Assembly (NCBI RefSeq): GCF_026427595.1
Contig: NZ_CP101527.1
Span: forward strand, 2,637,501-2,701,500
Length of the DNA: 64,000 nucleotides
Reading direction: 5' to 3'
Source: Alkalimarinus sediminis
GTDB lineage: Bacteria > Pseudomonadota > Gammaproteobacteria > Pseudomonadales > Oleiphilaceae
This document shows, one piece after another, positions 1-64,000 of this stretch (position 1 is the first letter of the stretch; each line of letters begins with the position of its first letter). The notes under the pieces were generated by a model. That model saw only the letters and a list, made by a program, of their open reading frames with translations. It did not search any database and was not told the origin of the DNA. The translations under genes were made by a program, and so were the position numbers.

Positions 1-1
1 T

Positions 2-271
2 TTGGGCTTATATGATATGTCTGGAAACGCTGCCGAGTGGGTCTTAGATAATTATCAGCCAGACTATTATAAGTACTCACCAGAGCACAATCCCAAAGGC
101 CCAGATACAGCTAAGACAAGTGGCCTTAAAGGTGATCCAACCGACCACCATAAAGTTTCTCGCGGTGGTCGTTTTTATGATTTCTGGGGCAATACAACTG
201 TATCTCGCCTAGATAAACCTCAAGAATTAATGGGATTGGATACTGGGTTTAGGTGTGTTATGCAAAACTAA
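2..271 (+). CDS. FGE-fold (SUMF1-like) protein, C-terminal part, cut by window start
   Basis: The reading frame is open from the window edge, so this is the last ~89 codons of a longer gene. It matches the C-termini of the three complete paralogues downstream, including the GLYDMSGN turn, the NYQPDYY motif, RGGRFYDFWGN and the terminal GFRC. Its last residues (LMGLDTGFRCVMQN) are the same as in the paralogue at 3739-4596, and the DNA after the stop is nearly identical too, pointing to recent duplication. FGE-type enzymes need two cysteines after the RGG motif; they are absent here, so sulfatase activation is unlikely. I infer a binding or immunity role beside a type VI secretion effector locus. 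Confidence 0.8.
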   Translation: MGLYDMSGNAAEWVLDNYQPDYYKYSPEHNPKGPDTAKTSGLKGDPTDHHKVSRGGRFYDFWGNTTVSRLDKPQELMGLDTGFRCVMQN

Positions 272-277
272 CTACCT

Positions 278-379
278 TCATTCAAGGCTAAGGTAGAATG
301 ATCCGGCTCTATTTTTAAGCCAATTCCGTGCTCTAGTTTTTTGCTTTGACTGAAATAACAAATCATCAAATATAAAAAG
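278..379 (-). pseudogene. 3'-end remnant of the T6SS effector gene (copy 1)
   Basis: Read on the minus strand, this stretch encodes about 33 codons containing LLFQSKQKTRARNWL and ending in LSLE followed by TGA. This aligns with the C-termini of the full effector at 5808-8348 (LLYQSKQKAKARKWL) and of the orphan module at 1528-2157 (LLFQSKQKNKARIWL). The coding similarity stops abruptly near 377, where the shared repeat/promoter block starts and the frame runs into a stop at 383-385. The stop codon lies 6 bases past the end of the convergent FGE gene, the same tail-to-tail layout as the other copies. It has no start of its own and is a gene fragment. Confidence 0.75.
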
Positions 380-406
380 GTGTCAGATCTATTTTTTGAA
401 GTACCC

Positions 407-506
407 GTAGCCGTGATGCAGCGCAGCGGAATCAAGGGGCCTGTCACACTGAAACCACAAATAACCCAACCCTGATTACAGTCGTACCTCCTTTCATCAA
501 GGCTAC
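407..506. repeat. Dispersed ~100-bp repeat with inverted ends, copy A
   Basis: The element begins GTAGCCGTGATGCAGCG and ends CCTTTCATCAAGGCTAC, so its two ends are inverted copies of GTAGCCnTGATG. Near-identical copies lie at 3485-3579 and 4732-4826, a longer one at 43811-43944 and a degenerate one around 16538-16623. Copies A-C sit in a larger shared block running from about 377 to the start codon of the following FGE gene. The size and inverted ends suggest a non-autonomous palindromic repeat (REP or MITE-like); no transposase is present. Confidence 0.75.
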
Positions 507-580
507 AACTTATCATATACACTTACACTCCAAGTCATGTCAAAAATCACGGGGCAATACGCTAACATCCCCCAATTACT

Positions 581-611
581 TTTTCATCCTCGTTCACTTA
601 CCTGTTATAAT
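581..611 (+). promoter_or_regulatory. Probable sigma70 promoter of FGE gene 2
   Basis: A perfect TATAAT lies at 606-611, about 50 bases before the start codon, with a weak TTTTCA-type -35 at 581-586. The same TATAAT in the same surroundings precedes the paralogues at 3686-3691 and 4883-4888, so each FGE gene carries its own promoter. Confidence 0.55.
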
Positions 612-659
612 TTCCCCGCCAAATTGAAAAAGGATTTCAATTAATCAAGGAATACATGG

Positions 660-1520
660 ATGAACGCTCCTCTCAGAACCATTGCATTACTATCAACCAT
701 AACCCTCACCGCTTGCACCTCCACCGAAGACAAAGTGAATGACCTACTTGAGCGTCATATGAATGCGTTTGTGTTTGTTGAAGGCGGCTCATTTATGATG
801 GGAAACCCCGGCTTAGGTTGGGCTTTAGGCGCTGATTCTTACCCTGCCCACAAGGTTACTTTGGATAGTTTTTCTATTCAGAAGTATGAAGTGACTCAGG
901 GGGATATGGATTTGTTTATGGAGGTGACGGGGTACTCATCTAGTTATGAGCTTTATAATCAAACTCGAGATATGGCTGCCGACAGATTCTCTAAAGAACT
1001 ACCAGCGGTTGTGACTTGGGATGATGCCATCGCTTTTTGTAATTGGATAGGTAGCAGCACTGAAACCGATGTAGACCTTCCTACAGAAGCTCAATGGGAG
1101 TACGCAGCTCGATCACGAGGACAAATGTATCGCTTTGCGACGGATACAGGTGAAGCAGTTGCAGACATCAACATGGCTCCAGCATCAAAGTTAGAGTTCA
1201 TCAATCCAAAATCTCTGCCCCACCCCCCTGGGCAGTTCCCCGCAAACCCTTTAGGGTTATATGATATGTCTGGCAATGCCATCGAATGGATATCAGACAA
1301 CTATCAACCAGACTTTTACTTATATTCACCGGAACACAACCCCAAAGGCCCTGATAGAGGAAAAGAACATGACCCTACACAAACACATATCCACCCGCAA
1401 AAAGTCATGCGAGGCGGGAGGTTTTATGACTTTTGGGGCAACACAACCGTTTCTCGTATGAGCGGGCCAAAAAACCTCTTAGGACTAGACACAGGATTTA
1501 GGTGTATGAAAAAAGATTAG
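660..1520 (+). CDS. FGE-fold lipoprotein, candidate T6SS immunity protein (paralogue 2)
   Basis: 286 residues. The ATG at 660 follows AAGGAA with a 7-base gap. Residues 1-19 form a lipoprotein signal with lipobox LTAC (Cys19 followed by Thr, an outer-membrane sorting context). The rest is a SUMF1/FGE-sulfatase fold: GGSFMMGNP (about 42-50), YEVTQGDMD, LPTEAQWEYAAR, GLYDMSGN and the terminal RGGRFYDFWGN...GFRC. True FGE has a catalytic cysteine pair after RGG; here that stretch reads RFYDFWGN, so the enzyme activity is probably absent. The gene ends 7 bases from the convergent orphan effector module at 1528-2157. Paralogues differ mainly in loops around residues 95-130 and 170-265, as expected for specificity regions. 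The immunity role is inferred from context. Confidence 0.8.
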   Translation: MNAPLRTIALLSTITLTACTSTEDKVNDLLERHMNAFVFVEGGSFMMGNPGLGWALGADSYPAHKVTLDSFSIQKYEVTQGDMDLFMEVTGYSSSYELYNQTRDMAADRFSKELPAVVTWDDAIAFCNWIGSSTETDVDLPTEAQWEYAARSRGQMYRFATDTGEAVADINMAPASKLEFINPKSLPHPPGQFPANPLGLYDMSGNAIEWISDNYQPDFYLYSPEHNPKGPDRGKEHDPTQTHIHPQKVMRGGRFYDFWGNTTVSRMSGPKNLLGLDTGFRCMKKD

Positions 1521-1527
1521 TCTGCGA

Positions 1528-2157
1528 TTATTCTAAAACATCATAAGCGCCCCCTCTATTTTGAAGCCAGATACGAGCCTTGTTTTTTTGTTTAGATTGA
1601 AAAAGTAGGTGATCAAAGATTCTTTTAAAACTCTTAATTAGTATATCTGAGCGTCCTTTACTCTCTGATTCCCCCATCAAACGCAGGACTTCTATAAGCT
1701 CTCTTTCAGAGCAGATACTTTCTAGTAACTTCATGCAGGCTGAAGCTTGCAGCTCATCATCATCAAACGAAAAACTACCTACTTCAAAAAGGTATGTCTT
1801 GGAAATTCGATTTAATACTCTGGACTTTGCTATTGGAGTCATGCCGGAGACTATTTCAGCTCCAGTCAATATTCTTCGACACTCATTTTTAACAGCTTTT
1901 TGAGCCATAGAAACCTTTTTCCAATAAGTTGCGAATTCTAACTCAGTCATCGACACTATTGACTCAAGCGTTTTATCTAAATTTAAGTACAACTCCATAA
2001 TCTTAGAAATCATGTCAAAAGCAGTTTCAGTAATCCATTCCAAAAACCGAAAATCCGACTCCTCCAATGCCTGTCGCACAAACTGAATCAACTCAATCAC
2101 CTGATCCACTTTTAACTCAGCCGCCACACCTCCCGCGCCACCAGGTCCAAACACCAA
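1528..2157 (-). CDS. Orphan C-terminal module of the T6SS effector (displaced gene fragment)
   Basis: About 209 codons homologous to the last quarter of the effector at 5808-8348. The first ~39 residues (from VFGPGGAGG) are identical, the middle ~110 residues are strongly diverged, and the end (DDDELQA..CMKLLES, LLFQSKQK..A) is conserved again. The DNA at 2035-2166 differs from 6318-6449 at only 4 of 132 positions, which points to recent recombination. Homology runs upstream of the GTG at 2157 to about 2195, and the frame is open back to 2217, right after the stop of the lipoprotein gene. No ribosome-binding site precedes the GTG, so translation is uncertain. It pairs tail to tail with the FGE gene at 660-1520. 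Confidence 0.6.
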   Translation of the reverse strand: MVFGPGGAGGVAAELKVDQVIELIQFVRQALEESDFRFLEWITETAFDMISKIMELYLNLDKTLESIVSMTELEFATYWKKVSMAQKAVKNECRRILTGAEIVSGMTPIAKSRVLNRISKTYLFEVGSFSFDDDELQASACMKLLESICSERELIEVLRLMGESESKGRSDILIKSFKRIFDHLLFQSKQKNKARIWLQNRGGAYDVLE

Positions 2158-2217
2158 CTGACCACTAAAATGAGCAATAAACTTGCTCTCCGAATTGCCA
2201 AAATGGCTTCTGTAGCA

Positions 2218-3177
2218 TCAATTCAGGACTGGCTTCCACAATAACGCTGACTCATCTTTGCCCTTTGTCTCAACACTTAATTCATATGAGACATCATCAT
2301 CTGTGAATGTAAGCGTGATATTATAGTGCTTATCGCTTTTGATAGCGCCATACCACTGCCCTCGCTCTAAATCGAGTAATGGACGGGCTATTTGTATCTC
2401 TTTTTTTACATCTACGCCTCTACCATCAATCTCTTTAACCCATGTTACCGTTAAGGTGAAAGGCATAATGTGTGTGTTTCCCTGTTTGAGAGGAACCGTG
2501 TTTGGCGCGATTGATTTTAAGTACTTGCCTGAGCCTCTATCAGTCTGAACATAGATGGAGCGCAAGAGATACTGGCTTTGATTATCAACAGTAAACGTAT
2601 AAGGTTGTTCGGTATACGTAAGCCTTCTAGTCCAAAGCAACTTGATACCTTCGTTCCCTGCTGAGGCAACCGGTCGGTAGTTATGCATTTCCCAGTAATC
2701 TCTACTATCACCAATAACCTGAATCTGCACATCTTCATCATAAAAATGCGGAACAAGCACATAATTACGTTTTTTATCCTTTTGATTGTAGTTGCTTGCG
2801 CTAATGATTTTTTCATCTTCAATCAACTCAGGCAAAGGACGTGGAATAGCGACTGTTTTTTCATAATGGTGTTCATCCCAACCTCTATCTTCGGTCCAAG
2901 TCACTTTAACCTGCTCAGGCACACCATAAAAGCCACCTATATGACTCCCTCCATATTTTCCCCCACTTGACTTGCTACTTATTGAACCATAATAAATTTT
3001 ATGACCATTATCTGAATAGACCCTCACATCTCTAACGAAGTCTTCACGATGGTTAAACGCTTCATATTGCAGCGGTTTATAAACCATTGACTCGCAGCCA
3101 GTTAAAACCAGAAGAGTGACCCCGAACAATATCAATGCAAAGCCTCGAAATCGTCTCAATTTACACATAAGACTCAT
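2218..3177 (-). CDS. Lipoprotein with two repeated VTW...RPL segments, candidate immunity protein
   Basis: 319 residues with an N-terminal signal and lipobox LTGC (Cys near residue 28), so it should be a periplasm-facing lipoprotein. Two segments resemble each other: VKVTWTEDRGW...AIPRPLPEL in the first half and LTVTWVKEID...IARPLLDL in the second, suggesting an internal duplication of a beta-rich domain. Small lipoproteins of this layout often sit beside T6SS effectors, but I cannot name the family with confidence. Its start overlaps the end of a decayed reading frame (3161-3452) by 17 bases, a typical effector-immunity coupling. Its TGA is in frame with the orphan effector module that follows. 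Alternative start: Met4. Confidence 0.7.
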   Translation of the reverse strand: MSLMCKLRRFRGFALILFGVTLLVLTGCESMVYKPLQYEAFNHREDFVRDVRVYSDNGHKIYYGSISSKSSGGKYGGSHIGGFYGVPEQVKVTWTEDRGWDEHHYEKTVAIPRPLPELIEDEKIISASNYNQKDKKRNYVLVPHFYDEDVQIQVIGDSRDYWEMHNYRPVASAGNEGIKLLWTRRLTYTEQPYTFTVDNQSQYLLRSIYVQTDRGSGKYLKSIAPNTVPLKQGNTHIMPFTLTVTWVKEIDGRGVDVKKEIQIARPLLDLERGQWYGAIKSDKHYNITLTFTDDDVSYELSVETKGKDESALLWKPVLN

Positions 3178-3452
3178 ACTTCACTTGTTCATGTACTCGA
3201 GTGACTTGTTGATAGAAAACGTCTCTGATATTTTGTGGAAACCACTCGTCCAGTTTGAACCTAGAGTCGTGAACATAACGACCAACAAATAGCCTAAAGC
3301 TTGCAATAGTCATATAGGTGAACTCCCCCCAATTGGCTTAGTTTCTTGTGTATTCGTCCCATTGATGGTGCACAACCACCCTATCAATTCGCTCTTTGAC
3401 AATAGGACCTGATGTCAATCTTAGATACTGCTTATAAAGCGAAGAATGTCTG
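3161..3452 (-). pseudogene. Decayed 3' end of an unidentified (possibly effector) gene
   Basis: Minus-strand reading gives about 96 codons of protein-like sequence: a first part containing SGPIVKERIDRVVVHHQWDE, then an in-frame TAA at 3338-3340, then a second part containing ASFRLFVGRYVHDSRFKLDE, ending in TAA at 3161-3163. Only the last 50 codons have an ATG (3313). The two halves read in one frame, so the TAA looks like a nonsense mutation. The 5' end breaks off near 3453, where the shared repeat block starts with AAGGTGTCAGATC, the same boundary as in the two short effector remnants. It overlaps the lipoprotein start, suggesting that lipoprotein was its partner. The family is not recognised. 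Confidence 0.55.
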
Positions 3453-3484
3453 AAAAGGTGTCAGATCTATTTTTTGAAGTACCC

Positions 3485-3579
3485 GTAGCCGTGATGCAGC
3501 GCAGCGGAATCAAGGGGCCTGCTAAAACCACTTATAACCCAACCATGATTACAGTCGTACCTCCTTTCATCAAGGCTAC
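3485..3579. repeat. Dispersed ~100-bp repeat with inverted ends, copy B
   Basis: This is a near-identical copy of 407-506 with inverted GTAGCCnTGATG ends, lacking about 5 internal bases. The 561-base gap between the lipoprotein gene and the FGE gene at 3739 is filled by the decayed frame (to 3452), this element, and the conserved FGE promoter region. Confidence 0.75.
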
Positions 3580-3660
3580 AACTTATCATATACACTTACA
3601 ATTACACTCCAAGTCATGTTAAAAATCACGGGGCAATACGCTAACATCCCCCCAATTACT

Positions 3661-3691
3661 TTTTCACCCTCGTTCACTTCCCTGTTATAAT
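3661..3691 (+). promoter_or_regulatory. Probable sigma70 promoter of FGE gene 3
   Basis: TATAAT at 3686-3691 with a weak TTTTCA -35 at 3661-3666, in sequence shared with the promoters at 581-611 and 4858-4888. Confidence 0.5.
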
Positions 3692-3738
3692 TCCCCTCCA
3701 AATTGAAAACGGATTTCAATGAATCAAGGACGACACGG

Positions 3739-4596
3739 ATGAACGCCTCTCTCAAAACCATTGCATTACTAGCAGCCACAGCCCTCACCGCTTGCACCTC
3801 CACCGAAGATAAAGTGAATGACCTACTAGAGCGTCATATGAATGCATTTGTGTTTGTTGAAGGCGGCTCATTTATGATGGGAAACCCCGGCGGGTGGAGT
3901 GTTCGTAGTGACACGCTTCCAGCCCATAAGGTGACGTTGGATAGTTTTTCTATTCAGAAATATGAAGTGACTCAGGGGGATATGGATTTGTTTATGAAGG
4001 TGACGGGGTACACATCGACCTACGTTAATTACGATCGGTTAAGAACCAATAACCCAAACCGCTTTGTTGATAAATTACCTGCTGCTGTAACATGGGGGGA
4101 TGCAAGAGCTTTTTGCCAATGGGTCGGTCAATTAACCAACAAGCCCATTGACCTACCAACCGAAGCACAATGGGAGTATGCAGCTCGCTCTAGGGGGCAA
4201 ATGTATCGTTTCGCTACCGATACAGGTGAAGCAGTGGAAAATGTTAATATGGCCGCAAGATCAAAAGGCGGGTTTTCAAACCCAAAAGCTCTTCCCCACC
4301 CCCCAAGTAAATTTTCCCCAAACCCTCTTGGGCTTTATGATATGTCTGGTAACGTAGTTGAATTAGTACTAGATAATTATCAACCCGACTACTATCAGCA
4401 CTCACCTGAACACAACCCTAAAGGCCCGAAAACAGCCAAAACAAGCGGACTTGATGGAGGCACAACATACCATCTAACAGTTGCTAGGGGAGGGCGTTTT
4501 TATGATTACTGGGGCAACACAACGGTCACCCGCTTAGAGGTACCAAAAACATTAATGGGCCTAGATACTGGGTTTAGGTGTGTCATGCAAAACTAA
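3739..4596 (+). CDS. FGE-fold lipoprotein, candidate T6SS immunity protein (paralogue 3)
   Basis: 285 residues from the ATG at 3739. An upstream in-frame TTG at 3703 exists, but the two complete paralogues start at the equivalent of 3739 and the lipoprotein signal (lipobox LTAC) fits this start. It has the same architecture as the paralogue at 660-1520: GGSFMMGNP, YEVTQGDMD, LPTEAQWEYAAR, GLYDMSGN, RGGRFYDYWGN and GFRC. One difference is the GNVVELVLDN motif, where the paralogues have a Trp (AEW or IEW). The FGE catalytic cysteine pair is missing. The effector partner here is only the short remnant at 4603-4704, so if this is an immunity gene it is an orphan. Confidence 0.8.
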   Translation: MNASLKTIALLAATALTACTSTEDKVNDLLERHMNAFVFVEGGSFMMGNPGGWSVRSDTLPAHKVTLDSFSIQKYEVTQGDMDLFMKVTGYTSTYVNYDRLRTNNPNRFVDKLPAAVTWGDARAFCQWVGQLTNKPIDLPTEAQWEYAARSRGQMYRFATDTGEAVENVNMAARSKGGFSNPKALPHPPSKFSPNPLGLYDMSGNVVELVLDNYQPDYYQHSPEHNPKGPKTAKTSGLDGGTTYHLTVARGGRFYDYWGNTTVTRLEVPKTLMGLDTGFRCVMQN

Positions 4597-4602
4597 CTAC
4601 CT

Positions 4603-4704
4603 TCATTCAAGGCTAAGGTAGAATGATCCGGCTCTATTTTTAAGCCAATTCCGTGCTCTAGTTTTTTGCTTTGACTGAAATAACAAATCATCAAATATAA
4701 AAAG
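4603..4704 (-). pseudogene. 3'-end remnant of the T6SS effector gene (copy 2)
   Basis: Minus-strand frame of about 33 codons containing LLFQSKQKTRARNWL, homologous to the C-terminus of the effector at 5808-8348 and identical to the remnant at 278-379. The surrounding DNA (4594-4730) differs from 269-405 by about one base. It ends 6 bases beyond the FGE stop codon. Similarity is lost at the same junction with the AAGGTGTCAGATC block. Confidence 0.75.
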
Positions 4705-4731
4705 GTGTCAGATCTATTTTTTGAAATACCC

Positions 4732-4826
4732 GTAGCCGTGATGCAGCGCAGCGGAATCAAGGGACCTGCTAAAACCACAAATAACCCAACCCTGATTACA
4801 GTCGTACCTCCTTTCATCAAGGCTAC
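4732..4826. repeat. Dispersed ~100-bp repeat with inverted ends, copy C
   Basis: Near-identical to copies A and B, with inverted GTAGCCnTGATG ends. Compared with A and B, the sequence after this copy lacks about 50 bases before the FGE promoter. Confidence 0.75.
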
Positions 4827-4857
4827 AACTTATCCTATACGCTCCCCCCCCAATTAC

Positions 4858-4888
4858 TTTTCACCCTCGTTCACTTCCCTGTTATAAT
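4858..4888 (+). promoter_or_regulatory. Probable sigma70 promoter of FGE gene 4
   Basis: TATAAT at 4883-4888 with a weak TTTTCA -35 at 4858-4863, in the context shared with the other FGE gene promoters. Confidence 0.5.
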
Positions 4889-4936
4889 TCCTCCGCCAAA
4901 TTGAAAACGGATTTCAATTAATCAAGGAATACATGG

Positions 4937-5797
4937 ATGAATACCGCCTTCAAAGCCATCACATTGCTAGCAACAACGCTCGTCACCGCCTGCACCTCCA
5001 CCGAAGACAAAGTGAATGACCTACTAGAGCGTCATATGAATGCGTTTGTGTTTGTTGAAGGCGGCTCGTTTATGATGGGAAACCCCGGCCAAGGCTGGGC
5101 TTTAGGCGCTGATTCTTACCCTGCCCACAAGGTGACTTTGGATAGTTTTTCTATTCAGAAGTATGAAGTGACTCAAGGGGATATGGATTTGTTTATGGCG
5201 GTAACGGGGTATGTGTCATCCTATGAAAACTATGATAAAAAAAGAAGTAAATACCCTGACCGTTTTGATGACGCTTTACCCGCTGCCGTGACATGGGGGG
5301 ATGCAAGAGCCTTTTGCCAATGGCTTGGCAATTTAAGCAATAGCACTATCGACTTACCCACAGAAGCCCAATGGGAGTATGCCGCTCGATCTAGAGGGCA
5401 AATGTATCGCTTTGCCACCGATACCGGTGAAGCCGTTGAAGGCGTCAATATGGCAAAAGCGGCTCAAAAAGGCATCTTTGATAGAAATGCTTTTCCACTT
5501 CCCCCTGGCAGCTTCCCACCCAACCCTTTAGGCCTTTATGATATGTCTGGAAATGCTGCGGAGTGGGTTCTAGACAACTATCAACCAGACTACTATCAAT
5601 ATTCGCCAGAGCATAACCCTCAAGGGCCTGAAACCGCCAAAACAAGTAGACATGATGAAAACACCATATATCATTTCAAAATCACTCGTGGAGGACGCTT
5701 TTATGATTTCTGGGGTAATACAACAGTTTCTCGATTAGAAAGTGTAGCCACATTAATAGGATTGGACGATGGCTTTAGATGCATCATGCTAGATTAA
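4937..5797 (+). CDS. FGE-fold lipoprotein, candidate cognate immunity protein (paralogue 4)
   Basis: 286 residues. The ATG at 4937 follows AAGGAA at the same spacing as paralogue 2. The lipobox is VTAC with Thr at +2. The SUMF1-like core is complete (GGSFMMGNP, LPTEAQWEYAAR, GLYDMSGNAAEW, RGGRFYDFWGN, GFRC), but the catalytic cysteine pair of FGE is not present. It is the only paralogue paired with a full-length effector: its stop lies 10 bases from the stop of the convergent 846-residue gene. It is therefore the best candidate for the active immunity protein of that effector. An FGE-like modifying enzyme is less likely but not excluded. Confidence 0.8.
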   Translation: MNTAFKAITLLATTLVTACTSTEDKVNDLLERHMNAFVFVEGGSFMMGNPGQGWALGADSYPAHKVTLDSFSIQKYEVTQGDMDLFMAVTGYVSSYENYDKKRSKYPDRFDDALPAAVTWGDARAFCQWLGNLSNSTIDLPTEAQWEYAARSRGQMYRFATDTGEAVEGVNMAKAAQKGIFDRNAFPLPPGSFPPNPLGLYDMSGNAAEWVLDNYQPDYYQYSPEHNPQGPETAKTSRHDENTIYHFKITRGGRFYDFWGNTTVSRLESVATLIGLDDGFRCIMLD

Positions 5798-5807
5798 GAA
5801 GCGAAGC

Positions 5808-8348
5808 TCACTCAAGTTCCAGATAAGCACCGCCTGAATAAGACGCAAGCCATTTTCGTGCTTTAGCCTTTTGTTTTGATTGATAAAGTAAATGATTAAA
5901 TATTCTTCGAAAATTACTTATTAAAGTCTTTGAGTTTCCTTTAGCTCCATTCTCACCCATCAAGCGCAATACCTCTATAAACTCACGCTCAGACTTCATA
6001 CTTTCTAGTAACTTCATACAGGCTGCAGCTTGCAGTTCATCATCATCGAGATTATAGCTATAGGGCTCGAAAACATAAGTCACGCAAATTCTATCCATAA
6101 CTGCAGCTTTTGCTGAAGGAGTCAATAACTCTAATTTATAAGGGCTTGATAGCACCACCGAACACTCGCTCTTCACCTCACTCTGACCTGCAGATAATTT
6201 ATCCCATTCACCTGCGATTTCGTCTTCTGATAATTCTGCTACCCAGGATAAAGCCCTACCTAAGGTTATATGCAACCTTGTTATTTTTGAGATAATTTCA
6301 AATGCCTCAGATGTCACCCATTCCAAAAACCGAAAATCTGACTCTTCCAATGCCTGTCGCACAAACTGAATCAACTCAATCACCTGATCCACTTTTAACT
6401 CAGCCGCCACACCTCCTGCGCCACCGGGTCCAAACACCAACTGACCACTTAACAGGACAACAAACTTACCTCTCGAATAACCCACCGTAAAATCCAGCCC
6501 AAAACCCACGCCAAACGCGACAGAAACACTAGGTGAGATTTTTACCAACTCGCTAAAATTGGCGACCGTTGATTTAGCCACTCGGCCTGATTCAAGGCTA
6601 TTTTGGCTTATCGGCTTTGCCCACTCGACTGAAAGGTCGGCTTCGTTCTTTAGCATACCACCGGCAAATACATTGCCATTCATATCACCGCCTACATTGA
6701 GCTCGCCCGGTTTTGTGTCGACTCTCAACTTAGCCGATAGCATGGCGCAAGCGCCGACCGAACCTTGAACGGTAAGTACCAGTGAGGTTCTGAATACCCC
6801 ACAATGAAGCTGCTTTAACTCACCGCTGTTACCTTGATAGCTCAGTTTAAGTTCATGCCCTGCTTCGCTTGGCAGGCGTAATGTGGCATTGGCACTAGCT
6901 TTCAGTAAGCTGAACTCCGCGCTTGTTTCCCCTCCTAAATGAACCCGGCCCTTTTTAGGGTCATACTCACCCGCAAACTGCGCCCCTGCTGAAAACCTCA
7001 TCAACTGCGCTTCTGCGCTTGCAGTCAACTGTTTATCTTCAGGAACGATATCGCCATTTAGGCTGACTTTAAATAACTCTTTATTGAGCTGGTTAAAGAA
7101 ATTATCTTCTTTACTTTGCCACGATTTAAAAACAAGCTTCCCGCTGATATTTTCTTTTAAACCTTTTGCGGCTTGCTGGGCTGCACCTTCTATGCCCGCT
7201 CGATTTAATTTGAGCGATCGTTTTACATCTGCGATCGATATTTTTTGCCAATTCTTTTTAAACTGACTCAACGAGTCTCTGCGAATGTAGCTAAAGTTTT
7301 GGGAGCCGGTGCGCTTTATTTCGATAAGTTGATGTGAGTATCGCAACTCGGGCATTTGAAAGGCGGCCTCTACAGGCACCCTATCTGCCATGGTGTTATA
7401 AAATGCTTCTTGCTTTTGTTGTAAGCTCTTTTTATTGGCGTACAACTTATTTTGGCTGCTTTCATAATGGGCCAGTTCATCAATATCTCGTTGATAAAGC
7501 CGATCGTTATCGGTAAGCCAATGTAAAAATTTAAGCACCCTCAACCCGACCATTTGAGAGGCATTGCTATCCATCGTGTTTTCTATATTGAGTATCTTAA
7601 TTTCAATATCGGCTAGATGGTTTAATTCAGCAGGTGAAACATAGTTCACCATTCCTGTTTCGTCATTGAGGGTTTTAGCTTGTTCTTTTAATCGCTTTAT
7701 TTCATCTTCGCTGTCAGGCGGTGTTTTTTGCAGTGCGACCTTATAAGCGACTTCACTTTCAACCGCCTCTTTAAGCTTGCTAATTCTGCCTTCTTCACGG
7801 TTTAACAGTTTTTGCTTTTGTGTCAGCGTTTCTTTTAAATTATCGAGATTCGCTCCTAAATCTAAGCGCGTTTGCTGCAACGTTGCTAAATAGCGCATAT
7901 AAAACCCACGCGTTTCTGGCGCTAAGAGTCCGTGCTGTAGCTCTTTTTCGATAATATAAACATCACTGCTTACTCTTTTGTATCTGTTAAGCTGTCGTTC
8001 ATAGCGATGTTTAGCCAATGTAGCCTGCGCTTCATAGCGCTTTAATGGCGTTAAGCCTGAAGACGGCACTAAGGGCGGGATTAGCTTTTCTTCTTTGAGT
8101 GATTCCCAAGTCTTCTTTTTAACATCGATGATCGTTTCATTAGACTGTGAATAGGCATCCAACAAATTTTTAATAGGCGCTGATACAAAATTTTCTTCGT
8201 GCTCTAGCTCTTTGATTTGATCTTGGGTGAGGCAATACACCTGCGTATTATCACCTGTAACATGAACAAGATCTGTCCACTCTGTTTCGCACGCGGCAGG
8301 TGCTATCCCCGATGTGATATTTGGGCTCTCTTTGCAAATATTAGTCAT
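5808..8348 (-). CDS. Probable type VI secretion cargo effector, family not recognised
   Basis: 846 residues; the ATG at 8348 follows AAGGA. It is third in the operon after vgrG and the DUF4123 adaptor, the usual position of an adaptor-loaded effector. Residues ~75-330 are charged and predicted coiled coil. Residues ~400-640 are glycine- and serine-rich with alternating beta-type repeats (AGAQFAGEYDPKKG, VGGDMNGNVFAGGM). A hydrophobic glycine-rich stretch around 610-650 (VAFGVGFGLDFTVG, LVFGPGGAGG) precedes a helical C-terminal module. There is no signal peptide and I see no nuclease, lipase or peptidase motif, so a membrane-acting toxin is one possibility. The last ~210 residues recur as an orphan module at 1528-2157 and as two short remnants. 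Confidence 0.65.
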   Translation of the reverse strand: MTNICKESPNITSGIAPAACETEWTDLVHVTGDNTQVYCLTQDQIKELEHEENFVSAPIKNLLDAYSQSNETIIDVKKKTWESLKEEKLIPPLVPSSGLTPLKRYEAQATLAKHRYERQLNRYKRVSSDVYIIEKELQHGLLAPETRGFYMRYLATLQQTRLDLGANLDNLKETLTQKQKLLNREEGRISKLKEAVESEVAYKVALQKTPPDSEDEIKRLKEQAKTLNDETGMVNYVSPAELNHLADIEIKILNIENTMDSNASQMVGLRVLKFLHWLTDNDRLYQRDIDELAHYESSQNKLYANKKSLQQKQEAFYNTMADRVPVEAAFQMPELRYSHQLIEIKRTGSQNFSYIRRDSLSQFKKNWQKISIADVKRSLKLNRAGIEGAAQQAAKGLKENISGKLVFKSWQSKEDNFFNQLNKELFKVSLNGDIVPEDKQLTASAEAQLMRFSAGAQFAGEYDPKKGRVHLGGETSAEFSLLKASANATLRLPSEAGHELKLSYQGNSGELKQLHCGVFRTSLVLTVQGSVGACAMLSAKLRVDTKPGELNVGGDMNGNVFAGGMLKNEADLSVEWAKPISQNSLESGRVAKSTVANFSELVKISPSVSVAFGVGFGLDFTVGYSRGKFVVLLSGQLVFGPGGAGGVAAELKVDQVIELIQFVRQALEESDFRFLEWVTSEAFEIISKITRLHITLGRALSWVAELSEDEIAGEWDKLSAGQSEVKSECSVVLSSPYKLELLTPSAKAAVMDRICVTYVFEPYSYNLDDDELQAAACMKLLESMKSEREFIEVLRLMGENGAKGNSKTLISNFRRIFNHLLYQSKQKAKARKWLASYSGGAYLELE

Positions 8349-8399
8349 TTAGCATCCTTGCTATGTGATCAATGTTATTAGTGATTATGTGATATTGGG

Positions 8400-8984
8400 T
8401 TATTCATTCGCCGTCAATAGGGCATCTAACCATTGTGGTTTAAATACCAGATCAGAGGGTTGCGGCAGCGGTGCTTCTGTTTTTGGCAGCGTCATTTTTT
8501 GCCATGACTGCTGCTGAGCATTAAACCAAGTAATACTCTCAGTGCCACGGTAGAGTTCTGCGCATTCGTCTGACGTAAGTGCGGGCATTAATCGAGAAAG
8601 TGAAGTGGGGTCATAAAAACGGTAATGGAGATACCGTCCATCCTCGGTGGTAATCCACAGTAATCGGCTCAAGGTAGAACCCAACACTTCAAGTTCATAA
8701 GGTGATCGCAACCAAATAGCCGCGCCTTTGGGGCCTAATTCGCTCTCAAACAAGTGTAGGATATCTGATTCTATTGACACCTTTACCAAGCAAGGGCTGA
8801 TATCAAGCACATCTTGATATCGCGTATTTTTATATAAGGGATACCATTCTGGGTTATCAATATGCTGATACACCCACTGCAACACAGGCTCCATTTTGAC
8901 GCCGTCAATCAATAGATAATCAAATGCATCTGTTTCAGATAGGACGAGTGTTGCAAGCTGCAGATCGCTTTTTAATGATGACAT
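8400..8984 (-). CDS. DUF4123 T6SS effector adaptor/chaperone
   Basis: 194 residues. It matches the DUF4123 (Tap/Tec-type) family in length and pattern: an N-terminal LLIDGVK strand, WYPLYKNT, ISPCLVKV, and the YRFYDPTSL segment. Family members bind a specific effector and load it on the C-terminus of VgrG without being secreted. The gene starts 10 bases after vgrG and is followed 51 bases later by the 846-residue cargo gene, the canonical vgrG-adaptor-effector order. This context is the main reason for calling the downstream protein an effector. Confidence 0.85.
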   Translation of the reverse strand: MSSLKSDLQLATLVLSETDAFDYLLIDGVKMEPVLQWVYQHIDNPEWYPLYKNTRYQDVLDISPCLVKVSIESDILHLFESELGPKGAAIWLRSPYELEVLGSTLSRLLWITTEDGRYLHYRFYDPTSLSRLMPALTSDECAELYRGTESITWFNAQQQSWQKMTLPKTEAPLPQPSDLVFKPQWLDALLTANE

Positions 8985-8994
8985 AGACGACTCC

Positions 8995-11142
8995 TTAGCT
9001 CGCTACACAGGTGCAGGTTAGTTTTGCACACTGGCCGTTTTCATCTTGCATGCACTCATCGGCTAGTAACTGACTATTCGCAACCAATGCTTTTAAGTGC
9101 ACTCGCTTATTAATCGTAGACTGACCCGCCTCCGTAAACGCTAACTCCCCTCTCTCAAATTGCGCTTTCTCTGGACTTATCTCACTGTTTTTACCTGCCC
9201 CCTCCCTAACCACTTCAATTGCTGGCGAGGGTGCTGTAGGCGATGCCGCACTCGCAGGACCTGCGCTACCACCACCATTCAAATTAATGGTGGCGCCTTG
9301 AATCTGCACACCTGCCGGGCTTAGCTTAATAAAGGCTCCGCCTGCTTGTATGGTGAGTTCAACACCTGCGTCCAGTATCACTCTGTTACCAGACTTGATA
9401 TGAACATCGCCGCCTGCCTGCTGTTTAATAGAACCTGCTATTTTATCTTGCCGGTCACCATTGATCGTTAGATGATGCCCTGCCTGCGTTTGCACTTTAA
9501 TATCACCGGTGACACTTTGGTTGAACTCGCCATTTATTTGCTCGCACTGGTCTCTATCAACGATCAGATGACTACTGCCTCCGACATGGGTTTTATGATC
9601 TTGGAGAATTTTTAGGTCGAGATCTTTTTGAGCCTGTACAAAAATCTGCTCATGCCCTTTTTTATCTTCCACTCTAAGCTCATTAAACCCACCAGCTGGA
9701 ACGCTCTGACTCTTAAAAGTTGTGCGGGTCTTATGGTCGGGTAGTTTGTAAGGCGGCTTATGTAAATTGTGATATACACAGCCAGTTACTAGAGGTGTAT
9801 CAGGGTTGCCATCGACAAAATCAACAATCACCTCTTGCCCAACCCGAGGCAAGCTGACTGTACCCCACTGATTACCTGCCCATGCCTGTGAGACCCGCAA
9901 CCAGCAGGAGCTTTTGTTTTCTCGTTCCCAATGAAAATTGACTTTAATACGACCTAACTCATCGGTATAAATGGACTCTCCGGGGGCGCCATAAACAACC
10001 GCCGTCTGAGCCCCCTTTATAACCGGTTTTCTGTGCGTTCGTTGAGGCCGGTACTCCATCGTTGAAGGTAAACAAGAAACCGTTGTCTTAAATTGATAAC
10101 CACCACTACCCGATTGCTCTTCAAGTACCTGAGGCTGATCTCCACTTTGCTTAATAGCTGTCACTAAAAATTCTACGTTGTAGTCATCGCGTGGGTGCTG
10201 AGCAAGTGTAAATACAGAACCACTACTAAAAAAACAAACCGTACCTTTCGCCTCTATCTTGCAACTTGCAACCTTGTCTCTTGCCAATTCAACCTTAGAA
10301 AGACGATCACCTTCCTCTGCTTGTTTATACCCACCAGGATAGCTATAGCTTTCTAGTTTTGGAGTCGATTCATCTTGCGCACTCGACAGCAGTGAACGGT
10401 TGGGTTTCTCATAGTTGTAATCGTTAAATGTAATCTGGTCATGGGTAACTTGCTGATTCCAACTAAGGACATGAAGAGTGGCTTGATCACCTGCCTGCCC
10501 GCTATTCCCTTGAAACCTTATCTCTCTGGTTGGCGTTAACGGCCGAAATGACGATGGGTTATCTGAAATAACCATAATAGGTTGACGTTCACTCTGCTCA
10601 AAATGAAAGTGAATACCCTCTTCTTCTAATAGACGAGACACAAAGTGCCACTCGTTCTCATCATATTGAACACAGTATTCCCGCTGAGGGTAATGACTGC
10701 TAAGTTCAAAGCGATAGCTCTGACTATCAAGGCCCGCCTCATCAAAAATCTGCTGCACAATAGTCGCCACATCTTGATCTTGAAAGATTCGACAACCGTG
10801 CCGGTGCTGAAGCCACTTAAATTGAGGGACTAACTTAAACGTATAAAATGCGAAACGGCGCTGAATAGCCCCCTGAGTTACCCCATAGACAGCGCCCATG
10901 ATGGTGCGGCTATGCCCTTTGTCATCTTTAATTTGAAATGTGGCCTGACGACCGATCAAATCGTTTAACGATAAGGAGTCATTTTCACAAGCGATATCAA
11001 TAGAGTATTCATAAAGCGATGAAATTGCTTCGTGTCCGTCAAAATGAACAACCCTAAGTAGGTCATTAATACCGGCTACGGAAAACATTAGACGAGCATT
11101 CCAGTGCCGCTGATGAAGCACCGAAGGCGTGAGATTTGACAT
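8995..11142 (-). CDS. vgrG: VgrG/TssI spike protein of the type VI secretion system
   Basis: 715 residues from the ATG at 11142, which is preceded by AAGGAAGAG; an in-frame ATG at 11184 would add 14 residues but has no clear ribosome-binding site. Order of domains: gp27-like hub (residues ~20-370, with EREYCVQYDE-type segment REYCVQYDENEWHF), gp5 OB fold (~400-480, LGRIKVNFHWERE and LPRVGQEVIVDF), then a beta-helix needle with repeated GD/GS motifs. A Pro/Ala-rich linker (~610-625) leads to an unusual tail ending in a cluster of four cysteines (CMQDENGQCAKLTCTC). The tail probably docks the adaptor and cargo. No other structural T6SS genes are in the window, so this is an auxiliary vgrG island. 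Confidence 0.93.
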   Translation of the reverse strand: MSNLTPSVLHQRHWNARLMFSVAGINDLLRVVHFDGHEAISSLYEYSIDIACENDSLSLNDLIGRQATFQIKDDKGHSRTIMGAVYGVTQGAIQRRFAFYTFKLVPQFKWLQHRHGCRIFQDQDVATIVQQIFDEAGLDSQSYRFELSSHYPQREYCVQYDENEWHFVSRLLEEEGIHFHFEQSERQPIMVISDNPSSFRPLTPTREIRFQGNSGQAGDQATLHVLSWNQQVTHDQITFNDYNYEKPNRSLLSSAQDESTPKLESYSYPGGYKQAEEGDRLSKVELARDKVASCKIEAKGTVCFFSSGSVFTLAQHPRDDYNVEFLVTAIKQSGDQPQVLEEQSGSGGYQFKTTVSCLPSTMEYRPQRTHRKPVIKGAQTAVVYGAPGESIYTDELGRIKVNFHWERENKSSCWLRVSQAWAGNQWGTVSLPRVGQEVIVDFVDGNPDTPLVTGCVYHNLHKPPYKLPDHKTRTTFKSQSVPAGGFNELRVEDKKGHEQIFVQAQKDLDLKILQDHKTHVGGSSHLIVDRDQCEQINGEFNQSVTGDIKVQTQAGHHLTINGDRQDKIAGSIKQQAGGDVHIKSGNRVILDAGVELTIQAGGAFIKLSPAGVQIQGATINLNGGGSAGPASAASPTAPSPAIEVVREGAGKNSEISPEKAQFERGELAFTEAGQSTINKRVHLKALVANSQLLADECMQDENGQCAKLTCTCVAS

Positions 11143-11354
11143 ATTTCTCTTCCTTGAGTCAGAGGCATTGGAGCCCCTTTTCATTAAAATTCAATGTATT
11201 AACAAGCCATCACCCTGCTTGATACAACTGAATGCTATTCATCCTGAATAACCGCCACGGATTATAAATCATAACAACGCCAAAAGTAACCGACTCGCCT
11301 ACCAAACTATCGCATCACCCTCCTCCATCTCCACTAAAACGTGACCAGTCACTC

Positions 11355-11402
11355 ATCACACAATATCTATATCAAAATTATTTGATATAGATATTGTGTG
11401 AT
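11355..11402. promoter_or_regulatory. Perfect 22-bp inverted repeat, probable SahR operator
   Basis: Two perfect 22-base arms (left arm ATCACACAATATCTATATCA plus AA) flank a 4-base ATTA centre. The repeat ends 27 bases before the sahR start codon. SahR and other ArsR-family regulators bind AT-rich palindromes, and the inner part ATATCnnnATATCAAA/TTTGATAT fits this type. The perfect symmetry and position suggest autoregulation. A similar full palindrome was not seen upstream of metK or ahcY. Confidence 0.65.
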
Positions 11403-11429
11403 TCTAAATCCACTGATAAACTGCCCGGC

Positions 11430-12455
11430 ATGTTAAATAACCTAATCTCCAATTCGCCAGAGACAGTCAACCCGACAACAGAGCATGCACGCACTGTTGC
11501 CACCCAGTGTCTGTCATCTATTGCACCAATATTGAAAGCCAGCGGTGATCCGCTACGACTCGAGATTTTGCGTGTATTGCAGCGAGATACGTTTGGAGTA
11601 ATGGAACTATGCAATATCTTTGATAGCCGCCAATCAGGTATGAGCCATCACTTGAAGGTACTGCATAAAGCGGGTCTTGTTGAAACGCAGCGTGAAGGCA
11701 ATTCAATATTTTACCGTCGCCCTATTAAGCAAGATGATGAAATTAATGATGAGTTAATCCATTCACTATTTGGAATTATCGACCAAACAGATATATCAGT
11801 CGCAACAGCTGAGCGCATTAACCTGATTAAAGAGCAAAGAGCGGAGCAATCTCAGGCTTTCTTCTCTCGTTATGCCGATAAATTCAAAGAGCAACAGGAG
11901 CTCATCGCACTATTCGAGCAGTATGCCGTGCCTGTTGTTGATTTAATCAATGCTCATGATTTCGACGATAACGCTACAGCAATGGAGATCGGACCAGGCG
12001 AAGGGGCGTTTTTAAACGAATTATCGACACGATTTAACAAAGTTTACGCGCTCGATAATTCAGCAGGTATGCTAAACAAGGCAAAAACACATGCCGACGA
12101 GAATAAGCTCACCAATATTGAGTTTGTATTGGGTGAAAGCAGTAAAGCGGTGCAGGAAAATATGTCAGTCGATGCCATCGTGCTGAACATGGTGTTGCAT
12201 CACATTCCCAGCCCAGCGGATATATTTACAGATTGCGCACAACTATTGAATGATGACGGCATTATGTTGATCAGCGACCTAAGCCACCACGATCAGAACT
12301 GGGTAAAAGAGAACTGCGGCGACCTATGGTTAGGCTTTGAAAGCGAAGAGTTATCTCTGTGGGCGAAGAACGCAGGATTAGACGAAGGCGAAAGTTTATA
12401 CATCGGCCTTCGCAACGGATTTCAGATTCAAGTAAGAGAATTTATTAAGCGTTAA
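11430..12455 (+). CDS. sahR: SahR-type regulator: ArsR HTH fused to SAM-dependent methyltransferase
   Basis: 341 residues from the ATG at 11430. An in-frame TTG at 11394 lies inside the palindrome and is unlikely. Residues ~25-100 are an ArsR winged helix (SGDPLRLEILRVLQ, QSGMSHHLKVLHKAGLV, EGNSIFYRR). Residues ~170-290 are a class I methyltransferase domain with motif I EIGPGEGAFL. Proteins with this fusion are SahR, which senses S-adenosylhomocysteine and controls the SAM cycle in Proteobacteria. The next genes, metK, ahcY and metF, are exactly that regulon, which supports the call. The methyltransferase fold is thought to serve as the SAH sensor rather than as an enzyme. Confidence 0.85.
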   Translation: MLNNLISNSPETVNPTTEHARTVATQCLSSIAPILKASGDPLRLEILRVLQRDTFGVMELCNIFDSRQSGMSHHLKVLHKAGLVETQREGNSIFYRRPIKQDDEINDELIHSLFGIIDQTDISVATAERINLIKEQRAEQSQAFFSRYADKFKEQQELIALFEQYAVPVVDLINAHDFDDNATAMEIGPGEGAFLNELSTRFNKVYALDNSAGMLNKAKTHADENKLTNIEFVLGESSKAVQENMSVDAIVLNMVLHHIPSPADIFTDCAQLLNDDGIMLISDLSHHDQNWVKENCGDLWLGFESEELSLWAKNAGLDEGESLYIGLRNGFQIQVREFIKR

Positions 12456-12490
12456 CGAATAGTATTAAAAAGATACTGATAATTATTACT

Positions 12491-12557
12491 GTCACCCTCG
12501 CGAAGGCGGGGGTCCATACTTTTTGAATACATGGATTACCGCCTTCGCGGTAATGAC
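12491..12557. repeat. Palindromic repeat (CGCGAAGGCGGG family), copy 1
   Basis: GTCACCCTCGCGAAGGCGGG and, 50 bases on, ACCGCCTTCGCGGTAATGAC form a long imperfect inverted repeat. The same design is at 13816-13890 and half of it at 15385-15407. It lies between sahR and metK and would fold into a strong RNA hairpin that could act as a terminator or attenuator. Confidence 0.7.
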
Positions 12558-12631
12558 AATTAAAGTTATGGCTAGATTTATAAACCTAAACACAAATTGA
12601 TAGAACCACACTATTAAAGTAGGAAAAAACA

Positions 12632-13792
12632 ATGAGCGAATATTCTTTATTTACTTCAGAGTCTGTATCTGAAGGCCATCCAGATAAAATGGCAGATCAA
12701 ATCTCTGATGCCATTGTTGATGCCATCATAGCGGAAGACAAGCACTCTCGTATCGCCGTAGAAACAATGGTTAAAACGGGCATGGCGGTTATTGCTGGTG
12801 AAGTACGTACCAGCACTTATATCGATCTTGAAGACCTCGTACGTGAAGTCATTTTGGATATCGGCTACAACAGCTCAGAAGTTGGTTTCGATGGTGCCTC
12901 TTGTGCAGTTCTAAACGCAATTGGTAAGCAGTCTGCCGATATCGCAATGGGTGTTGATGAAGGCAGCAACAAAGACCTCGGTGCTGGTGACCAAGGGCTT
13001 ATGTTTGGTTATGCGACAAACGAAACAGAAGTTTTAATGCCTGCGCCGATTTTCTACTCTCACCGCCTTGTTGAGCGCCAGGCACAGTTGCGTAAAAAGG
13101 GCGTTCTACCTTGGTTGCGCCCAGATGCCAAGAGCCAGGTGACACTGCGTTATGAAAACGGAAAACCCGTTGCGGTTGACGCAGTTGTACTTTCAACTCA
13201 GCATGACGAAGGTATTTCTTTAGGTGACTTGCGTGAAGCTGTATTGGAAGAAGTGGTAAAACCAGTGCTTCCTGCAGAGTGGCTTCACAGCGACACCCTA
13301 TTCCACATCAACCCAACCGGTAACTTTGTTATTGGCGGACCTGTTGGCGACTGTGGTTTGACCGGTCGTAAAATCATCGTTGATACCTACGGCGGCATGG
13401 CTCGTCACGGTGGTGGCGCATTCTCAGGCAAAGATCCATCAAAAGTTGACCGATCAGCAGCCTACGCGGGACGTTATGTTGCGAAAAACATCGTGGCAGC
13501 TGGCTTAGCTGACCGCTGCGAAATCCAGGTATCTTACGCGATTGGTGTTGCAGAACCGACGTCAATCTCAATCAACACATTCGGCACCAACAAGATCGAA
13601 GAGTCAAAAATCGAAAGCTTGGTTCGTGAGCACTTTGACCTACGCCCTCAAGGTATCATCGACATGCTAGATCTACGTCGCCCAATTTACCGTGCGACAG
13701 CAGCATACGGTCACTTTGGTCGTACTGAGCCAGAATTTACTTGGGAACACACTGATAAAGCAGCAGTTTTGAAAGCGGCTGCAGGTCTGTAG
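12632..13792 (+). CDS. metK: S-adenosylmethionine synthetase
   Basis: 386 residues, the usual bacterial length (E. coli 384). It makes SAM from methionine and ATP in the cytosol. The family signatures are visible: [13 protein letters not shown] with the ATP-binding histidine at the N-terminus, [12 protein letters not shown] near residue 117, and [16 protein letters not shown] near residue 260. AGGAA lies ahead of the ATG. It is the first enzyme of the metK-ahcY-metF set, downstream of sahR. About 175 bases with a palindromic repeat separate it from sahR, so it probably has its own promoter. Confidence 0.97.
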
Positions 13793-13815
13793 ATTAGCAA
13801 TTACTAGGGGCTCCG

Positions 13816-13890
13816 GTCATTCCCGCGAAGGCGGGAATCCATAGATCGAAGTCCTATCAAACAATGGATCCCCGTCTTCGCGGGGATGAC
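13816..13890. repeat. Palindromic repeat (CGCGAAGGCGGG family), copy 2
   Basis: GTCATTCCCGCGAAGGCGGG...ATCCAT and ATGGATCCCCGTCTTCGCGG...ATGAC form imperfect inverted arms of 27 bases around a 21-base centre. This is a typical paired REP-like element in the metK-ahcY gap. A partial extra GGGGATGACAG follows at about 13906. Confidence 0.75.
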
Positions 13891-13973
13891 GGTCAAATAT
13901 TCGTGGGGATGACAGTCCAGGCTCAGTAAGCCCTCCCCTCGTAGAATGGCAAACAGATACAGGAAAGAACATA

Positions 13974-15371
13974 ATGAGCGCAGCAATAGAAGCAGGTTTT
14001 ACCGATTATAAAGTCGCCGATATTTCACTAGCGGACTGGGGGCGTCGCGAAATTGAGATCGCTGAAGGAGAAATGCCAGCATTGATGGCGCTTCGCCGCA
14101 AGTACAAAGAAGCACAGCCACTAAAAGATGCGCGCATCATGGGTTGTATTCACATGACGATTCAAACTGCCGTACTAATCGAAACATTGGTTGACCTTGG
14201 CGCAGACGTTCGTTGGTCTTCATGTAATATTTTCTCTACTCAAGACCATGCCGCTGCCGCTATTGCTGCCGCTGGCATCCCAGTTTTTGCGTGGAAAGGC
14301 GAAACAGAAGAAGAGTTTTTATGGTGTATCGAGCAAACCATTCTGTCTGAAAAAGACGGTAGTGACGTTTGGAACGCAAACATGATTCTTGATGATGGTG
14401 GCGACCTAACTGAAATGGTACACAACAAATACCCTGCAATGCTTGATAGCATTCACGGTATTTCTGAGGAAACCACTACAGGTGTTCACCGTCTACTAGA
14501 GATGCTTGAGAAGGGCGAGCTTAAAGTACCTGCAATCAACGTAAACGATGCGGTAACAAAGTCTAAAAATGACAATAAATACGGTTGCCGTCACAGCCTA
14601 AACGATGCAATCAAGCGCGGTACTGATCACCTGCTTTCAGGTAAAAAAGCATTGGTTATCGGTTACGGCGATGTAGGTAAAGGTTCTGCAGCTTCTTTGA
14701 GTCAAGAAGGCATGATCGTCAAGGTAACTGAAATTGATCCTATCTGCGCAATGCAAGCATGCATGGACGGCTTTGAAGTAGTATCTCCATTTATTGACGG
14801 TATTAATGACGGCACATTGGCGTCAATTAACACTGAACTTCTACAAAAGACTGACTTGGTTGTCACAACAACCGGTAACTCAAATGTATGTGACAAGAAC
14901 ATGCTTCAGTCACTAAAAAGCGGGGCAGTTGTTTGTAACATTGGTCACTTCGACAACGAAATCGATACGGCATATATGCGTGAGAACTGGGAGTGGCAAG
15001 AAGTTAAACCACAGGTTCACAAAATTGTTCGTAATGCTGCAGAAAACGACCATCTGATACTGCTTTCTGAAGGCCGATTGGTTAACTTGGGGAATGCAAC
15101 AGGTCACCCTTCACGTATTATGGATGGCTCTTTTGCTAACCAAGTATTAGCTCAAATCTACTTGTGGGAAGCGAAATTCGCAGACCTGCCAGCAGACGAA
15201 AAAGCGGCAAACCTATACGTTAAAGTACTACCGAAGAAGCTTGATGAGGAAGTCGCAAAAGATATGGTTGAAGGGTTTGGTGGCGTGTTAACGCGCCTAA
15301 CCACAGAACAGGCAGACTACATCAATGTACCAGTTGACGGTCCATACAAGCCAGAAAGCTACAAGTACTAA
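13974..15371 (+). CDS. ahcY: S-adenosylhomocysteinase
   Basis: 465 residues, matching the proteobacterial long form. It splits S-adenosylhomocysteine to homocysteine and adenosine with bound NAD, removing the inhibitor of methyltransferases. Visible signatures are [17 protein letters not shown] near the N-terminus, [17 protein letters not shown], the NAD-binding [15 protein letters not shown] (about residue 225-240) and the C-terminal [11 protein letters not shown]. It lies downstream of metK and upstream of metF, consistent with coordinated control by SahR. The start follows CAGGAAAGAAC. Confidence 0.97.
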
Positions 15372-15384
15372 TTAGTAATAAGTC

Positions 15385-15407
15385 GATCCCCGCCTTCGCG
15401 GGGATGG
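15385..15407. repeat. Palindromic repeat, single hairpin copy
   Basis: ATCCCCGC and GCGGGGAT form a perfect 8-bp stem around CTTC. This is half of the element found at 12491-12557 and 13816-13890, located between ahcY and metF. Confidence 0.65.
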
Positions 15408-15455
15408 CAGACTTTACTAAGTACCATTAGGGTAAAACCCCCAAGGAATTTAGAC

Positions 15456-16325
15456 ATGAATTCGCAAAGACCATTCAAACAACGCTACAGTTTTGAGTTT
15501 TTCCCGCCAAAAACACCTGCGGGGATGGAAAAACTTCAAACCGTCCGTGATGAGCTGGCAAAGCGTAACCCAGACTTTTTCTCTGTAACCTATGGTGCAG
15601 GCGGCTCTACTCAAGAGCGCACTATTAATACAGTGGTCAATCTGCACAAACAAGGTATCTCCACTGCACCTCATTTGTCATGTATCGGCGCAACAACTGA
15701 AACGTTGACCGAGCTTCTGGATTTGTACAAAGCTAACGACATTCAACGTATTGTGGCACTTCGTGGTGACTTGCCTTCTGGTATGGGCGCTCATGGCGAA
15801 CTACGGTACGCAAATGACTTAGTTGAATTTATTCGCAAGCATAGCGGCGATCATTTTAACATTGAAGTGGCAGCCTACCCTGAGTTTCACCCTCAGGCCG
15901 CTAACGCAGAGCAAGACCTGATTAACTTCAAGCGAAAAGTTGATGCCGGTGCCAATAGTGCGATTACACAGTACTTCTACAACATAGACTCGTACTTCTA
16001 CTTTGTCGATCGAGTAGAAACCATGGGTATCGATATCCCTATCGTACCGGGCATTATGCCTATCACTAATTACTCAAACCTAATCAGGTTCAGTGATATG
16101 TGTGGCGCAGAAGTCCCTCGCTGGATTCGCAAGCAGCTAGAAGCCTACGGCGATGACATTGAAAGCATCAAGAAGTTTGGTGAAGAAGTCGTGACCGAAA
16201 TGTGTGAGCGTTTATTGGATGAAGGCGCACCCGGCTTGCACTTCTACACACTTAATCAGGCAGAGCCTAGCTTAAATATCTGGGACAACTTGAGCCTAAG
16301 TGATCAAGAAAAAATCGCATTCTAG
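15456..16325 (+). CDS. metF: 5,10-methylenetetrahydrofolate reductase
   Basis: 289 residues, the bacterial MetF length. This FAD-dependent TIM-barrel enzyme reduces methylene-THF to methyl-THF, the methyl donor for homocysteine remethylation. Signatures include FEFFPPKTPAGMEKL, SVTYGAGGST, ALRGDLP, VAAYPEFHPQA and ITQYFYN. AAGGAATTTAG precedes the ATG. The gene closes the SAM-cycle cluster metK-ahcY-metF; the methionine synthase itself is not in this window. A hairpin follows at 16341. Confidence 0.96.
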   Translation: MNSQRPFKQRYSFEFFPPKTPAGMEKLQTVRDELAKRNPDFFSVTYGAGGSTQERTINTVVNLHKQGISTAPHLSCIGATTETLTELLDLYKANDIQRIVALRGDLPSGMGAHGELRYANDLVEFIRKHSGDHFNIEVAAYPEFHPQAANAEQDLINFKRKVDAGANSAITQYFYNIDSYFYFVDRVETMGIDIPIVPGIMPITNYSNLIRFSDMCGAEVPRWIRKQLEAYGDDIESIKKFGEEVVTEMCERLLDEGAPGLHFYTLNQAEPSLNIWDNLSLSDQEKIAF

Positions 16326-16340
16326 TGGTTTTTTGCTGAA

Positions 16341-16367
16341 ACCAAGGAGCACAAATGACTCCTTGGT
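16341..16367 (+). terminator. Hairpin after metF, possible terminator
   Basis: ACCAAGGAG and CTCCTTGGT form a perfect 9-bp stem with a 9-base loop shortly after the metF stop. The U-tract is poor, so intrinsic termination is uncertain. Confidence 0.45.
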
Positions 16368-16437
16368 TCTAGTCGCACCTCCTTTCATCACGACCACGAA
16401 TCATATTCCCCAATACACTAGTCTATATTGGACTCTT

Positions 16438-16516
16438 TTCGCGCCAAAGTGGCGCTCCTACACAAGGTCCCGCATGTTTATTGAGCGTTTGTAGGAGCAG
16501 CTCTCAGCCGCGAAAC
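16438..16516. repeat. REP pair (GTAGGAGC family)
   Basis: TTCGCGCCAAAGTGGCGCTC followed by CTACA, and 27 bases later TGTAGGAGCAGCTCTCAGCC followed by GCGAAAC, are two REP units in opposite orientation. They resemble the Pseudomonas GTAGGAGC...GCGAA REP family. A single unit recurs at 43201-43226. With the flanking element at 16538-16623 they fill most of the 403-base metF-rsmE gap. Confidence 0.65.
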
Positions 16517-16537
16517 ATTGTTAATGGATACTTTCAC

Positions 16538-16623
16538 CGCCTCGCAGCGGAATCAGGGTTTATAACCTCACGCCAACCCCACCCTCCTTAACGCCTGTCG
16601 TTCCTCCTTTCATCACGACCTTT
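16538..16623. repeat. Degenerate copy of the dispersed ~100-bp repeat
   Basis: CGCAGCGGAATCAGGG at the left and GTTCCTCCTTTCATCACGACC at the right match the inner left part and the right end of the element at 407-506. The GTAGCC ends are degraded. A further isolated right end lies at about 16373-16390. Confidence 0.5.
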
Positions 16624-16728
16624 CATCCGGTCATATGTAAATTTTCTTCACTTTTCACTGAGTTATCCTGTACAGTATATCTCCAACTAGTTATACGCTT
16701 ATTCAATCTAAGTCTAAGAAAAAATAGC

Positions 16729-17463
16729 ATGAGAATACCCCGAATATACAGTGCCGGCGATCTCGCTGAGAATACATCTGCCGAGCTTGATGCTGCTGCA
16801 TCTAACCATGTAGGCAAAGTGTTGCGCATGAAGCCCGGCCAATCACTTATCTTGTTCAATGGCAGTGGTGTCGACTACACAGCAACTATCACCTGCGTTA
16901 CAAAAAAACATGTGATTGCATCTATTGAGAGCGCCACCGAAATACCATCAGAGTCCCCCCTTGCTACTCATATTGGTCAGGTGATGTCTCGTGGTGACCG
17001 AATGGATTACATGATTCAGAAAAGCACTGAACTGGGCGCAACCGAGATAACGCCATTAACCAGTGAACGCTGTGAGGTAAAACTCAAGGGTGATCGAGAA
17101 GAAAAAAGGGTTAAGCAGTGGCAACAAATAGCAATTAGTGCAGCAGAGCAATGCGGGCGCTCTAAAGTACCTCTTATTCACCCAATAACCTCGGTAGACG
17201 ACTGGGTGGATAACAAGCCTGAAGACTCTCTGGGTTTGGTGCTTCATCACCGCACAACACAGCAACTAACCGGTATCGATAAACCACAACGTGTCTGTTT
17301 GCTGATAGGCCCTGAAGGCGGGTTATCAGAGGCTGAAATAGAATCCGCCATTAATAAACAATTTATCGCGACCACCTTCGGACCTCGCGTTTTTAGAACC
17401 GAGACCGCACCAGTAGCTGCGTTATCAGTACTGCAATGGTTATGGGGCGACTTTAATCGATAA
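16729..17463 (+). CDS. rsmE: 16S rRNA (uracil(1498)-N3)-methyltransferase
   Basis: 244 residues. RsmE is a SPOUT-class enzyme that methylates U1498 of 16S rRNA using SAM. It has an N-terminal PUA-like RNA-binding region (MRIPRIYSAG, HVGKVLRMKPGQ) and a C-terminal trefoil-knot catalytic domain with the family motifs LIGPEGGLSEAEIE and FGPRVFRTETAPVAAL. Length and motif order match E. coli RsmE. As a SAM user it fits beside the SAM-cycle genes, but it is separated from metF by repeats and a 403-base gap and is probably transcribed separately. Confidence 0.95.
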   Translation: MRIPRIYSAGDLAENTSAELDAAASNHVGKVLRMKPGQSLILFNGSGVDYTATITCVTKKHVIASIESATEIPSESPLATHIGQVMSRGDRMDYMIQKSTELGATEITPLTSERCEVKLKGDREEKRVKQWQQIAISAAEQCGRSKVPLIHPITSVDDWVDNKPEDSLGLVLHHRTTQQLTGIDKPQRVCLLIGPEGGLSEAEIESAINKQFIATTFGPRVFRTETAPVAALSVLQWLWGDFNR

Positions 17464-17538
17464 CAGTTGCGACCTAATAAACAGGTGCCTAGATAGCTGC
17501 CGCTTGCGACACAGAAGAACATAACACAGGACAATAAA

Positions 17539-18801
17539 ATGGAACAAAGATCCAATATAAGAACACTGGTAAAGCGTTTTCTGCCTCTAATTATTGTTGC
17601 TATCACCGTGTTGATCATCTACGCACTTATGGCCTCTCGACCGACACCCCCAACCAAAGAGCAAGAAGAAAAGGCTTGGGCTGTTAGCACCGAGGTGGCA
17701 GCTAGAATACCTGTTCACCCCCAACTGGAACTATTAGGTACCGTCGAGTCACCCTACACAACACAACTCTCAGCTGCTATTAATGCCGATGTTGTCAATG
17801 TACCCGCTAGAGAGGGTGCCTTTGTGGCAAAGGGAGAGATATTAGTCGAGCTTGACGAAGCTGAAGCGAGGCTCAGCTTGCAGCAAAAGCAAGCCGATGT
17901 CATTGAACTTGAAGCCTCAATCATAGCTGAGAAGAATCGCTATAAATCAGATTTGGCGGCATTAGAGAGCGAACAATCGCTACTGGAAATAGCCAAACGT
18001 TCAGTTGAGCGTCAAAGAAAACTTGCAAAATCAAACCTTACCTCGCAAGAGCTAATAGATAATTCCAGCAACAAACTCGAACTACAGGCACTATCCGTCA
18101 ACAGCAGAAAACTCAGCATTGCTGACCATACTAGTCGACTGAATCAACTTGAAGCTAAGCTTGCTCGTGCTAAAGCTAATGTTTCTAATGCAGAGTTAGA
18201 CCTGTCTAGAACAAAAATCACCGCACCTTATGATGGGCAAATAACTCAAGTCAATGTATCCCCAGGAGGTCGAGTCCGCCCAGGAGAGCCAATCGTTGAG
18301 CTCTACGACAGCAGTCAAATAGAGGTTCGCGCTCAAATTCCCGACAAATCTATCAACCTCGTCAAATCTGCGCTTAAAAATGGTGAGCCACTAAAAGCAT
18401 CTATTACGATTTATGGCGAGGAAGTAACGCTAATGCTTAGTCGTCTATCGGGTAAAACCAACTTGGGATCAGGCGGGGTAGATGGTTTATTCAAAGCAAC
18501 CAGTGATGACCCTCCTTTTATTATTGGCAGTTCAGTAAAGCTAACTCTTGACCTACCGCTTATCGATAGCGCAATCACTGCCCCTATCTCGGCAGTATAC
18601 GGCACAAACCGAATATACAGCGTAAAAGACCAACGACTAACTTCTGTAGATGCAACCATAATGGGTGCTTATTTTGATAAAAGTGGTCAACAGCGTCTTA
18701 TTCTCGATACCCCGATACGCGACGGTGAGACATTCATTACCACTCAGCTGCCCAATGCTATTAATGGTTTAAAAGTGATTGTTAGAGGGGCACGCTTATG
18801 A
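17539..18801 (+). CDS. RND efflux periplasmic adaptor (membrane fusion) subunit
   Basis: 420 residues. One N-terminal membrane anchor (FLPLIIVAITVLIIYALMA, about residues 14-33) is followed by a barrel-sandwich/lipoyl segment (VPAREGAFVAKGEILVELDE), a long helical hairpin coiled coil (about 110-225) and beta-barrel domains (ITAPYDGQI). This is the HlyD/AcrA-type architecture that links an inner-membrane RND pump to an outer-membrane channel. Its stop overlaps the start of the RND permease gene by 4 bases (ATGA), so the two are translationally coupled. No outer-membrane factor gene is adjacent. The substrate cannot be told from sequence. Confidence 0.92.
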   Translation: MEQRSNIRTLVKRFLPLIIVAITVLIIYALMASRPTPPTKEQEEKAWAVSTEVAARIPVHPQLELLGTVESPYTTQLSAAINADVVNVPAREGAFVAKGEILVELDEAEARLSLQQKQADVIELEASIIAEKNRYKSDLAALESEQSLLEIAKRSVERQRKLAKSNLTSQELIDNSSNKLELQALSVNSRKLSIADHTSRLNQLEAKLARAKANVSNAELDLSRTKITAPYDGQITQVNVSPGGRVRPGEPIVELYDSSQIEVRAQIPDKSINLVKSALKNGEPLKASITIYGEEVTLMLSRLSGKTNLGSGGVDGLFKATSDDPPFIIGSSVKLTLDLPLIDSAITAPISAVYGTNRIYSVKDQRLTSVDATIMGAYFDKSGQQRLILDTPIRDGETFITTQLPNAINGLKVIVRGARL

Positions 18802-21800
18802 CCTCTTCAAACATACCAACACCTAACTCGGCTGATTCTGAAGCAACTACGCCGGGCGATGCACAAGCAGTTCACCGACAGGATATGATCGGACGGTTCG
18901 CGCAGCATAAGGTTGCTGCTAACCTGCTAATGATCATTATGCTATTGGCGGGGGTTATTGGTCTTAGTAAGCTCAACACCCAATTTTTGCCCACATTCGC
19001 TCTAGACTACGTAACGGTTAGAGTGATCTGGCCAGGCGCAACCGCAGAAGATATAGCTCGATCGGTGACAACCCCCCTTGAACAAGAACTAAAAAACCTC
19101 GACTTCGTTAAAGAGATGCGCTCTGTCTCGAGTCGCGGCTTTAGCACTATTATTATCGAGTATGAAGAAGGCAGTGACATGGGGCTGGCTCTTGATCAAG
19201 TAAAAGAGTTTGTAGGTTTGGTTAGAAACCTTCCCTCAGATGCAGAAGAACCCAAAGTCACCAAAGTCGTACGTAATGAAGATGTCGCAACACTCATACT
19301 CACCTCTGAAAACTCATTAGAAGAGTTGCGCCCATTAGCCTATCAATTTGAGCGAGAACTGCTAGCAAAGGGAATCGCCAAAGTAGATTTCACAGGGTTG
19401 CCTGAGCAGGAGATAGCAATACAAGTGCCCTCTCAAACAATCGATCGTTTGAAACTATCCCTACCTCAAATAGGACGTTTGATCACCGATCAAAGCCAAG
19501 ATATTCCAGCCGGCACGAGCGGTAAAAATGAAGTCGCGCGAGAACTTCGAAGCCTCGAGCAGCGCCGCACCGACCAGGGGTTTCGTGAACTCGCAATTTT
19601 GACCTCAAAAACCAGTCAACGACTAACCCTGGATAATATTGCAAATATCGAACAACGCCCTAAAGACAACCAAGTCGAAGTGTTTTATAAGGGCAACCCC
19701 GCAATATTGATGAAGATACTGCGTACCGAAAACTCAGACACACTCAAAGCCGCCGAGATACTTCATGAATGGTTAGACAGCGCAAGACCTCGGTTGTCAC
19801 AAGGCACTGAACTTCACGCCTTTAACGAAGCATACGTATTAGTAGAGGAGCGTATAGACCTACTCTTAAAAAATGGCCTCGGTGGTTTAATACTCGTTAT
19901 CGGCATACTGTTTATATTTCTCAATGGACGAGTCGCATTTTGGGTTGCCTGCGGCATTCCCATTTCGTTTATGGGTACATTGGCCGTTCTGTATTTAGCT
20001 GGCGGTAGTATCAATATGGTTAGCTTATTCGCCCTGATCATGGCATTAGGGATTATCGTTGATGACGCAATTGTCGTAGGTGAAGATGCACTTACCCACT
20101 ATGTTACCGGCGAAAGTTCACTGCAAGCCGCTGAAGGTGGTGCGCGGAGGATGTTTATTCCTGTAGTGTCATCATCATTAACCACTATCGCTGCATTTTT
20201 ACCTTTAATGATGATCAGCGGCATAATCGGCAACATACTAAACGCCATCCCCCTGGTAATTATTTGTGTCATTATTGCATCATTGATTGAGAGCTTTTTG
20301 ATTCTGCCCGGTCATTTGAGACACAGCTTTCATCGAAGCCACCATCGAACGCCCGGCCCCTTTCGTATTAAGCTTGATGACGCCTTCGCCAGATTCAGAG
20401 ACCTTCGGTTCCGCCCCCTAGTTACCGCAGCGATGGAGTACCGCCTAACCACCGTTCTGATTGCGGTATGTTCACTAGCTCTGGCCATATCACTTGTCGC
20501 CAGTGGTCGCATCCAGTTTACCTTCTTCCCCTCCCCCGACAACAAGGTACTGATCTCAAGCGTTAAATTTGCCGCCGGCACACCGCCCGAAAAAGTAAGA
20601 GCGTTTGGACTAGAGATGGAGCGACAGCTACAGAATACCAACCAGAAACTGAAAACAGATGAAGATATTCTGATGCACAGCGTACTCCGAATAAACACTG
20701 CCACCTTTGACGGAGGTAAAAACTACTCCTCTGGTGATCAGTATGCCTCTGTTCATGCAGAGCTCACCTCTCCAGACCTACGAGACGTGACCAACACCGA
20801 GTTCGTCACAGCGTGGGAATCTGCGATGAACATTCCCGATGGCGTTGAACAGCTCAGTGTCACTAGCCCCAAAGGTGGCCCGCCGGGTAAAGATATCGAT
20901 ATTTTCTTATCAGGTACTAGCCCATCACAGCTAAAAATGGCCGCCGAAGAGGTTAGTGAAAAGCTAAAAAGTTACGCGGGTATCAATAATGTTCAGGATG
21001 ATTTGCCCTATGGCAAGCAGCAGTTTATTTATGAGTTAACCCCTTTAGGTAACTCCCTCGGCATCACCGTAGCAGATGTAGGCAACCAGTTAAGAGCGGC
21101 CTTTGATGGTCAGCTGATTCAAATTTTCTATGATGATAATGAAGAGGTTGAAGTCAGAGTCATTCTGCCTGATGAGGAGCGTGATAGTTTCGCAACCCTT
21201 GAAACATTCCCGATTATTACACCTAACGGCAGCAGCGCTCCTCTAAGCAATGTGGTTAATTTGACTAGTCGTAAAGGGTTGGAGTTACTTCGCCATACCG
21301 ATGGTGAGCTTGGAATCCATGTTACCTCAGAGGTCGACACCACGGTAAACAACGCCAATATCATCCTGGACGATATGCAGATTAACTTCTTCCCAGACCT
21401 GTCAGCCCGATATGGCTTGCAAATAGACCTGAAAGGCAAAGCCGAAGAACAGCGAGAAACAGGCAATGATATGAAAAACGGTGCGTTAATCGCATTGGCG
21501 CTTATCTATCTGATACTTGCATGGGTATTTGGTTCTTATACTTGGCCTTTCGCCATTATGGTCGCCATCCCATTTGGTTTAACAGGCGCTGTTTTTGGCC
21601 ATGCACTGCTTAATATAGACCTGACGATCCTGTCACTATTTGGCTTTTTTGGCTTATCAGGTATCGTTATAAACGATGCTATTATTCTGGTTACTTTCTA
21701 CCAAGAGCTTAGGGCAAAAGGGTTAGCCATTAAACAAGCGGTAATAGATGCAGCCTGTTTGAGGCTAAGAGCGGTGCTGCTCACCTCGCTGACAACTATA

Positions 21801-22007
21801 GCAGGCTTAACACCACTACTGTTTGAAACCTCACTACAAGCCCAGTTTCTGATTCCAATGGCGGTTAGTATCTCGTTTGGGCTAGCATTCGCCACACTAT
21901 TAGTACTTATTGTTATTCCGGTTATTTTATCGCTTATCGAAGATGGCAAAGCGATTGTTCAGCGATATGCACTAACTGAAAATGGAGTCACTAAAAATAC
22001 ACAGTAA
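18798..22007 (+). CDS. RND family efflux permease
   Basis: 1069 residues, the normal length for an AcrB-type proton-driven exporter. It has a first membrane helix after RFAQHKVAANLLMIIMLLAG, two large periplasmic loops, and two blocks of helices; the central block contains the IVDDAIVVGED motif with the acidic residues of the proton relay, and the C-terminal block has IVINDAIILV. The N-terminal ~30 residues before the first helix are longer than usual. It forms an operon with the adaptor at 17539-18801. A long hairpin at 22062-22095 follows. Confidence 0.93.
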   Translation: MTSSNIPTPNSADSEATTPGDAQAVHRQDMIGRFAQHKVAANLLMIIMLLAGVIGLSKLNTQFLPTFALDYVTVRVIWPGATAEDIARSVTTPLEQELKNLDFVKEMRSVSSRGFSTIIIEYEEGSDMGLALDQVKEFVGLVRNLPSDAEEPKVTKVVRNEDVATLILTSENSLEELRPLAYQFERELLAKGIAKVDFTGLPEQEIAIQVPSQTIDRLKLSLPQIGRLITDQSQDIPAGTSGKNEVARELRSLEQRRTDQGFRELAILTSKTSQRLTLDNIANIEQRPKDNQVEVFYKGNPAILMKILRTENSDTLKAAEILHEWLDSARPRLSQGTELHAFNEAYVLVEERIDLLLKNGLGGLILVIGILFIFLNGRVAFWVACGIPISFMGTLAVLYLAGGSINMVSLFALIMALGIIVDDAIVVGEDALTHYVTGESSLQAAEGGARRMFIPVVSSSLTTIAAFLPLMMISGIIGNILNAIPLVIICVIIASLIESFLILPGHLRHSFHRSHHRTPGPFRIKLDDAFARFRDLRFRPLVTAAMEYRLTTVLIAVCSLALAISLVASGRIQFTFFPSPDNKVLISSVKFAAGTPPEKVRAFGLEMERQLQNTNQKLKTDEDILMHSVLRINTATFDGGKNYSSGDQYASVHAELTSPDLRDVTNTEFVTAWESAMNIPDGVEQLSVTSPKGGPPGKDIDIFLSGTSPSQLKMAAEEVSEKLKSYAGINNVQDDLPYGKQQFIYELTPLGNSLGITVADVGNQLRAAFDGQLIQIFYDDNEEVEVRVILPDEERDSFATLETFPIITPNGSSAPLSNVVNLTSRKGLELLRHTDGELGIHVTSEVDTTVNNANIILDDMQINFFPDLSARYGLQIDLKGKAEEQRETGNDMKNGALIALALIYLILAWVFGSYTWPFAIMVAIPFGLTGAVFGHALLNIDLTILSLFGFFGLSGIVINDAIILVTFYQELRAKGLAIKQAVIDAACLRLRAVLLTSLTTIAGLTPLLFETSLQAQFLIPMAVSISFGLAFATLLVLIVIPVILSLIEDGKAIVQRYALTENGVTKNTQ

Positions 22008-22061
22008 TAATGATTGGGCAGAACAGGGGCAAAAAGCTGTAAAATCACCCTCCTGGACACA

Positions 22062-22095
22062 CCCCAATTGAGTGTTAAAAAACACTTAATTGGGG
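22062..22095. terminator. Long hairpin downstream of the RND operon
   Basis: CCCCAATTGAGTGTT and AACACTTAATTGGGG form a 15-bp stem with one mismatch around AAAA. It lies 54 bases after the RND permease stop. There is no clear U-tract after it, so it may instead protect the mRNA end. Confidence 0.5.
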
Positions 22096-22148
22096 CTCAA
22101 AACTCGCCAAACATACACGAATATCAACAAATATAATAAGTTATCGAG

Positions 22149-22171
22149 TTACCCACATAATCTGTGGATAA
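22149..22171. other. Inverted pair of DnaA-box-like 9-mers in a 619-base AT-rich gap
   Basis: TTACCCACA (22149-22157) and the inverted perfect box TGTGGATAA (22163-22171, i.e. TTATCCACA) are separated by TAATC. A weaker box, TGTGCATAT, is at 22353-22361. The gap 22008-22626 between the RND pump and the DUF445 gene otherwise holds the hairpin at 22062 and AT-rich sequence without a credible gene. Confidence 0.35.
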
Positions 22172-22626
22172 CTCTGTTAATATATTTTGGGAAAGTGTCT
22201 ATCAGCCCGAGTTTATCTAGGGTTCTCTTAAATTGACCGAAAAATAGACCAAGATAATATATCCTTATTTTTCAACAGTTTAAGAATGTCAATATTGTAA
22301 TATGACATTTTTTCACTTTTTCAAAGGCGCAAATTATTCCGCTTCTGTCAACTGTGCATATCATTTTAAAATCGTGCAAATAGTAACCCTCAAAAGCGTA
22401 CAAAATGTGAGCTAACCCGTGTTTTGTTACAAATAGTATCAGACCACCTTTTCAATCCAACTTGCATCGTTATAATACATTCGTTCCAAAAATGTTCGGA
22501 TTTAAACATCGCGATGAGCATTTCGAATAAAACGATTATCTGGCAGAGACCAGATACCGACTAACAACTCTGAAATCAAATGCGTCACTAACTGCAAGCA
22601 CCGCATTTGAGAGGCCAAACCGATAA

Positions 22627-23856
22627 ATGATGGAACTATTTCAAAACCCAGAGTTCTGGAAATACGTCAGTATTCCATTTATAGCCGGGCTCATTGGCTG
22701 GACGACTAACTGGCTAGCAATCAAATTAACGTTTTTGCCGTTAGAGTTTATCGGTATTCGCCCATTTTTTGGCTGGCAGGGAATCATTCCATCAAAGGCC
22801 AAAAAAATGGCCGGCATCAGTGTTGATGCCACCATTTCTAAGATAGGAACCGTCAGCGAAATTTTTGACCAGATTGACCCGGAGGTTTTGGCCGCTCACA
22901 TTATCGAGACGGTTGAGCCAAGAGTCGAAGAGTATGTTGATGAGCTAATGCTGAGAGAGCATGCAACCTTCTGGGAGAACCTCCCCACCCCAATGCGGCA
23001 GATGGTCTATGACCGTGTCAGAAAAAGCGCCCCTGACCTAGTCGATAACTTAGTAGATGACCTTTCAACCAATATAGAAGAGTTATTGGATATTAAAGAG
23101 ATGGTTATTAACCAACTGGCCGAAGATAAAGTACTGCTCAACCGAATTTTTCTAGAGTGCGGCCACCATGAGTTTCGTTTCATCATAAACTCAGGAGCAT
23201 GGCTAGGTTTCTTATTTGGCATTATTCAGATGGGTGTGTGGTATTTTTTCAAGAACTGGTGGATATTACCCGTTGCAGGACTCATTGTAGGTTACGCAAC
23301 CAACTGGATCGCGCTCAACGTTATTTTCCGACCACTTCATCCGGTCAAGGTAATGGGTGTGGAGTTGCAAGGCCTCTTTCTCAAAAGACAGAAAGCCGTT
23401 GCTCACTCATTCTGCTCAATAATTACTCATGAAATCCTCACCATTGGCAATATCATTAACGCTATACTTAACGGCCCTCATGCTGAGCGGGCCAAAAATA
23501 TGGTTAAAAAGCATATTAAGCCTATCGTTGACGATACCGCTGGTCTGTCAAAACCACTCACTCAGATAGCATTCGGCCCTAAAGGCTTTGCCCACCTCAA
23601 ACATCAAGTCGGTGAGAAGGCTATTGAGATATCAGCAGATACCTTTACTGACCCTGTATTCAACAACGAAAGGGCTGCAGCAGTAGAGCGTATTATGAAG
23701 GAGCGAATGGAAAACCTAACCCCTGATGAATTTCAAGACCTTCTCAGGCCATGCTTCCAAGAGGACGAAGTAAAACTCATACTCATTGGCGCGGCACTGG
23801 GCTTTGGTGCGGGTCTGGCTCAGCTGATTTTTGTTTTCGGCTCGGGTGCAATGTAA
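22627..23856 (+). CDS. DUF445 family inner-membrane protein
   Basis: 409 residues. DUF445 proteins are membrane proteins of unknown function. Membrane segments are visible at the N-terminus (IPFIAGLIGWTTNWLAI), the middle (around residues 195-245, LGFLFGIIQMGVWYFF and LPVAGLIVGYATNWIAL) and the C-terminus (LILIGAALGFGAGLAQL). The motif GxxTNWLAIKLTFLPL at the N-terminus is repeated as GYATNWIALNVIFRPL in the middle, the hallmark internal duplication of the family. The soluble parts between are helical. It stands alone, with a long upstream region and a hairpin after it. Confidence 0.85.
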   Translation: MMELFQNPEFWKYVSIPFIAGLIGWTTNWLAIKLTFLPLEFIGIRPFFGWQGIIPSKAKKMAGISVDATISKIGTVSEIFDQIDPEVLAAHIIETVEPRVEEYVDELMLREHATFWENLPTPMRQMVYDRVRKSAPDLVDNLVDDLSTNIEELLDIKEMVINQLAEDKVLLNRIFLECGHHEFRFIINSGAWLGFLFGIIQMGVWYFFKNWWILPVAGLIVGYATNWIALNVIFRPLHPVKVMGVELQGLFLKRQKAVAHSFCSIITHEILTIGNIINAILNGPHAERAKNMVKKHIKPIVDDTAGLSKPLTQIAFGPKGFAHLKHQVGEKAIEISADTFTDPVFNNERAAAVERIMKERMENLTPDEFQDLLRPCFQEDEVKLILIGAALGFGAGLAQLIFVFGSGAM

Positions 23857-23910
23857 CGGAGTGAGCGACTGCAGACAGTGTTTTCTTACTGGCCTCTCAA
23901 GACTATAGCG

Positions 23911-23932
23911 GCCTCAATTTCGTGTTGAGGTC
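23911..23932 (+). terminator. Hairpin after the DUF445 gene
   Basis: GCCTCAA and TTGAGGT form a short stem followed by CTTTACCTTC, about 55 bases past the stop codon. It is a modest candidate intrinsic terminator. Confidence 0.4.
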
Positions 23933-24143
23933 TTTACCTTCTCCTTATCCCACCTGCAAAACACTCTAACCCTCCTGAAAAAGCCATAAAAATCCTTTTA
24001 ATACATAAAGATAAAATCTTTTTATAAAAATCATGCGAAGTTTTTGACTTATCTGCCCTGATGTACTTAACTTTTATCTGAATGTGAACTTTTGTTATAT
24101 TTTATTAAAGCGTGACTTAAGCGAACGTATCCAGGAGATAGAA

Positions 24144-24353
24144 ATGGCAAGTAACCTTGGTCAAATACGATTGGGGAATGAAGTTAAAAAGCGCAATCAA
24201 ATCAGAAAACAGCTATTAGAAGAAGTTAATCATCTCATTCAAAAACTGGAAGCAGCAGAAGAACACTGCTCAAAGTCTTCGTTTGGCACTCTTCGCTCTT
24301 ACGAGTCGATGATACATGAACGCTGTAGCATGCTGGCACGCTTATCGGGTTAA
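24144..24353 (+). CDS. Small charged helical protein, unknown function
   Basis: 69 residues from the ATG at 24144, which follows the ideal AGGAGAT. The frame is open 20 codons further upstream, but no other start has a ribosome-binding site. The protein starts MASNLGQIRLGNEVKKRNQ and is almost entirely charged helix (residues ~10-60) with two cysteines near 42 and 61, suggesting a small coiled coil. No family is recognised. It is flanked by AT-rich sequence on the left and a minisatellite on the right. Confidence 0.6.
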   Translation: MASNLGQIRLGNEVKKRNQIRKQLLEEVNHLIQKLEAAEEHCSKSSFGTLRSYESMIHERCSMLARLSG

Positions 24354-24416
24354 GCATGCAACAATGTACCCTGATTGGCTAGATGGGCTTTGAGACTAAT
24401 TTTCGAGTAGACTCAA

Positions 24417-24495
<79 letters not shown>

Positions 24496-24497
24496 AA

Positions 24498-25820
24498 TTA
24501 AGAAACCTCTTGAAGGCCCTCCCTAACGAGCTGTTGTAACGTCACCTCTTGGAGTTGGCTCTTAAGCACCTGGTCGACCGTGTCCTGTAAGTTAGATAAG
24601 TTAGCGTTATACTTTAACCTGTCTGCCAGTTTTTCTTCATCAGCCCGAACGGCTTTTATCACATCCAATACCGAGATTTTATCAAGGGATGTACCTGGTA
24701 CAAGCTCATCACCATTGCCACCCGCCACTATTAGAATAGACTGTCGTAGCAGCTTGTCTGAGACTTCTCGCGTTAATACGGGTGGGACTGGTAGCAGCTC
24801 TTCGAGTTTCTGCTGAGTAATAGGCTTTTCTGATCGATCATAGCGCCTTGAAACCTCTTCCATAATAACCAAAGCCAAACTCTCTGAGACCTCAGGCGAT
24901 GCTTTCACTTCATAGTTACGAGTGATGCTATGAAAGTTTTGGTCATAATAGGCAATACTGGAACCCAGCAATAATATTAACCAACAGATATAGAGCCATA
25001 TTAATAGCACTATCCCGACCGCAAAACCTGAATAAATCGCTTCATATTGAGCTGAGCGCACGACAAACGACGCAAACAACACCCCTGTCATCTGCCAGGT
25101 AATACCACTAACAACACCTCCCACTAAAGCACTTTTAAAATGAACCTTAGTATTGGGCATAAACAGATAAACAAAAGTAAAGGCGACAATAATCAGTAAG
25201 AAGGGTGTTAATTTGCTTATGCTCGCAATTAGAAAGCCGAATGGCTCTATTTGCATAGCCTCATGAACAACTGATGAGTTCATAATCGTAGCGGTCACAC
25301 CAATAGCAGAAGCCATCAGTAGAGGGCCTACCATAATAACACTCAAGTAGTTACTAAAGCGCTGACTAATCGACCTTAACTGGGGCACGCGCCAGATATA
25401 GTTAAATGACCGCTCAATTTTTTGAACTAACGATATAACAGTGTAGATAAGCAGTATTAAACCAACAGAACCTAGCACGCCAACTTTGATGTTATCGACA
25501 AACCCCAGTACATTGTCTGCAATATCAACACCTTGTTGCCCCATCGGCTCGAAGAAGCTATATAACAGTGGGGTTAACTGGTTATGTACCCCCATCGCTT
25601 TCAATACAGAAAAACTCAATGCTAAAAGAGGCACAACCGACAGCATGGTGGTGTAAACAAGACTCATTGCATGCAACGTTAGATTGCCATTCAATACATC
25701 ACGAATAACAGCAAATAACACTCTTGCTATGCGGTGAATCCCCTGCATTACTAAGCCTAGTCCTTTTTGGCTGGAGAATAACCAATGCTCTACCTGCTCA
25801 ACTTTCGCCTTCAAATCCAT
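24498..25820 (-). CDS. yihY: YihY/UPF0761 family inner-membrane protein
   Basis: 440 residues. The family was once mislabelled ribonuclease BN. Five to six membrane helices lie within residues ~30-295 (LSVVPLLALSFSVLKAMGV, GSVGLILLIYTVISLVQKIE, FAVGIVLLIWLYICWLILLLGSSIAYYDQNFH). The FNYIWRV motif is typical. A cytoplasmic helical tail (~300-440) is longer than in E. coli YihY and contains a winged-helix-like region (EKPITQQKLEEL). The start lies 46 bases after the hybrid kinase stop, on the same strand, so the two may share a transcript. The function is unknown. Confidence 0.88.
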   Translation of the reverse strand: MDLKAKVEQVEHWLFSSQKGLGLVMQGIHRIARVLFAVIRDVLNGNLTLHAMSLVYTTMLSVVPLLALSFSVLKAMGVHNQLTPLLYSFFEPMGQQGVDIADNVLGFVDNIKVGVLGSVGLILLIYTVISLVQKIERSFNYIWRVPQLRSISQRFSNYLSVIMVGPLLMASAIGVTATIMNSSVVHEAMQIEPFGFLIASISKLTPFLLIIVAFTFVYLFMPNTKVHFKSALVGGVVSGITWQMTGVLFASFVVRSAQYEAIYSGFAVGIVLLIWLYICWLILLLGSSIAYYDQNFHSITRNYEVKASPEVSESLALVIMEEVSRRYDRSEKPITQQKLEELLPVPPVLTREVSDKLLRQSILIVAGGNGDELVPGTSLDKISVLDVIKAVRADEEKLADRLKYNANLSNLQDTVDQVLKSQLQEVTLQQLVREGLQEVS

Positions 25821-25866
25821 TTATGTTTCCAACAACTATTTACCCAGTACCGACATGCATTAAGTA

Positions 25867-28689
25867 TCACTTAGTCTCTTCTTTTTTTAGGTATTCATCA
25901 ATAAACACAAGCACTTTACTTAAATGGTCAACCACCCAAGGAAACCACTCCATCGCTTCTATTTGCTTGTGATCTTTTAGCTTTTGTTCCAAGTCGGCTG
26001 ATAGCTCTTGTAGCCGTTCAGCAGATATATTGGATGCACTTCCTTTAAGCGAGTGCGCTAAACGATACAGGGTTTCATCGTCTGACGCATCTAGGGCATC
26101 CATAAATTCAGATTCAAAGTTACAAAAACTCTCTTTAAAACTCTTAAAAATACGCGGAATTATCGTTGGATGAGATTTAAAACGTGCTTGAAGCTTATCC
26201 ATCGCTATAACCGTATCTGAAGAGACAGCAGAGGGGTTTTCACCTTGATCACTTTGGCCTAATTCGCTAGTAGCTGTTGATTCTGTATCGGACTCTTTCG
26301 GCAACACTTTTACCCCCGTATAACTATCGTTATTATTTTTACTAACTCTCACCCAGTACGAAAGCACTTTAAACAGTGTCTCACTATCAATGGGCTTTGT
26401 GAGAAAATCACTCATTCCAATTGCCAGGCAGCGTTTTTTCTCTTCTGTGGTGGCATTCGCCGTTAACGCGATAATCGGTAATGATTTACCATACTGCTCC
26501 CGAATGGCTTTGGTAGCGCCATACCCATCCATCACGGGCATATGAATATCCATCAGCACAGCATCATAAGTGATGGATTTATCCTCTAAACGGTTGAGCG
26601 CCTGCTCTCCATTATCAGCAACCCGCACAATAACACCTACTGACTCTAGCATTTCACGGGCGACTAACTGGTTAACTTGGTTATCTTCGACAACCAATAT
26701 CTTGGCGCCCTTTAGACTATCTTCTACAGAAACCTGAACAGCATTGGTATCGTGGTCTTTCGATTCCATAACCGCATATTTAAGAGAGTTAAATGCCCTG
26801 CGCTGCAAAATAGGTTTGGTTAATACAGCTGCGATATGTGTATTCTCTTCTTCAGATTCTATTTTATCTCGCTGACTAACCGATAAAATTGGCACTAATT
26901 TGTAGGCCGATAACAACTCTTTCTGTGCGATCTTTTCAGCTATTTCTGAAAAGCTCACTCTTATATTCACAATATCAATATAGATAATGACTTCAGCCTG
27001 AGCCGCTTTCGCACTTGATACGTGTAGTGTTGATGGAGGGAGTTCATCAAGAAAATGCAACAACGCTTCACCACTCTCTAAACGCTGAATATTCAAATCA
27101 GCATTACTAAAAATGGTAAATAGTTCATCGCAAGAGCGACTACTGCCAACGATGATGACGTTAGGCACGCAGCCTTCAAACATCTCTGATGGGCTTACAA
27201 TACGTTGCCCGTCCGGCACTGTGGCAAAGCTTGCGGTAAATGAGAATTCACTGCCGCTACCCAGCGTGCTTTTTACTCCAATTTCGCCATTCATTAATTC
27301 GACTAGGCGCTTACAAATAGTAAGGCCTAAACCAGTACCACCAAATCGCCGCGTAGTGGAGCCATCTGCCTGGGTGAATGAGTCAAATAAGGTGACTAAC
27401 GCATCTTCCGCAATACCAACGCCCGTGTCAGTAATAGTACCTCTGAGTAAAACCTGCTCAGTAGTTTGGCTCTCCAGGTCTATTTCAACAACAATCTCGC
27501 CTGTTTCAGTAAACTTAATTGCATTGCTGATTAGGTTAATGAGTACCTGGCTCAGTCTCATGGAATCCCCTTTCAAGCTATCTGGGATAACGGGAGAGAC
27601 TCGTACAATCATTTCAATGCCTTTGTTACCCGCAACAAAAGATTCAACATCTGCCACTTTCTCAATGGTTTCGGCCAGGGAAAACTCAACATTTTCCAGT
27701 TCTAATTTACCGGCTTCAATTTTTGAGAAATCTAGAATGTCATTAATGATGGCTAACAAAATATCAGCGGAGTTTCTTATGCGACTCAAGTAACCGCCTT
27801 GTTTAACGCTTAGTCGCGTTCTACTCAGCATCTCAGAAAGCCCCTGTATAGCATTCATCGGTGTGCGAATTTCATGGCTCATGTTGGCCAAAAACTCACT
27901 TTTAGCACTCGCTGTATGCTCGGCAATATCACGAGCTTCTTCTGCTTCTCGCTTAGCCGCTTCTAAAACAATATTTTTATCTTTAAGGGCCTGTTCGGCT
28001 TTATCCATGCCGACCAGGTTTTTGTTGTACTCTTCTATTAATGTTCCTAACTCATCTTTAGATTTCCATTCTACTAACTCTCTTTTACCGGTATTCTGAT
28101 ACGACAAAATAGAGGTATGTACCATTTTGAGAGGTTTCAGCACTGTAGCCTTCAAGGCAACGGTAAAACCCACCAGAAAAATAAACACATACAGAATAAA
28201 TAATATAAGTTCACTCAGAAGTGATGCTACTAACGAGTCGCCTACCTGACTCAAGTCTAGCTTAACCTCCAGAGTGCCTGTTTTAATAAGCTCTCCATCA
28301 TAGTCGTAAGTCACCTCTGCATTCACTGTCTCAAGCGTTGATATATCGTTCAGCTCTTTTGCCTCGCAGTCACCGACTTTGTGCAGCTGACGAACGACAT
28401 CACTGTAGCTTTCATACTCTTCAAGCTTTGCGCAGACAATATAATCTGACTCACTCAATGTTTTGACTAGCGATACAACTGTTTCTTTATCAAACTGCCA
28501 AACAGGTATTGATAACTGAGTAGCCAACAATTGCACCTCGCTACTCACATCATCTAAATGTCGTGCACGAAGTTCATCCGTTTTTAAATAGACATACACC
28601 ACATTTGCAAAAACCAAAAGCAATAACAGAGGCAGTGCCGCTGCCAATAAAAATTTTGCCAATAATGACGAATATAATGGGGGGTTCAT
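25867..28689 (-). CDS. Hybrid sensor histidine kinase (HisKA-HATPase-REC-HPt)
   Basis: 940 residues. Layout: membrane helix ~11-33, periplasmic sensor ~34-158, second helix ~160-182, HAMP-like linker and coiled coil, HisKA with phospho-acceptor His272 in SHEIRTPMNAIQG, HATPase (about 385-500, DTGVGIAEDAL and GGTGLGLTICKRLV), a degenerate receiver-like domain (~510-630), a true receiver (~655-775, ILVVEDNQVNQLVARE and LMDIHMPVMDGYG) and a C-terminal HPt domain (LAHSLKGSASN). This is the BarA-type phosphorelay organisation; the partner response regulator is not adjacent. The signal sensed is unknown. Confidence 0.93.
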   Translation of the reverse strand: MNPPLYSSLLAKFLLAAALPLLLLLVFANVVYVYLKTDELRARHLDDVSSEVQLLATQLSIPVWQFDKETVVSLVKTLSESDYIVCAKLEEYESYSDVVRQLHKVGDCEAKELNDISTLETVNAEVTYDYDGELIKTGTLEVKLDLSQVGDSLVASLLSELILFILYVFIFLVGFTVALKATVLKPLKMVHTSILSYQNTGKRELVEWKSKDELGTLIEEYNKNLVGMDKAEQALKDKNIVLEAAKREAEEARDIAEHTASAKSEFLANMSHEIRTPMNAIQGLSEMLSRTRLSVKQGGYLSRIRNSADILLAIINDILDFSKIEAGKLELENVEFSLAETIEKVADVESFVAGNKGIEMIVRVSPVIPDSLKGDSMRLSQVLINLISNAIKFTETGEIVVEIDLESQTTEQVLLRGTITDTGVGIAEDALVTLFDSFTQADGSTTRRFGGTGLGLTICKRLVELMNGEIGVKSTLGSGSEFSFTASFATVPDGQRIVSPSEMFEGCVPNVIIVGSSRSCDELFTIFSNADLNIQRLESGEALLHFLDELPPSTLHVSSAKAAQAEVIIYIDIVNIRVSFSEIAEKIAQKELLSAYKLVPILSVSQRDKIESEEENTHIAAVLTKPILQRRAFNSLKYAVMESKDHDTNAVQVSVEDSLKGAKILVVEDNQVNQLVAREMLESVGVIVRVADNGEQALNRLEDKSITYDAVLMDIHMPVMDGYGATKAIREQYGKSLPIIALTANATTEEKKRCLAIGMSDFLTKPIDSETLFKVLSYWVRVSKNNNDSYTGVKVLPKESDTESTATSELGQSDQGENPSAVSSDTVIAMDKLQARFKSHPTIIPRIFKSFKESFCNFESEFMDALDASDDETLYRLAHSLKGSASNISAERLQELSADLEQKLKDHKQIEAMEWFPWVVDHLSKVLVFIDEYLKKEETK

Positions 28690-28797
28690 CCAATATTTAC
28701 CTGTAGATAGCCGTCTCTATAGCATAGAAATCAAATGTTGTTTTTGCAAAGAACAACATTAAAAAACAGGTATTAAACCCTGTTGTGGTTGAGCGAA

Positions 28798-28902
28798 ATA
28801 TTATTCGCCCTGATATTTTTCGCCCTGATATTTTTCGCTCTGATATTTTTCGCCCTGATATTTTTCGCTCTGATATTTTTCGCTCTGATATTATTCGCCC
28901 TG
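28798..28902. repeat. Seven 15-bp tandem repeats at the 3' end of yjbQ
   Basis: Seven units of ATATTTTTCGCCCTG or close variants (C/T at one site; T to A in the first and last units) run from 28798 to 28902. The unit includes the last codons and stop of yjbQ on the minus strand (CAG GGC GAA TAA TAT). Being 15 bases, the array stays in frame with that gene. Confidence 0.9.
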
Positions 28903-29310
28903 AATAGTAGCGATAATACGTCTAGACCCGCCATAATTTCGATGCTCTCCTAGGTAAATTCCCTGCCACATTCCCAACTTTAAAGATCCGTTAGTGATAG
29001 GTATTGTCAGATCAGAGCCGATCGTTACCGATTTAATATGCGCGGGCATATCATCGCTCCCTTCTAGCGTGTGCTGATAGTATGCTGCATTCTCAGGGAC
29101 AAAATGATTAAAGTGGGCCTCCATATCATGCCGCACAGTCGGATCAGCGTTTTCGCAAATAGCCAACGAAGCAGACGTATGTTGAATAAACAGATGCAAA
29201 AGCCCCACCGACAGCGAGCTTAGCTCAGGCAGTTGAGCCGTAATATCACTGGTAACAAGATGAAACCCTCTACTCTTTTGAGCAATAGATAACTCTTTTT
29301 GAATCCACAT
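28891..29310 (-). CDS. YjbQ/UPF0047 family protein
   Basis: 139 residues, the normal size of this widespread family; some members show secondary thiamine-phosphate synthase activity, but the physiological role is unsettled. Typical motifs are LLHLFIQHTSASLAICENAD near residues 37-56 and GTWQGIYLGEHR-like GMWQGIYLGEHR near the C-terminus, with conserved His residues. Its stop codon is part of the first unit of a 15-bp minisatellite that continues downstream. The start of this gene follows the dehydrogenase stop by 15 bases, so the two are probably co-transcribed. Confidence 0.9.
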   Translation of the reverse strand: MWIQKELSIAQKSRGFHLVTSDITAQLPELSSLSVGLLHLFIQHTSASLAICENADPTVRHDMEAHFNHFVPENAAYYQHTLEGSDDMPAHIKSVTIGSDLTIPITNGSLKLGMWQGIYLGEHRNYGGSRRIIATIQGE

Positions 29311-29325
29311 TTCTCTTCCTGTTAT

Positions 29326-30291
29326 TCAAGCAACAAAGTGAGTTAATGAACCGTTTACAAAGTGCTGAATATTGTCTGCTGTCATATTAATCAATCTCTG
29401 TCTTGCCTCTTTGCTTGCCCAGGCGCAGTGAGGAGTCACGATTAGATTAGGAATATCAGTAGCCAAGAGCGGATTACCATCTACGGGAGGCTCCACACTG
29501 AGTACATCGGTTGCCGCACCAGCTATTATATGTTGCCTGAGCGCACGAGCGAGTGCCTCTTCATCAATTAATCCGCCTCTTGAAGTATTAACAATAATGG
29601 CATCAGGTTTCATCAAGCCCAGTTCGCGCGAACCAATCATTTTATGGGTATCGCCACTCAAAAGGCAGTGCAAGGAGACTACGTCCGACTGTCTCAGCAG
29701 TTCGTCCAGCGACACTCGATGTACGTTCTCCTGATTCAGCGCTCTCCTCTCCCCCTGTCGCGCACCTATCAGTACATTCATGCCAAACGCTTGAGCCATC
29801 TGCGCTACACCTTGGCCTAACTCACCATAACCTATAACCCCTAACGTTTTACCCTCTAGCTCTCGTATTGGGTGCCCCATTAAACAAAAGGTTTCGCTTT
29901 TTGCCCATAAGCCTGACTTTACATCCGCTACATAGTTAAGCAGGTTATTAGACAGTGCCAAAATCAGCGAAAACGTATGCTGCACAACCGTTGCTCTGCC
30001 GTAACCCGTCACATTTACGACTCTTACGCCGTATTTCTTAGCAGCCATTAAATCAATATTGTTGGTGCCCGTTGCGGTAACGGCAATAAGCTTTAAATCT
30101 GGCGCGTGTTCTAGCTCCGCCTCACCTAGCAGAACTTTATTGACGATAACAATATCATGGCCTTGAATCCGCTCTGATACTTGCTCAGGCTCGGTTACCC
30201 CATAGTGAGAAAGCGTGTTGACATGGGCCCCCAAACATTCAAGCGCCACCCCTTCACCTAAGCTTGCTGCATCTAATATAACCGCTTTCAT
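29326..30291 (-). CDS. D-2-hydroxyacid dehydrogenase (glycerate/hydroxypyruvate type)
   Basis: 321 residues. It is an NAD(P)-dependent dehydrogenase of the D-isomer 2-hydroxyacid family. It has the N-terminal substrate domain (VTATGTNNIDLMAAKKYG), the nucleotide-binding motif LGVIGYGELGQGVA (about 150-163), the catalytic NTSRGGLIDEEAL region with Arg and the TPHCAW segment with the catalytic His. The pattern is closest to glycerate dehydrogenase/hydroxypyruvate reductase (HprA-like), but the exact substrate cannot be set from sequence. It lies upstream of yjbQ in one transcriptional unit. Confidence 0.88.
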   Translation of the reverse strand: MKAVILDAASLGEGVALECLGAHVNTLSHYGVTEPEQVSERIQGHDIVIVNKVLLGEAELEHAPDLKLIAVTATGTNNIDLMAAKKYGVRVVNVTGYGRATVVQHTFSLILALSNNLLNYVADVKSGLWAKSETFCLMGHPIRELEGKTLGVIGYGELGQGVAQMAQAFGMNVLIGARQGERRALNQENVHRVSLDELLRQSDVVSLHCLLSGDTHKMIGSRELGLMKPDAIIVNTSRGGLIDEEALARALRQHIIAGAATDVLSVEPPVDGNPLLATDIPNLIVTPHCAWASKEARQRLINMTADNIQHFVNGSLTHFVA

Positions 30292-30549
30292 TTAATATCC
30301 TTCTTTAATTTTATAGCTCAAATTTTCATTATGGATAGCGAACTAAACATTACCATTTCTGTCCAATTTTAAAAATCTCGACTAACCTAATAACAACAAG
30401 ATGCCTTTAAATTTGGAATAACCACCGCTCTGTCAAGACTACCACGATAGTCTCTGCCGGGTTGAAATAAGGCGTAGACTATTAATACAAAGTGACAACC
30501 GTACTGAGGAAAAGATCGTGTAAGTTTGGAACATATTCTAGGGGGCTAT

Positions 30550-32472
30550 ATGAGTATATTTAATCACTTCCAGTCGCGATATGAATCGACGAAGCATGAA
30601 GAGTATACACTCGAAGAGTACTTAAAAATCTGTAAAGATGACCCTTCTGCTTACGCCACTGCCGCTGAGCGAATCCTACTCGCAATTGGCGAACCCGAGC
30701 TAATCGACACCTCGAAAGACCCCCGTCTCAGCCGGATTTTCTCTAATAAAATTATCAAACGCTATCAAGAGTTCGACGACTTTTTCGGTATGGAAGAGTG
30801 CGTTGAGCAGATGGTCTCATTCTTCAAACATGCAGCTCAGGGCTTGGAAGAGAAGAAGCAGATTCTCTACCTGCTAGGGCCTGTCGGTGGCGGTAAGTCT
30901 TCGCTAGCCGAAAAACTCAAGCATCTGATGCAGAAAGTCCCCTTCTATGCAATCAAAGGCTCCCCTGTGCAAGAGTCCCCGCTGGCACTGTTTGATGCAG
31001 ATGAAGATGGCCCAATTTTAGAAGATGAGTACGGTATCCCCCGCCGCTACCTCAGCTCTATCATGTCCCCTTGGGCGGTTAAACGCCTGCATGAATTCAA
31101 TGGTGATATCAGCCAGTTTAGAGTGGTTAAGCTCTGGCCCTCTATTCTTGATCAAGTCGCCATATCCAAAACCGAGCCCGGCGATGAAAACAATCAGGAT
31201 ATATCGTCACTGGTGGGCAAAGTGAATATTCGAATGTTAGAAGAGTACCCACAAGACGACCCGGACGCTTACAGCTTTAGTGGCGGTTTATGTCGAGCCA
31301 ACCAAGGTTTAATGGAGTTTGTGGAGATGTTCAAAGCCCCTATTAAGGTGCTTCACCCACTATTAACGGCTACCCAAGAAGGCAACTATAACACCACAGA
31401 GGGGATGAGTTCGGTGCCCTTTGAAGGCATCATCTTAGCCCACTCCAACGAGTCTGAGTGGCAGTCATTTCGTAATAACAAAAACAATGAAGCGTTTCTA
31501 GACCGTATCTATATCGTAAAAGTGCCCTACTGTTTGCGCGTCACGGAAGAGATTAAGATCTACGATAAGCTACTTAAAAACAGCTCACTGTCTAACGCCC
31601 ATTGCGCCCCTGATACATTGGCAATGCTCGGTCAGTTCTCGGTTCTTTCACGGCTCAATGAACCAGAAAACTCCAGCGTATTCTCGAAAATGAAAGTCTA
31701 CGATGGACAAAATATTAAAGACACCGACCCTAAGGCTAAGTCTATTCAGGAGTACAAAGACTCGGCCGGAGTTAATGAAGGCATGGAGGGGTTATCCACC
31801 CGCTTTGCATTTAAAATACTCTCCAAGGTGTTTAACTTTGATACCACCGAAGTAGCCGCCAACCCCGTTCATCTTTTATATGTTCTCGAAAAACAGATCG
31901 AGCAGGAGCAATTTCCACCCGAAGTTGCAGAGCGTTATCTGCGCTACATTAAGGAATATCTCGCTCCTCACTATGTTGAGTTTATTGGCAAAGAGATACA
32001 AACCGCCTATCTCGAGTCTTACTCTGAGTATGGTCAGAATATTTTCGATCGTTATGTCACCTACGCGGATTTCTGGATACAAGACCAGGAATATAGAGAC
32101 CCTGAAACCGGCGAGATTCTCAATCGCGCGTCTATTAATGAAGAGCTAGAGAAAATCGAAAAGCCCGCTGGAATCAGTAACCCTAAAGATTTCAGAAATG
32201 AAATCGTCAACTTTGTCCTCCGGGCTAGAGCCAATAACAATGGTAACAACCCCTCATGGCTGAGCTATGAAAAACTGAGAACCGTTATCGAGAAGAAAAT
32301 GTTCTCAAATACAGAAGACCTATTACCGGTTATATCCTTCAATGCAAAAGCGTCCAACGAAGACAAAACCAAGCACGAAGAGTTTGTCGACAGGATGATA
32401 GACCGAGGCTACACCGAGAAACAGGTTCGCCTACTGGCTGAGTGGTATCTCAGGGTGCGCAAGTCACAGTAG
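30550..32472 (+). CDS. prkA: PrkA family AAA+ protein kinase/protease (YeaG)
   Basis: 640 residues from the ATG at 30550, which follows AGGGGG; an upstream in-frame TTG (30526) lacks such a site. E. coli YeaG has 644 residues. An AAA+ domain carries the Walker A LLGPVGGGKSSLAEKL (about residue 110) and a C-terminal PrkA kinase-like domain follows. The protein acts in starvation and stress adaptation and is usually encoded with YeaH and SpoVR, as here. A 258-base upstream region contains a GACTA-CCACGA-TAGTC inverted repeat near 30439 and no other gene. Confidence 0.95.
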   Translation: MSIFNHFQSRYESTKHEEYTLEEYLKICKDDPSAYATAAERILLAIGEPELIDTSKDPRLSRIFSNKIIKRYQEFDDFFGMEECVEQMVSFFKHAAQGLEEKKQILYLLGPVGGGKSSLAEKLKHLMQKVPFYAIKGSPVQESPLALFDADEDGPILEDEYGIPRRYLSSIMSPWAVKRLHEFNGDISQFRVVKLWPSILDQVAISKTEPGDENNQDISSLVGKVNIRMLEEYPQDDPDAYSFSGGLCRANQGLMEFVEMFKAPIKVLHPLLTATQEGNYNTTEGMSSVPFEGIILAHSNESEWQSFRNNKNNEAFLDRIYIVKVPYCLRVTEEIKIYDKLLKNSSLSNAHCAPDTLAMLGQFSVLSRLNEPENSSVFSKMKVYDGQNIKDTDPKAKSIQEYKDSAGVNEGMEGLSTRFAFKILSKVFNFDTTEVAANPVHLLYVLEKQIEQEQFPPEVAERYLRYIKEYLAPHYVEFIGKEIQTAYLESYSEYGQNIFDRYVTYADFWIQDQEYRDPETGEILNRASINEELEKIEKPAGISNPKDFRNEIVNFVLRARANNNGNNPSWLSYEKLRTVIEKKMFSNTEDLLPVISFNAKASNEDKTKHEEFVDRMIDRGYTEKQVRLLAEWYLRVRKSQ

Positions 32473-32528
32473 TCAGCGCTGTCTTGTAGTACCAAAGGTA
32501 GTTGAGAAGGGTATATAGGAGAGGGCCT

Positions 32529-33824
32529 ATGGGGATGACCCATGTTATCGACCGTCGTCTAAACGGTAAGAACAAAAGCGCAGTTAATCGCGAACGCTTT
32601 CTAAAACGCTATCGCCACCATATTAAGAAAGCGGTTTCAGACGCCATTGATAAGCGCAGTATCACCGATATAGAGCGGGGTGAGAGTGTGAGCATCCCCA
32701 CCAAAGATATTGCCGAGCCGGTATTTCGACATGGCCAGGGAGGCAAGCGAGAGGCGATTCACCCCGGCAACAAGGAGTTTATCGCTGGCGACACCCTACC
32801 CAAACCACCCTCAGGTGCCGGTGGCGGCAGCGGAGCTGGTGATGCCAGCGACTCTGGTGAAGGCATGGACGAATTCGTTTTCAACATATCTCAGGAAGAG
32901 TTTCTTGATTTTATGTTTGAAGACCTGGAACTCCCCAACCTCATCAAAAAACAACTGAAAGATACCACCTCTTATAAATATGTTAGAGCGGGTTATTCAA
33001 GTAAAGGAGTACCCGCCAAAATCAACATTGTTCGCTCTCTTAGGGGCGCCTATGCCCGCCGTATTGCTCTGACTGGAAAATCCCGCGAGGCGATCCGCAA
33101 ATTGGAGGAGCAATTAAAAGCACTAGAGGCCGCGCCAGACGTCAAAGACCCTGCATTTAGCAATCAAGACCTAATTAAAAGCCTCAAAGAGGAGATTCAA
33201 CGGCTCAAAGACCGGGTTAAAAAGATCCCCTGGATAGACGAGTTTGACCTTAAGTTCAACCAACATGTTAAGCAGCCCATCCCTTCCACCAGCGCCGTCA
33301 TGTTTTGCCTGATGGACGTTTCAGGCTCGATGAGCCAGATGCATAAAGATATCGCGAAACGATTTTTTATCTTGCTCTATATGTTCTTAAAACGTAACTA
33401 TCAAAAAATTGATGTGGTCTTTATTCGCCATCACACCAGCGCCAAAGAAGTGGATGAGGAAGAGTTTTTCTACTCTCGAGAAACCGGTGGCACGATTGTA
33501 TCCAGTGCACTCAAGCTAATGAACGAGGTCATGGAGAAGCGCTACCCAGCCAGCAACTGGAATATCTATGCAGCACAGGCATCAGACGGTGACAACTGGA
33601 GTGACGACTCCCCCTTATGCGGCAAATTGCTCAGCGAAAAAATACTGCCTATGGTGCAGTACTACTCCTATATCGAGATCACACCACACGAACACCAAAT
33701 GCTGTGGCATGAATACGAAAAACTCAGTGGCCAATTTCAAGATAGCTTTGCTATGCAGCAAATTGTCGATGCTGGCGATATATATCCGGTTTTTCGTCAC
33801 TTGTTTCAGAGGAAGCACGCATGA
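32529..33824 (+). CDS. yeaH: YeaH/DUF444 family protein with VWA-like domain
   Basis: 431 residues from the ATG at 32529, 6 bases after AGGAGA; the ATG two codons later ([15 protein letters not shown] context) is also possible, and a TTG at 32502 is unlikely. E. coli YeaH has 427 residues. Conserved features: [20 protein letters not shown] at the N-terminus, a glycine-rich linker near residues 95-115, a coiled coil (~190-235) and a von Willebrand-like MIDAS segment LMDVSGSMS with QASDGDNW. It works with PrkA and SpoVR in stationary-phase response; the molecular role is unknown. It overlaps spoVR by 4 bases. Confidence 0.94.
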
Positions 33825-35362
33825 GCCAATCGCCGATTTCAACAGGGTCTGAGTGGACATTTGAGCTTATAGAGCAATACGACGAAGAGATTGCCAAAAT
33901 CGCCGAGGAGTTCAAGCTCGATACCTATCCTAATCAAATTGAAGTCATCAGCGCTGAACAAATGATGGATGCCTACTCGTCTGTCGGTATGCCTGTAGGC
34001 TATCATCACTGGTCTTTCGGTAAGCAGTTTTTAAATACCTCTAAGCGGTATAAGCGCGGTCAAATGGGCTTGGCTTATGAGATCGTCATCAATTCTGACC
34101 CTTGTATTGCCTATTTGATGGAAGAGAACACCATTACTATGCAGGCATTGGTGATTGCTCATGCAGCCTATGGTCACAACTCATTTTTTAAAGGCAATTA
34201 CCTGTTTAAAACCTGGACAGACGCCAGTGCTATTATCGACTATCTACTGTTTGCTCGGAACTATATTTCAAAATGCGAAGAGAGACACGGGCTTGAAACC
34301 GTTGAGAAATTTCTGGATTCCTGCCATGCCATTATGAATTATGGCGTTGATCGTTATAAACGCCCTCCTCCCATTTCGGCAGAAGAAGAAAAGAATCGAC
34401 AACAGGAGCGTGAAGAGTACCTACAGCAGCAAGTGAACGAACTTTGGCTTACCTTCCCCACTAAGCCAGGAAAAGAAAAGTCCGGCAAGCAGAGAAGGTT
34501 CCCCAAGGAGCCACAAGAAAACCTGCTCTACTTCATCGAAAAAAATGCCCCTCTATTAGAGCCTTGGCAACGAGAAATAGTCAGAATTGTGCGGAAGATA
34601 GCTCAATACTTCTACCCGCAACGACAGACCCAAGTGATGAACGAAGGTTGGGCAACCTTCTGGCACTACACGATACTCAATCGACTCTATGATAAAGGGC
34701 TGGTAACTGACGGGTTTATGATCGAGTTTTTACAATCCCACACCGCCGTTACCTACCAACCACCCTTTGACAGTCCTTGGTACAGCGGTATTAACCCTTA
34801 TACGTTGGGGTTTGCCATGTATCAGGATATTCGTCGTATATGCGAAGCACCTACAGATGAAGACAAGCAATGGTTCCCCGACATCGCGGGCAGCGACTGG
34901 TTAACCACCCTCCATTTTGCAATGGAGAACTTTAAAGATGAGAGTTTTATTCTTCAGTTTCTATCGCCGAAAGTGATTCGTGACCTCAAGCTATTCTCTA
35001 TCATGGATGATGATATGGAGAACGAATACCATGTAAAAGCAATACACGACGAAAATGGCTATCAGCTCGTTCGGGAGCAGTTAGCGAGACAGTACAACCT
35101 AAGCTACAACGAACCGAACATACAAGTATGGAATGTCGATATCAGAGGTGATAGATCGCTAACTCTCAGGCATATTCCGGTCGATAGAGTCCCCATGGGG
35201 CCAGATACCGAAGATGTACTGAAACACATACATCGGCTGTGGGGGTTTGATATTCATTTGGAGAGCGTCGTAAGTGACAATAAAGGCGGCAGTAAAGTGG
35301 TCGACGACTATCACTGCCCACCACTTGACGATTCGCTATTGATAAAAGATAACGGAAGCTAA
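33821..35362 (+). CDS. ycgB: SpoVR family protein (YcgB)
   Basis: 513 residues; E. coli YcgB has 510. The start ATGA overlaps the yeaH stop, showing translational coupling. Typical family stretches are [14 protein letters not shown] near residues 47-60, [24 protein letters not shown] and [14 protein letters not shown], with conserved His/Glu residues that resemble a metal-binding helix. SpoVR is needed for spore cortex formation in Bacillus; in Gammaproteobacteria it is part of the PrkA-YeaH-SpoVR stress module. Biochemical activity is not established. Confidence 0.95.
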
Positions 35363-35568
35363 GGCCGATTAGCTGAGCAGCCATAAAGAATGATGCACAG
35401 GATCGCCAACCTTCGCAGTTTGCCGACACCTCACTATAGTTTTAAAATATAGGGTGCGCTTACGCACCACGACCAACTACTTTTCGAGCCTATCCGGTGC
35501 GCAAGCGCATATAACTCGATTTCCATCAGGCCAGAACAATACAGAATAAATTAGACGACCAACCAACA

Positions 35569-35952
35569 CTAGAGTCTATCTAGCTGCGCCTCTATTTCCT
35601 CAATTTTATGTTGAACGACCTTTTCGAGATGCCTTAAATCTGCAAGGATTCTCGCCTTGGCATCTTGCTCTCGATGTTCATGCTCGACAATATCATCAAG
35701 CTCCGCCATCACCTTGGTAAGCATCGGGGAAACTTCACTAATTTCATTGTAAGCATTAGGGTCTGCAGAAAAAGAACGAACACCACGGGATGAGCGTGCA
35801 AATTTGAACTTTTCACTTTTATGGAATAACTGTCCTTTCTTCTTTTCGTAGTAGATTTTAAGCACATCACTATTGCCCTCTGTTCGAACCGAGTACCGTT
35901 CAACGTGATCCAAATCTTTTACACCGAGAGACTTTAACATTGTGTATTCCAT
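35569..35952 (-). CDS. DUF3461 family protein
   Basis: 127 residues. The pattern LGVKDLDHVERYSVR, DVLKIYYEKKKGQLF and KSEKFKFARSSR is that of the DUF3461 family of gammaproteobacteria; the function is unknown. The second half (~75-127) is a charged helix, likely coiled coil (EDDIVEHEHRE-type). A start at Met5 (35940) is possible. It is convergent with the prkA-yeaH-spoVR operon, a neighbourhood that may be meaningful but has no proven link. The 206 bases before it (35363-35568) hold no gene. Confidence 0.8.
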   Translation of the reverse strand: MEYTMLKSLGVKDLDHVERYSVRTEGNSDVLKIYYEKKKGQLFHKSEKFKFARSSRGVRSFSADPNAYNEISEVSPMLTKVMAELDDIVEHEHREQDAKARILADLRHLEKVVQHKIEEIEAQLDRL

Positions 35953-36047
35953 AAACTACTCATATCCCCATGGTTACATTAGTGGAAACCAAGATAGGTT
36001 TAACCGTGCATCGACATCTACTCAAATTGGCAACTGCCGATCAGACC

Positions 36048-36215
36048 CTACCCTTGATCAACATTTGCATTACTAACACCTACTGGCTTTTTCGAAGCAC
36101 CTTTATGCTTCAACAGTGCTTGTAGTGTCTCTTCCTCTTTTTTATTGGTGTACAGTTGATTAATAGTGCGTGTTACCTCATTCATAAGAGGATGTTCTTT
36201 TTCAAAGTCATTCAT
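36048..36215 (-). CDS. Small protein (55 residues), unknown function
   Basis: The ATG at 36215 is preceded by GAGGTG with a 5-base gap, a strong ribosome-binding site. The product begins MNDFEKEHPLMNEVTRTIN and is charged and helical (MNEVTRTINQLYTNKKEEET) with a basic tail. The frame stays open upstream into the opposite-strand gene at 36373, but that extension looks non-coding and the ribosome-binding site fixes the start. No family is recognised. Confidence 0.6.
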   Translation of the reverse strand: MNDFEKEHPLMNEVTRTINQLYTNKKEEETLQALLKHKGASKKPVGVSNANVDQG

Positions 36216-36372
36216 TGTTACACCTCGTGCGTAAGCAAAATTGAACCTAGGAGAAAAAGCGTCGCCAGGAGGCATTTCGACCACGACTACTCTAAAGATG
36301 GACCTTAAGGTATGATGTTGCAAGTTTTCAGAAATACAATTTTCAATTAAGTACAACAAGGAATATAACAAT

Positions 36373-36834
36373 ATGCGTTGGTTCATGATCGCTCTTTTTA
36401 GCGTTGCATTGTCGTACAGTTCTGCAACACTCGCTAGTGACCCCACAGCGACCAATAAAGCAGGGACAAAAAAAGATACCAAAGAACAGCTATCTAAAGC
36501 AGGAAGCGATTTTATGTCCCTGCTGCTAAAAGGGCGGACCGAGCAAGCCTATCAAACACTGCTTGCTGAAGTGGGCGGCGACTCAGACCGTTTAAACCAA
36601 CAAGCCACAGACGTTGCGGCATTTATGCTAAAAGTCAGAGAGCAGTTGGGCGACCCCATCAGTTATGACCTAATCACCACAGATAGTATTAAAAATCACT
36701 TTTTCAAACAAAAATACCTGCTCAAATTTGATAACGCTGCAATTGTATGGGAAATCAACTATTACCAACCCCGGGATGGCTGGAAGTTAGTCGATGTTGC
36801 GTACAACACCGATATAGACGCATTATTTAAGTAA
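36373..36834 (+). CDS. Secreted (periplasmic) protein of unknown function
   Basis: 153 residues. Residues 1-21 form a signal peptide (MRWFMIALFSVALSYSSATLA, with likely cleavage after ATLA). The mature part is a small alpha/beta domain: helix with LLLKGRTEQAYQTLL, then strands KYLLKFDNAAIVWEI and YYQPRDGWKLVDVAYN. This resembles NTF2-like/DUF4019-type periplasmic domains in layout, but I am not sure of a family. AAGGAATATAAC precedes the ATG. It stands alone. Confidence 0.75.
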   Translation: MRWFMIALFSVALSYSSATLASDPTATNKAGTKKDTKEQLSKAGSDFMSLLLKGRTEQAYQTLLAEVGGDSDRLNQQATDVAAFMLKVREQLGDPISYDLITTDSIKNHFFKQKYLLKFDNAAIVWEINYYQPRDGWKLVDVAYNTDIDALFK

Positions 36835-36897
36835 CTGTTAAATAGCCAGCAGGCACCTGCACTAAATCTGTGGATTCTTGACCTATACCAAGCCATG

Positions 36898-36930
36898 CTC
36901 GACAGCTAGCTGTTAGTACAAGCTGTCGAG
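36898..36930. terminator. Hairpin upstream of the suf operon
   Basis: CTCGACAGCT and AGCTGTCGAG form a perfect 10-bp stem around a 13-base loop, 64 bases after the gene at 36373. It lacks a U-tract. The 368-base gap 36835-37202 holds this hairpin and the suf promoter. Confidence 0.5.
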
Positions 36931-37043
36931 GGGGATTCACACACCCAAATAAGTCGAAATTAATACTCTCTATGCCTAACTAACGGTTCTACTTTACCTT
37001 AAAAAAGATTAAAATTTGCACTCTTTTGATCGCCACAAAAATA

Positions 37044-37076
37044 ATACCTGACTATTTTACTCGGCTATTGTAAAAT
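37044..37076 (+). promoter_or_regulatory. Type 1 IscR operator overlapping the suf promoter
   Basis: ATACCTGACTATTTTACTCG plus GCTAT (37044-37068) matches the type 1 IscR consensus ATASYYGACTRWWWYAGTCRRSTAT at all but one position (C for G in AGTC). It overlaps a sigma70-like promoter: CTGACT (37048-37053), 17-base spacer, TAAAAT (37071-37076). The start of sufB is 127 bases downstream. Binding of [2Fe-2S]-IscR here would repress the operon when iron-sulfur clusters are plentiful. Match judged by eye. Confidence 0.75.
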
Positions 37077-37202
37077 ACCTTCAACACATTAACGATCAAT
37101 GCAATATCACCTGGGTAACATCGTTGGCATTCAATCAGTGCCCCACGGTGTCGTTAATTAACGCATACCAAGCATTATTGAGAGAATGCGGAGAATTAAA
37201 TC

Positions 37203-38651
37203 ATGTCAGACTCCGGTAAATCGGTTAACGAACTCATTAAGAATGAGTATAAACACGGCTTTGTAACCGATATAGAATCAGATACCTTCGCTCCCGGTCT
37301 TAATGAAGAGACTGTTCGTAAGATCTCTGCTCGTAAGAATGAGCCAGAGTGGATGTTGGAGTGGCGCTTAAAAGCCTACCGAGCATGGACTGAAATGACC
37401 CCGCCTGAATGGGCTCATGTAAACTTTCCGTCTATCGACTTTGAAGATATCTCATATTACTCGGCGCCTAAATCTCAAGAAAATGCGCCAAAAAGTCTAG
37501 ACGAAGTAGACCCAGAACTATTACGAACTTACGAAAAGCTTGGTATTCCACTGCACGAACGCGCTCGACTTGCTGGGGTTGCGGTTGATGTTGTCTTTGA
37601 CAGTGTATCGGTAGCTACCACATTCAAAGAGCAGCTCGCAAAAGCAGGCGTTATCTTCTGCCCTATTTCTGAAGCAATTCAAGAATACCCTGAGCTAGTC
37701 AAAAAATATCTGGGCACCGTTGTACCTCAACGAGATAACTTTTACGCTGCATTAAACTCTGCTGTATTTAGTGATGGTTCGTTTGTCTACATCCCTAAAG
37801 GCGTTCGCTGCCCACTGGAATTATCTACCTATTTTCGAATTAACGAGGCTAATACAGGCCAGTTCGAACGTACATTAATTATCGCTGACGAGGGCAGCCA
37901 CGTCAGCTACCTTGAAGGCTGTACTGCCCCCATGCGTGATGAAAACCAGCTACACGCAGCAGTGGTTGAACTGGTTCTGCTTGATGATTCTGAGATCAAA
38001 TACTCAACCGTACAAAACTGGTACCCGGGTGATGACGAAGGTAAAGGTGGTATTTACAACTTCGTCACCAAACGCGCGACCTGCATCGGCAAAAATTCCA
38101 AAGTATCCTGGACCCAAGTTGAAACAGGTTCTGCCATTACTTGGAAGTACCCAAGCTGTATTTTACGTGGCGATAACAGTGTCGGTGAGTTCTACTCTGT
38201 TGCATTGACTAATAATTTTCAGCAAGCAGATACTGGCACCAAGATGATTCACTTGGGTAAAAACACCAAGAGCACCATCATTGCCAAAGGTATTTCAGCG
38301 GGTAAAAGTGATAGCAGCTATCGCGGACTGGTTAAGTTTGGACCTAATGCAGACAACGCTCGAAACTACACCCAGTGTGACTCATTGTTAATCGGTGATA
38401 AATGTGGCGCTCATACTTTCCCGTATATAGAAAGCAAAAACAAAAGCGCTATTATCGAGCATGAAGCCACCACCTCTAAAGTCAGTGACGATCAGCTGTT
38501 TCTTTGCCAGCAACGCGGTATGGATGCAGAGCGTGCAGTATCGATGATCGTTAATGGTTTCTGTAAAGAGGTGTTTAAAGAGCTACCGATGGAGTTTGCC
38601 GTAGAAGCCACCAAGTTACTGGAAGTCAGCCTCGAAGGTTCAGTCGGATAA
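37203..38651 (+). CDS. sufB: Fe-S cluster assembly scaffold SufB
   Basis: 482 residues, the usual SufB length. SufB forms the SufBC2D complex in the cytosol and is the scaffold for iron-sulfur cluster formation. The family core is clear: [66 protein letters not shown] and the C-terminal [19 protein letters not shown]. First gene of sufBCDSA-sufT-sufE, downstream of the IscR-like site. GCGGAGAATTAAATC precedes the ATG. Confidence 0.97.
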
Positions 38652-38738
38652 CAGCGACCTAACGCATCCCAGTGAAATAATTAAAAAGCTGTTCATCAAT
38701 CATATGAGCAGCGTTTCAGTGTTTTGAGAGAGATTGTA

Positions 38739-39488
38739 ATGTTAAAAATTAGTAACCTACAAGCATCAGTCGAAGGAACCCAGATACTCAAAGGCATCGA
38801 CCTAGTCGTCCGCCCTGGAGAAGTCCACGCCATTATGGGGCCTAATGGATCGGGTAAAAGTACCCTATCCCAAGTACTGGCAGGGAACGAAGCCTATGAC
38901 ATTACCGGTGGCGAAGTCACTCTCGACGGTAAGTCTCTAGTAGAGATGCCGACCGAGCAACGCGCCCGTGAAGGGATATTCTTAGCATTTCAGTACCCTG
39001 TTGAAATTCCTGGTGTTAGCAACCTGCAATTTCTCAGAACTGCCATCAACAGTATTCGTGAATACAATGGTGAAGAAGAGATCGACGCCGTCTCCTTTAT
39101 GAAACGTGCTAAAGAGAAAATCAAACAAGTTAACCTAGACCCTGCATTTCTAAAGCGTGGTGTGAACGAAGGTTTCTCTGGTGGTGAAAAGAAGCGTAAC
39201 GAAATCATGCAGATGCTAATGCTTGAGCCAAAGCTGGCAATATTGGATGAAACTGACTCTGGCCTAGATATCGACGCCCTTAAAGTAGTAGCTGACGGCG
39301 TTAACGCACTCCGCTCACCAGAGCGCTCGGTTATTATGGTGACTCACTACCAGCGTCTACTCGACTACATCGTACCAGACTATGTTCATGTGTTAGCAAA
39401 AGGCAAAATCATTAAATCTGGCGGCAAAGAGTTGGCGCTAGAGCTGGAAGAGAAAGGCTACGGCTGGCTCGGTATTGACGAAGAGTAA
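38739..39488 (+). CDS. sufC: Fe-S cluster assembly ATPase SufC
   Basis: 249 residues from the ATG at 38739 (a TTG-type start at 38724 is less likely by homology, as SufC begins MLKISNL). An ABC-type ATPase with Walker A GPNGSGKSTL, a Q-loop AFQYPVEIPGV, the SufC-type signature FSGGEKKRNEIMQM and Walker B AILDETDSGLDID. It powers conformational change of the SufBCD scaffold. It lies between sufB and sufD in the operon. Confidence 0.97.
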   Translation: MLKISNLQASVEGTQILKGIDLVVRPGEVHAIMGPNGSGKSTLSQVLAGNEAYDITGGEVTLDGKSLVEMPTEQRAREGIFLAFQYPVEIPGVSNLQFLRTAINSIREYNGEEEIDAVSFMKRAKEKIKQVNLDPAFLKRGVNEGFSGGEKKRNEIMQMLMLEPKLAILDETDSGLDIDALKVVADGVNALRSPERSVIMVTHYQRLLDYIVPDYVHVLAKGKIIKSGGKELALELEEKGYGWLGIDEE

Positions 39489-39552
39489 AACAGTCCATAC
39501 CAAACATTAACTTATATCGCCAAGCTGTGTTTAGAATTTCAGGAGTCATTGA

Positions 39553-40884
39553 ATGAGTGCAACACTCAGTTTCCCAAACGTTTTTGTTGATGCGTCAAAA
39601 GCATTAAATCATGACGAAGCCCGCATATCGGCACCTTGGCTGGTAGCCTTCCGAGAGAGTCAGCAGCACCAGCTTGAGCAATGCCTGCTGCCTACCCGAA
39701 AGACTGAAGACTGGCGTTACTCAAGTCGGCATCTAAAGATGTCTGACGCTATCGCCAAACCATTGGTAGCCAAGGCCAACGTAACGCTCAATAACGAGTT
39801 CGTAGACCTTGATGGCTATTTGGTCGTATTTGTGAACGGCCATTTTGCAGCAGATAAGTCTAGGTTACCGCAAGACGCAGAGCTCACGATCAAAGCATTT
39901 GCTAACCTTTCAAATGAAGAAGCAGAGCAAGTTGTAGCCAGTTCAATGTCAGCCGCTGAAGCTAAACACTCGCCCATATCACCCGCTGCATTCCCATTTA
40001 CCGCCATTAATGCGGCATACCTTTCTGACGGGGTTTATATCTCTGTACCAAAGAATGTTAAGGTCAATAAGCCGATACAGGTACAGTTTCATTCAGAAGG
40101 AGAAGGCACCGCTTCTGCGCGCGTATTCTTAGTCGCAGAGCAAGGCGCCGAAGCCACACTGGTTGAAGAGTTTAGTGGCAGCACCGAAACCGAGCTACTA
40201 ACCACTAGCGTTACCGATATTTACCTCAAAGAACAAAGCCAAATACACTATGTTCGCTTGAATACCGAACAGCAACAGATATCTCACGTTGGTATTACCA
40301 AGGTAACTCAGCATCGTAACAGCCGCTTTAGCAGCCACTGCATTGGCCTGGGTGGAGCGCTTAGACGACACGACCTAAAAGTTAAACTAATTGAGCCTGG
40401 CGCAGAGTGTTCGCTAGACGGCGTTTGTGTCACGCTCGAAAAACAACACTACGATAATCACACTGAAATTGAGCATGTTTCGGCGCACTGTCAAAGTGAA
40501 GAGAACTACCGTTGTATTGCAGGCGATCAGTCCCATATCGTATTTAACGGCCGAATTATGATTCACCGTGATGCTCAAAAAACATCAGGAGCCATGAGCA
40601 ACAAGAATCTTCTTCTTTCATCCAACGCAGAAATCGATACCAAGCCAGAGCTTGAGATTTATGCAGATGACGTTAAATGTGCTCACGGTACCACTATCGG
40701 TCAACTGGACGAAGAAGAGCTGTACTATTTAGTTACTCGCGGTATATCGCCAGATAACGCAGCAACTATGCTAACACTTGGCTTTGTAAATGAGTTAGTA
40801 CAGAAGATACCCAACGATACGATTCGAGAAAAAGTCGAGAAGCGCCTCGAAAGTTTGATACAAAGCGCATTCATAGAGGTCTAA
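39553..40884 (+). CDS. sufD: Fe-S cluster assembly protein SufD
   Basis: 443 residues. SufD is the SufB paralogue that completes the SufBC2D scaffold and is needed for iron acquisition. Typical features are the N-terminal helical part (PTRKTEDWRYSS), the beta-helix region, and the C-terminal LLSSNAEIDTKPELEIYADD followed by VKCAHGTTIGQLDEEELYYL and RGI. CAGGAGTC precedes the ATG. The 6-base gap to sufS shows operon coupling. Confidence 0.96.
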   Translation: MSATLSFPNVFVDASKALNHDEARISAPWLVAFRESQQHQLEQCLLPTRKTEDWRYSSRHLKMSDAIAKPLVAKANVTLNNEFVDLDGYLVVFVNGHFAADKSRLPQDAELTIKAFANLSNEEAEQVVASSMSAAEAKHSPISPAAFPFTAINAAYLSDGVYISVPKNVKVNKPIQVQFHSEGEGTASARVFLVAEQGAEATLVEEFSGSTETELLTTSVTDIYLKEQSQIHYVRLNTEQQQISHVGITKVTQHRNSRFSSHCIGLGGALRRHDLKVKLIEPGAECSLDGVCVTLEKQHYDNHTEIEHVSAHCQSEENYRCIAGDQSHIVFNGRIMIHRDAQKTSGAMSNKNLLLSSNAEIDTKPELEIYADDVKCAHGTTIGQLDEEELYYLVTRGISPDNAATMLTLGFVNELVQKIPNDTIREKVEKRLESLIQSAFIEV

Positions 40885-40890
40885 GCAGAT

Positions 40891-42147
40891 ATGAATCAGC
40901 AGGCAGTCGATAGCAGTAGTGATAGCAAAGTGATTTTTGACATTGATAGTGTTCGAAAGTCTTTCCCTATTCTAGATCAAGAGATTAACGGCAAGCCGCT
41001 TATCTATTTGGATAATGCCGCTAGCGCCCAGAAGCCTGATACCGTTATCCAATCTATCAGCGATTACTACTGTCACGATAACTCTAACGTTCACCGTGGT
41101 GCACACACTCTGGGTGATAGAGCGACCGCAGCCTTTGAAGGCGCTCGTGAAACCGTTCGTCAGTTCATTAATGCAACGACCACCAAAGAAATTATCTGGA
41201 CGGGTGGCACCACAGAAGCGATAAACATCGTCGCTAGCGGCTTAACAGCTTCACTTAAAGCGGGTGACGAGATTATTGTCAGCCGTATGGAGCATCACGC
41301 CAACATCGTCCCTTGGCAGATGCTGGCAGAGCGAACCGGCGCAAGACTAAAAGTTATAGAGATCAACGACGCTGGTGAGCTTATAGAAGGGGCGTTTGAT
41401 CAACTTCTCACTGAGCTAACAAAAATAGTCGCTGTTACTCAGGTTTCAAACGTACTCGGCACCATCAACCCCGTTAAAGAGATCATAGAAAAAGCAAAGT
41501 CCGTTGGCGCAATCACTCTAATAGATGGCGCTCAGGCAGTTCCTCACTTTTTGGTTGATGTTCAAGCCTTAGACTGTGATTTTTTTGTCTTCTCTTCGCA
41601 CAAGCTCTTCGGCCCTACCGGGGTTGGTGTGCTTTACGGTAAAGAAGAAAAGCTCAATGCCCTACCACCTTACCAAGGGGGTGGAGAGATGATCGAAAGA
41701 GTCACCTTCGAAAAAACTACTTATAACGAATTACCTTATAAGTTTGAAGCGGGCACACCACCTATAAGCGAAGCCATTGGCCTGGCAAAAGCGATCGAAT
41801 ACTTCACAGCCTTTGACCGGCAGTCAATAGAGTTATACGAGAACAATCTATTGAAGTATGCCAACTCGATGGTGTGCAACGTGCCAGGCATGCGTATTAT
41901 CGGCACCGCAGCAAACAAAGTACCGGTAATGTCATTTATGATTGACGGCCTTCATCCTAGCGATATTGGTACCCTGTTAGACCAACAAGGTATTGCAATT
42001 CGAACCGGTCACCACTGCGCCATGCCATTAATGGACTTTTATGGTTTACCGGGTACTGCAAGAGCATCGTTTGCCTTCTATAACACCCAAGCTGAAGTAG
42101 AAAAGCTATTTGAAGGCTTGCAAAAAATCCAACGTCTTTTTACCTGA
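40891..42147 (+). CDS. sufS: Cysteine desulfurase SufS (SufS/CsdA type, class II)
   Basis: 418 residues, slightly longer at the N-terminus than E. coli SufS (406). A PLP-dependent enzyme that releases sulfur from cysteine as a persulfide. Markers: YLDNAASAQKPDTVI, SNVHRGAHTL, VSRMEHHANIVPWQ, IDGAQAVPH, the PLP lysine in FVFSSHKLFGPTG and the active-site cysteine in RTGHHCAMPLM. It hands sulfur to SufE (43288-43746), which enhances its activity. The start follows sufD by 6 bases. Confidence 0.96.
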   Translation: MNQQAVDSSSDSKVIFDIDSVRKSFPILDQEINGKPLIYLDNAASAQKPDTVIQSISDYYCHDNSNVHRGAHTLGDRATAAFEGARETVRQFINATTTKEIIWTGGTTEAINIVASGLTASLKAGDEIIVSRMEHHANIVPWQMLAERTGARLKVIEINDAGELIEGAFDQLLTELTKIVAVTQVSNVLGTINPVKEIIEKAKSVGAITLIDGAQAVPHFLVDVQALDCDFFVFSSHKLFGPTGVGVLYGKEEKLNALPPYQGGGEMIERVTFEKTTYNELPYKFEAGTPPISEAIGLAKAIEYFTAFDRQSIELYENNLLKYANSMVCNVPGMRIIGTAANKVPVMSFMIDGLHPSDIGTLLDQQGIAIRTGHHCAMPLMDFYGLPGTARASFAFYNTQAEVEKLFEGLQKIQRLFT

Positions 42148-42221
42148 TTAACAATATCAGCGAAAGCCTAGTATCAGGCCGGTAAAAAGCCTTTAAACAG
42201 GCGTTGAATTGAGGAATTAGA

Positions 42222-42593
42222 ATGACTACCGAACAATTTACACCCGATGTAAACATTACGATGTCAGACGCTGCCATCAAGCACATCCGTAAAGAGATTG
42301 CGAAAGTACCAAACTGCCAAGGTATTCGCTTAAGACTTGAAACAAGTGGATGCTCTGGCTACATGTACGAGACATCTCTAGTAAGTCAGGAAGAAGCTAT
42401 AGAGCAGCAAGAAAACGATCAGGTTTTCATGCAAGCTGATGACGTTAAGTTATTTGTAAGTAAAAAACACTTGCCCATATTAAATGGCACCGAGATCGAT
42501 TATGTCACCCAAGGGTTAAACTCGGTACTCCATTTTAACAATCCTAACGCAACAGCTGAGTGCGGCTGTGGCGAAAGCTTTTCTATTGTCTGA
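42222..42593 (+). CDS. sufA: A-type Fe-S carrier protein SufA
   Basis: 123 residues. A-type carriers accept clusters from the scaffold and pass them to target proteins. The HesB/IscA fold is shown by ITMSDAAIKHIRKEI and the three conserved cysteines: one in LETSGCSGYMYE and two in the C-terminal AECGCGESF. GAGGAATTAG precedes the ATG. Its location inside the suf operon supports SufA rather than IscA or ErpA. Confidence 0.93.
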   Translation: MTTEQFTPDVNITMSDAAIKHIRKEIAKVPNCQGIRLRLETSGCSGYMYETSLVSQEEAIEQQENDQVFMQADDVKLFVSKKHLPILNGTEIDYVTQGLNSVLHFNNPNATAECGCGESFSIV

Positions 42594-42605
42594 GGTTTCA
42601 ATCTA

Positions 42606-43145
42606 ATGGAAAGAGAGGTTGTATTAACCAAACGTGATTGTGAAGCTCGATTAGTACCTGCAGGTACCGAGATCATGATTCCAAAAGATACATTTGTCAC
42701 CATCACTCAGGCTTTAGGAGGCACATTTAGTGTCGCCGTAAACGGCAACTTGGCTCGTATAGAAGGCAAAGATGCCGATGCGTTAGGTAAAGAGATCAAG
42801 TTCGAAAATTTTGAGACCCCTGCTGACGGTACGGTTAATGAAAACCAGGTATGGGAAGCGCTAAGACAGTGCTATGACCCTGAAATTCCGGTTAATGTGG
42901 TTGATCTGGGCCTTATCTACAACTGTAAAGTCGAAAACAATACCGACAAAGGTAATGTTATCAATATTGATATGACCCTCACCTCCGCTGGATGCGGCAT
43001 GGGGCCCGTCATTGTTGATGATGTAAAATCAAAAGTTGAGCAAGTGCCTAATGTTGATCATGTCATCGTGGATTTGGTTTTTGATCCGCCTTGGAATAAT
43101 GATATGTTAACGGACGAAGCAAAACTTGAGTTGGGGATGCTTTAA
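42606..43145 (+). CDS. sufT: SufT (MIP18/DUF59) Fe-S maturation factor
   Basis: 179 residues. The C-terminal half is a DUF59/MIP18 domain: YDPEIPVNVVDLGLIYN, the conserved cysteine in TSAGCGMGP, and FDPPWN. The N-terminal ~80 residues (VPAGTEIMIPKDTFVTITQ) match the extra domain of the SufT family, which assists iron-sulfur cluster maturation in bacteria with SUF operons. It starts 12 bases after sufA. SufT is absent from the E. coli suf operon. Confidence 0.92.
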   Translation: MEREVVLTKRDCEARLVPAGTEIMIPKDTFVTITQALGGTFSVAVNGNLARIEGKDADALGKEIKFENFETPADGTVNENQVWEALRQCYDPEIPVNVVDLGLIYNCKVENNTDKGNVINIDMTLTSAGCGMGPVIVDDVKSKVEQVPNVDHVIVDLVFDPPWNNDMLTDEAKLELGML

Positions 43146-43200
43146 GCAAGCCCCCCCCCTAACCCGGCTTCGAGAAGGTGAAAGTACTTAGTATAATCAC

Positions 43201-43226
43201 TTCGCGGCTAAGAGCCGCTCCTACAA
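43201..43226. repeat. Single REP unit (GTAGGAGC family)
   Basis: TTCGCGGCTAAGAGCCGCTC followed by CTACAA matches the REP units at 16438-16516. The GCGGCT/AGCCGC part forms a short stem. It lies in the 142-base sufT-sufE gap, after a run of C residues. Confidence 0.65.
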
Positions 43227-43287
43227 ATTTGATCAGCCGCTGGCAGTACGATAAACCTAGAACAGATTAAACAAACTGGACGAATAG

Positions 43288-43746
43288 ATGACTATCGATA
43301 AACGCGCTCAATTTACCCAGAATGATTTTGGTGGTTCAATCAATACTGATGAAATACTGGATACCTTTGAGTTTTTGGATGACTGGGAAGAGCGTTACGC
43401 CTACATTATCGATTTAGGCAAAAAGCTTCCTGCATTTCCGGAAAGCGAGAAAGTTGAAGATAATTATGTTCATGGCTGCCAAAGCCAGGTTTGGCTTATT
43501 CATTATCTTGATGAAAAAAGCGGCAAGTTATACCTTTTGATCGAAAGTGATGCGTTGATCGTCAGAGGTTTGGCTGCCGTTGTTTTAGCCGCTATGAATG
43601 CTAAAACACCCACCGAACTACTCACCGTTGATATCGAAGGACTATTTGAGAAAATGGATCTTATCAGGCACGTTAGCCCTACCCGGGGAAATGGCTTGCG
43701 CTCTATGGTAAAGAAAGTTCAGCGTATTGCTGAGCAGATGGTATAG
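43288..43746 (+). CDS. sufE: Sulfur acceptor SufE
   Basis: 152 residues. SufE takes the persulfide sulfur from SufS and delivers it to the SufB scaffold. The fold is shown by FEFLDDWEERYAYIIDLGKK and the active-site cysteine in NYVHGCQSQVWL, plus ADALIVRGLAAVVL-type helix (SDALIVRGLAAVVLAA). It is last in the operon, separated from sufT by a REP unit, so it may be expressed partly from its own signals. Confidence 0.94.
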   Translation: MTIDKRAQFTQNDFGGSINTDEILDTFEFLDDWEERYAYIIDLGKKLPAFPESEKVEDNYVHGCQSQVWLIHYLDEKSGKLYLLIESDALIVRGLAAVVLAAMNAKTPTELLTVDIEGLFEKMDLIRHVSPTRGNGLRSMVKKVQRIAEQMV

Positions 43747-43810
43747 ATTGTTCTTAATGATAAATAAGGTGTGATGGCGCACCATTCGCATCGCGAGTAT
43801 TCAAGTAAAC

Positions 43811-43944
43811 GTAGCCTTGATGCAGCGAAGCGGAATCAGGGGTTATTGGTAAACCCCATAGTATGATCGGTGACTTCTCCGTTGATTTCAGTCGTACCCA
43901 AAACGTTTCACGGGGCAGACTCTACCTCCTTTCATCAGGGCTAC
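43811..43944. repeat. Dispersed repeat with inverted ends, long copy D
   Basis: It begins GTAGCCTTGATGCAGCGAAG and ends CTTTCATCAGGGCTAC, with inverted ends as in copies A-C but about 34 bases longer inside. The right end overlaps the last 4 bases of flgT: the TAG stop codon of that gene is within the GGTAGCC end. Confidence 0.7.
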
Positions 43945-45158
43945 CAAGCAATCAACAAATCATCTGGCTGAATATTCAGCCTGCCAGCATCAACCGAAAT
44001 AGTCCCCGTTGCAAATGATGGATGCACTTGTGATACGGTCAGTGCCGCTTTAGCATTAGTCAACTCAGTACCAGCCAACAGATCTGAATCATAGAAACGA
44101 TAGGTTCTGTAGACTGCTAACTGATCGCCTGGTCTAATCCCGGTGCTCGCGCCAGATGAAAAATGAATCGTTTTGCCTTCTGCTCGCGTTATTCTTGCCA
44201 TGAATGGCTGGCAGCGCACTGAACCATTAACCTCTTGTGCTACGTCACTGAGCAGTTCAACAACCGAGCGGCCATAAGCAGTTTTAGCAAAAGCGGGCGA
44301 CGCAAAACCCACTTGGTCATTAGGGTCAGCATCCCAAGTGCCGGTTACCTCATAGCGTTTCTGAAACACCACTGAACCACTGAACCCATCATGAATAAAT
44401 ACCTCTACCGCAAAGTGACGATCGCGGTCAGACAACCCCCAAAAACGGCGGGTAGACTTCCACACCGAGGTTCCATAGGCATCTGCATCTGCAACTGATA
44501 AGTCCCTCACAATACCTGAGACAATAAACTGCACATCCATCTGCTGAGCATACTTCACTACTTTGGTTAGCGTTCGTTGGCTGGTCTCAGCAGTGGGCGC
44601 GTTGATCAGCTCGTCGTAGAGTTGATATTGACTCGATTCATGAACCACAAGATTATCCAACTCAACTAACTGCTCTTTCAAAAAGCTAGACAGTTTCCTG
44701 TCTACATCATGTAAAGCACCTAAATTAGCTTGTTGAGGCTTTTGCACCGAAAACCCCAGCACCGCGACCTCTTTTTTATAACCGTTGGCCTTATCGGCAG
44801 GGCACAATTGGGTTTCAATTTTGACCATGTCAGCATTAACCACCATGCTCAACACATTACCATCAACCGACTCATCTACAATAACAATACTTTTCGCCTT
44901 CGCATGAGTTGTAACGGTGACATCATCTTTGGTTAATGCGCCATTACTCATCTCTTGGCGGCCTTCTATACTGGCACCCAACCTCATAGCGGCTTGCTGC
45001 AGTGCGTCATCTCTCGCTTGCTGACGTGCTAGCTCATATTGTCCATCCACAACCGTTGCGCGACCTGTCACCTGAATCCACTCAGCACTAACTAACGATG
45101 AGAGTTGACACAAAAAAACCATCAACAATACGGAAGGAAGTCTACTCTTAGCCGTCAT
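43941..45158 (-). CDS. flgT: Flagellar assembly protein T (FlgT)
   Basis: 405 residues with a signal peptide (about 1-25, ending LVSA before EWIQVTGRATV). In Vibrio and relatives FlgT is a periplasmic H-ring protein needed for the sodium-driven flagellar motor. The FlgT N-terminal domain is seen in ARQQARDDALQQAAMRLGA, the middle in KEVAVLGFSV, and the C-terminal SH3-like domain in GIRPGDQLAVYRTYRF. The ATG at 45158 is preceded by GAGGGGAT, which belongs to the last unit of the 18-bp minisatellite. Its stop codon is inside repeat copy D. No other flagellar genes except flgP are near. Confidence 0.85.
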   Translation of the reverse strand: MTAKSRLPSVLLMVFLCQLSSLVSAEWIQVTGRATVVDGQYELARQQARDDALQQAAMRLGASIEGRQEMSNGALTKDDVTVTTHAKAKSIVIVDESVDGNVLSMVVNADMVKIETQLCPADKANGYKKEVAVLGFSVQKPQQANLGALHDVDRKLSSFLKEQLVELDNLVVHESSQYQLYDELINAPTAETSQRTLTKVVKYAQQMDVQFIVSGIVRDLSVADADAYGTSVWKSTRRFWGLSDRDRHFAVEVFIHDGFSGSVVFQKRYEVTGTWDADPNDQVGFASPAFAKTAYGRSVVELLSDVAQEVNGSVRCQPFMARITRAEGKTIHFSSGASTGIRPGDQLAVYRTYRFYDSDLLAGTELTNAKAALTVSQVHPSFATGTISVDAGRLNIQPDDLLIAW

Positions 45159-45164
45159 ATATTA

Positions 45165-45290
45165 TCCCCTCAAAACCTATTACCCTCTCAAAACCTATTA
45201 TCCTTTCAAAACCTATCACCCTCTCAAAACCTATTATCCTTTCAAAACCTATCACCCTCTCAAAACCTATCACCCTCTCAAAACCAGCAT
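45165..45290. repeat. Seven 18-bp tandem repeats between flgP and flgT
   Basis: Seven units of CCCTCTCAAAACCTATTA with small variations (CCTTTC for CCTCTC, TCA for TTA) run without gaps. On the minus strand each unit contains purine-rich GAGAGGG or GAAAGGA. The unit nearest flgT provides its ribosome-binding site GAGGGGAT. Confidence 0.92.
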
Positions 45291-45305
45291 CCTATTTTCA
45301 CTAAG

Positions 45306-45854
45306 CTACTTTAAATAATAGAGGCTATCATTGGACTTACTGGATACACTGATATCACCACTGGAGTCATTGCCATGAGGCAGTGGCAACCTACAATCTT
45401 CGTTGTAGCGGAAATGATTCACATGAGATAAGCATTCCCGAAAGCGAGACTCCAACATAAGCTCCACAACTGTTTCAAATGTGCCTCCCTTATGCTCAGT
45501 TACCGTAACGACCTTAGCCCCACGAATCACACTATCAACCATCGTACGATAATTATCATCCTGTAAAACAAAATCACTTACGGTAGAAGAGCCGAATATC
45601 ACAGTACCGTAAACTCGCTCAGCTAATGCTCTGTATGCATCGAGCCGTGATGCTCTCATCGCCATTAAACGCTTTCGTTCTGACAAGCGGTCTTTCTCAT
45701 GTTCATAAGTACCGTAACCTGATACCCGAATTAAAATAGGCGGTAGCGCATCATGAGCACTACTTTCTTCTGACTCATTGTCAGATGTACCCGCGCAAGA
45801 TGACAGAAAACTCACCATTAACATCATCAAGGTTAGCTTCAAAAAATATTTCAT
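45306..45854 (-). CDS. flgP: FlgP/LPP20 family outer-membrane lipoprotein
   Basis: 182 residues. Signal peptide with lipobox LSSC (Cys near residue 20), then an LPP20-like domain: LIRVSGYGTY, RLMAMRASRLDAYRALAERVYG and the SDFVLQDDNYRT segment. FlgP is an outer-membrane lipoprotein of the flagellar H ring or basal disk in Vibrio and Campylobacter. Its position immediately upstream of flgT, as in the flgOPT clusters, supports the call. FlgO is not seen. The C-terminal ~30 residues are serine-rich and polar. Confidence 0.82.
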   Translation of the reverse strand: MKYFLKLTLMMLMVSFLSSCAGTSDNESEESSAHDALPPILIRVSGYGTYEHEKDRLSERKRLMAMRASRLDAYRALAERVYGTVIFGSSTVSDFVLQDDNYRTMVDSVIRGAKVVTVTEHKGGTFETVVELMLESRFRECLSHVNHFRYNEDCRLPLPHGNDSSGDISVSSKSNDSLYYLK

Positions 45855-46231
45855 AAAAACCTACCGTCTACGTTTATCTGTTCTCACGCCTTTCTATCAA
45901 TATATGCTGACAGAACGCTGCCGATTAACTGAATTAATATGAGTTACATGAAAAAGTCATGCCACAATTCTAATGGTAAATAAGCTGTTTTATCGGCAAG
46001 CAACTGCCCTTTTGGTAGTGATAAGAGGGCGATAGGGGTCATTAATTGCCACTGTAGCAACGCGATACGCTCTGTAACAAACCAATACATTTCCTACCTT
46101 CTCATCGTGAACTTTTATCCTAAACTAACAATACAGTTATTCAATCGAACCGGGCGAGTTTTGCATGGCGTTAACCGCAGAGTATTCGTGCAAAGCCGTA
46201 ACTCTACTTGCAACAAAATATGGATATCACC
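45855..46231. other. Intergenic gap without a recognised gene
   Basis: 377 bases between divergent flgP and the TraF-like gene. It should hold both promoters. I see no convincing reading frame, strong hairpin or operator. Confidence 0.5.
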
Positions 46232-47461
46232 ATGAAACAGAAACTACTCGCACTCTCAGTTGGCCTCGTTATTGCCCAAAGCCAATCAGTATTCGCGGCA
46301 CCTAACGCCTTCCAGGATGCACGGTCATTTGCCATGGGCGGTACAGGTGTCGCCTCTTCAAGCCCTGCCAGCGCCAGCTTCCACAACCCAGCATTATTAG
46401 CAATTAAACATGAAGAGAAACATGATGGGTTTGGTTTAATTCTTCCCTCTGTTAATGTGAAATATGCCGATGACGAAGAGGTCGTTGACCAAATAGATGA
46501 TATTCAGAGTGAAATAGACAGATTTAACGCCGCGGTAAACAGTAATAATCAGGCTGCCGTTCAAGCCTCTGCTACCAGATTGAGTAGTCAATTTTCAAAA
46601 CTGGATAACGATACCGCGAGAGTTGATGCGGGGTTAGGTGCGGCGTTAGTGATTCCAAACGAAAAATTTGCTGTAAGTGTTTTTCTTGACGGCTCCGTAA
46701 AAGGTACCGTTAGAGGGGATATTAGTGATAGTGATATCGCATACTTAGACTTCGTAGCCTCTGGTGCTGCAGGTGTCCCACCAGAACTAGATGAAACAAA
46801 CTTAACCTCTGAGGCTACTGCAATTGTAGGCGGTATCAGTGAAGTAGGCATCAGTTTTGCCACCGCATTTGATATGGATGGCAGTGCACTCACCGTAGGT
46901 ATATCACCTAAATATGTCTCACTTACCACTTATGAATATACGGCAAATGTAGCCTCATTTGATGATGAAAATTTTGATGCAGATGACTACGAGACCACTG
47001 ACAATACCTTCAATATGGACCTTGGCGTGGCCTATCAATTCGGTGATGAAGGTCAGTGGATTACTGGTTTTAGTATTAGAAACGTCATTCCAACAGACCT
47101 GAAAACCAAATCAGGCACCAGCATGGATGTTGACCCACAGGCGACAGTCGGTGTTGCCTACACCCGTGATATGTTCACGTTGACAGCTGATTTGGACCTA
47201 ACCGAAAATAAAGCATTCGGTTTTGAGGATGACAATCAGTTTATTTCTGTCGGTGGTGAATTTGACCTATTCGACACCGCTCAATTCAGATTAGGTGTGC
47301 GTCATAACTTTGGTAGCAGCAATGGTAGCGAAGGCATCGAGGAAGAGAGTCAGTTAACAGCAGGTCTTGGTCTATCACCATTTGGTGTACACATCGAGCT
47401 ATCGGGCCTAGTGAGCAGCACTGAGTACGGCGCTGCAGCAGAGCTTGGCTTTACCTTCTAA
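46232..47461 (+). CDS. TraF-like outer-membrane beta-barrel protein
   Basis: 409 residues from the ATG at 46232; in-frame starts at 46208 and 46220 are possible but would precede the signal peptide (MKQKLLALSVGLVIAQSQSV ending VFA). The mature start PNAFQDARSFAMGGTGVASS and NPALLA are typical of the TraF_2/PF13729-like family of FadL-type outer-membrane proteins. These are often annotated 'conjugal transfer TraF', but there are no conjugation genes here. Alternating strands and the C-terminal aromatic Phe (AAAELGFTF) fit an outer-membrane barrel. A helical coiled segment lies near 85-125. Confidence 0.75.
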   Translation: MKQKLLALSVGLVIAQSQSVFAAPNAFQDARSFAMGGTGVASSSPASASFHNPALLAIKHEEKHDGFGLILPSVNVKYADDEEVVDQIDDIQSEIDRFNAAVNSNNQAAVQASATRLSSQFSKLDNDTARVDAGLGAALVIPNEKFAVSVFLDGSVKGTVRGDISDSDIAYLDFVASGAAGVPPELDETNLTSEATAIVGGISEVGISFATAFDMDGSALTVGISPKYVSLTTYEYTANVASFDDENFDADDYETTDNTFNMDLGVAYQFGDEGQWITGFSIRNVIPTDLKTKSGTSMDVDPQATVGVAYTRDMFTLTADLDLTENKAFGFEDDNQFISVGGEFDLFDTAQFRLGVRHNFGSSNGSEGIEEESQLTAGLGLSPFGVHIELSGLVSSTEYGAAAELGFTF

Positions 47462-47470
47462 TGGAATAAC

Positions 47471-47496
47471 AGGTGCGCTTTAAAGTAAGCGCGCCT
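47471..47496 (+). terminator. Hairpin after the TraF-like gene
   Basis: AGGTGCGCTT and AAGCGCGCCT form a 10-bp stem with one mismatch around TAAAGT, 10 bases after the stop. There is no U-tract. Confidence 0.5.
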
Positions 47497-47652
47497 GCCC
47501 CCCCCTATAATTGCTTGACGAATAGATTAAATCAGTCAAAAAGCGGCATATCTGCTGATAATTCACTAAATTTCTCATTTCGACTCATGAAAAATTAATA
47601 AAAATCACGTATCATGCGCGCCAGAAATTAATACTTTTTGAGGCACAGGGTA

Positions 47653-48918
47653 ATGTCGATTAAAAACGCTTTTTATGCACAGTCTGGTGGTGTAACAGCC
47701 GTTATCAACGCATCAGCTTGCGGTGTAATTGAAACAGCACGAGCCAATAGCGATAAAATTGGCACCGTTTACGCAGGTCACAATGGAATTATCGGTGCTC
47801 TTAGAGAAGAGTTAATCGACACCAGCCTCGAAAGCAAAGAAGATATTGCAGCTCTTCGACATACTCCAAGTGGCGCATTTGGCTCTTGCCGCTACAAACT
47901 CAAAAACTTCGAAGAGAACAAGCGTGAGTACGAGCGACTAATCGAAGTATTCCAGGCTCATAACATCGGCTATTTCTTTTATAACGGAGGCGGTGACTCG
48001 CAGGATACCGCTTATAAAGTTTCTCAATTAAGCGAAAAAATGGGTTACCCGATCACCTGTATCGGCGTGCCAAAAACCGTTGATAACGACCTACCGTTTA
48101 CCGACAACTGCCCAGGTTTTGGTTCTGTTGCAAAGTATGTTGCCATCTCAACACAAGAAGCCGCAATGGATATCCAGTCGATGTGCGAATCTTCTACCAA
48201 AGTCTTTATTCTTGAAGTCATGGGTCGACACGCTGGATGGATTGCAGCTGCTGGTGGTCTAGCCGGTAAAGATGCCTCTGAAGCACCTCATATCATCTTG
48301 TTTCCAGAAGTGGCATTTGACCGTGAGAAGTTCTTGGCACGCGTTGACGACAGCGTTAAAAAGTACGGCTACTGTGTAGTTGTAGCCTCTGAAGGGGCGC
48401 AGTACGAAGACGGTCGCTTTGTTGCGGATGCAGGGCAAAAAGATGCGTTCGGACACACGCAATTGGGTGGTGTAGCACCTGCCTTAGCCAATATGGTTAA
48501 GCAAGCTCTCGGTTATAAATATCACTGGGCAGTTGCTGACTACCTTCAGCGCGCTGCCCGTCATATTGCCTCAGCAACTGATGTAGACCAGGCCTACGCA
48601 ATGGGTAAAGCAGCCGTTGAATTCGCACTAGAAGGCCGCAATGCTGTAATGCCAATTATTGTTCGTGAGCCAGGTGAACACTATAAGTGGACGATTGGTG
48701 AAGCACCTCTTAGCCAAGTGGCTAACCAAGAGAAGAAAATGCCTATTCACTACATCACCGATGACGGTTTTGGCATCACTGAAGAGTGCCGTCGATATTT
48801 AGAGCCTCTGATTCGTGGTGAAGACTACCCTCCTTATGAGCACAACGGTCTACCTAAATACGTTAAACTGAAAAATACACTGGCCGAGAAGAAACTCAGT
48901 ACCAGTTTTGATATCTAA
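47653..48918 (+). CDS. pfp: PPi-type 6-phosphofructokinase
   Basis: 421 residues from the ATG at 47653 (GAGGCACAGGGTA upstream; a TTG at 47638 is less likely). It interconverts fructose 6-phosphate and fructose 1,6-bisphosphate in glycolysis. Two positions decide the phosphate donor: ATP enzymes have GGDGS and PGTIDND, while PPi enzymes have Asp and Lys. Here the motifs are NGGGDSQDT (Asp at the second position) and GVPKTVDNDLPF (Lys), so a PPi-dependent, reversible enzyme is predicted. Other signatures are MGRHAGWIAA and SEG. It has its own terminator. Confidence 0.92.
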   Translation: MSIKNAFYAQSGGVTAVINASACGVIETARANSDKIGTVYAGHNGIIGALREELIDTSLESKEDIAALRHTPSGAFGSCRYKLKNFEENKREYERLIEVFQAHNIGYFFYNGGGDSQDTAYKVSQLSEKMGYPITCIGVPKTVDNDLPFTDNCPGFGSVAKYVAISTQEAAMDIQSMCESSTKVFILEVMGRHAGWIAAAGGLAGKDASEAPHIILFPEVAFDREKFLARVDDSVKKYGYCVVVASEGAQYEDGRFVADAGQKDAFGHTQLGGVAPALANMVKQALGYKYHWAVADYLQRAARHIASATDVDQAYAMGKAAVEFALEGRNAVMPIIVREPGEHYKWTIGEAPLSQVANQEKKMPIHYITDDGFGITEECRRYLEPLIRGEDYPPYEHNGLPKYVKLKNTLAEKKLSTSFDI

Positions 48919-48940
48919 GTTATTTCTTCAGTAATAAAGC

Positions 48941-48968
48941 AGGCGACCATTCGAGTCGCCTTTTTTAT
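48941..48968 (+). terminator. Rho-independent terminator of pfp
   Basis: AGGCGAC and GTCGCCT form a 7-bp GC-rich stem with a 7-base loop, followed directly by TTTTTTATT, 22 bases after the stop codon. Confidence 0.9.
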
Positions 48969-49105
48969 TGCCCTCATTTAAATCCGCTTCTTACCCTACT
49001 CTATTGTCATTTTCTCTTTGTCTTTTATTCAGCTTCTGTTCAGGTTCATTAAGTTATCGTTTAGCCATCGTTGACCAATACGAACATCTCTGAAGGAGCA
49101 CGACT

Positions 49106-49645
49106 ATGAAAAAACTGATATTACCTACCGTTATAATTGCAATAGCCGCTTCGCCTTTGGCAACTGCGAAAGGCGGAAAACACAGTAACGCAAAATGGGC
49201 AAAAGTAACGGATGTGGAACCTATTACAAGAACCATAGAACGCAGCATCCCCAGAGAGGAGTGTTGGACTGAGAGAGTACGCTACGAAGAACCCATTGAG
49301 GAGAGTCGCTCCTATACAGGCACTATACTCGGGGGCATTATCGGAGGAGCGCTTGGTAATGCAGTGGGGCACAAAAAGAAAAACAAGCAAATTGGTACCG
49401 CCGTTGGCGCAGTATTGGGAGCATCGGTAGGTAACGATCTTTCAAACAGAGGATACTCCGGTTCACGTTCAAAAGTTAGCTACCGCAATGAACGCCGCTG
49501 TGAGACCCATAATGAAACAACTTATGAAGAAGAAGTGATTGGGTATCATGTATGGTATCGTTATCATGGCGATGAGTATAAAACACGGATGAACCGCCGC
49601 CCAGGTGATAAAATAAAAGTTCGCGTTAGTGTTGAGCCATATTAA
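49106..49645 (+). CDS. Glycine-zipper 2TM (17-kDa antigen-like) envelope protein
   Basis: 179 residues with a cleavable signal (MKKLILPTVIIAIAASPLATA). Central glycine zipper: TGTILGGIIGGALGNAVG and IGTAVGAVLGASVGNDL, separated by the basic HKKKNKQ, typical of the Rickettsia 17-kDa antigen/glycine zipper 2TM family that inserts in the envelope. Flanks are rich in Arg, Glu and Tyr with paired cysteines (REECW, RRCETH). The function is unknown; family members affect envelope integrity. GAAGGAGCACG precedes the ATG. Confidence 0.85.
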   Translation: MKKLILPTVIIAIAASPLATAKGGKHSNAKWAKVTDVEPITRTIERSIPREECWTERVRYEEPIEESRSYTGTILGGIIGGALGNAVGHKKKNKQIGTAVGAVLGASVGNDLSNRGYSGSRSKVSYRNERRCETHNETTYEEEVIGYHVWYRYHGDEYKTRMNRRPGDKIKVRVSVEPY

Positions 49646-49665
49646 CCAGTAAGGAGTGCACGCCA

Positions 49666-50061
49666 TTGCGTTTGCCAGATAATAGAACGATACCCCCTAT
49701 AAACACCAGAAAGTCGATCTTGACTATCAGGCTCTCGATATTGGCGATCTGTTTAATATCGTTACTGGGTACAGGCAAAGCAATGGCCATCGGCTTGCAA
49801 GTTAACTCAAGCACCAATATATCAAGTGATCGTGTGACGGTATCAAATGATCGTGCTACGGTAACTAGTGATCGTGCTACGATAAGTCGCGAACAAGCCA
49901 TCACCATTGCCAAACAGGGTCAAGCAAGCAAAGTATTGAAAGTAAAGATGCAACAACGGTCATCAGGCAGTGTTTACCACGTTAAGTTACTCACAAACGA
50001 AGGGCGCGTTAAACAAGTGACGGTAAACGCAATGAGCGGTCAAATCGAGCATAAGCAGTAG
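49666..50061 (+). CDS. PepSY domain membrane-anchored or secreted protein
   Basis: 131 residues from TTG at 49666, 9 bases after AAGGAG. A hydrophobic segment (ILTIRLSILAICLISLLGTG, about 18-38) acts as signal or anchor. A short heptad-like repeat follows (SSDRVTV, SNDRATV, TSDRATI, about 55-75), then a PepSY-type domain (SREQAITIAKQGQASKVLKV and GRVKQVTVNAMSGQIEHKQ). PepSY proteins are often encoded with PhoPQ-like systems and may modulate signalling or inhibit proteases. It is 36 bases upstream of the response regulator, in one likely operon. Confidence 0.75.
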   Translation: MRLPDNRTIPPINTRKSILTIRLSILAICLISLLGTGKAMAIGLQVNSSTNISSDRVTVSNDRATVTSDRATISREQAITIAKQGQASKVLKVKMQQRSSGSVYHVKLLTNEGRVKQVTVNAMSGQIEHKQ

Positions 50062-50097
50062 GCTTAATATGCCGCGATACAGATAAAGTAGTCAGTT

Positions 50098-50778
50098 ATG
50101 AGAATACTCGTTGTTGAAGATGATCATCAATTAAGAGCACAGCTGGTTGCAGCCCTGAAAGAGCACCAGTATGTGGTTGATAGCGCAGAAGATGGAGAAG
50201 AGGCTGTTTTTTTAGGGCAAGAGAACCACTTTGATTTAACCATTGTTGACCTAGGCCTACCGAAAATGAATGGCATTGAAGTCATCACACAGTGGAGAGC
50301 CAATAACCGAACATTCCCTATTCTTATATTAACCGCTCGCGATAACTGGCAAGACAAAGTAGAAGGGTTAAATGCCGGCGCAGATGATTATGTTGTTAAA
50401 CCATTTCACCTAGCCGAACTACTTGCCAGAGTTAGCGCCCTACTAAGGCGATCTACGGGCCATGCAACCTCACGACTAAATTTTGGCCGCTTGTCAGTTG
50501 AGTTAACCGCCAAGCAAGTAAAACGAGACGAGCAGATTATTGAGCTAACGGCCTACGAATACAACGCATTAGAGTATTTAATACTCCACCATGGCAAACC
50601 TATCTCCAAAACAGAGTTAACCGAGCACCTATACGCGCAGGACTTTGACCGTGACAGTAACGTAATAGAAGTGTTTATTGGTCGCCTTCGCAGAAAGTTG
50701 GACCCCGACGGCAGCTTAAAGCCGATTAGTACTGTTAGGGGGCAGGGTTACCGTTTTGACCTGATAGCTGATGACTAA
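50098..50778 (+). CDS. PhoP-like OmpR-family response regulator
   Basis: 226 residues. Receiver domain with MRILVVEDDHQLR, phospho-acceptor Asp in LTIVDLGLPKMNG, and LTARDNWQDKVEGLNAGADD, closely following E. coli PhoP (ARESWQDKVEVLSAGADDYV). The winged helix is ITELTAYEYNALEYL-type (IIELTAYEYNALEYLI) with VFIGRLRRKLD and TVRGQGYRFD. It overlaps the kinase gene by 8 bases, so the pair is co-translated. PhoP systems usually respond to low magnesium or cationic peptides; that signal is not proven here. Confidence 0.93.
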   Translation: MRILVVEDDHQLRAQLVAALKEHQYVVDSAEDGEEAVFLGQENHFDLTIVDLGLPKMNGIEVITQWRANNRTFPILILTARDNWQDKVEGLNAGADDYVVKPFHLAELLARVSALLRRSTGHATSRLNFGRLSVELTAKQVKRDEQIIELTAYEYNALEYLILHHGKPISKTELTEHLYAQDFDRDSNVIEVFIGRLRRKLDPDGSLKPISTVRGQGYRFDLIADD

Positions 50779-52150
50779 GCAATCCAAGCCCCCTACTCTA
50801 AATAAACTACTGCCCACATCCATACGAGGCCGATTACTTGCTGCTAGCTTATTATTGCTACCACTATTTTGTGGTCTGTTAGGCCTCTCACTTGATCGAG
50901 CATTTTCAAACAGTTTACGCACCGGCGAACAAGCTCAGCTAACGCTGCACACCTATGCGTTATTGGCAGCAGCTGAATTTGAAGAGCAGCAGTTATGGCT
51001 TCCTGAACAGTTGACGGAAGTTCGACTCAACCAACCATCTTCGGGCTTGTTTGCAGCTGTCTACCCGACTGGCAAAACTCTCCCTTTATGGTATTCAGAG
51101 AGTGCTGTTGGTCAGCCAGCATTAACAACATGGAATTCACGTGGAGAGCAATATGGCAAGCCCATTTTTGGAGAGCTAGAGCAAGACGGCAGCACATATT
51201 TCTATCTTCAATACAACGTGTATTGGGAGGACTCCAATGGCACCCCACACCCTTTTCAATTTGTGATGTTAGAAAGCGACCAGAGTATCGCAAAACAACT
51301 AAACACCTATCGTCACAACCTGTGGGGCTGGCTCTCGGCTATTGCCGTTGTAATAACAGTTTTGCAACTACTGATTGTGCGCTGGGGACTGAAACCGATT
51401 AGGCAGGTATCGAACGATCTTGAGAAGATCCAGACTGGGCAAAAGCACTCCCTTGAAGGTCAGTACCCTCGCGAGCTTAAACAGCTCACCAATAGCATCA
51501 ACACCTTAATCAGCAATGAGCAAGAGCAACGTACTCGCTACAAGAATACCCTAACTGATTTGGCCCATAGCCTGAAAACACCGCTAACCATTATGCAAGG
51601 AAGCCTTCAAACCCCTAAAGAAGAAGATAAACAGGCGTTAGAGCAGCAAATTTGCCGCATGGACCAGATCATCAGCCATCAACTTAAACGGACAGTCAAT
51701 CCACCGAGCAACCCTTTTGCCGCTGCCGTGTCAGTAAAAGAGAGTTGCGATAGTGTGGTCGCGGCATTAAAAAAAGTCTATCGAGACAAGAAGGTTAGCG
51801 TTTCAATAACAATGCCTCAACATCTTACATTTCGAGGAGATAAAGGCGACCTGCTAGAAATATTGGGTAACCTGATAGATAACGCGTTCAAATATGGCGG
51901 AGACACCATTCGGATTACAGGTGCAACTCAGTCGTCACAGAAACTAGTCATAACGGTTGAAGACAATGGTCCAGGCGTCAATAGCGAACATTACGCTCAG
52001 CTACTTAAACGAGGCGAGCGCGCCGACACTTCAAAACCAGGCCAAGGGATAGGGTTATCTGTTGTGGCTGATATCGTCAGTGGTTATCGCGGAGGTATAG
52101 AATTAACGCGCGCCCCATTGGGTGGACTGTCCGTTACCGTTCAACTATGA
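50771..52150 (+). CDS. PhoQ-like sensor histidine kinase
   Basis: 459 residues. Membrane helix ~20-40 (LLAASLLLLPLFCGLLGLSL), periplasmic sensor ~41-180, second helix ~182-202 (LWGWLSAIAVVITVLQLLIV), HAMP, then a HisKA box with phospho-acceptor His in DLAHSLKTPLTIMQ (like PhoQ DLTHSLKTPL). HATPase has NLIDNAFKYGG, VEDNGPGV and GQGIGLSVVADIV. The periplasmic domain lacks an obvious long acidic patch. It overlaps the regulator gene at the start and, at its 3' end, the opposite-strand globin gene by 10 bases. Confidence 0.92.
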   Translation: MTKQSKPPTLNKLLPTSIRGRLLAASLLLLPLFCGLLGLSLDRAFSNSLRTGEQAQLTLHTYALLAAAEFEEQQLWLPEQLTEVRLNQPSSGLFAAVYPTGKTLPLWYSESAVGQPALTTWNSRGEQYGKPIFGELEQDGSTYFYLQYNVYWEDSNGTPHPFQFVMLESDQSIAKQLNTYRHNLWGWLSAIAVVITVLQLLIVRWGLKPIRQVSNDLEKIQTGQKHSLEGQYPRELKQLTNSINTLISNEQEQRTRYKNTLTDLAHSLKTPLTIMQGSLQTPKEEDKQALEQQICRMDQIISHQLKRTVNPPSNPFAAAVSVKESCDSVVAALKKVYRDKKVSVSITMPQHLTFRGDKGDLLEILGNLIDNAFKYGGDTIRITGATQSSQKLVITVEDNGPGVNSEHYAQLLKRGERADTSKPGQGIGLSVVADIVSGYRGGIELTRAPLGGLSVTVQL

Positions 52151-52554
52151 TCACCGCTCTCTTTATCCATAATCTGAGACACTAGGGTTAGGCCATTCAT
52201 CCATGCTGTTTTTTCTGCATCCGACAGAGGTTTGCCAGACCCTTCGTCAATTGCTCTAACCAGTATTTTGTTCACCTGCTCATAATCTTCCAGATCAATA
52301 TTGAGGTGTTTGTGCTTTCTTCCGAGCTCTAGTAAAGGCTCTTCGAGGGCAGATAAGTGGTCCAACCCATTAACGATAAGATTCAGCATCGTGATAAATT
52401 TCAACCGCTGAACTTCCCACCCATGAGTAAACATCGATTCAAACTCAGGATGCAACTCAAACAGCAAACGATAAAAGCTATTGATCATGAGCTCTTCTCG
52501 GCCCATTAATCGATTCCAACTAGTTTGAATGAGCGCGATATCTTCATCATTCAT
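52141..52554 (-). CDS. Single-domain globin family protein
   Basis: 137 residues. A globin fold is suggested by LIQTSWNRLMGREELMINSFYRLLFELHPE (helices A-B with Phe and Tyr near position 28), MFTHGWEVQRLKFITMLNLIV, and the LGRKHKHLNI segment that should contain the proximal heme His. It resembles the heme domain of flavohemoglobin without the reductase, i.e. a Vitreoscilla-type globin, but the sequence is divergent. It may bind oxygen or nitric oxide, or serve as a sensor. It overlaps the convergent kinase gene by 10 bases. Confidence 0.82.
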   Translation of the reverse strand: MNDEDIALIQTSWNRLMGREELMINSFYRLLFELHPEFESMFTHGWEVQRLKFITMLNLIVNGLDHLSALEEPLLELGRKHKHLNIDLEDYEQVNKILVRAIDEGSGKPLSDAEKTAWMNGLTLVSQIMDKESGDHS

Positions 52555-52744
52555 ATGGTGATATTCCTTCTACAAAACAGAGCTTGACGATCCTTTTATC
52601 GTACCCATTAATAAGTACACCGTACGTTAAGTTTATAGCAGGTTATCAGAATTGATAGTATCTATAGATATTTATCTAGCGCCTAAGGGCATTTATATGG
52701 CACAAATGCCCAGTTGAGCACATCATAAACCAAGGGTTATCGGT

Positions 52745-52990
52745 TTAAGAGAGCGAGAGTTCAGCGACATGCTTATCAAACTCAGTAAAACCACCAATAT
52801 ACTCTTGGCCGATAAAGATTTGCGGTACTGTTTCTACCTTTTTGCCAACTGTTTTTTCCAGATCGGCTTGGCTGATACCCTCTTCAAAGATATCAATGTA
52901 ACGATAGTCAAACTCTTTAATCTCACAAAGCTGTTTGGCTCGCTGACAAAAACCACAACCAGGCTTACCAAAAATAGTCACTCTTTTCAT
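52745..52990 (-). CDS. Glutaredoxin, GrxA-like
   Basis: 81 residues. A small thiol-disulfide oxidoreductase with active site GCGFC rather than the usual CPYC. The rest follows E. coli GrxA: MKRVTIFGKPG, YRYIDIFEEGI, VGKKVETVPQIFIG and the GSH-binding YIGGFTEFD. It is cytosolic and reduces protein disulfides or mixed disulfides at the expense of glutathione. GGGAGACGATT precedes the ATG. It is a monocistronic gene between the globin and the TetR regulator. Confidence 0.92.
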   Translation of the reverse strand: MKRVTIFGKPGCGFCQRAKQLCEIKEFDYRYIDIFEEGISQADLEKTVGKKVETVPQIFIGQEYIGGFTEFDKHVAELSLS

Positions 52991-53123
52991 AATCGTCTCC
53001 CGAAGCGGTTAATAGTTATTCAATAAATGATTTGATGAATAGATAGTAAACAAAGCCAAAGAATAGAACCAATGAATAGTTTTTATCTTTGTGATAGTAA
53101 AAAACTAAAACAGCTAAATAGAA

Positions 53124-53732
53124 TTAACGAGTCTTTAACCCTAACAAAACAATATTGAGCGACTCATCAAGTACTGACTCAGAGATTCCACCTTCAACAC
53201 AGTCAAAGCGACGATCAAGCATTAAGCTTGAAATCCCATGCACCATAGCCCACGTAGAGTTGGCGACAAGCAGTGGGTCTTTATCAACAAATTCACCGGT
53301 GCTAATCCCTCGTTTAACAATGCCTACCATCACATTAAAGGCATTGGCACCGGCCTCTTCAAGCTCACCAAAGTTTTCATCAGGCGATAGTAATGGACCA
53401 AACATCAGTCGATAAAGCTCTGGGTTATCAAGTGCAAAATGAATATATGCTTTACCCGACATTTGCAGCGCGTCTGCAGCTGTTCCATCGATGTTAATAG
53501 CGAAATTTGAAACATTGTAGAGACGCTTAAAACCTTCTGTGGCTAGTGCCGCTAGAAGCGCTGTTTTATCTTCAAAGTGACGATATGGCGCTGTCTGAGA
53601 AACCCCCACATCGCGGGCAAGCGCCCTAAGACTAATTTTTTCAGGTCCATGCAACCGTAAATGATCTAGCGCTTTATCTAATAACGCTTGCTTAAGATTC
53701 CCATGATGATAAGGCTGTGCCTGAGCGCCCAT
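53124..53732 (-). CDS. TetR family repressor of the adjacent efflux operon
   Basis: 202 residues from the ATG at 53732; the frame has an upstream ATG at 53795, but family starts lie just before HGNLKQALLDKALDHL. The N-terminal TetR HTH is seen in ISLRALARDVGVSQTAPYRHFEDKTALLAAL. The C-terminal ligand domain (~80-200) resembles the WHG/TetR_C type (FALDNPELYRLMFGPLL, SSLMLDRRFD). It is divergent from the RND adaptor gene with a palindrome in the shared 210-base+ region, so it probably represses that operon. The inducer is unknown. Confidence 0.9.
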   Translation of the reverse strand: MGAQAQPYHHGNLKQALLDKALDHLRLHGPEKISLRALARDVGVSQTAPYRHFEDKTALLAALATEGFKRLYNVSNFAINIDGTAADALQMSGKAYIHFALDNPELYRLMFGPLLSPDENFGELEEAGANAFNVMVGIVKRGISTGEFVDKDPLLVANSTWAMVHGISSLMLDRRFDCVEGGISESVLDESLNIVLLGLKTR

Positions 53733-53933
53733 AATATATCTGACCCTTTGTAGTTCGCGACCCAATGGAAGGCAGTGTGCGACAACGCTACTCAATCGTC
53801 AACTGAGTACTTTTACATAGTTTCACAGACAACCCACTTAACACGCCGAAGGTTAGCCCATCTGCAGAGTCAACCAGAGCAGATTCGAAAGCTCTTGGCG
53901 TGCGGCTAAAATGTGGCGAAAGTGAAAACATTG

Positions 53934-53980
53934 TTGACAGTGATTACTTTAAAGAAATATTATGTTAACACTGTTTACAT
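53934..53980 (+). promoter_or_regulatory. Efflux operon promoter with overlapping TetR-type operator
   Basis: TTGACA (53934-53939) and TATTAT (53958-53963) with an 18-base spacer form a strong sigma70 promoter. The imperfect palindrome ATGTTAACACTGTTTACAT (53962-53980; 9-base arms, one mismatch) overlaps the -10 end, a standard position for repression by a TetR protein. Confidence 0.65.
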
Positions 53981-54006
53981 AGCAAGTTCTGAATGAGGGT
54001 TGTGTC

Positions 54007-55056
54007 ATGTTTTTAAGAAATACATTGGGTCTGTTGGTTGTTTTTTCTATTTCGCTAACCAATGCCCATGCAGAGCCATCAAGCAGCCCCCGAAAATCCA
54101 CTTCATTTCTGGTTGAAGCTGTCCAAGTCAATTACCTTAAACACGGAAAGCGTATCGACGCGAGCGGCAGGTTAGCCAACAAATCTGAGCAAAAGCTATC
54201 GTTCAAAACCTCTGGTCCTGTCGACTCTATAATGGTCGAAGAAGGAGACCGTGTTAAAAAAGGGCAACTGCTCGCTCAACTCAACCAAGAAGAGATTGAT
54301 GCCCAGGTAGCGCAGTCACAATCGGTTTACGATGAAGCAAAGCGCAACGCTGCGCGCTATCAAGCACTCTATGAAAAAGGGGTTGTGCCGGTTGAGCAAC
54401 TGCAGTCTGCAGAAACACGTTTAGAAGTTGCCCGCTCTGACCTTCGGATTTCTAAATTTAATAAACAACACTCAGTAATCGTTGCCCCTGACGATGGACG
54501 CATATTAAAACGCCAAATTGAAGCAAACGAAATGATCTCCCCCTTTCAAACTGCATTTGTAATGTCGATGAACAAAGGAGGTTGGGTGATTCGTAGTAAC
54601 GTAACTGACAAAGATATTGTGCGTACAAATAAAGGTGACCGAGCAACCATTCAGCTTGATGCGTACCCAGGGCAAACCCTAACTGGATACGTTTCAGAAG
54701 TAGCAGCCGCTGCTGATTCAAGAAGTCACTTATTTGAAATAGAGGTCACCCTAGACCCAACCGACTTACGCCTCCACTCAGGCTTTATAAGCCGCATACT
54801 GATCGAGCCATCACAGCAAGAATCGGTAGCGCTCCTTCCCATAGAGGCAATTGTTGAAGCTGATGCAACCCGAGCCCAAGTATTTGTTTTGGATGAGAAT
54901 CATAAAGTAATCCAGAAAGACGTTGATATCGCATGGTTAGCAAGTGACGCTGTCGCCATAAAACCTGGGCTTGAGGAAGGCTCATCGGTCGTAACCTCTG
55001 GTGCAACCTATTTGCATGAAGGGGCAATGGTTTCAGTGTACACACCCCCCCAGTAA
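54007..55056 (+). CDS. RND efflux periplasmic adaptor subunit
   Basis: 349 residues. Signal peptide MFLRNTLGLLVVFSISLTNA (to about residue 22), no lipobox. Barrel-sandwich domain with KTSGPVDSIMVEEGDRVKKG, a short helical hairpin (~75-125, ESVYDEAKRNAARYQALY-type) and beta-barrel (VIAPDDGRI). It is an AcrA/HlyD-type adaptor joining the RND pump at 55119-58238 to an outer-membrane channel encoded elsewhere. The gene follows a strong promoter with an overlapping TetR-type palindrome. Confidence 0.92.
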   Translation: MFLRNTLGLLVVFSISLTNAHAEPSSSPRKSTSFLVEAVQVNYLKHGKRIDASGRLANKSEQKLSFKTSGPVDSIMVEEGDRVKKGQLLAQLNQEEIDAQVAQSQSVYDEAKRNAARYQALYEKGVVPVEQLQSAETRLEVARSDLRISKFNKQHSVIVAPDDGRILKRQIEANEMISPFQTAFVMSMNKGGWVIRSNVTDKDIVRTNKGDRATIQLDAYPGQTLTGYVSEVAAAADSRSHLFEIEVTLDPTDLRLHSGFISRILIEPSQQESVALLPIEAIVEADATRAQVFVLDENHKVIQKDVDIAWLASDAVAIKPGLEEGSSVVTSGATYLHEGAMVSVYTPPQ

Positions 55057-55118
55057 ACAGCCTTTAACAACTCTTATAAGCCGCTCCAATATTTTTATTC
55101 AGGGACTACACCCACAAT

Positions 55119-58100
55119 ATGAACATTCCATCCCTCGCTATTAAAAACCATCAGTTTACACTAGTGGTGATTCTGCTTCTGGTTGCACTCGGCACGGCTT
55201 CGTTGCTAAATATGCCTAGATCAGAAGACCCTCAGTTTGACTTCCCAATGACCCTAACAAGCGTTGTCTATCCTGGCACTAACCCTATTGATATGGAAAA
55301 GCTAGTAGTCGACCCCATAGAAGACGCAATAAACGAGTTGGAAGATATTCATGTTATTCGTACCGACATTGAAGATGGTGTGGCCATTATTCAGACCGAG
55401 TTTATTTATGGCAGCGACCCAGACGAAAAGTACGATGATGTTGTAGCCGCAATCACGACCATTCGGGATGAGTTGCCTGCCAACATACGTCGCCTCAAAA
55501 CTGACAAAGTTTCACCTGCTGATATCAACATATTACAACTTGCGGTCTCCTCCCCTAGCGCCACTTATGGTGATTTAAAACTGACAGCCGAACGACTAGA
55601 AAACCGTCTAGAGCGAGTATCTGGAGTGAAGCGCGTTGAGGTTAAGGCCTACCCAGAGCAGCAAGTACAAGTAAAAGCCGACCTCATACGATTGGCGGCT
55701 CTGGATGTTTCATTACCTGAATTAGAACAATCATTACGAGCCTCTGCCGCTAACATTCCCGGCGGACATGTCAACATAGGGCAACGGCGATTCACAGTAC
55801 AAACCAGTGGGGACTTCAGTAGTATCGAAGAGATTAGGCGTACCATTGTTCGATCCAGTGGCGACCATGTAGTGTATGTTCAAGATATCGCCGATGTATC
55901 CTTTGGTGATGACTTACCTAGCTATCTCGCCCGCCACCAGGGTGTTCGGTCTGTTTTTGTAACCGTTATTCAACGCAAAGGCAGTAACATTTTTAATGTA
56001 ACAAAAGCCCTGAATGAAGAAGTTGAACGATTTAAACCTTCATTGCACGAATCTATCTCCATCGAGACAGTCGTTGACCAAAGTGGCAGCGTTGATAAAC
56101 GGGTAGGCGAATTTTTTAACAACCTGCTTCAAGGGCTTATACTCGTTGGCATCGCAACGATATTGGTATTGGGTTTTCGTGCATCTCTAGTCGTTGTGTT
56201 GGCTATACCTATGTCAATTCTCATTGGCTTGGGTTGGTTAGACGTTTCAGGGTTCGGCATTCAACAAATGTCTATAGCAGGGCTAGTTATCGCATTAGGC
56301 CTGTTGGTCGATAATGCGATTGTGGTAACTGAAAACGTAGGTCGCTTTATGCGAGAAGGCCACGACCGTCTTACCAGTGCGATCAAAGGCTCTTCACAGG
56401 TCGCGTGGGCGGTAGTCAGCGGCACATTAACCACTATTTTAGCGTTCTTCCCTATCTTACTGCTGCCGAGTCACTCTGGTACGTTTATCAGATCTATGCC
56501 TGTGACAGTGGTGATTACATTAATCGCCTCTCTGGTCATTGCCGTGATGCTGACCCCTTTGATGGCAAGCCGCTTTCTTAAACAAGGTCAGTGCGCCAAA
56601 AAAGCAACGCATCAAGGGTGTGAGTTTGGAGAAGATACTCCAGACCAAAGTGCGCCTTGGGCACTAAAACAAATTCATCGATTTGCTCATGGACCCTACC
56701 ACCGTATGCTATCGTTTTCACTCAAGCGCCCTTGGGTGATTATGATCATTTCGGTTGCGGTATTGGTTTCGACACTATCACTCTTTAAAAGCGTTGGTGT
56801 CAGTTTATTCCCAAAAGCAGAAAAGCCACAGATTCTAGTGAATATCGAAACAGCTGAAGGCTCTAGTTTCGATAAAACCTACGCACTGGCAGTCGATGTT
56901 GAGAAGATTATTGCTAAGCACCCTCAGGTCACTAGCGTAACCACCAACATCGGCAAGGGGAACCCCCGAGTCTACTACAATATAACGCCGAAGCGCGAAG
57001 TGCCGAACTATGCCCAAATATACGTTCAGCTAGACGACACAGGTGTTTATCAGGATGTCGAAACCTTTATCTCTGTTTTGCGAAATGAGTTTAAAGCACT
57101 CCCCGCCGCTAGAGTCACCGTTCAGGAGTTTATGCAAGGGCCTCCTTATGTTGCACCTATCGCTGTGCGTGTCATGGGTGACGACCTTGAGGCGCTAAGA
57201 ACTGTTGCTATTGATATTGAGAACCTGGTTAAACAAACCCCTGGAACCGTAAACGTAGACAACCCTGTTGCTCGTCATAAAGTCGATATTAGAATCAACA
57301 TCAATCGAGACAAAGCTGCGCGTTTGCAGATTCCCATCCAGTCGATCGATCAAGCTATTCGAACCGCGTTGGTTGGACAAACAATTGGCTCTTATCGTGA
57401 TGAGCAAGGTGAAGACTATGATATCGTCATCCGCAGCGCAGGCTCAGAACGCCCCCACTTTGATGCCTTGAGAGATGTAAATCTTAAATCGCCAACCGGC
57501 GGTATGATTATGCTAGGTCATCTTGTTGAAATCGAAATGAAAAGCATCATCCCTCGCTTTCAACACCATAACCTTGAACGTATGGCACGAGTAACGGCTG
57601 ATGTAGATACAGGGTTCCAAACAGAGCCCGTCACTAACGAGATTATTGCTAAGCTCGATCAATACGATTGGCCAGATGGTGTTCACTATATTATTGGTGG
57701 CGAACAAGAGAACCGTAAAGAGTCATTCGGTGGTATGCTGCAAGCGCTCATCATCGCCCTACTGGGTATCTTCGCGGTACTGGTGTTGCAGTTTCGGTCA
57801 TTCATCCAACCTTTGATTATTTTTGCTGCCATACCATTTGCCATAACAGGCGCTATTCTGGGCTTATGGGTAACCGGCTATACTTTCTCATTCACCGCTT
57901 TTGTAGGGCTAACCTCTTTAGTCGGTATCGTGGTTAATAACTCTATCATTCTGGTTGACTATGCCAACCAGATTAGGGGGGCAACCAAGATTAAAGTGGA
58001 GAGCAAACAAGATATAGCCAATGCCATTATCGAATCTGGTAAAACCCGACTACTGCCTATTTTACTAACCACGATGACGACTATCGGGGGGCTGCTGCCA

Positions 58101-58238
58101 CTCACATTAAGCGGCTCATCGATGTGGTCTCCAATGGGCTGGGCTATTATTGGTGGTCTAGTAGTTTCAACAGTGTTGACTCTTCTGGTGGTGCCTGTAC
58201 TCTATCAGTGGCTATCTAAGCCTCAGACTCAACCATAG
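55119..58238 (+). CDS. RND family efflux permease
   Basis: 1039 residues. It starts MNIPSLAIKNHQFTLVVILL and has the MPRSEDPQFDFP motif common in the TriC/VexH-like branch of HAE1 pumps. There are two periplasmic porter regions and two blocks of membrane helices; the central block includes LLVDNAIVVTENV with acidic proton-relay residues and the C-terminal block has IVVNNSIILVDY. Together with the adaptor it forms a tripartite exporter. The 3' end lies 20 bases before the patatin-like gene, so the three genes probably share one transcript under TetR control. Confidence 0.93.
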   Translation: MNIPSLAIKNHQFTLVVILLLVALGTASLLNMPRSEDPQFDFPMTLTSVVYPGTNPIDMEKLVVDPIEDAINELEDIHVIRTDIEDGVAIIQTEFIYGSDPDEKYDDVVAAITTIRDELPANIRRLKTDKVSPADINILQLAVSSPSATYGDLKLTAERLENRLERVSGVKRVEVKAYPEQQVQVKADLIRLAALDVSLPELEQSLRASAANIPGGHVNIGQRRFTVQTSGDFSSIEEIRRTIVRSSGDHVVYVQDIADVSFGDDLPSYLARHQGVRSVFVTVIQRKGSNIFNVTKALNEEVERFKPSLHESISIETVVDQSGSVDKRVGEFFNNLLQGLILVGIATILVLGFRASLVVVLAIPMSILIGLGWLDVSGFGIQQMSIAGLVIALGLLVDNAIVVTENVGRFMREGHDRLTSAIKGSSQVAWAVVSGTLTTILAFFPILLLPSHSGTFIRSMPVTVVITLIASLVIAVMLTPLMASRFLKQGQCAKKATHQGCEFGEDTPDQSAPWALKQIHRFAHGPYHRMLSFSLKRPWVIMIISVAVLVSTLSLFKSVGVSLFPKAEKPQILVNIETAEGSSFDKTYALAVDVEKIIAKHPQVTSVTTNIGKGNPRVYYNITPKREVPNYAQIYVQLDDTGVYQDVETFISVLRNEFKALPAARVTVQEFMQGPPYVAPIAVRVMGDDLEALRTVAIDIENLVKQTPGTVNVDNPVARHKVDIRININRDKAARLQIPIQSIDQAIRTALVGQTIGSYRDEQGEDYDIVIRSAGSERPHFDALRDVNLKSPTGGMIMLGHLVEIEMKSIIPRFQHHNLERMARVTADVDTGFQTEPVTNEIIAKLDQYDWPDGVHYIIGGEQENRKESFGGMLQALIIALLGIFAVLVLQFRSFIQPLIIFAAIPFAITGAILGLWVTGYTFSFTAFVGLTSLVGIVVNNSIILVDYANQIRGATKIKVESKQDIANAIIESGKTRLLPILLTTMTTIGGLLPLTLSGSSMWSPMGWAIIGGLVVSTVLTLLVVPVLYQWLSKPQTQP

Positions 58239-58258
58239 CTAAGAATGAAAACGAAATC

Positions 58259-59119
58259 ATGAAAAACGATCTATCACATATTGAAAATGTTGTTTTCGCC
58301 GGTGGAGGAAACCGCTGTTTCTGGCAAGCTGGACTGTGGGATGTTATTGCCGAGCCGTTAAACCTTAAACCCAAACGAATTTTCTCGGTAAGTGCTGGGT
58401 CTGCAATATCCTGTGGCATTTTGGCGGGACAATCTCACGAGTGTTTGAGAATTGTAAAAGAAACAACCGCCAGTAACGCCAAAAATCGCTATATGCGTAA
58501 TTTATTTACCTCTGAGCCAGTGTTCCCTCATGAGCGTTTATATCGTGAAATGGTATTAAAAATAATGCATGGCGATGCTTTCAAGCAGCTTAAACGCGGT
58601 CCATCTAATGCCATTCAGGTCGCGAGAATACCTCGTTGGCTAGGCCCTAAAAGCGCTGTAGCAGTTGGTCTGATGGCTTATCAGCTTGAGAAGAAACTTC
58701 GAGAGCCAGTTCACCCGACTTATGGTAGAAAGCTAGGGTTTAAATCAGAGTTTATTAATGCGGCCGATTGTAATAGCCCTGAAGAGCTGACAGATCTGAT
58801 TCTCTCCTCTTCATGCACACCACCAATGACTCCCATTATGTATCGCAATAACAAACCTGTTCTTGATGGCGGACTATTTGATAATGCCCCAGTACATGGT
58901 GTACCTGAGAACAGCGGCGATACACTGGTATTGTTATCGCGTCCTTATCGATTTATTCCGCCAGTTACTGGGCGGGAATATTTAGCACCATCAGAAAAAC
59001 CACCCGTCGACAGCTGGGACTACACTAATCCAAAAGGCGTACAAGACACCTTTGACCTTGGTCGTCGCGATGGAGAAGCATTATTAAAAACCATGGGCTC
59101 GGGTCGAATCACGCTATAA
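58259..59119 (+). CDS. Patatin-like phospholipase
   Basis: 286 residues. Patatin-fold serine hydrolase: oxyanion-loop GGGNR at residues 15-19, nucleophile Ser45 in SVSAGS (Ser replaces the first Gly of the usual GxSxG), and catalytic Asp203 in the DGG motif (KPVLDGGLFDNAPV). No signal peptide, so cytoplasmic. It starts 20 bases after the RND permease and may be in the same operon, perhaps linked to membrane lipid damage. Substrate specificity is unknown. Confidence 0.88.
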   Translation: MKNDLSHIENVVFAGGGNRCFWQAGLWDVIAEPLNLKPKRIFSVSAGSAISCGILAGQSHECLRIVKETTASNAKNRYMRNLFTSEPVFPHERLYREMVLKIMHGDAFKQLKRGPSNAIQVARIPRWLGPKSAVAVGLMAYQLEKKLREPVHPTYGRKLGFKSEFINAADCNSPEELTDLILSSSCTPPMTPIMYRNNKPVLDGGLFDNAPVHGVPENSGDTLVLLSRPYRFIPPVTGREYLAPSEKPPVDSWDYTNPKGVQDTFDLGRRDGEALLKTMGSGRITL

Positions 59120-59304
59120 GTTTGTTATAATAATATTCAGCATAGAGCTAAACACAATAATATAACGCATGGCTAAATTCGATTATTAATATTCAACACC
59201 TACGAGAGCATTACGACGAAAAGCCGCCAATGCTCTCGCACAGGTACCGCAGTTAATCGATCATAGACATCACAACTCGTCCACATAACACTAGAGACTC
59301 ACCC

Positions 59305-60522
59305 ATGAAAAAACTACTTTCTGGCATCGCTTTATTGGCTGCCACTGCCCCCTCAGTCAATGCCGAAGAACTCGATAGCGGCTTCTATATTTTTCCTTCA
59401 ATTGGTTACTTTTTGCTTGACGACGACCGCAATGCCGACAATACAGCAACAGCGTCGTTTGCAGTTGGTTACCAATTCAACAACCGCTTTTCGACTGAAG
59501 CAGCTTATGGAATTTTTGACACCGAATCTAACGTAACCGGCAAAGATATCGATGGCAGCTACTATCATGTCGATGCGGTTTACCACCTAAACGATGATGA
59601 TACGTTACAACCTTACGTGTTAGCGGGTATTGGCAACATGGATTTAGGTATTCCGAACTCTGAAAATGATGCCGAAACCAGTTATAACGCAGGTGCAGGC
59701 TTTAAGCGCCATTTGACCGAGAATTTATCATTGCGTGCAGAAGCTCGCATGTTCTATGGTAATGACTCAAACAACAAAGATGCGTTACTCAATTTCGGCC
59801 TCGTATATCTGTTTGGTGGTAGCTCATCTAGCTACGCTGAAGAGAGTAGCGCAGACGACTCAAATTACGACAGCGATGGTGATGGCATAATGGACAGCCA
59901 AGACCAGTGCCCTAACACTGCAACAGGTGCAGAAGTTGATGGTTCGGGTTGTGTCATTGTGGCAGCCGTTGTTGCACCCAAAGACAGCGATAATGATGGC
60001 GTCGCAGATAGTGCAGACCAATGCCCTAACACTCCAGCCGGCAGAACAGTCGACGCAAATGGCTGTGAGTTAGATGCTGATGGTGATTCAGTGGTAGACG
60101 GCGCTGATAAATGCCCAGAGACTCCAGAAGGCGCGAAGGTAGACGAAACAGGTTGCTCACTGGCAATTGCAGAAACCATCACTCAAACACTGCACGTAAA
60201 GTTTCCAAACAACTCATCTATCGTGCCAAGTAGCGCTAAGCCTGAAATTAAAGAGTTGTCTGTATTTATGACATCTTACCCTGCAACAAAAGTCACTATC
60301 GAAGGCCATACCGATAGTTCAGGCGAAGCAAAATACAACCAATACCTTTCTGAGAAGCGAGCTAAGGCGATTGCTAAGATACTCGTTGAAGACTACGGTA
60401 TCGAAAGCTCACGTGTAGACGCTATCGGCTATGGTGAAGAGAAGCCTATAGCAGACAACACCTCTGCAGAAGGTCGTAAACAGAACCGTAGAGTTGAAGC
60501 CGTGATCGAAGCGACTAAGTAG
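59305..60522 (+). CDS. OmpA/OprF-type outer-membrane protein
   Basis: 405 residues. Signal MKKLLSGIALLAATAPSVNA, then an eight-stranded beta-barrel (~22-175), three thrombospondin type 3-like calcium-binding repeats (~190-285: DSDGDGIMDSQDQCP, DSDNDGVADSADQCP, DADGDSVVDGADKCP), and the OmpA-like peptidoglycan-binding domain (~290-400) with TIEGHTDSSGEAKYN and YGEEKPIADNTSAEGRKQNR. It links the outer membrane to peptidoglycan and may form a small pore. A hairpin terminator follows. Confidence 0.93.
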   Translation: MKKLLSGIALLAATAPSVNAEELDSGFYIFPSIGYFLLDDDRNADNTATASFAVGYQFNNRFSTEAAYGIFDTESNVTGKDIDGSYYHVDAVYHLNDDDTLQPYVLAGIGNMDLGIPNSENDAETSYNAGAGFKRHLTENLSLRAEARMFYGNDSNNKDALLNFGLVYLFGGSSSSYAEESSADDSNYDSDGDGIMDSQDQCPNTATGAEVDGSGCVIVAAVVAPKDSDNDGVADSADQCPNTPAGRTVDANGCELDADGDSVVDGADKCPETPEGAKVDETGCSLAIAETITQTLHVKFPNNSSIVPSSAKPEIKELSVFMTSYPATKVTIEGHTDSSGEAKYNQYLSEKRAKAIAKILVEDYGIESSRVDAIGYGEEKPIADNTSAEGRKQNRRVEAVIEATK

Positions 60523-60544
60523 TCTCTTTTGCTTTAACCAAACT

Positions 60545-60578
60545 GAAAAGGGTCGTGTCGTTTGGCATGCCCCTTTTC
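60545..60578 (+). terminator. Terminator after the OmpA-like gene
   Basis: GAAAAGGG and CCCTTTTC form an 8-bp stem; the arms themselves supply A and T runs, followed by TATTTACTTT. It lies 23 bases past the stop codon. Confidence 0.7.
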
Positions 60579-60729
60579 TATTTACTTTATGTATCCTGGC
60601 TTTTATTTTAGATCACGTCGTTATACCCTCAAAGCTCTACTCAGACCCCACCAGCTCTACTTGCCCTACAAAATATGCTACGCTTACAACCACTAGCCAT
60701 TCGTTAATGGTATTTGTTTGAGTCGTCTT

Positions 60730-61494
60730 ATGAGAGCTATTTCAACTCTAATCTTCTTTGTAACGCTGGCCATCTGTTATAACCTTAATGCCGATACACT
60801 CAAGTTAGCAGCAGACCCTTGGTGCCCCTATAACTGCAATACAGATGACTCGCAGCAGGGTTTCATGATCGATGCTGCTCGCACAATCTTCGAACAATCA
60901 TCCATATCTGTTGAGTATAAAAATATTAACTGGGCTCGTGCAAAAGCCGACCTAAATAAAGGCATCTTCGACGCAGTTGTCGGCATGAGCAAAAATGATG
61001 ATTTTGATCAGTGGGTGTTCCCCCGAGAGGAGCTAGGCGTTGAACAAATGTGTGTCTACACCGATGACCCCAACTGGCGTTATACATCTACAGAAGACTT
61101 ACATGATGTTCTTCTAGGAGTCATCAATAGTTACGAGTATGGCAGTGACACCGATAACTATATAAGCCAAAACAAAGAAGCAAGAAAGGTCATTAGTATT
61201 TCAGGGATCAACCCACTAAAAAGGCTCATTGAAATGCTAAGACGAGACCGAATAGATGCGCTGATAGAAAACCGTTATGTGATGGATCACTTCTTACGGC
61301 ATACCTCGTCAACCCTAAGAGTGGCTGGCTGTTTGTCACCCCCTCGTGAAGTCTATATTGTATTCTCTAAAAACAACCCAAAAGCAGAAGAGTATGCCGA
61401 GATACTCTCGAAAGGCATTATTAAACTCAGAACAGAGGGCACCTTAACCAAAATACTTGCTAAGTATGGAGTAAGCGACTGGAAAGCACCTTAG
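60730..61494 (+). CDS. Periplasmic solute-binding protein (family 3 type)
   Basis: 254 residues from the ATG at 60730; a TTG at 60718 would add four residues. Signal peptide ends near NLNA before DTLKLAADPW. It has the fold of extracellular solute-binding protein family 3: ADPWCPYNC, GFMIDAARTIFEQS, INWARAKADLNKGIFDAVVG, RIDALIENRYVMDHF. The short form without adjacent permease genes suggests a stand-alone binding or sensory protein (as in GGDEF or chemotaxis-linked systems). The ligand is unknown. Confidence 0.85.
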   Translation: MRAISTLIFFVTLAICYNLNADTLKLAADPWCPYNCNTDDSQQGFMIDAARTIFEQSSISVEYKNINWARAKADLNKGIFDAVVGMSKNDDFDQWVFPREELGVEQMCVYTDDPNWRYTSTEDLHDVLLGVINSYEYGSDTDNYISQNKEARKVISISGINPLKRLIEMLRRDRIDALIENRYVMDHFLRHTSSTLRVAGCLSPPREVYIVFSKNNPKAEEYAEILSKGIIKLRTEGTLTKILAKYGVSDWKAP

Positions 61495-61527
61495 CCTATT
61501 TCTGCCTCAAGATGTTACTGACACAGG

Positions 61528-62247
61528 CTAATCAGACAAGTAATACTCAACCGTAGACACGACCCTTAGTTTTTTAATATGGGGGTTGTTTTTGTCTCTC
61601 GAACTAATACTAAACTGCCCTTGAGAAGCCTTTTTAATTTTCCCTAACTGACTGTCTGAGTCCAACGCAAATTTTGTTGCGACTTCTCGTGCTTTGCGAG
61701 TCGCCTCTTCAATCATTTCTGGTTTTACTTCGTTTAACCGTGTAAATAGATATTCAGTTTGTGACTGATAATTACCCCCACTAAAAACGATTCCCTGTTT
61801 CCCTAATGCAGACAAAGTGCCCATAACCGCAATGACAGCATCAATATTCTTTGAGTAAACGGTTACCGTCTGCATAGCCGTATAACGAAACTCAGGTTTA
61901 GCATTACCCCCGTATTGCTGAGCTGATTTATCGGTAATAGAAGGGGATGAGAATGTAATCTCTTCGTTACTGATACCGTTTTTGCCTAGAAATTGTTGTA
62001 TTTTTGACGTATTGGCCTCAATGGCACTATACAAAGACTCTAAGTCATTACTCGCAGCAGTAAACTGAATAGGCCAAATCACAATATCTGCTTTAAATTC
62101 GCGTTCAGATAGACCTTTGACTGTCACACTTCTATCGTACTGTTTATATTCAATCGCTGCGCCCGCGAGCAAGTACCCTAACGATGCTAACCCGACAAAA
62201 ATAAATGCCCCTAATATAAACGCACTCGCCTTACTATATTGTTGCAC
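61528..62247 (-). CDS. SIMPL domain protein
   Basis: 239 residues. One N-terminal membrane helix (AFILGAFIFVGLASLGYLLAG), then a SIMPL/DUF541 domain (about 35-235) with VTVKGLSEREFKADIVIWPI near the start and YTAMQTVTVYSKNIDAVI. SIMPL proteins are periplasmic or membrane-anchored, of unknown molecular function, some linked to oxidative stress (E. coli YggE). The 33-base gap to the convergent gene at 60730 holds no clear terminator. It is divergent from the carbonic anhydrase gene. Confidence 0.88.
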   Translation of the reverse strand: MQQYSKASAFILGAFIFVGLASLGYLLAGAAIEYKQYDRSVTVKGLSEREFKADIVIWPIQFTAASNDLESLYSAIEANTSKIQQFLGKNGISNEEITFSSPSITDKSAQQYGGNAKPEFRYTAMQTVTVYSKNIDAVIAVMGTLSALGKQGIVFSGGNYQSQTEYLFTRLNEVKPEMIEEATRKAREVATKFALDSDSQLGKIKKASQGQFSISSRDKNNPHIKKLRVVSTVEYYLSD

Positions 62248-62409
62248 AGCAGTTCTCCTGATTAGCTGAGACCCTCATGTCTGGCACAAAGCTCTGAATT
62301 ACGACCTTTTTTATAGCCAATGTCTCTGTATAATAGTTCGAAAGGTATTGGTTTCACAGAGATTTCAAATCATCTACGTTTAATTCGATCAATATAGGAA
62401 CCGTCATCA

Positions 62410-63066
62410 GTGGAAAAGATAGTCAAAGGCGTGTTGAACTTCCGCCAAAACATTTACCCAAAGCACAAGGATTTATTCGGTACCTTAGCTGATGGACAAA
62501 GCCCAGAAGTCCTCTTTGTTACTTGCTCCGACTCTCGCATCGACCCCAACCTACTAACCGGCTCTAACCCTGGCGACCTATTCATCTGCCGTAATGCCGG
62601 TAACATCATCCCTCCGCACAGCAATGAAACCGGCGGCATGACGGCATCCATCGAATATGCGGTTGCGGTGCTGGGGGTTCGGCACATCATCATATGCGGT
62701 CATACCGACTGCGGTGCCATTAAAGGCGCATTGGACTTAAACGCCTTGGCAGGCCTTCCTCATGTGAAAGAGTGGTTAGGGCACTGCCGTTCAGCAATGG
62801 AGATTGTAAGAGAGCGCAATAATGTCCCTCTTGATCAATGTGTCGGTCATGAGCACTTAAATGAAGCCATCGAAGAGAACGTATTACAGCAAGTGCAACA
62901 TATACGCACCCACCCAGCAGTTGCCGCTAAATTAGCCACCGGTAAAGTACATATTCACGGTTGGATTTACGACATTAAAAATGGCGGAATTCGTTGCTGT
63001 AACCATAGCGACACAGAGTTCCGCGAGTTTGAAGAACAGTACGCTGATATCATCGATAACCAATAG
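62410..63066 (+). CDS. Beta-carbonic anhydrase
   Basis: 218 residues from GTG at 62410 (AGGAACC upstream). Zinc ligands are visible: Cys39 (with Asp41 and Arg43 in CSDSR), His98 and Cys101 in HTDCGA. It interconverts CO2 and bicarbonate in the cytosol. The motifs FICRNAGNIIPP and GGMTASIEYAVAVLG are typical of plant-type/clade B bacterial enzymes. The convergent LysR gene next door may or may not control it. Confidence 0.95.
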   Translation: MEKIVKGVLNFRQNIYPKHKDLFGTLADGQSPEVLFVTCSDSRIDPNLLTGSNPGDLFICRNAGNIIPPHSNETGGMTASIEYAVAVLGVRHIIICGHTDCGAIKGALDLNALAGLPHVKEWLGHCRSAMEIVRERNNVPLDQCVGHEHLNEAIEENVLQQVQHIRTHPAVAAKLATGKVHIHGWIYDIKNGGIRCCNHSDTEFREFEEQYADIIDNQ

Positions 63067-63106
63067 CTACACGCTAAAGCTCAGATACTCTTGATGTCTG
63101 AATCAA

Positions 63107-63125
63107 GGGTGTCACTATGACACCC
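63107..63125. terminator. Bidirectional hairpin between carbonic anhydrase and LysR genes
   Basis: GGGTGTCA and TGACACCC form a perfect 8-bp stem around CTA, in the 67-base gap between convergent genes. Confidence 0.55.
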
Positions 63126-63133
63126 GTTGATCA

Positions 63134-64000
63134 CTAATTACCTTTAAGTTCACGCCTCTTTTTATCTTTCACACTAAACGCCAACAGTTTCTGTACAAAC
63201 AGCTCGAGCGGGGTATTTAGTTTGGTCTTCTTTAATTTCAGTAAAGCAAGAGGGCGTATCAGATTTGCATCTCGTATCTTTAGCCTGACAAGCGTACCTT
63301 GATGAACCTCTTCATTAACGGTGTTTGCTGGCACTATAGAGACACCAACATTTGCCTCTACCGCTTTCTTAATAGTGTAAATATTGTCATTCGTCATCCG
63401 TAGATCGACACCAATATTGCGTTCGTTGAACAAGTTATCTATCGCTTCTCTGGTGGGCTGCCCTTCATCGAAAGCTATAAAGGGTGCACCATCAATCTGT
63501 TCTAACAAAACAGTTTTTCTCGCCGCTAGAGGGTGTCCTTTTGCAACAATCAGCACTAACTCATCTTCGCCACAATTAATGGTTTCTATTTTTGTTCTCA
63601 TTTCAGGGAATGCGACAATCCCAAGATCAATTTTTTCTTTTAACAGCAAGTGGTAGATATCATCAAACCTACGATACTCCAGATGGATATGCACTTTGGG
63701 GAACGCCTTCATAAACGACGAGAGGAACTCACCCATCTCATACATACCGATACTATGAATGGTCGCAATTCGAATATTCCCTTCCAATACACCCTGACTA
63801 TAACTTGAGCGTATTTTAAGGCTATCACAGAGCCTGAGTATCTCTTTTACATCCGCTAGTATCAGCTCACCCTCCGGTGTTAACTGAGTATTATGCGGCG
63901 TTCGAACAAAAAGCTTTTTGCCTAATTCGTGCTCGAGTTTCTTGATATGCACACTCACTGCGGGTTGCGTGATATGGTTCTTTTGCGCAACTTTTACAAA
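63134..64000 (-). CDS. LysR family regulator, N-terminus cut by window end
   Basis: 288 residues are visible and the frame is open to the window edge, so the true start lies beyond. Residues before the GTG at 63958 continue the helix-turn-helix (FVKVAQKNHITQPAVSVHIK), so that GTG is not the start. The HTH is followed by LEHELGKKLFVRTPHNTQLTPEG and a LysR substrate-binding domain (~75-270: GNIRIATIHSIGMYEMGEF, LLKEKIDLGIVAFPE). The tail is rich in Lys. The pattern resembles CbbR/CysB-type activators, but the target is unknown. Confidence 0.9.
   Translation of the reverse strand, partial: FVKVAQKNHITQPAVSVHIKKLEHELGKKLFVRTPHNTQLTPEGELILADVKEILRLCDSLKIRSSYSQGVLEGNIRIATIHSIGMYEMGEFLSSFMKAFPKVHIHLEYRRFDDIYHLLLKEKIDLGIVAFPEMRTKIETINCGEDELVLIVAKGHPLAARKTVLLEQIDGAPFIAFDEGQPTREAIDNLFNERNIGVDLRMTNDNIYTIKKAVEANVGVSIVPANTVNEEVHQGTLVRLKIRDANLIRPLALLKLKKTKLNTPLELFVQKLLAFSVKDKKRRELKGN

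Follow-up and report, generated by a model that had tools for sequence, protein, structure and literature searches.

A conserved 24-bp core within a 48-nt perfect palindrome as the probable autoregulatory operator of a SahR-type repressor in Alkalimarinus sediminis

Introduction

Why does a perfect palindrome with arms of 22 nt stand in front of sahR in Alkalimarinus sediminis, and how much of it is likely to be read by the regulator? In the 64-kb stretch of the genome analyzed here (the window), the two arms of this palindrome (11355-11402) are 100% complementary across a 4-nt loop, which confirms the perfect 22-base arms of the original prediction. Base composition would lead one to expect about 9.5e-8 sites with 22-nt arms in 64 kb, and the longest other perfect arms in the window, with loops of 0 to 20 nt, are 10 nt long. 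The 3' end of the palindrome lies 27 nt from the sahR ATG (11430).

SahR is described by Leyn et al. (2014; PMC4239095) as a regulator that responds to S-adenosylhomocysteine (SAH) and has a 20-bp palindromic site, with sahR, ahcY, metH, metH2, metF, and metK as core targets and with two gammaproteobacterial groups, one made up of Oceanospirillales and various others and one of Pseudomonadaceae. The same paper describes SamR of the Xanthomonadales, which has a 24-bp palindrome sharing the consensus ATC-10 nt-GAT and whose regulons include metK as the sole SAM-cycle gene. In a paper on Ensifer aridi, SahR is treated as a predicted repressor (PMC8877191).

Materials and Methods

The ortholog search covered 58 genomes (that of A. 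sediminis and 57 relatives), 51 of which had a match at E <1e-50; 50 genomes (its own and 49 relatives) were analyzed, and G045 (38% identity) was left out. The 50 sahR upstream regions form the sole unbiased promoter sample, as the extra sites are biased for promoter counts because they were selected for a right-arm TTG and a near-perfect core. Arm statistics were calculated without L048 and L060 (cores of 13/20 and 15/20). Twenty-two strand-rows without sahR downstream were not counted among the 69 sites; 6 of these are reverse readings of counted sites, and the other 16 have 0 to 4 pairs beyond the core, so that with them included long arms would make up a smaller share. L081, L086, L091, and L108 were dropped as coming from genomes already represented, L086 being a different site with no sahR downstream.

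Results

The domains and neighbors of the gene behind the palindrome bear out its assignment, in the original prediction, to the promoter of a SahR-type gene preceding metK-ahcY-metF (Table 1). The ArsR-family HTH, a feature of SahR membership, was found as matches to PF01022 (E = 1.1e-9) and PF12840 (E = 2.3e-9). Residues S72 to K76 of the HTH are invariant in 50/50 SahR sequences (numbered from the ATG at 11430), as are E186, G188, G190, and G192, which we take to be motif I of SAM/SAH binding. Invariant residues of this kind only permit SAH as the effector. In a search of solved structures, ArsR-type proteins and methyltransferases were matched separately, and no match covered the two domains together. 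A single named relative was found, at 88% identity, an Oleiphilaceae MAG of the order Oceanospirillales. Of the loci of 33 relatives, all have metK following sahR, 30 contain ahcY, and 25 contain metF; some of the stretches end early.

Table 1. Positions of the palindrome, its parts, and the surrounding genes in the window
Feature	Position	Strand	Remark
vgrG-like gene with domains of a type VI secretion spike	8995-11184		divergent from sahR
Left palindrome arm	11355..11376	+	outer part 11355-11366 absent from most genera
Core operator CTATATCAAAATTATTTGATATAG, SahR-class site	11367..11390	.	at least 17/20 specified letters in 48/50 sahR upstream regions
Right palindrome arm	11381..11402	+	-35 box within outer part
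Predicted -35 box TTGTGT	11394..11399	+	TTG invariant in five genus members
Predicted -10 box TAAACT	11417..11422	+	TG at 11414-11415 (extended -10), 17-nt spacer
sahR, ArsR-type HTH and SAM-methyltransferase-like domain	11430..12455	+	predicted leaderless
metK	12632..13792	+
ahcY	13974..15371	+
metF	15456..16325	+

Conservation singles out the center of the palindrome. The 24-bp core CTATATCAAAnnnnTTTGATATAG recurs with at least 17 of its 20 specified letters in 48 of the 50 sahR upstream regions (own genome and 49 relatives), the exceptions being L048 (13/20) and L060 (15/20), and with it the palindromic putative site of about 20 bp before the regulator's own gene, another feature of SahR membership, is present. 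The functional part of the palindrome is therefore most likely this core, smaller than the full 48 nt; the original prediction saw the site correctly but overread its length, the 24-bp core being the conserved part. By description, rather than in a letter-by-letter comparison, the core fits the account of SahR sites given by Leyn et al. (PMC4239095), and it also fits the ATC-10 nt-GAT consensus of SamR (PMC4239095).

Double cores in tandem precede sahR in L038, L043, L046, L050, and L051, all of genus g4, with centers 29 to 30 bp apart, and are plausible as a form of two-dimer binding. That spacing is close to three helical turns. Counting further sites of at least 15/20 letters across the loci of 33 relatives, tandems were found before sahR in L043, L046, L050, L051, and L077. 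For the suggestion that two dimers bind the palindrome itself, nothing positive was found: conservation covers the 24-bp core, and the five double-site loci have their sites in tandem rather than as one long palindrome. Extra SahR-class sites also occur in relatives before metK (L073, 17/20) and before ahcY (L085).

A putative promoter accompanies the core. The order of core, TTG, spacer, and TAnnnT appears in 37 of the 50 sahR upstream regions, compared with a mean of 0.49 and a maximum of 4 in 500 shuffles. Within these 37 promoters, the TTG stands exactly +16 from the core center in 35, the spacer between TTG and TAnnnT is 16 to 18 nt (17 nt in 29), and an ATG follows the -10 box by 6 to 9 nt in 36, the exception being L043; all 36 of those ATGs open the sahR frame, with more than 250 codons. 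In the window the core ends 3 bp 5' of the -35 box and the ATG lies 7 nt 3' of the -10 box. The outer right arm is probably conserved because it holds the predicted -35 box.

The usual distance from -10 box to start puts the beginning of the transcript at the sahR ATG or one base before it, with the core centered about 51 bp further 5'. The sahR mRNA is predicted from this layout to be leaderless, and because of the start predicted there, the palindrome would go untranscribed from this promoter. A general promoter scan did not report the sahR promoter, whose boxes score below the cut-off of the scan.

Thirteen upstream regions lack the main layout. Ten of them offer the core's own TTGAT(A/G) as a possible -35 box, the -10 box then lying about 12 bp closer, and this arrangement makes up the larger part of the 13; three relatives (L046, L050, and L051) have neither layout. 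Over all 72 sites the arrangement with the -35 box inside the core was found 11 times, against a shuffle mean of 4.3 and a maximum of 14, a count that is not significant and stays within the shuffle range because the TTG is fixed in the core. The two layouts are about one helical turn apart, and both would place the operator at the -35 contacts of the polymerase, which fits a blocking repressor.

Positions 8001 to 18000 of the window, including sahR-metK-ahcY-metF, held no second site with at least 15/20 core letters, and because no second site was found on the operon, one promoter probably controls all four genes. At this threshold and in this range, the original observation that no similar palindrome precedes metK or ahcY holds. 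Its idea that both are controlled through the sahR promoter is likely to be right, as neither gene has a site of its own and metK adjoins sahR in 33/33 loci. Between sahR and metK (12491-12557) and between metK and ahcY (13816-13890) lie GC-rich inverted repeats of the type GTCA-C-C-CGCGAAGGCGGG, which we take to be REP-like; hairpins of this kind could weaken or attenuate readthrough.

The original prediction had also looked to other sites near SAM-cycle genes as a check on the regulator, and none was found in the operon, in 6 kb around metH of the same genome (at least 15/20 core letters), or at the two next-best matches. Across the genome, 51 sites had at most 3 mismatches to the 20-bp core, one of them perfect, versus 29 for a reversed control; the two sites with 2 mismatches both lie inside ORFs not recognized as SAM-cycle genes, while the 48 with 3 mismatches were counted without individual inspection. 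The looser pattern ATATC-N10-GATAT gave 7 sites versus 9 for its reversed control. The lack of other sites does not refute SahR control, because SAM-cycle genes sit in this operon.

Beyond the core, complementarity between the arms has a two-peaked distribution. At 69 sahR sites in 36 genera, 0 to 3 further pairs were counted in 53, 4 in 1, and 5 to 14 in 15, and 33 of the 69 have no further pair at all. A contiguous inverted left copy of at least 5 nt occurs in 12 of the 36 genera (shuffled left arms, mean 2.3 and maximum 8 in 5,000), and a smaller first set that excluded the window's genus had long arms at 5 of 43 sites (shuffle mean 0.54, maximum 4 in 2,000). The outer left arm is judged dispensable because 24 of the 36 genera have none. 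A CAA mirroring the TTG of the -35 box is present at 16 of 56 sites, compared with 0 to 9 at the other 24 left positions, and in 13 of these 16 the intervening letters are complementary as well (exceptions L033, L042, and L049). All five members of the window's genus retain the left ATATC, a hint that the left arm may be under some constraint.

Closely related sequences bear on the order in which the arms appeared. The clearest case is genus g49, in which three species have the promoter side in common: L111 has a 14-nt right outer arm that matches that of L112 at 13/14 positions and that of L113 at 11/14; the left arm of L111 is an exact 14-nt inverted copy of its right arm, and the left arms of L112 and L113 are unrelated to it. 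Most simply, the left arm was gained in L111, two losses being the alternative, and comparison with the two sister species suggests that in this genus the right arm came first and the left arm later. In the window's genus, TTGAA in L014 and L015 corresponds to TTGTG in L011 to L013, with the matching left arm largely present; here a change of the right arm toward a left arm already in place is only suggested, in a direction that we infer.

Several other features were noted around these sites. A mirrored divergent promoter was rejected as the cause of the symmetric TTG, as the same rule found one at just 1 of 15 extended sites (L114). In L060, the region upstream of sahR contains a further inverted repeat, with 19 pairs and a loop of 8 nt. 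It lies near a possible -10 box and off the operator center, and it duplicates, further downstream, half the operator together with the adjoining sequence. In the window, the vgrG-like gene is directly upstream, with 170 bp between its start and the palindrome. An AACGTGA block at 11338-11344, ending 10 bp 5' of the palindrome here, is invariant in 5/5 genus members and is possibly a second regulator site; 5' of this block the alignment is poor in two of the five.

Discussion

Core conservation, promoter layout, operon order, and the distribution of the arms are the observations from which we read the palindrome, with a probability of about 83%, as an operator through which a SahR-type repressor controls its own expression, with a dimer on the core, release by SAH, a single leaderless promoter, and a left arm produced by template-switch copying. 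A SahR dimer would bind the 24-bp core and hinder RNA polymerase at the adjoining -35 box. Accumulating SAH would then bind the methyltransferase-like domain and release SahR, allowing sahR-metK-ahcY-metF to be transcribed jointly from the sahR promoter as an mRNA that starts at or beside the sahR ATG. The outer arms would be unneeded for recognition, and template-switch copying would account for the left arm here as in several other genera.

Here metK, ahcY, and metF, all core targets in the described SahR regulon, follow sahR and would be under its control; the system differs from that regulon in the single site found in this genome, at the front of the operon, in the longer perfect palindrome that encloses the core, and in the predicted leaderless start. 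The two features that mark SamR, a Xanthomonadales host and a regulon whose sole SAM-cycle gene is metK, are both absent: ahcY is in the operon, and the relative belongs to Oleiphilaceae/Oceanospirillales, not to Xanthomonadales.

Three other accounts of the palindrome have to be weighed against this one. Long arms that recur in 12/36 genera, a mirrored CAA enriched at 16/56 sites, and an ATATC kept on the left in five of five genus members are what one would also see if SahR recognition were extended, with TTG/CAA 16 to 18 bp from the center touched on both sides by the dimer, by the methyltransferase domains of the dimer, or by another dimer, and autorepression thereby tightened. We regard this as unlikely, though the strongest of the three, as the left arm is absent in 24/36 genera, pairing stops at the core in 33/69 sites, and 13 of the 16 mirrored-TTG sites are complementary between core and TTG, which contact with the TTG alone would not need. 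It is improbable that SahR instead activates from the core. A core centered about 51 bp 5' of the predicted start, just 5' of the -35 box rather than covering it, and a -35 offset fixed in 35/37 promoters would suit an activator, but the fixed offset could also reflect shared descent, and ten relatives may have the -35 box inside the core (by a weak control, 11 against a shuffle mean of 4.3 and a maximum of 14). In Ensifer aridi, moreover, relative expression of sahR is reported as highest in the sahR deletion strain (PMC8877191).

The RNA hairpin in the sahR leader that was originally proposed is hardly credible, even with a folding energy of -33.6 kcal/mol versus a shuffle mean of -12.7. The conserved promoter lies on and 3' of the palindrome and would start the transcript at or beside the ATG, the upstream neighbor vgrG faces away, and no T run follows the stem. 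A hairpin or riboswitch was rejected on this promoter layout and on the lack of any Rfam match at gathering scores in positions 8000 to 18000 of the window.

Returning to autorepression at the core, the extra length of the palindrome most likely reflects template-switch copying between the arms. Quasipalindrome template switching is described as making imperfect inverted repeats more perfect, one arm serving as the template for the other (PMC7202029, PMC8794818), and contiguous copying, as proposed for the long SahR arms, would be its product; those accounts concern lacZ reporters and RNA genes, whereas here the process is proposed for repressor operators (PMC7202029, PMC8794818). Contiguous copying leaves unexplained 3 of the 16 mirrored-TTG sites, in which the inner letters are not complementary. 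Among open-licence papers, none of the titles found dealt with template switching or quasi-palindromes in operators, the "template switching" of PMC12724241 being a cDNA method in the part consulted. Judged by title, nothing relevant turned up on PA0547, on leaderless promoters, or, among the titles listed, on SahR together with leaderless.

The regulator and its operator class are already known, so that the arm-copying pattern alone is mildly novel. Tentatively, and at somewhat less than even odds, palindromic operators like that of SahR may be recurrent hot spots of template switching, with the polymerase folding back on the core and using the arm that bears the -35 box as template for its partner, or conversely, such that many long perfect operators are scars of mutation rather than signs of extended recognition and promoter boxes can be moved or duplicated in the process. 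The arm-copying idea can be tested on sister species that differ in having the left arm. Operator length may then be a poor guide to regulatory complexity, as arms may grow by copying. For A. sediminis, the analysis points to the 24 bp that are likely to count, to the probable position of the promoter, and to a reason why a single control point may suffice for the operon.
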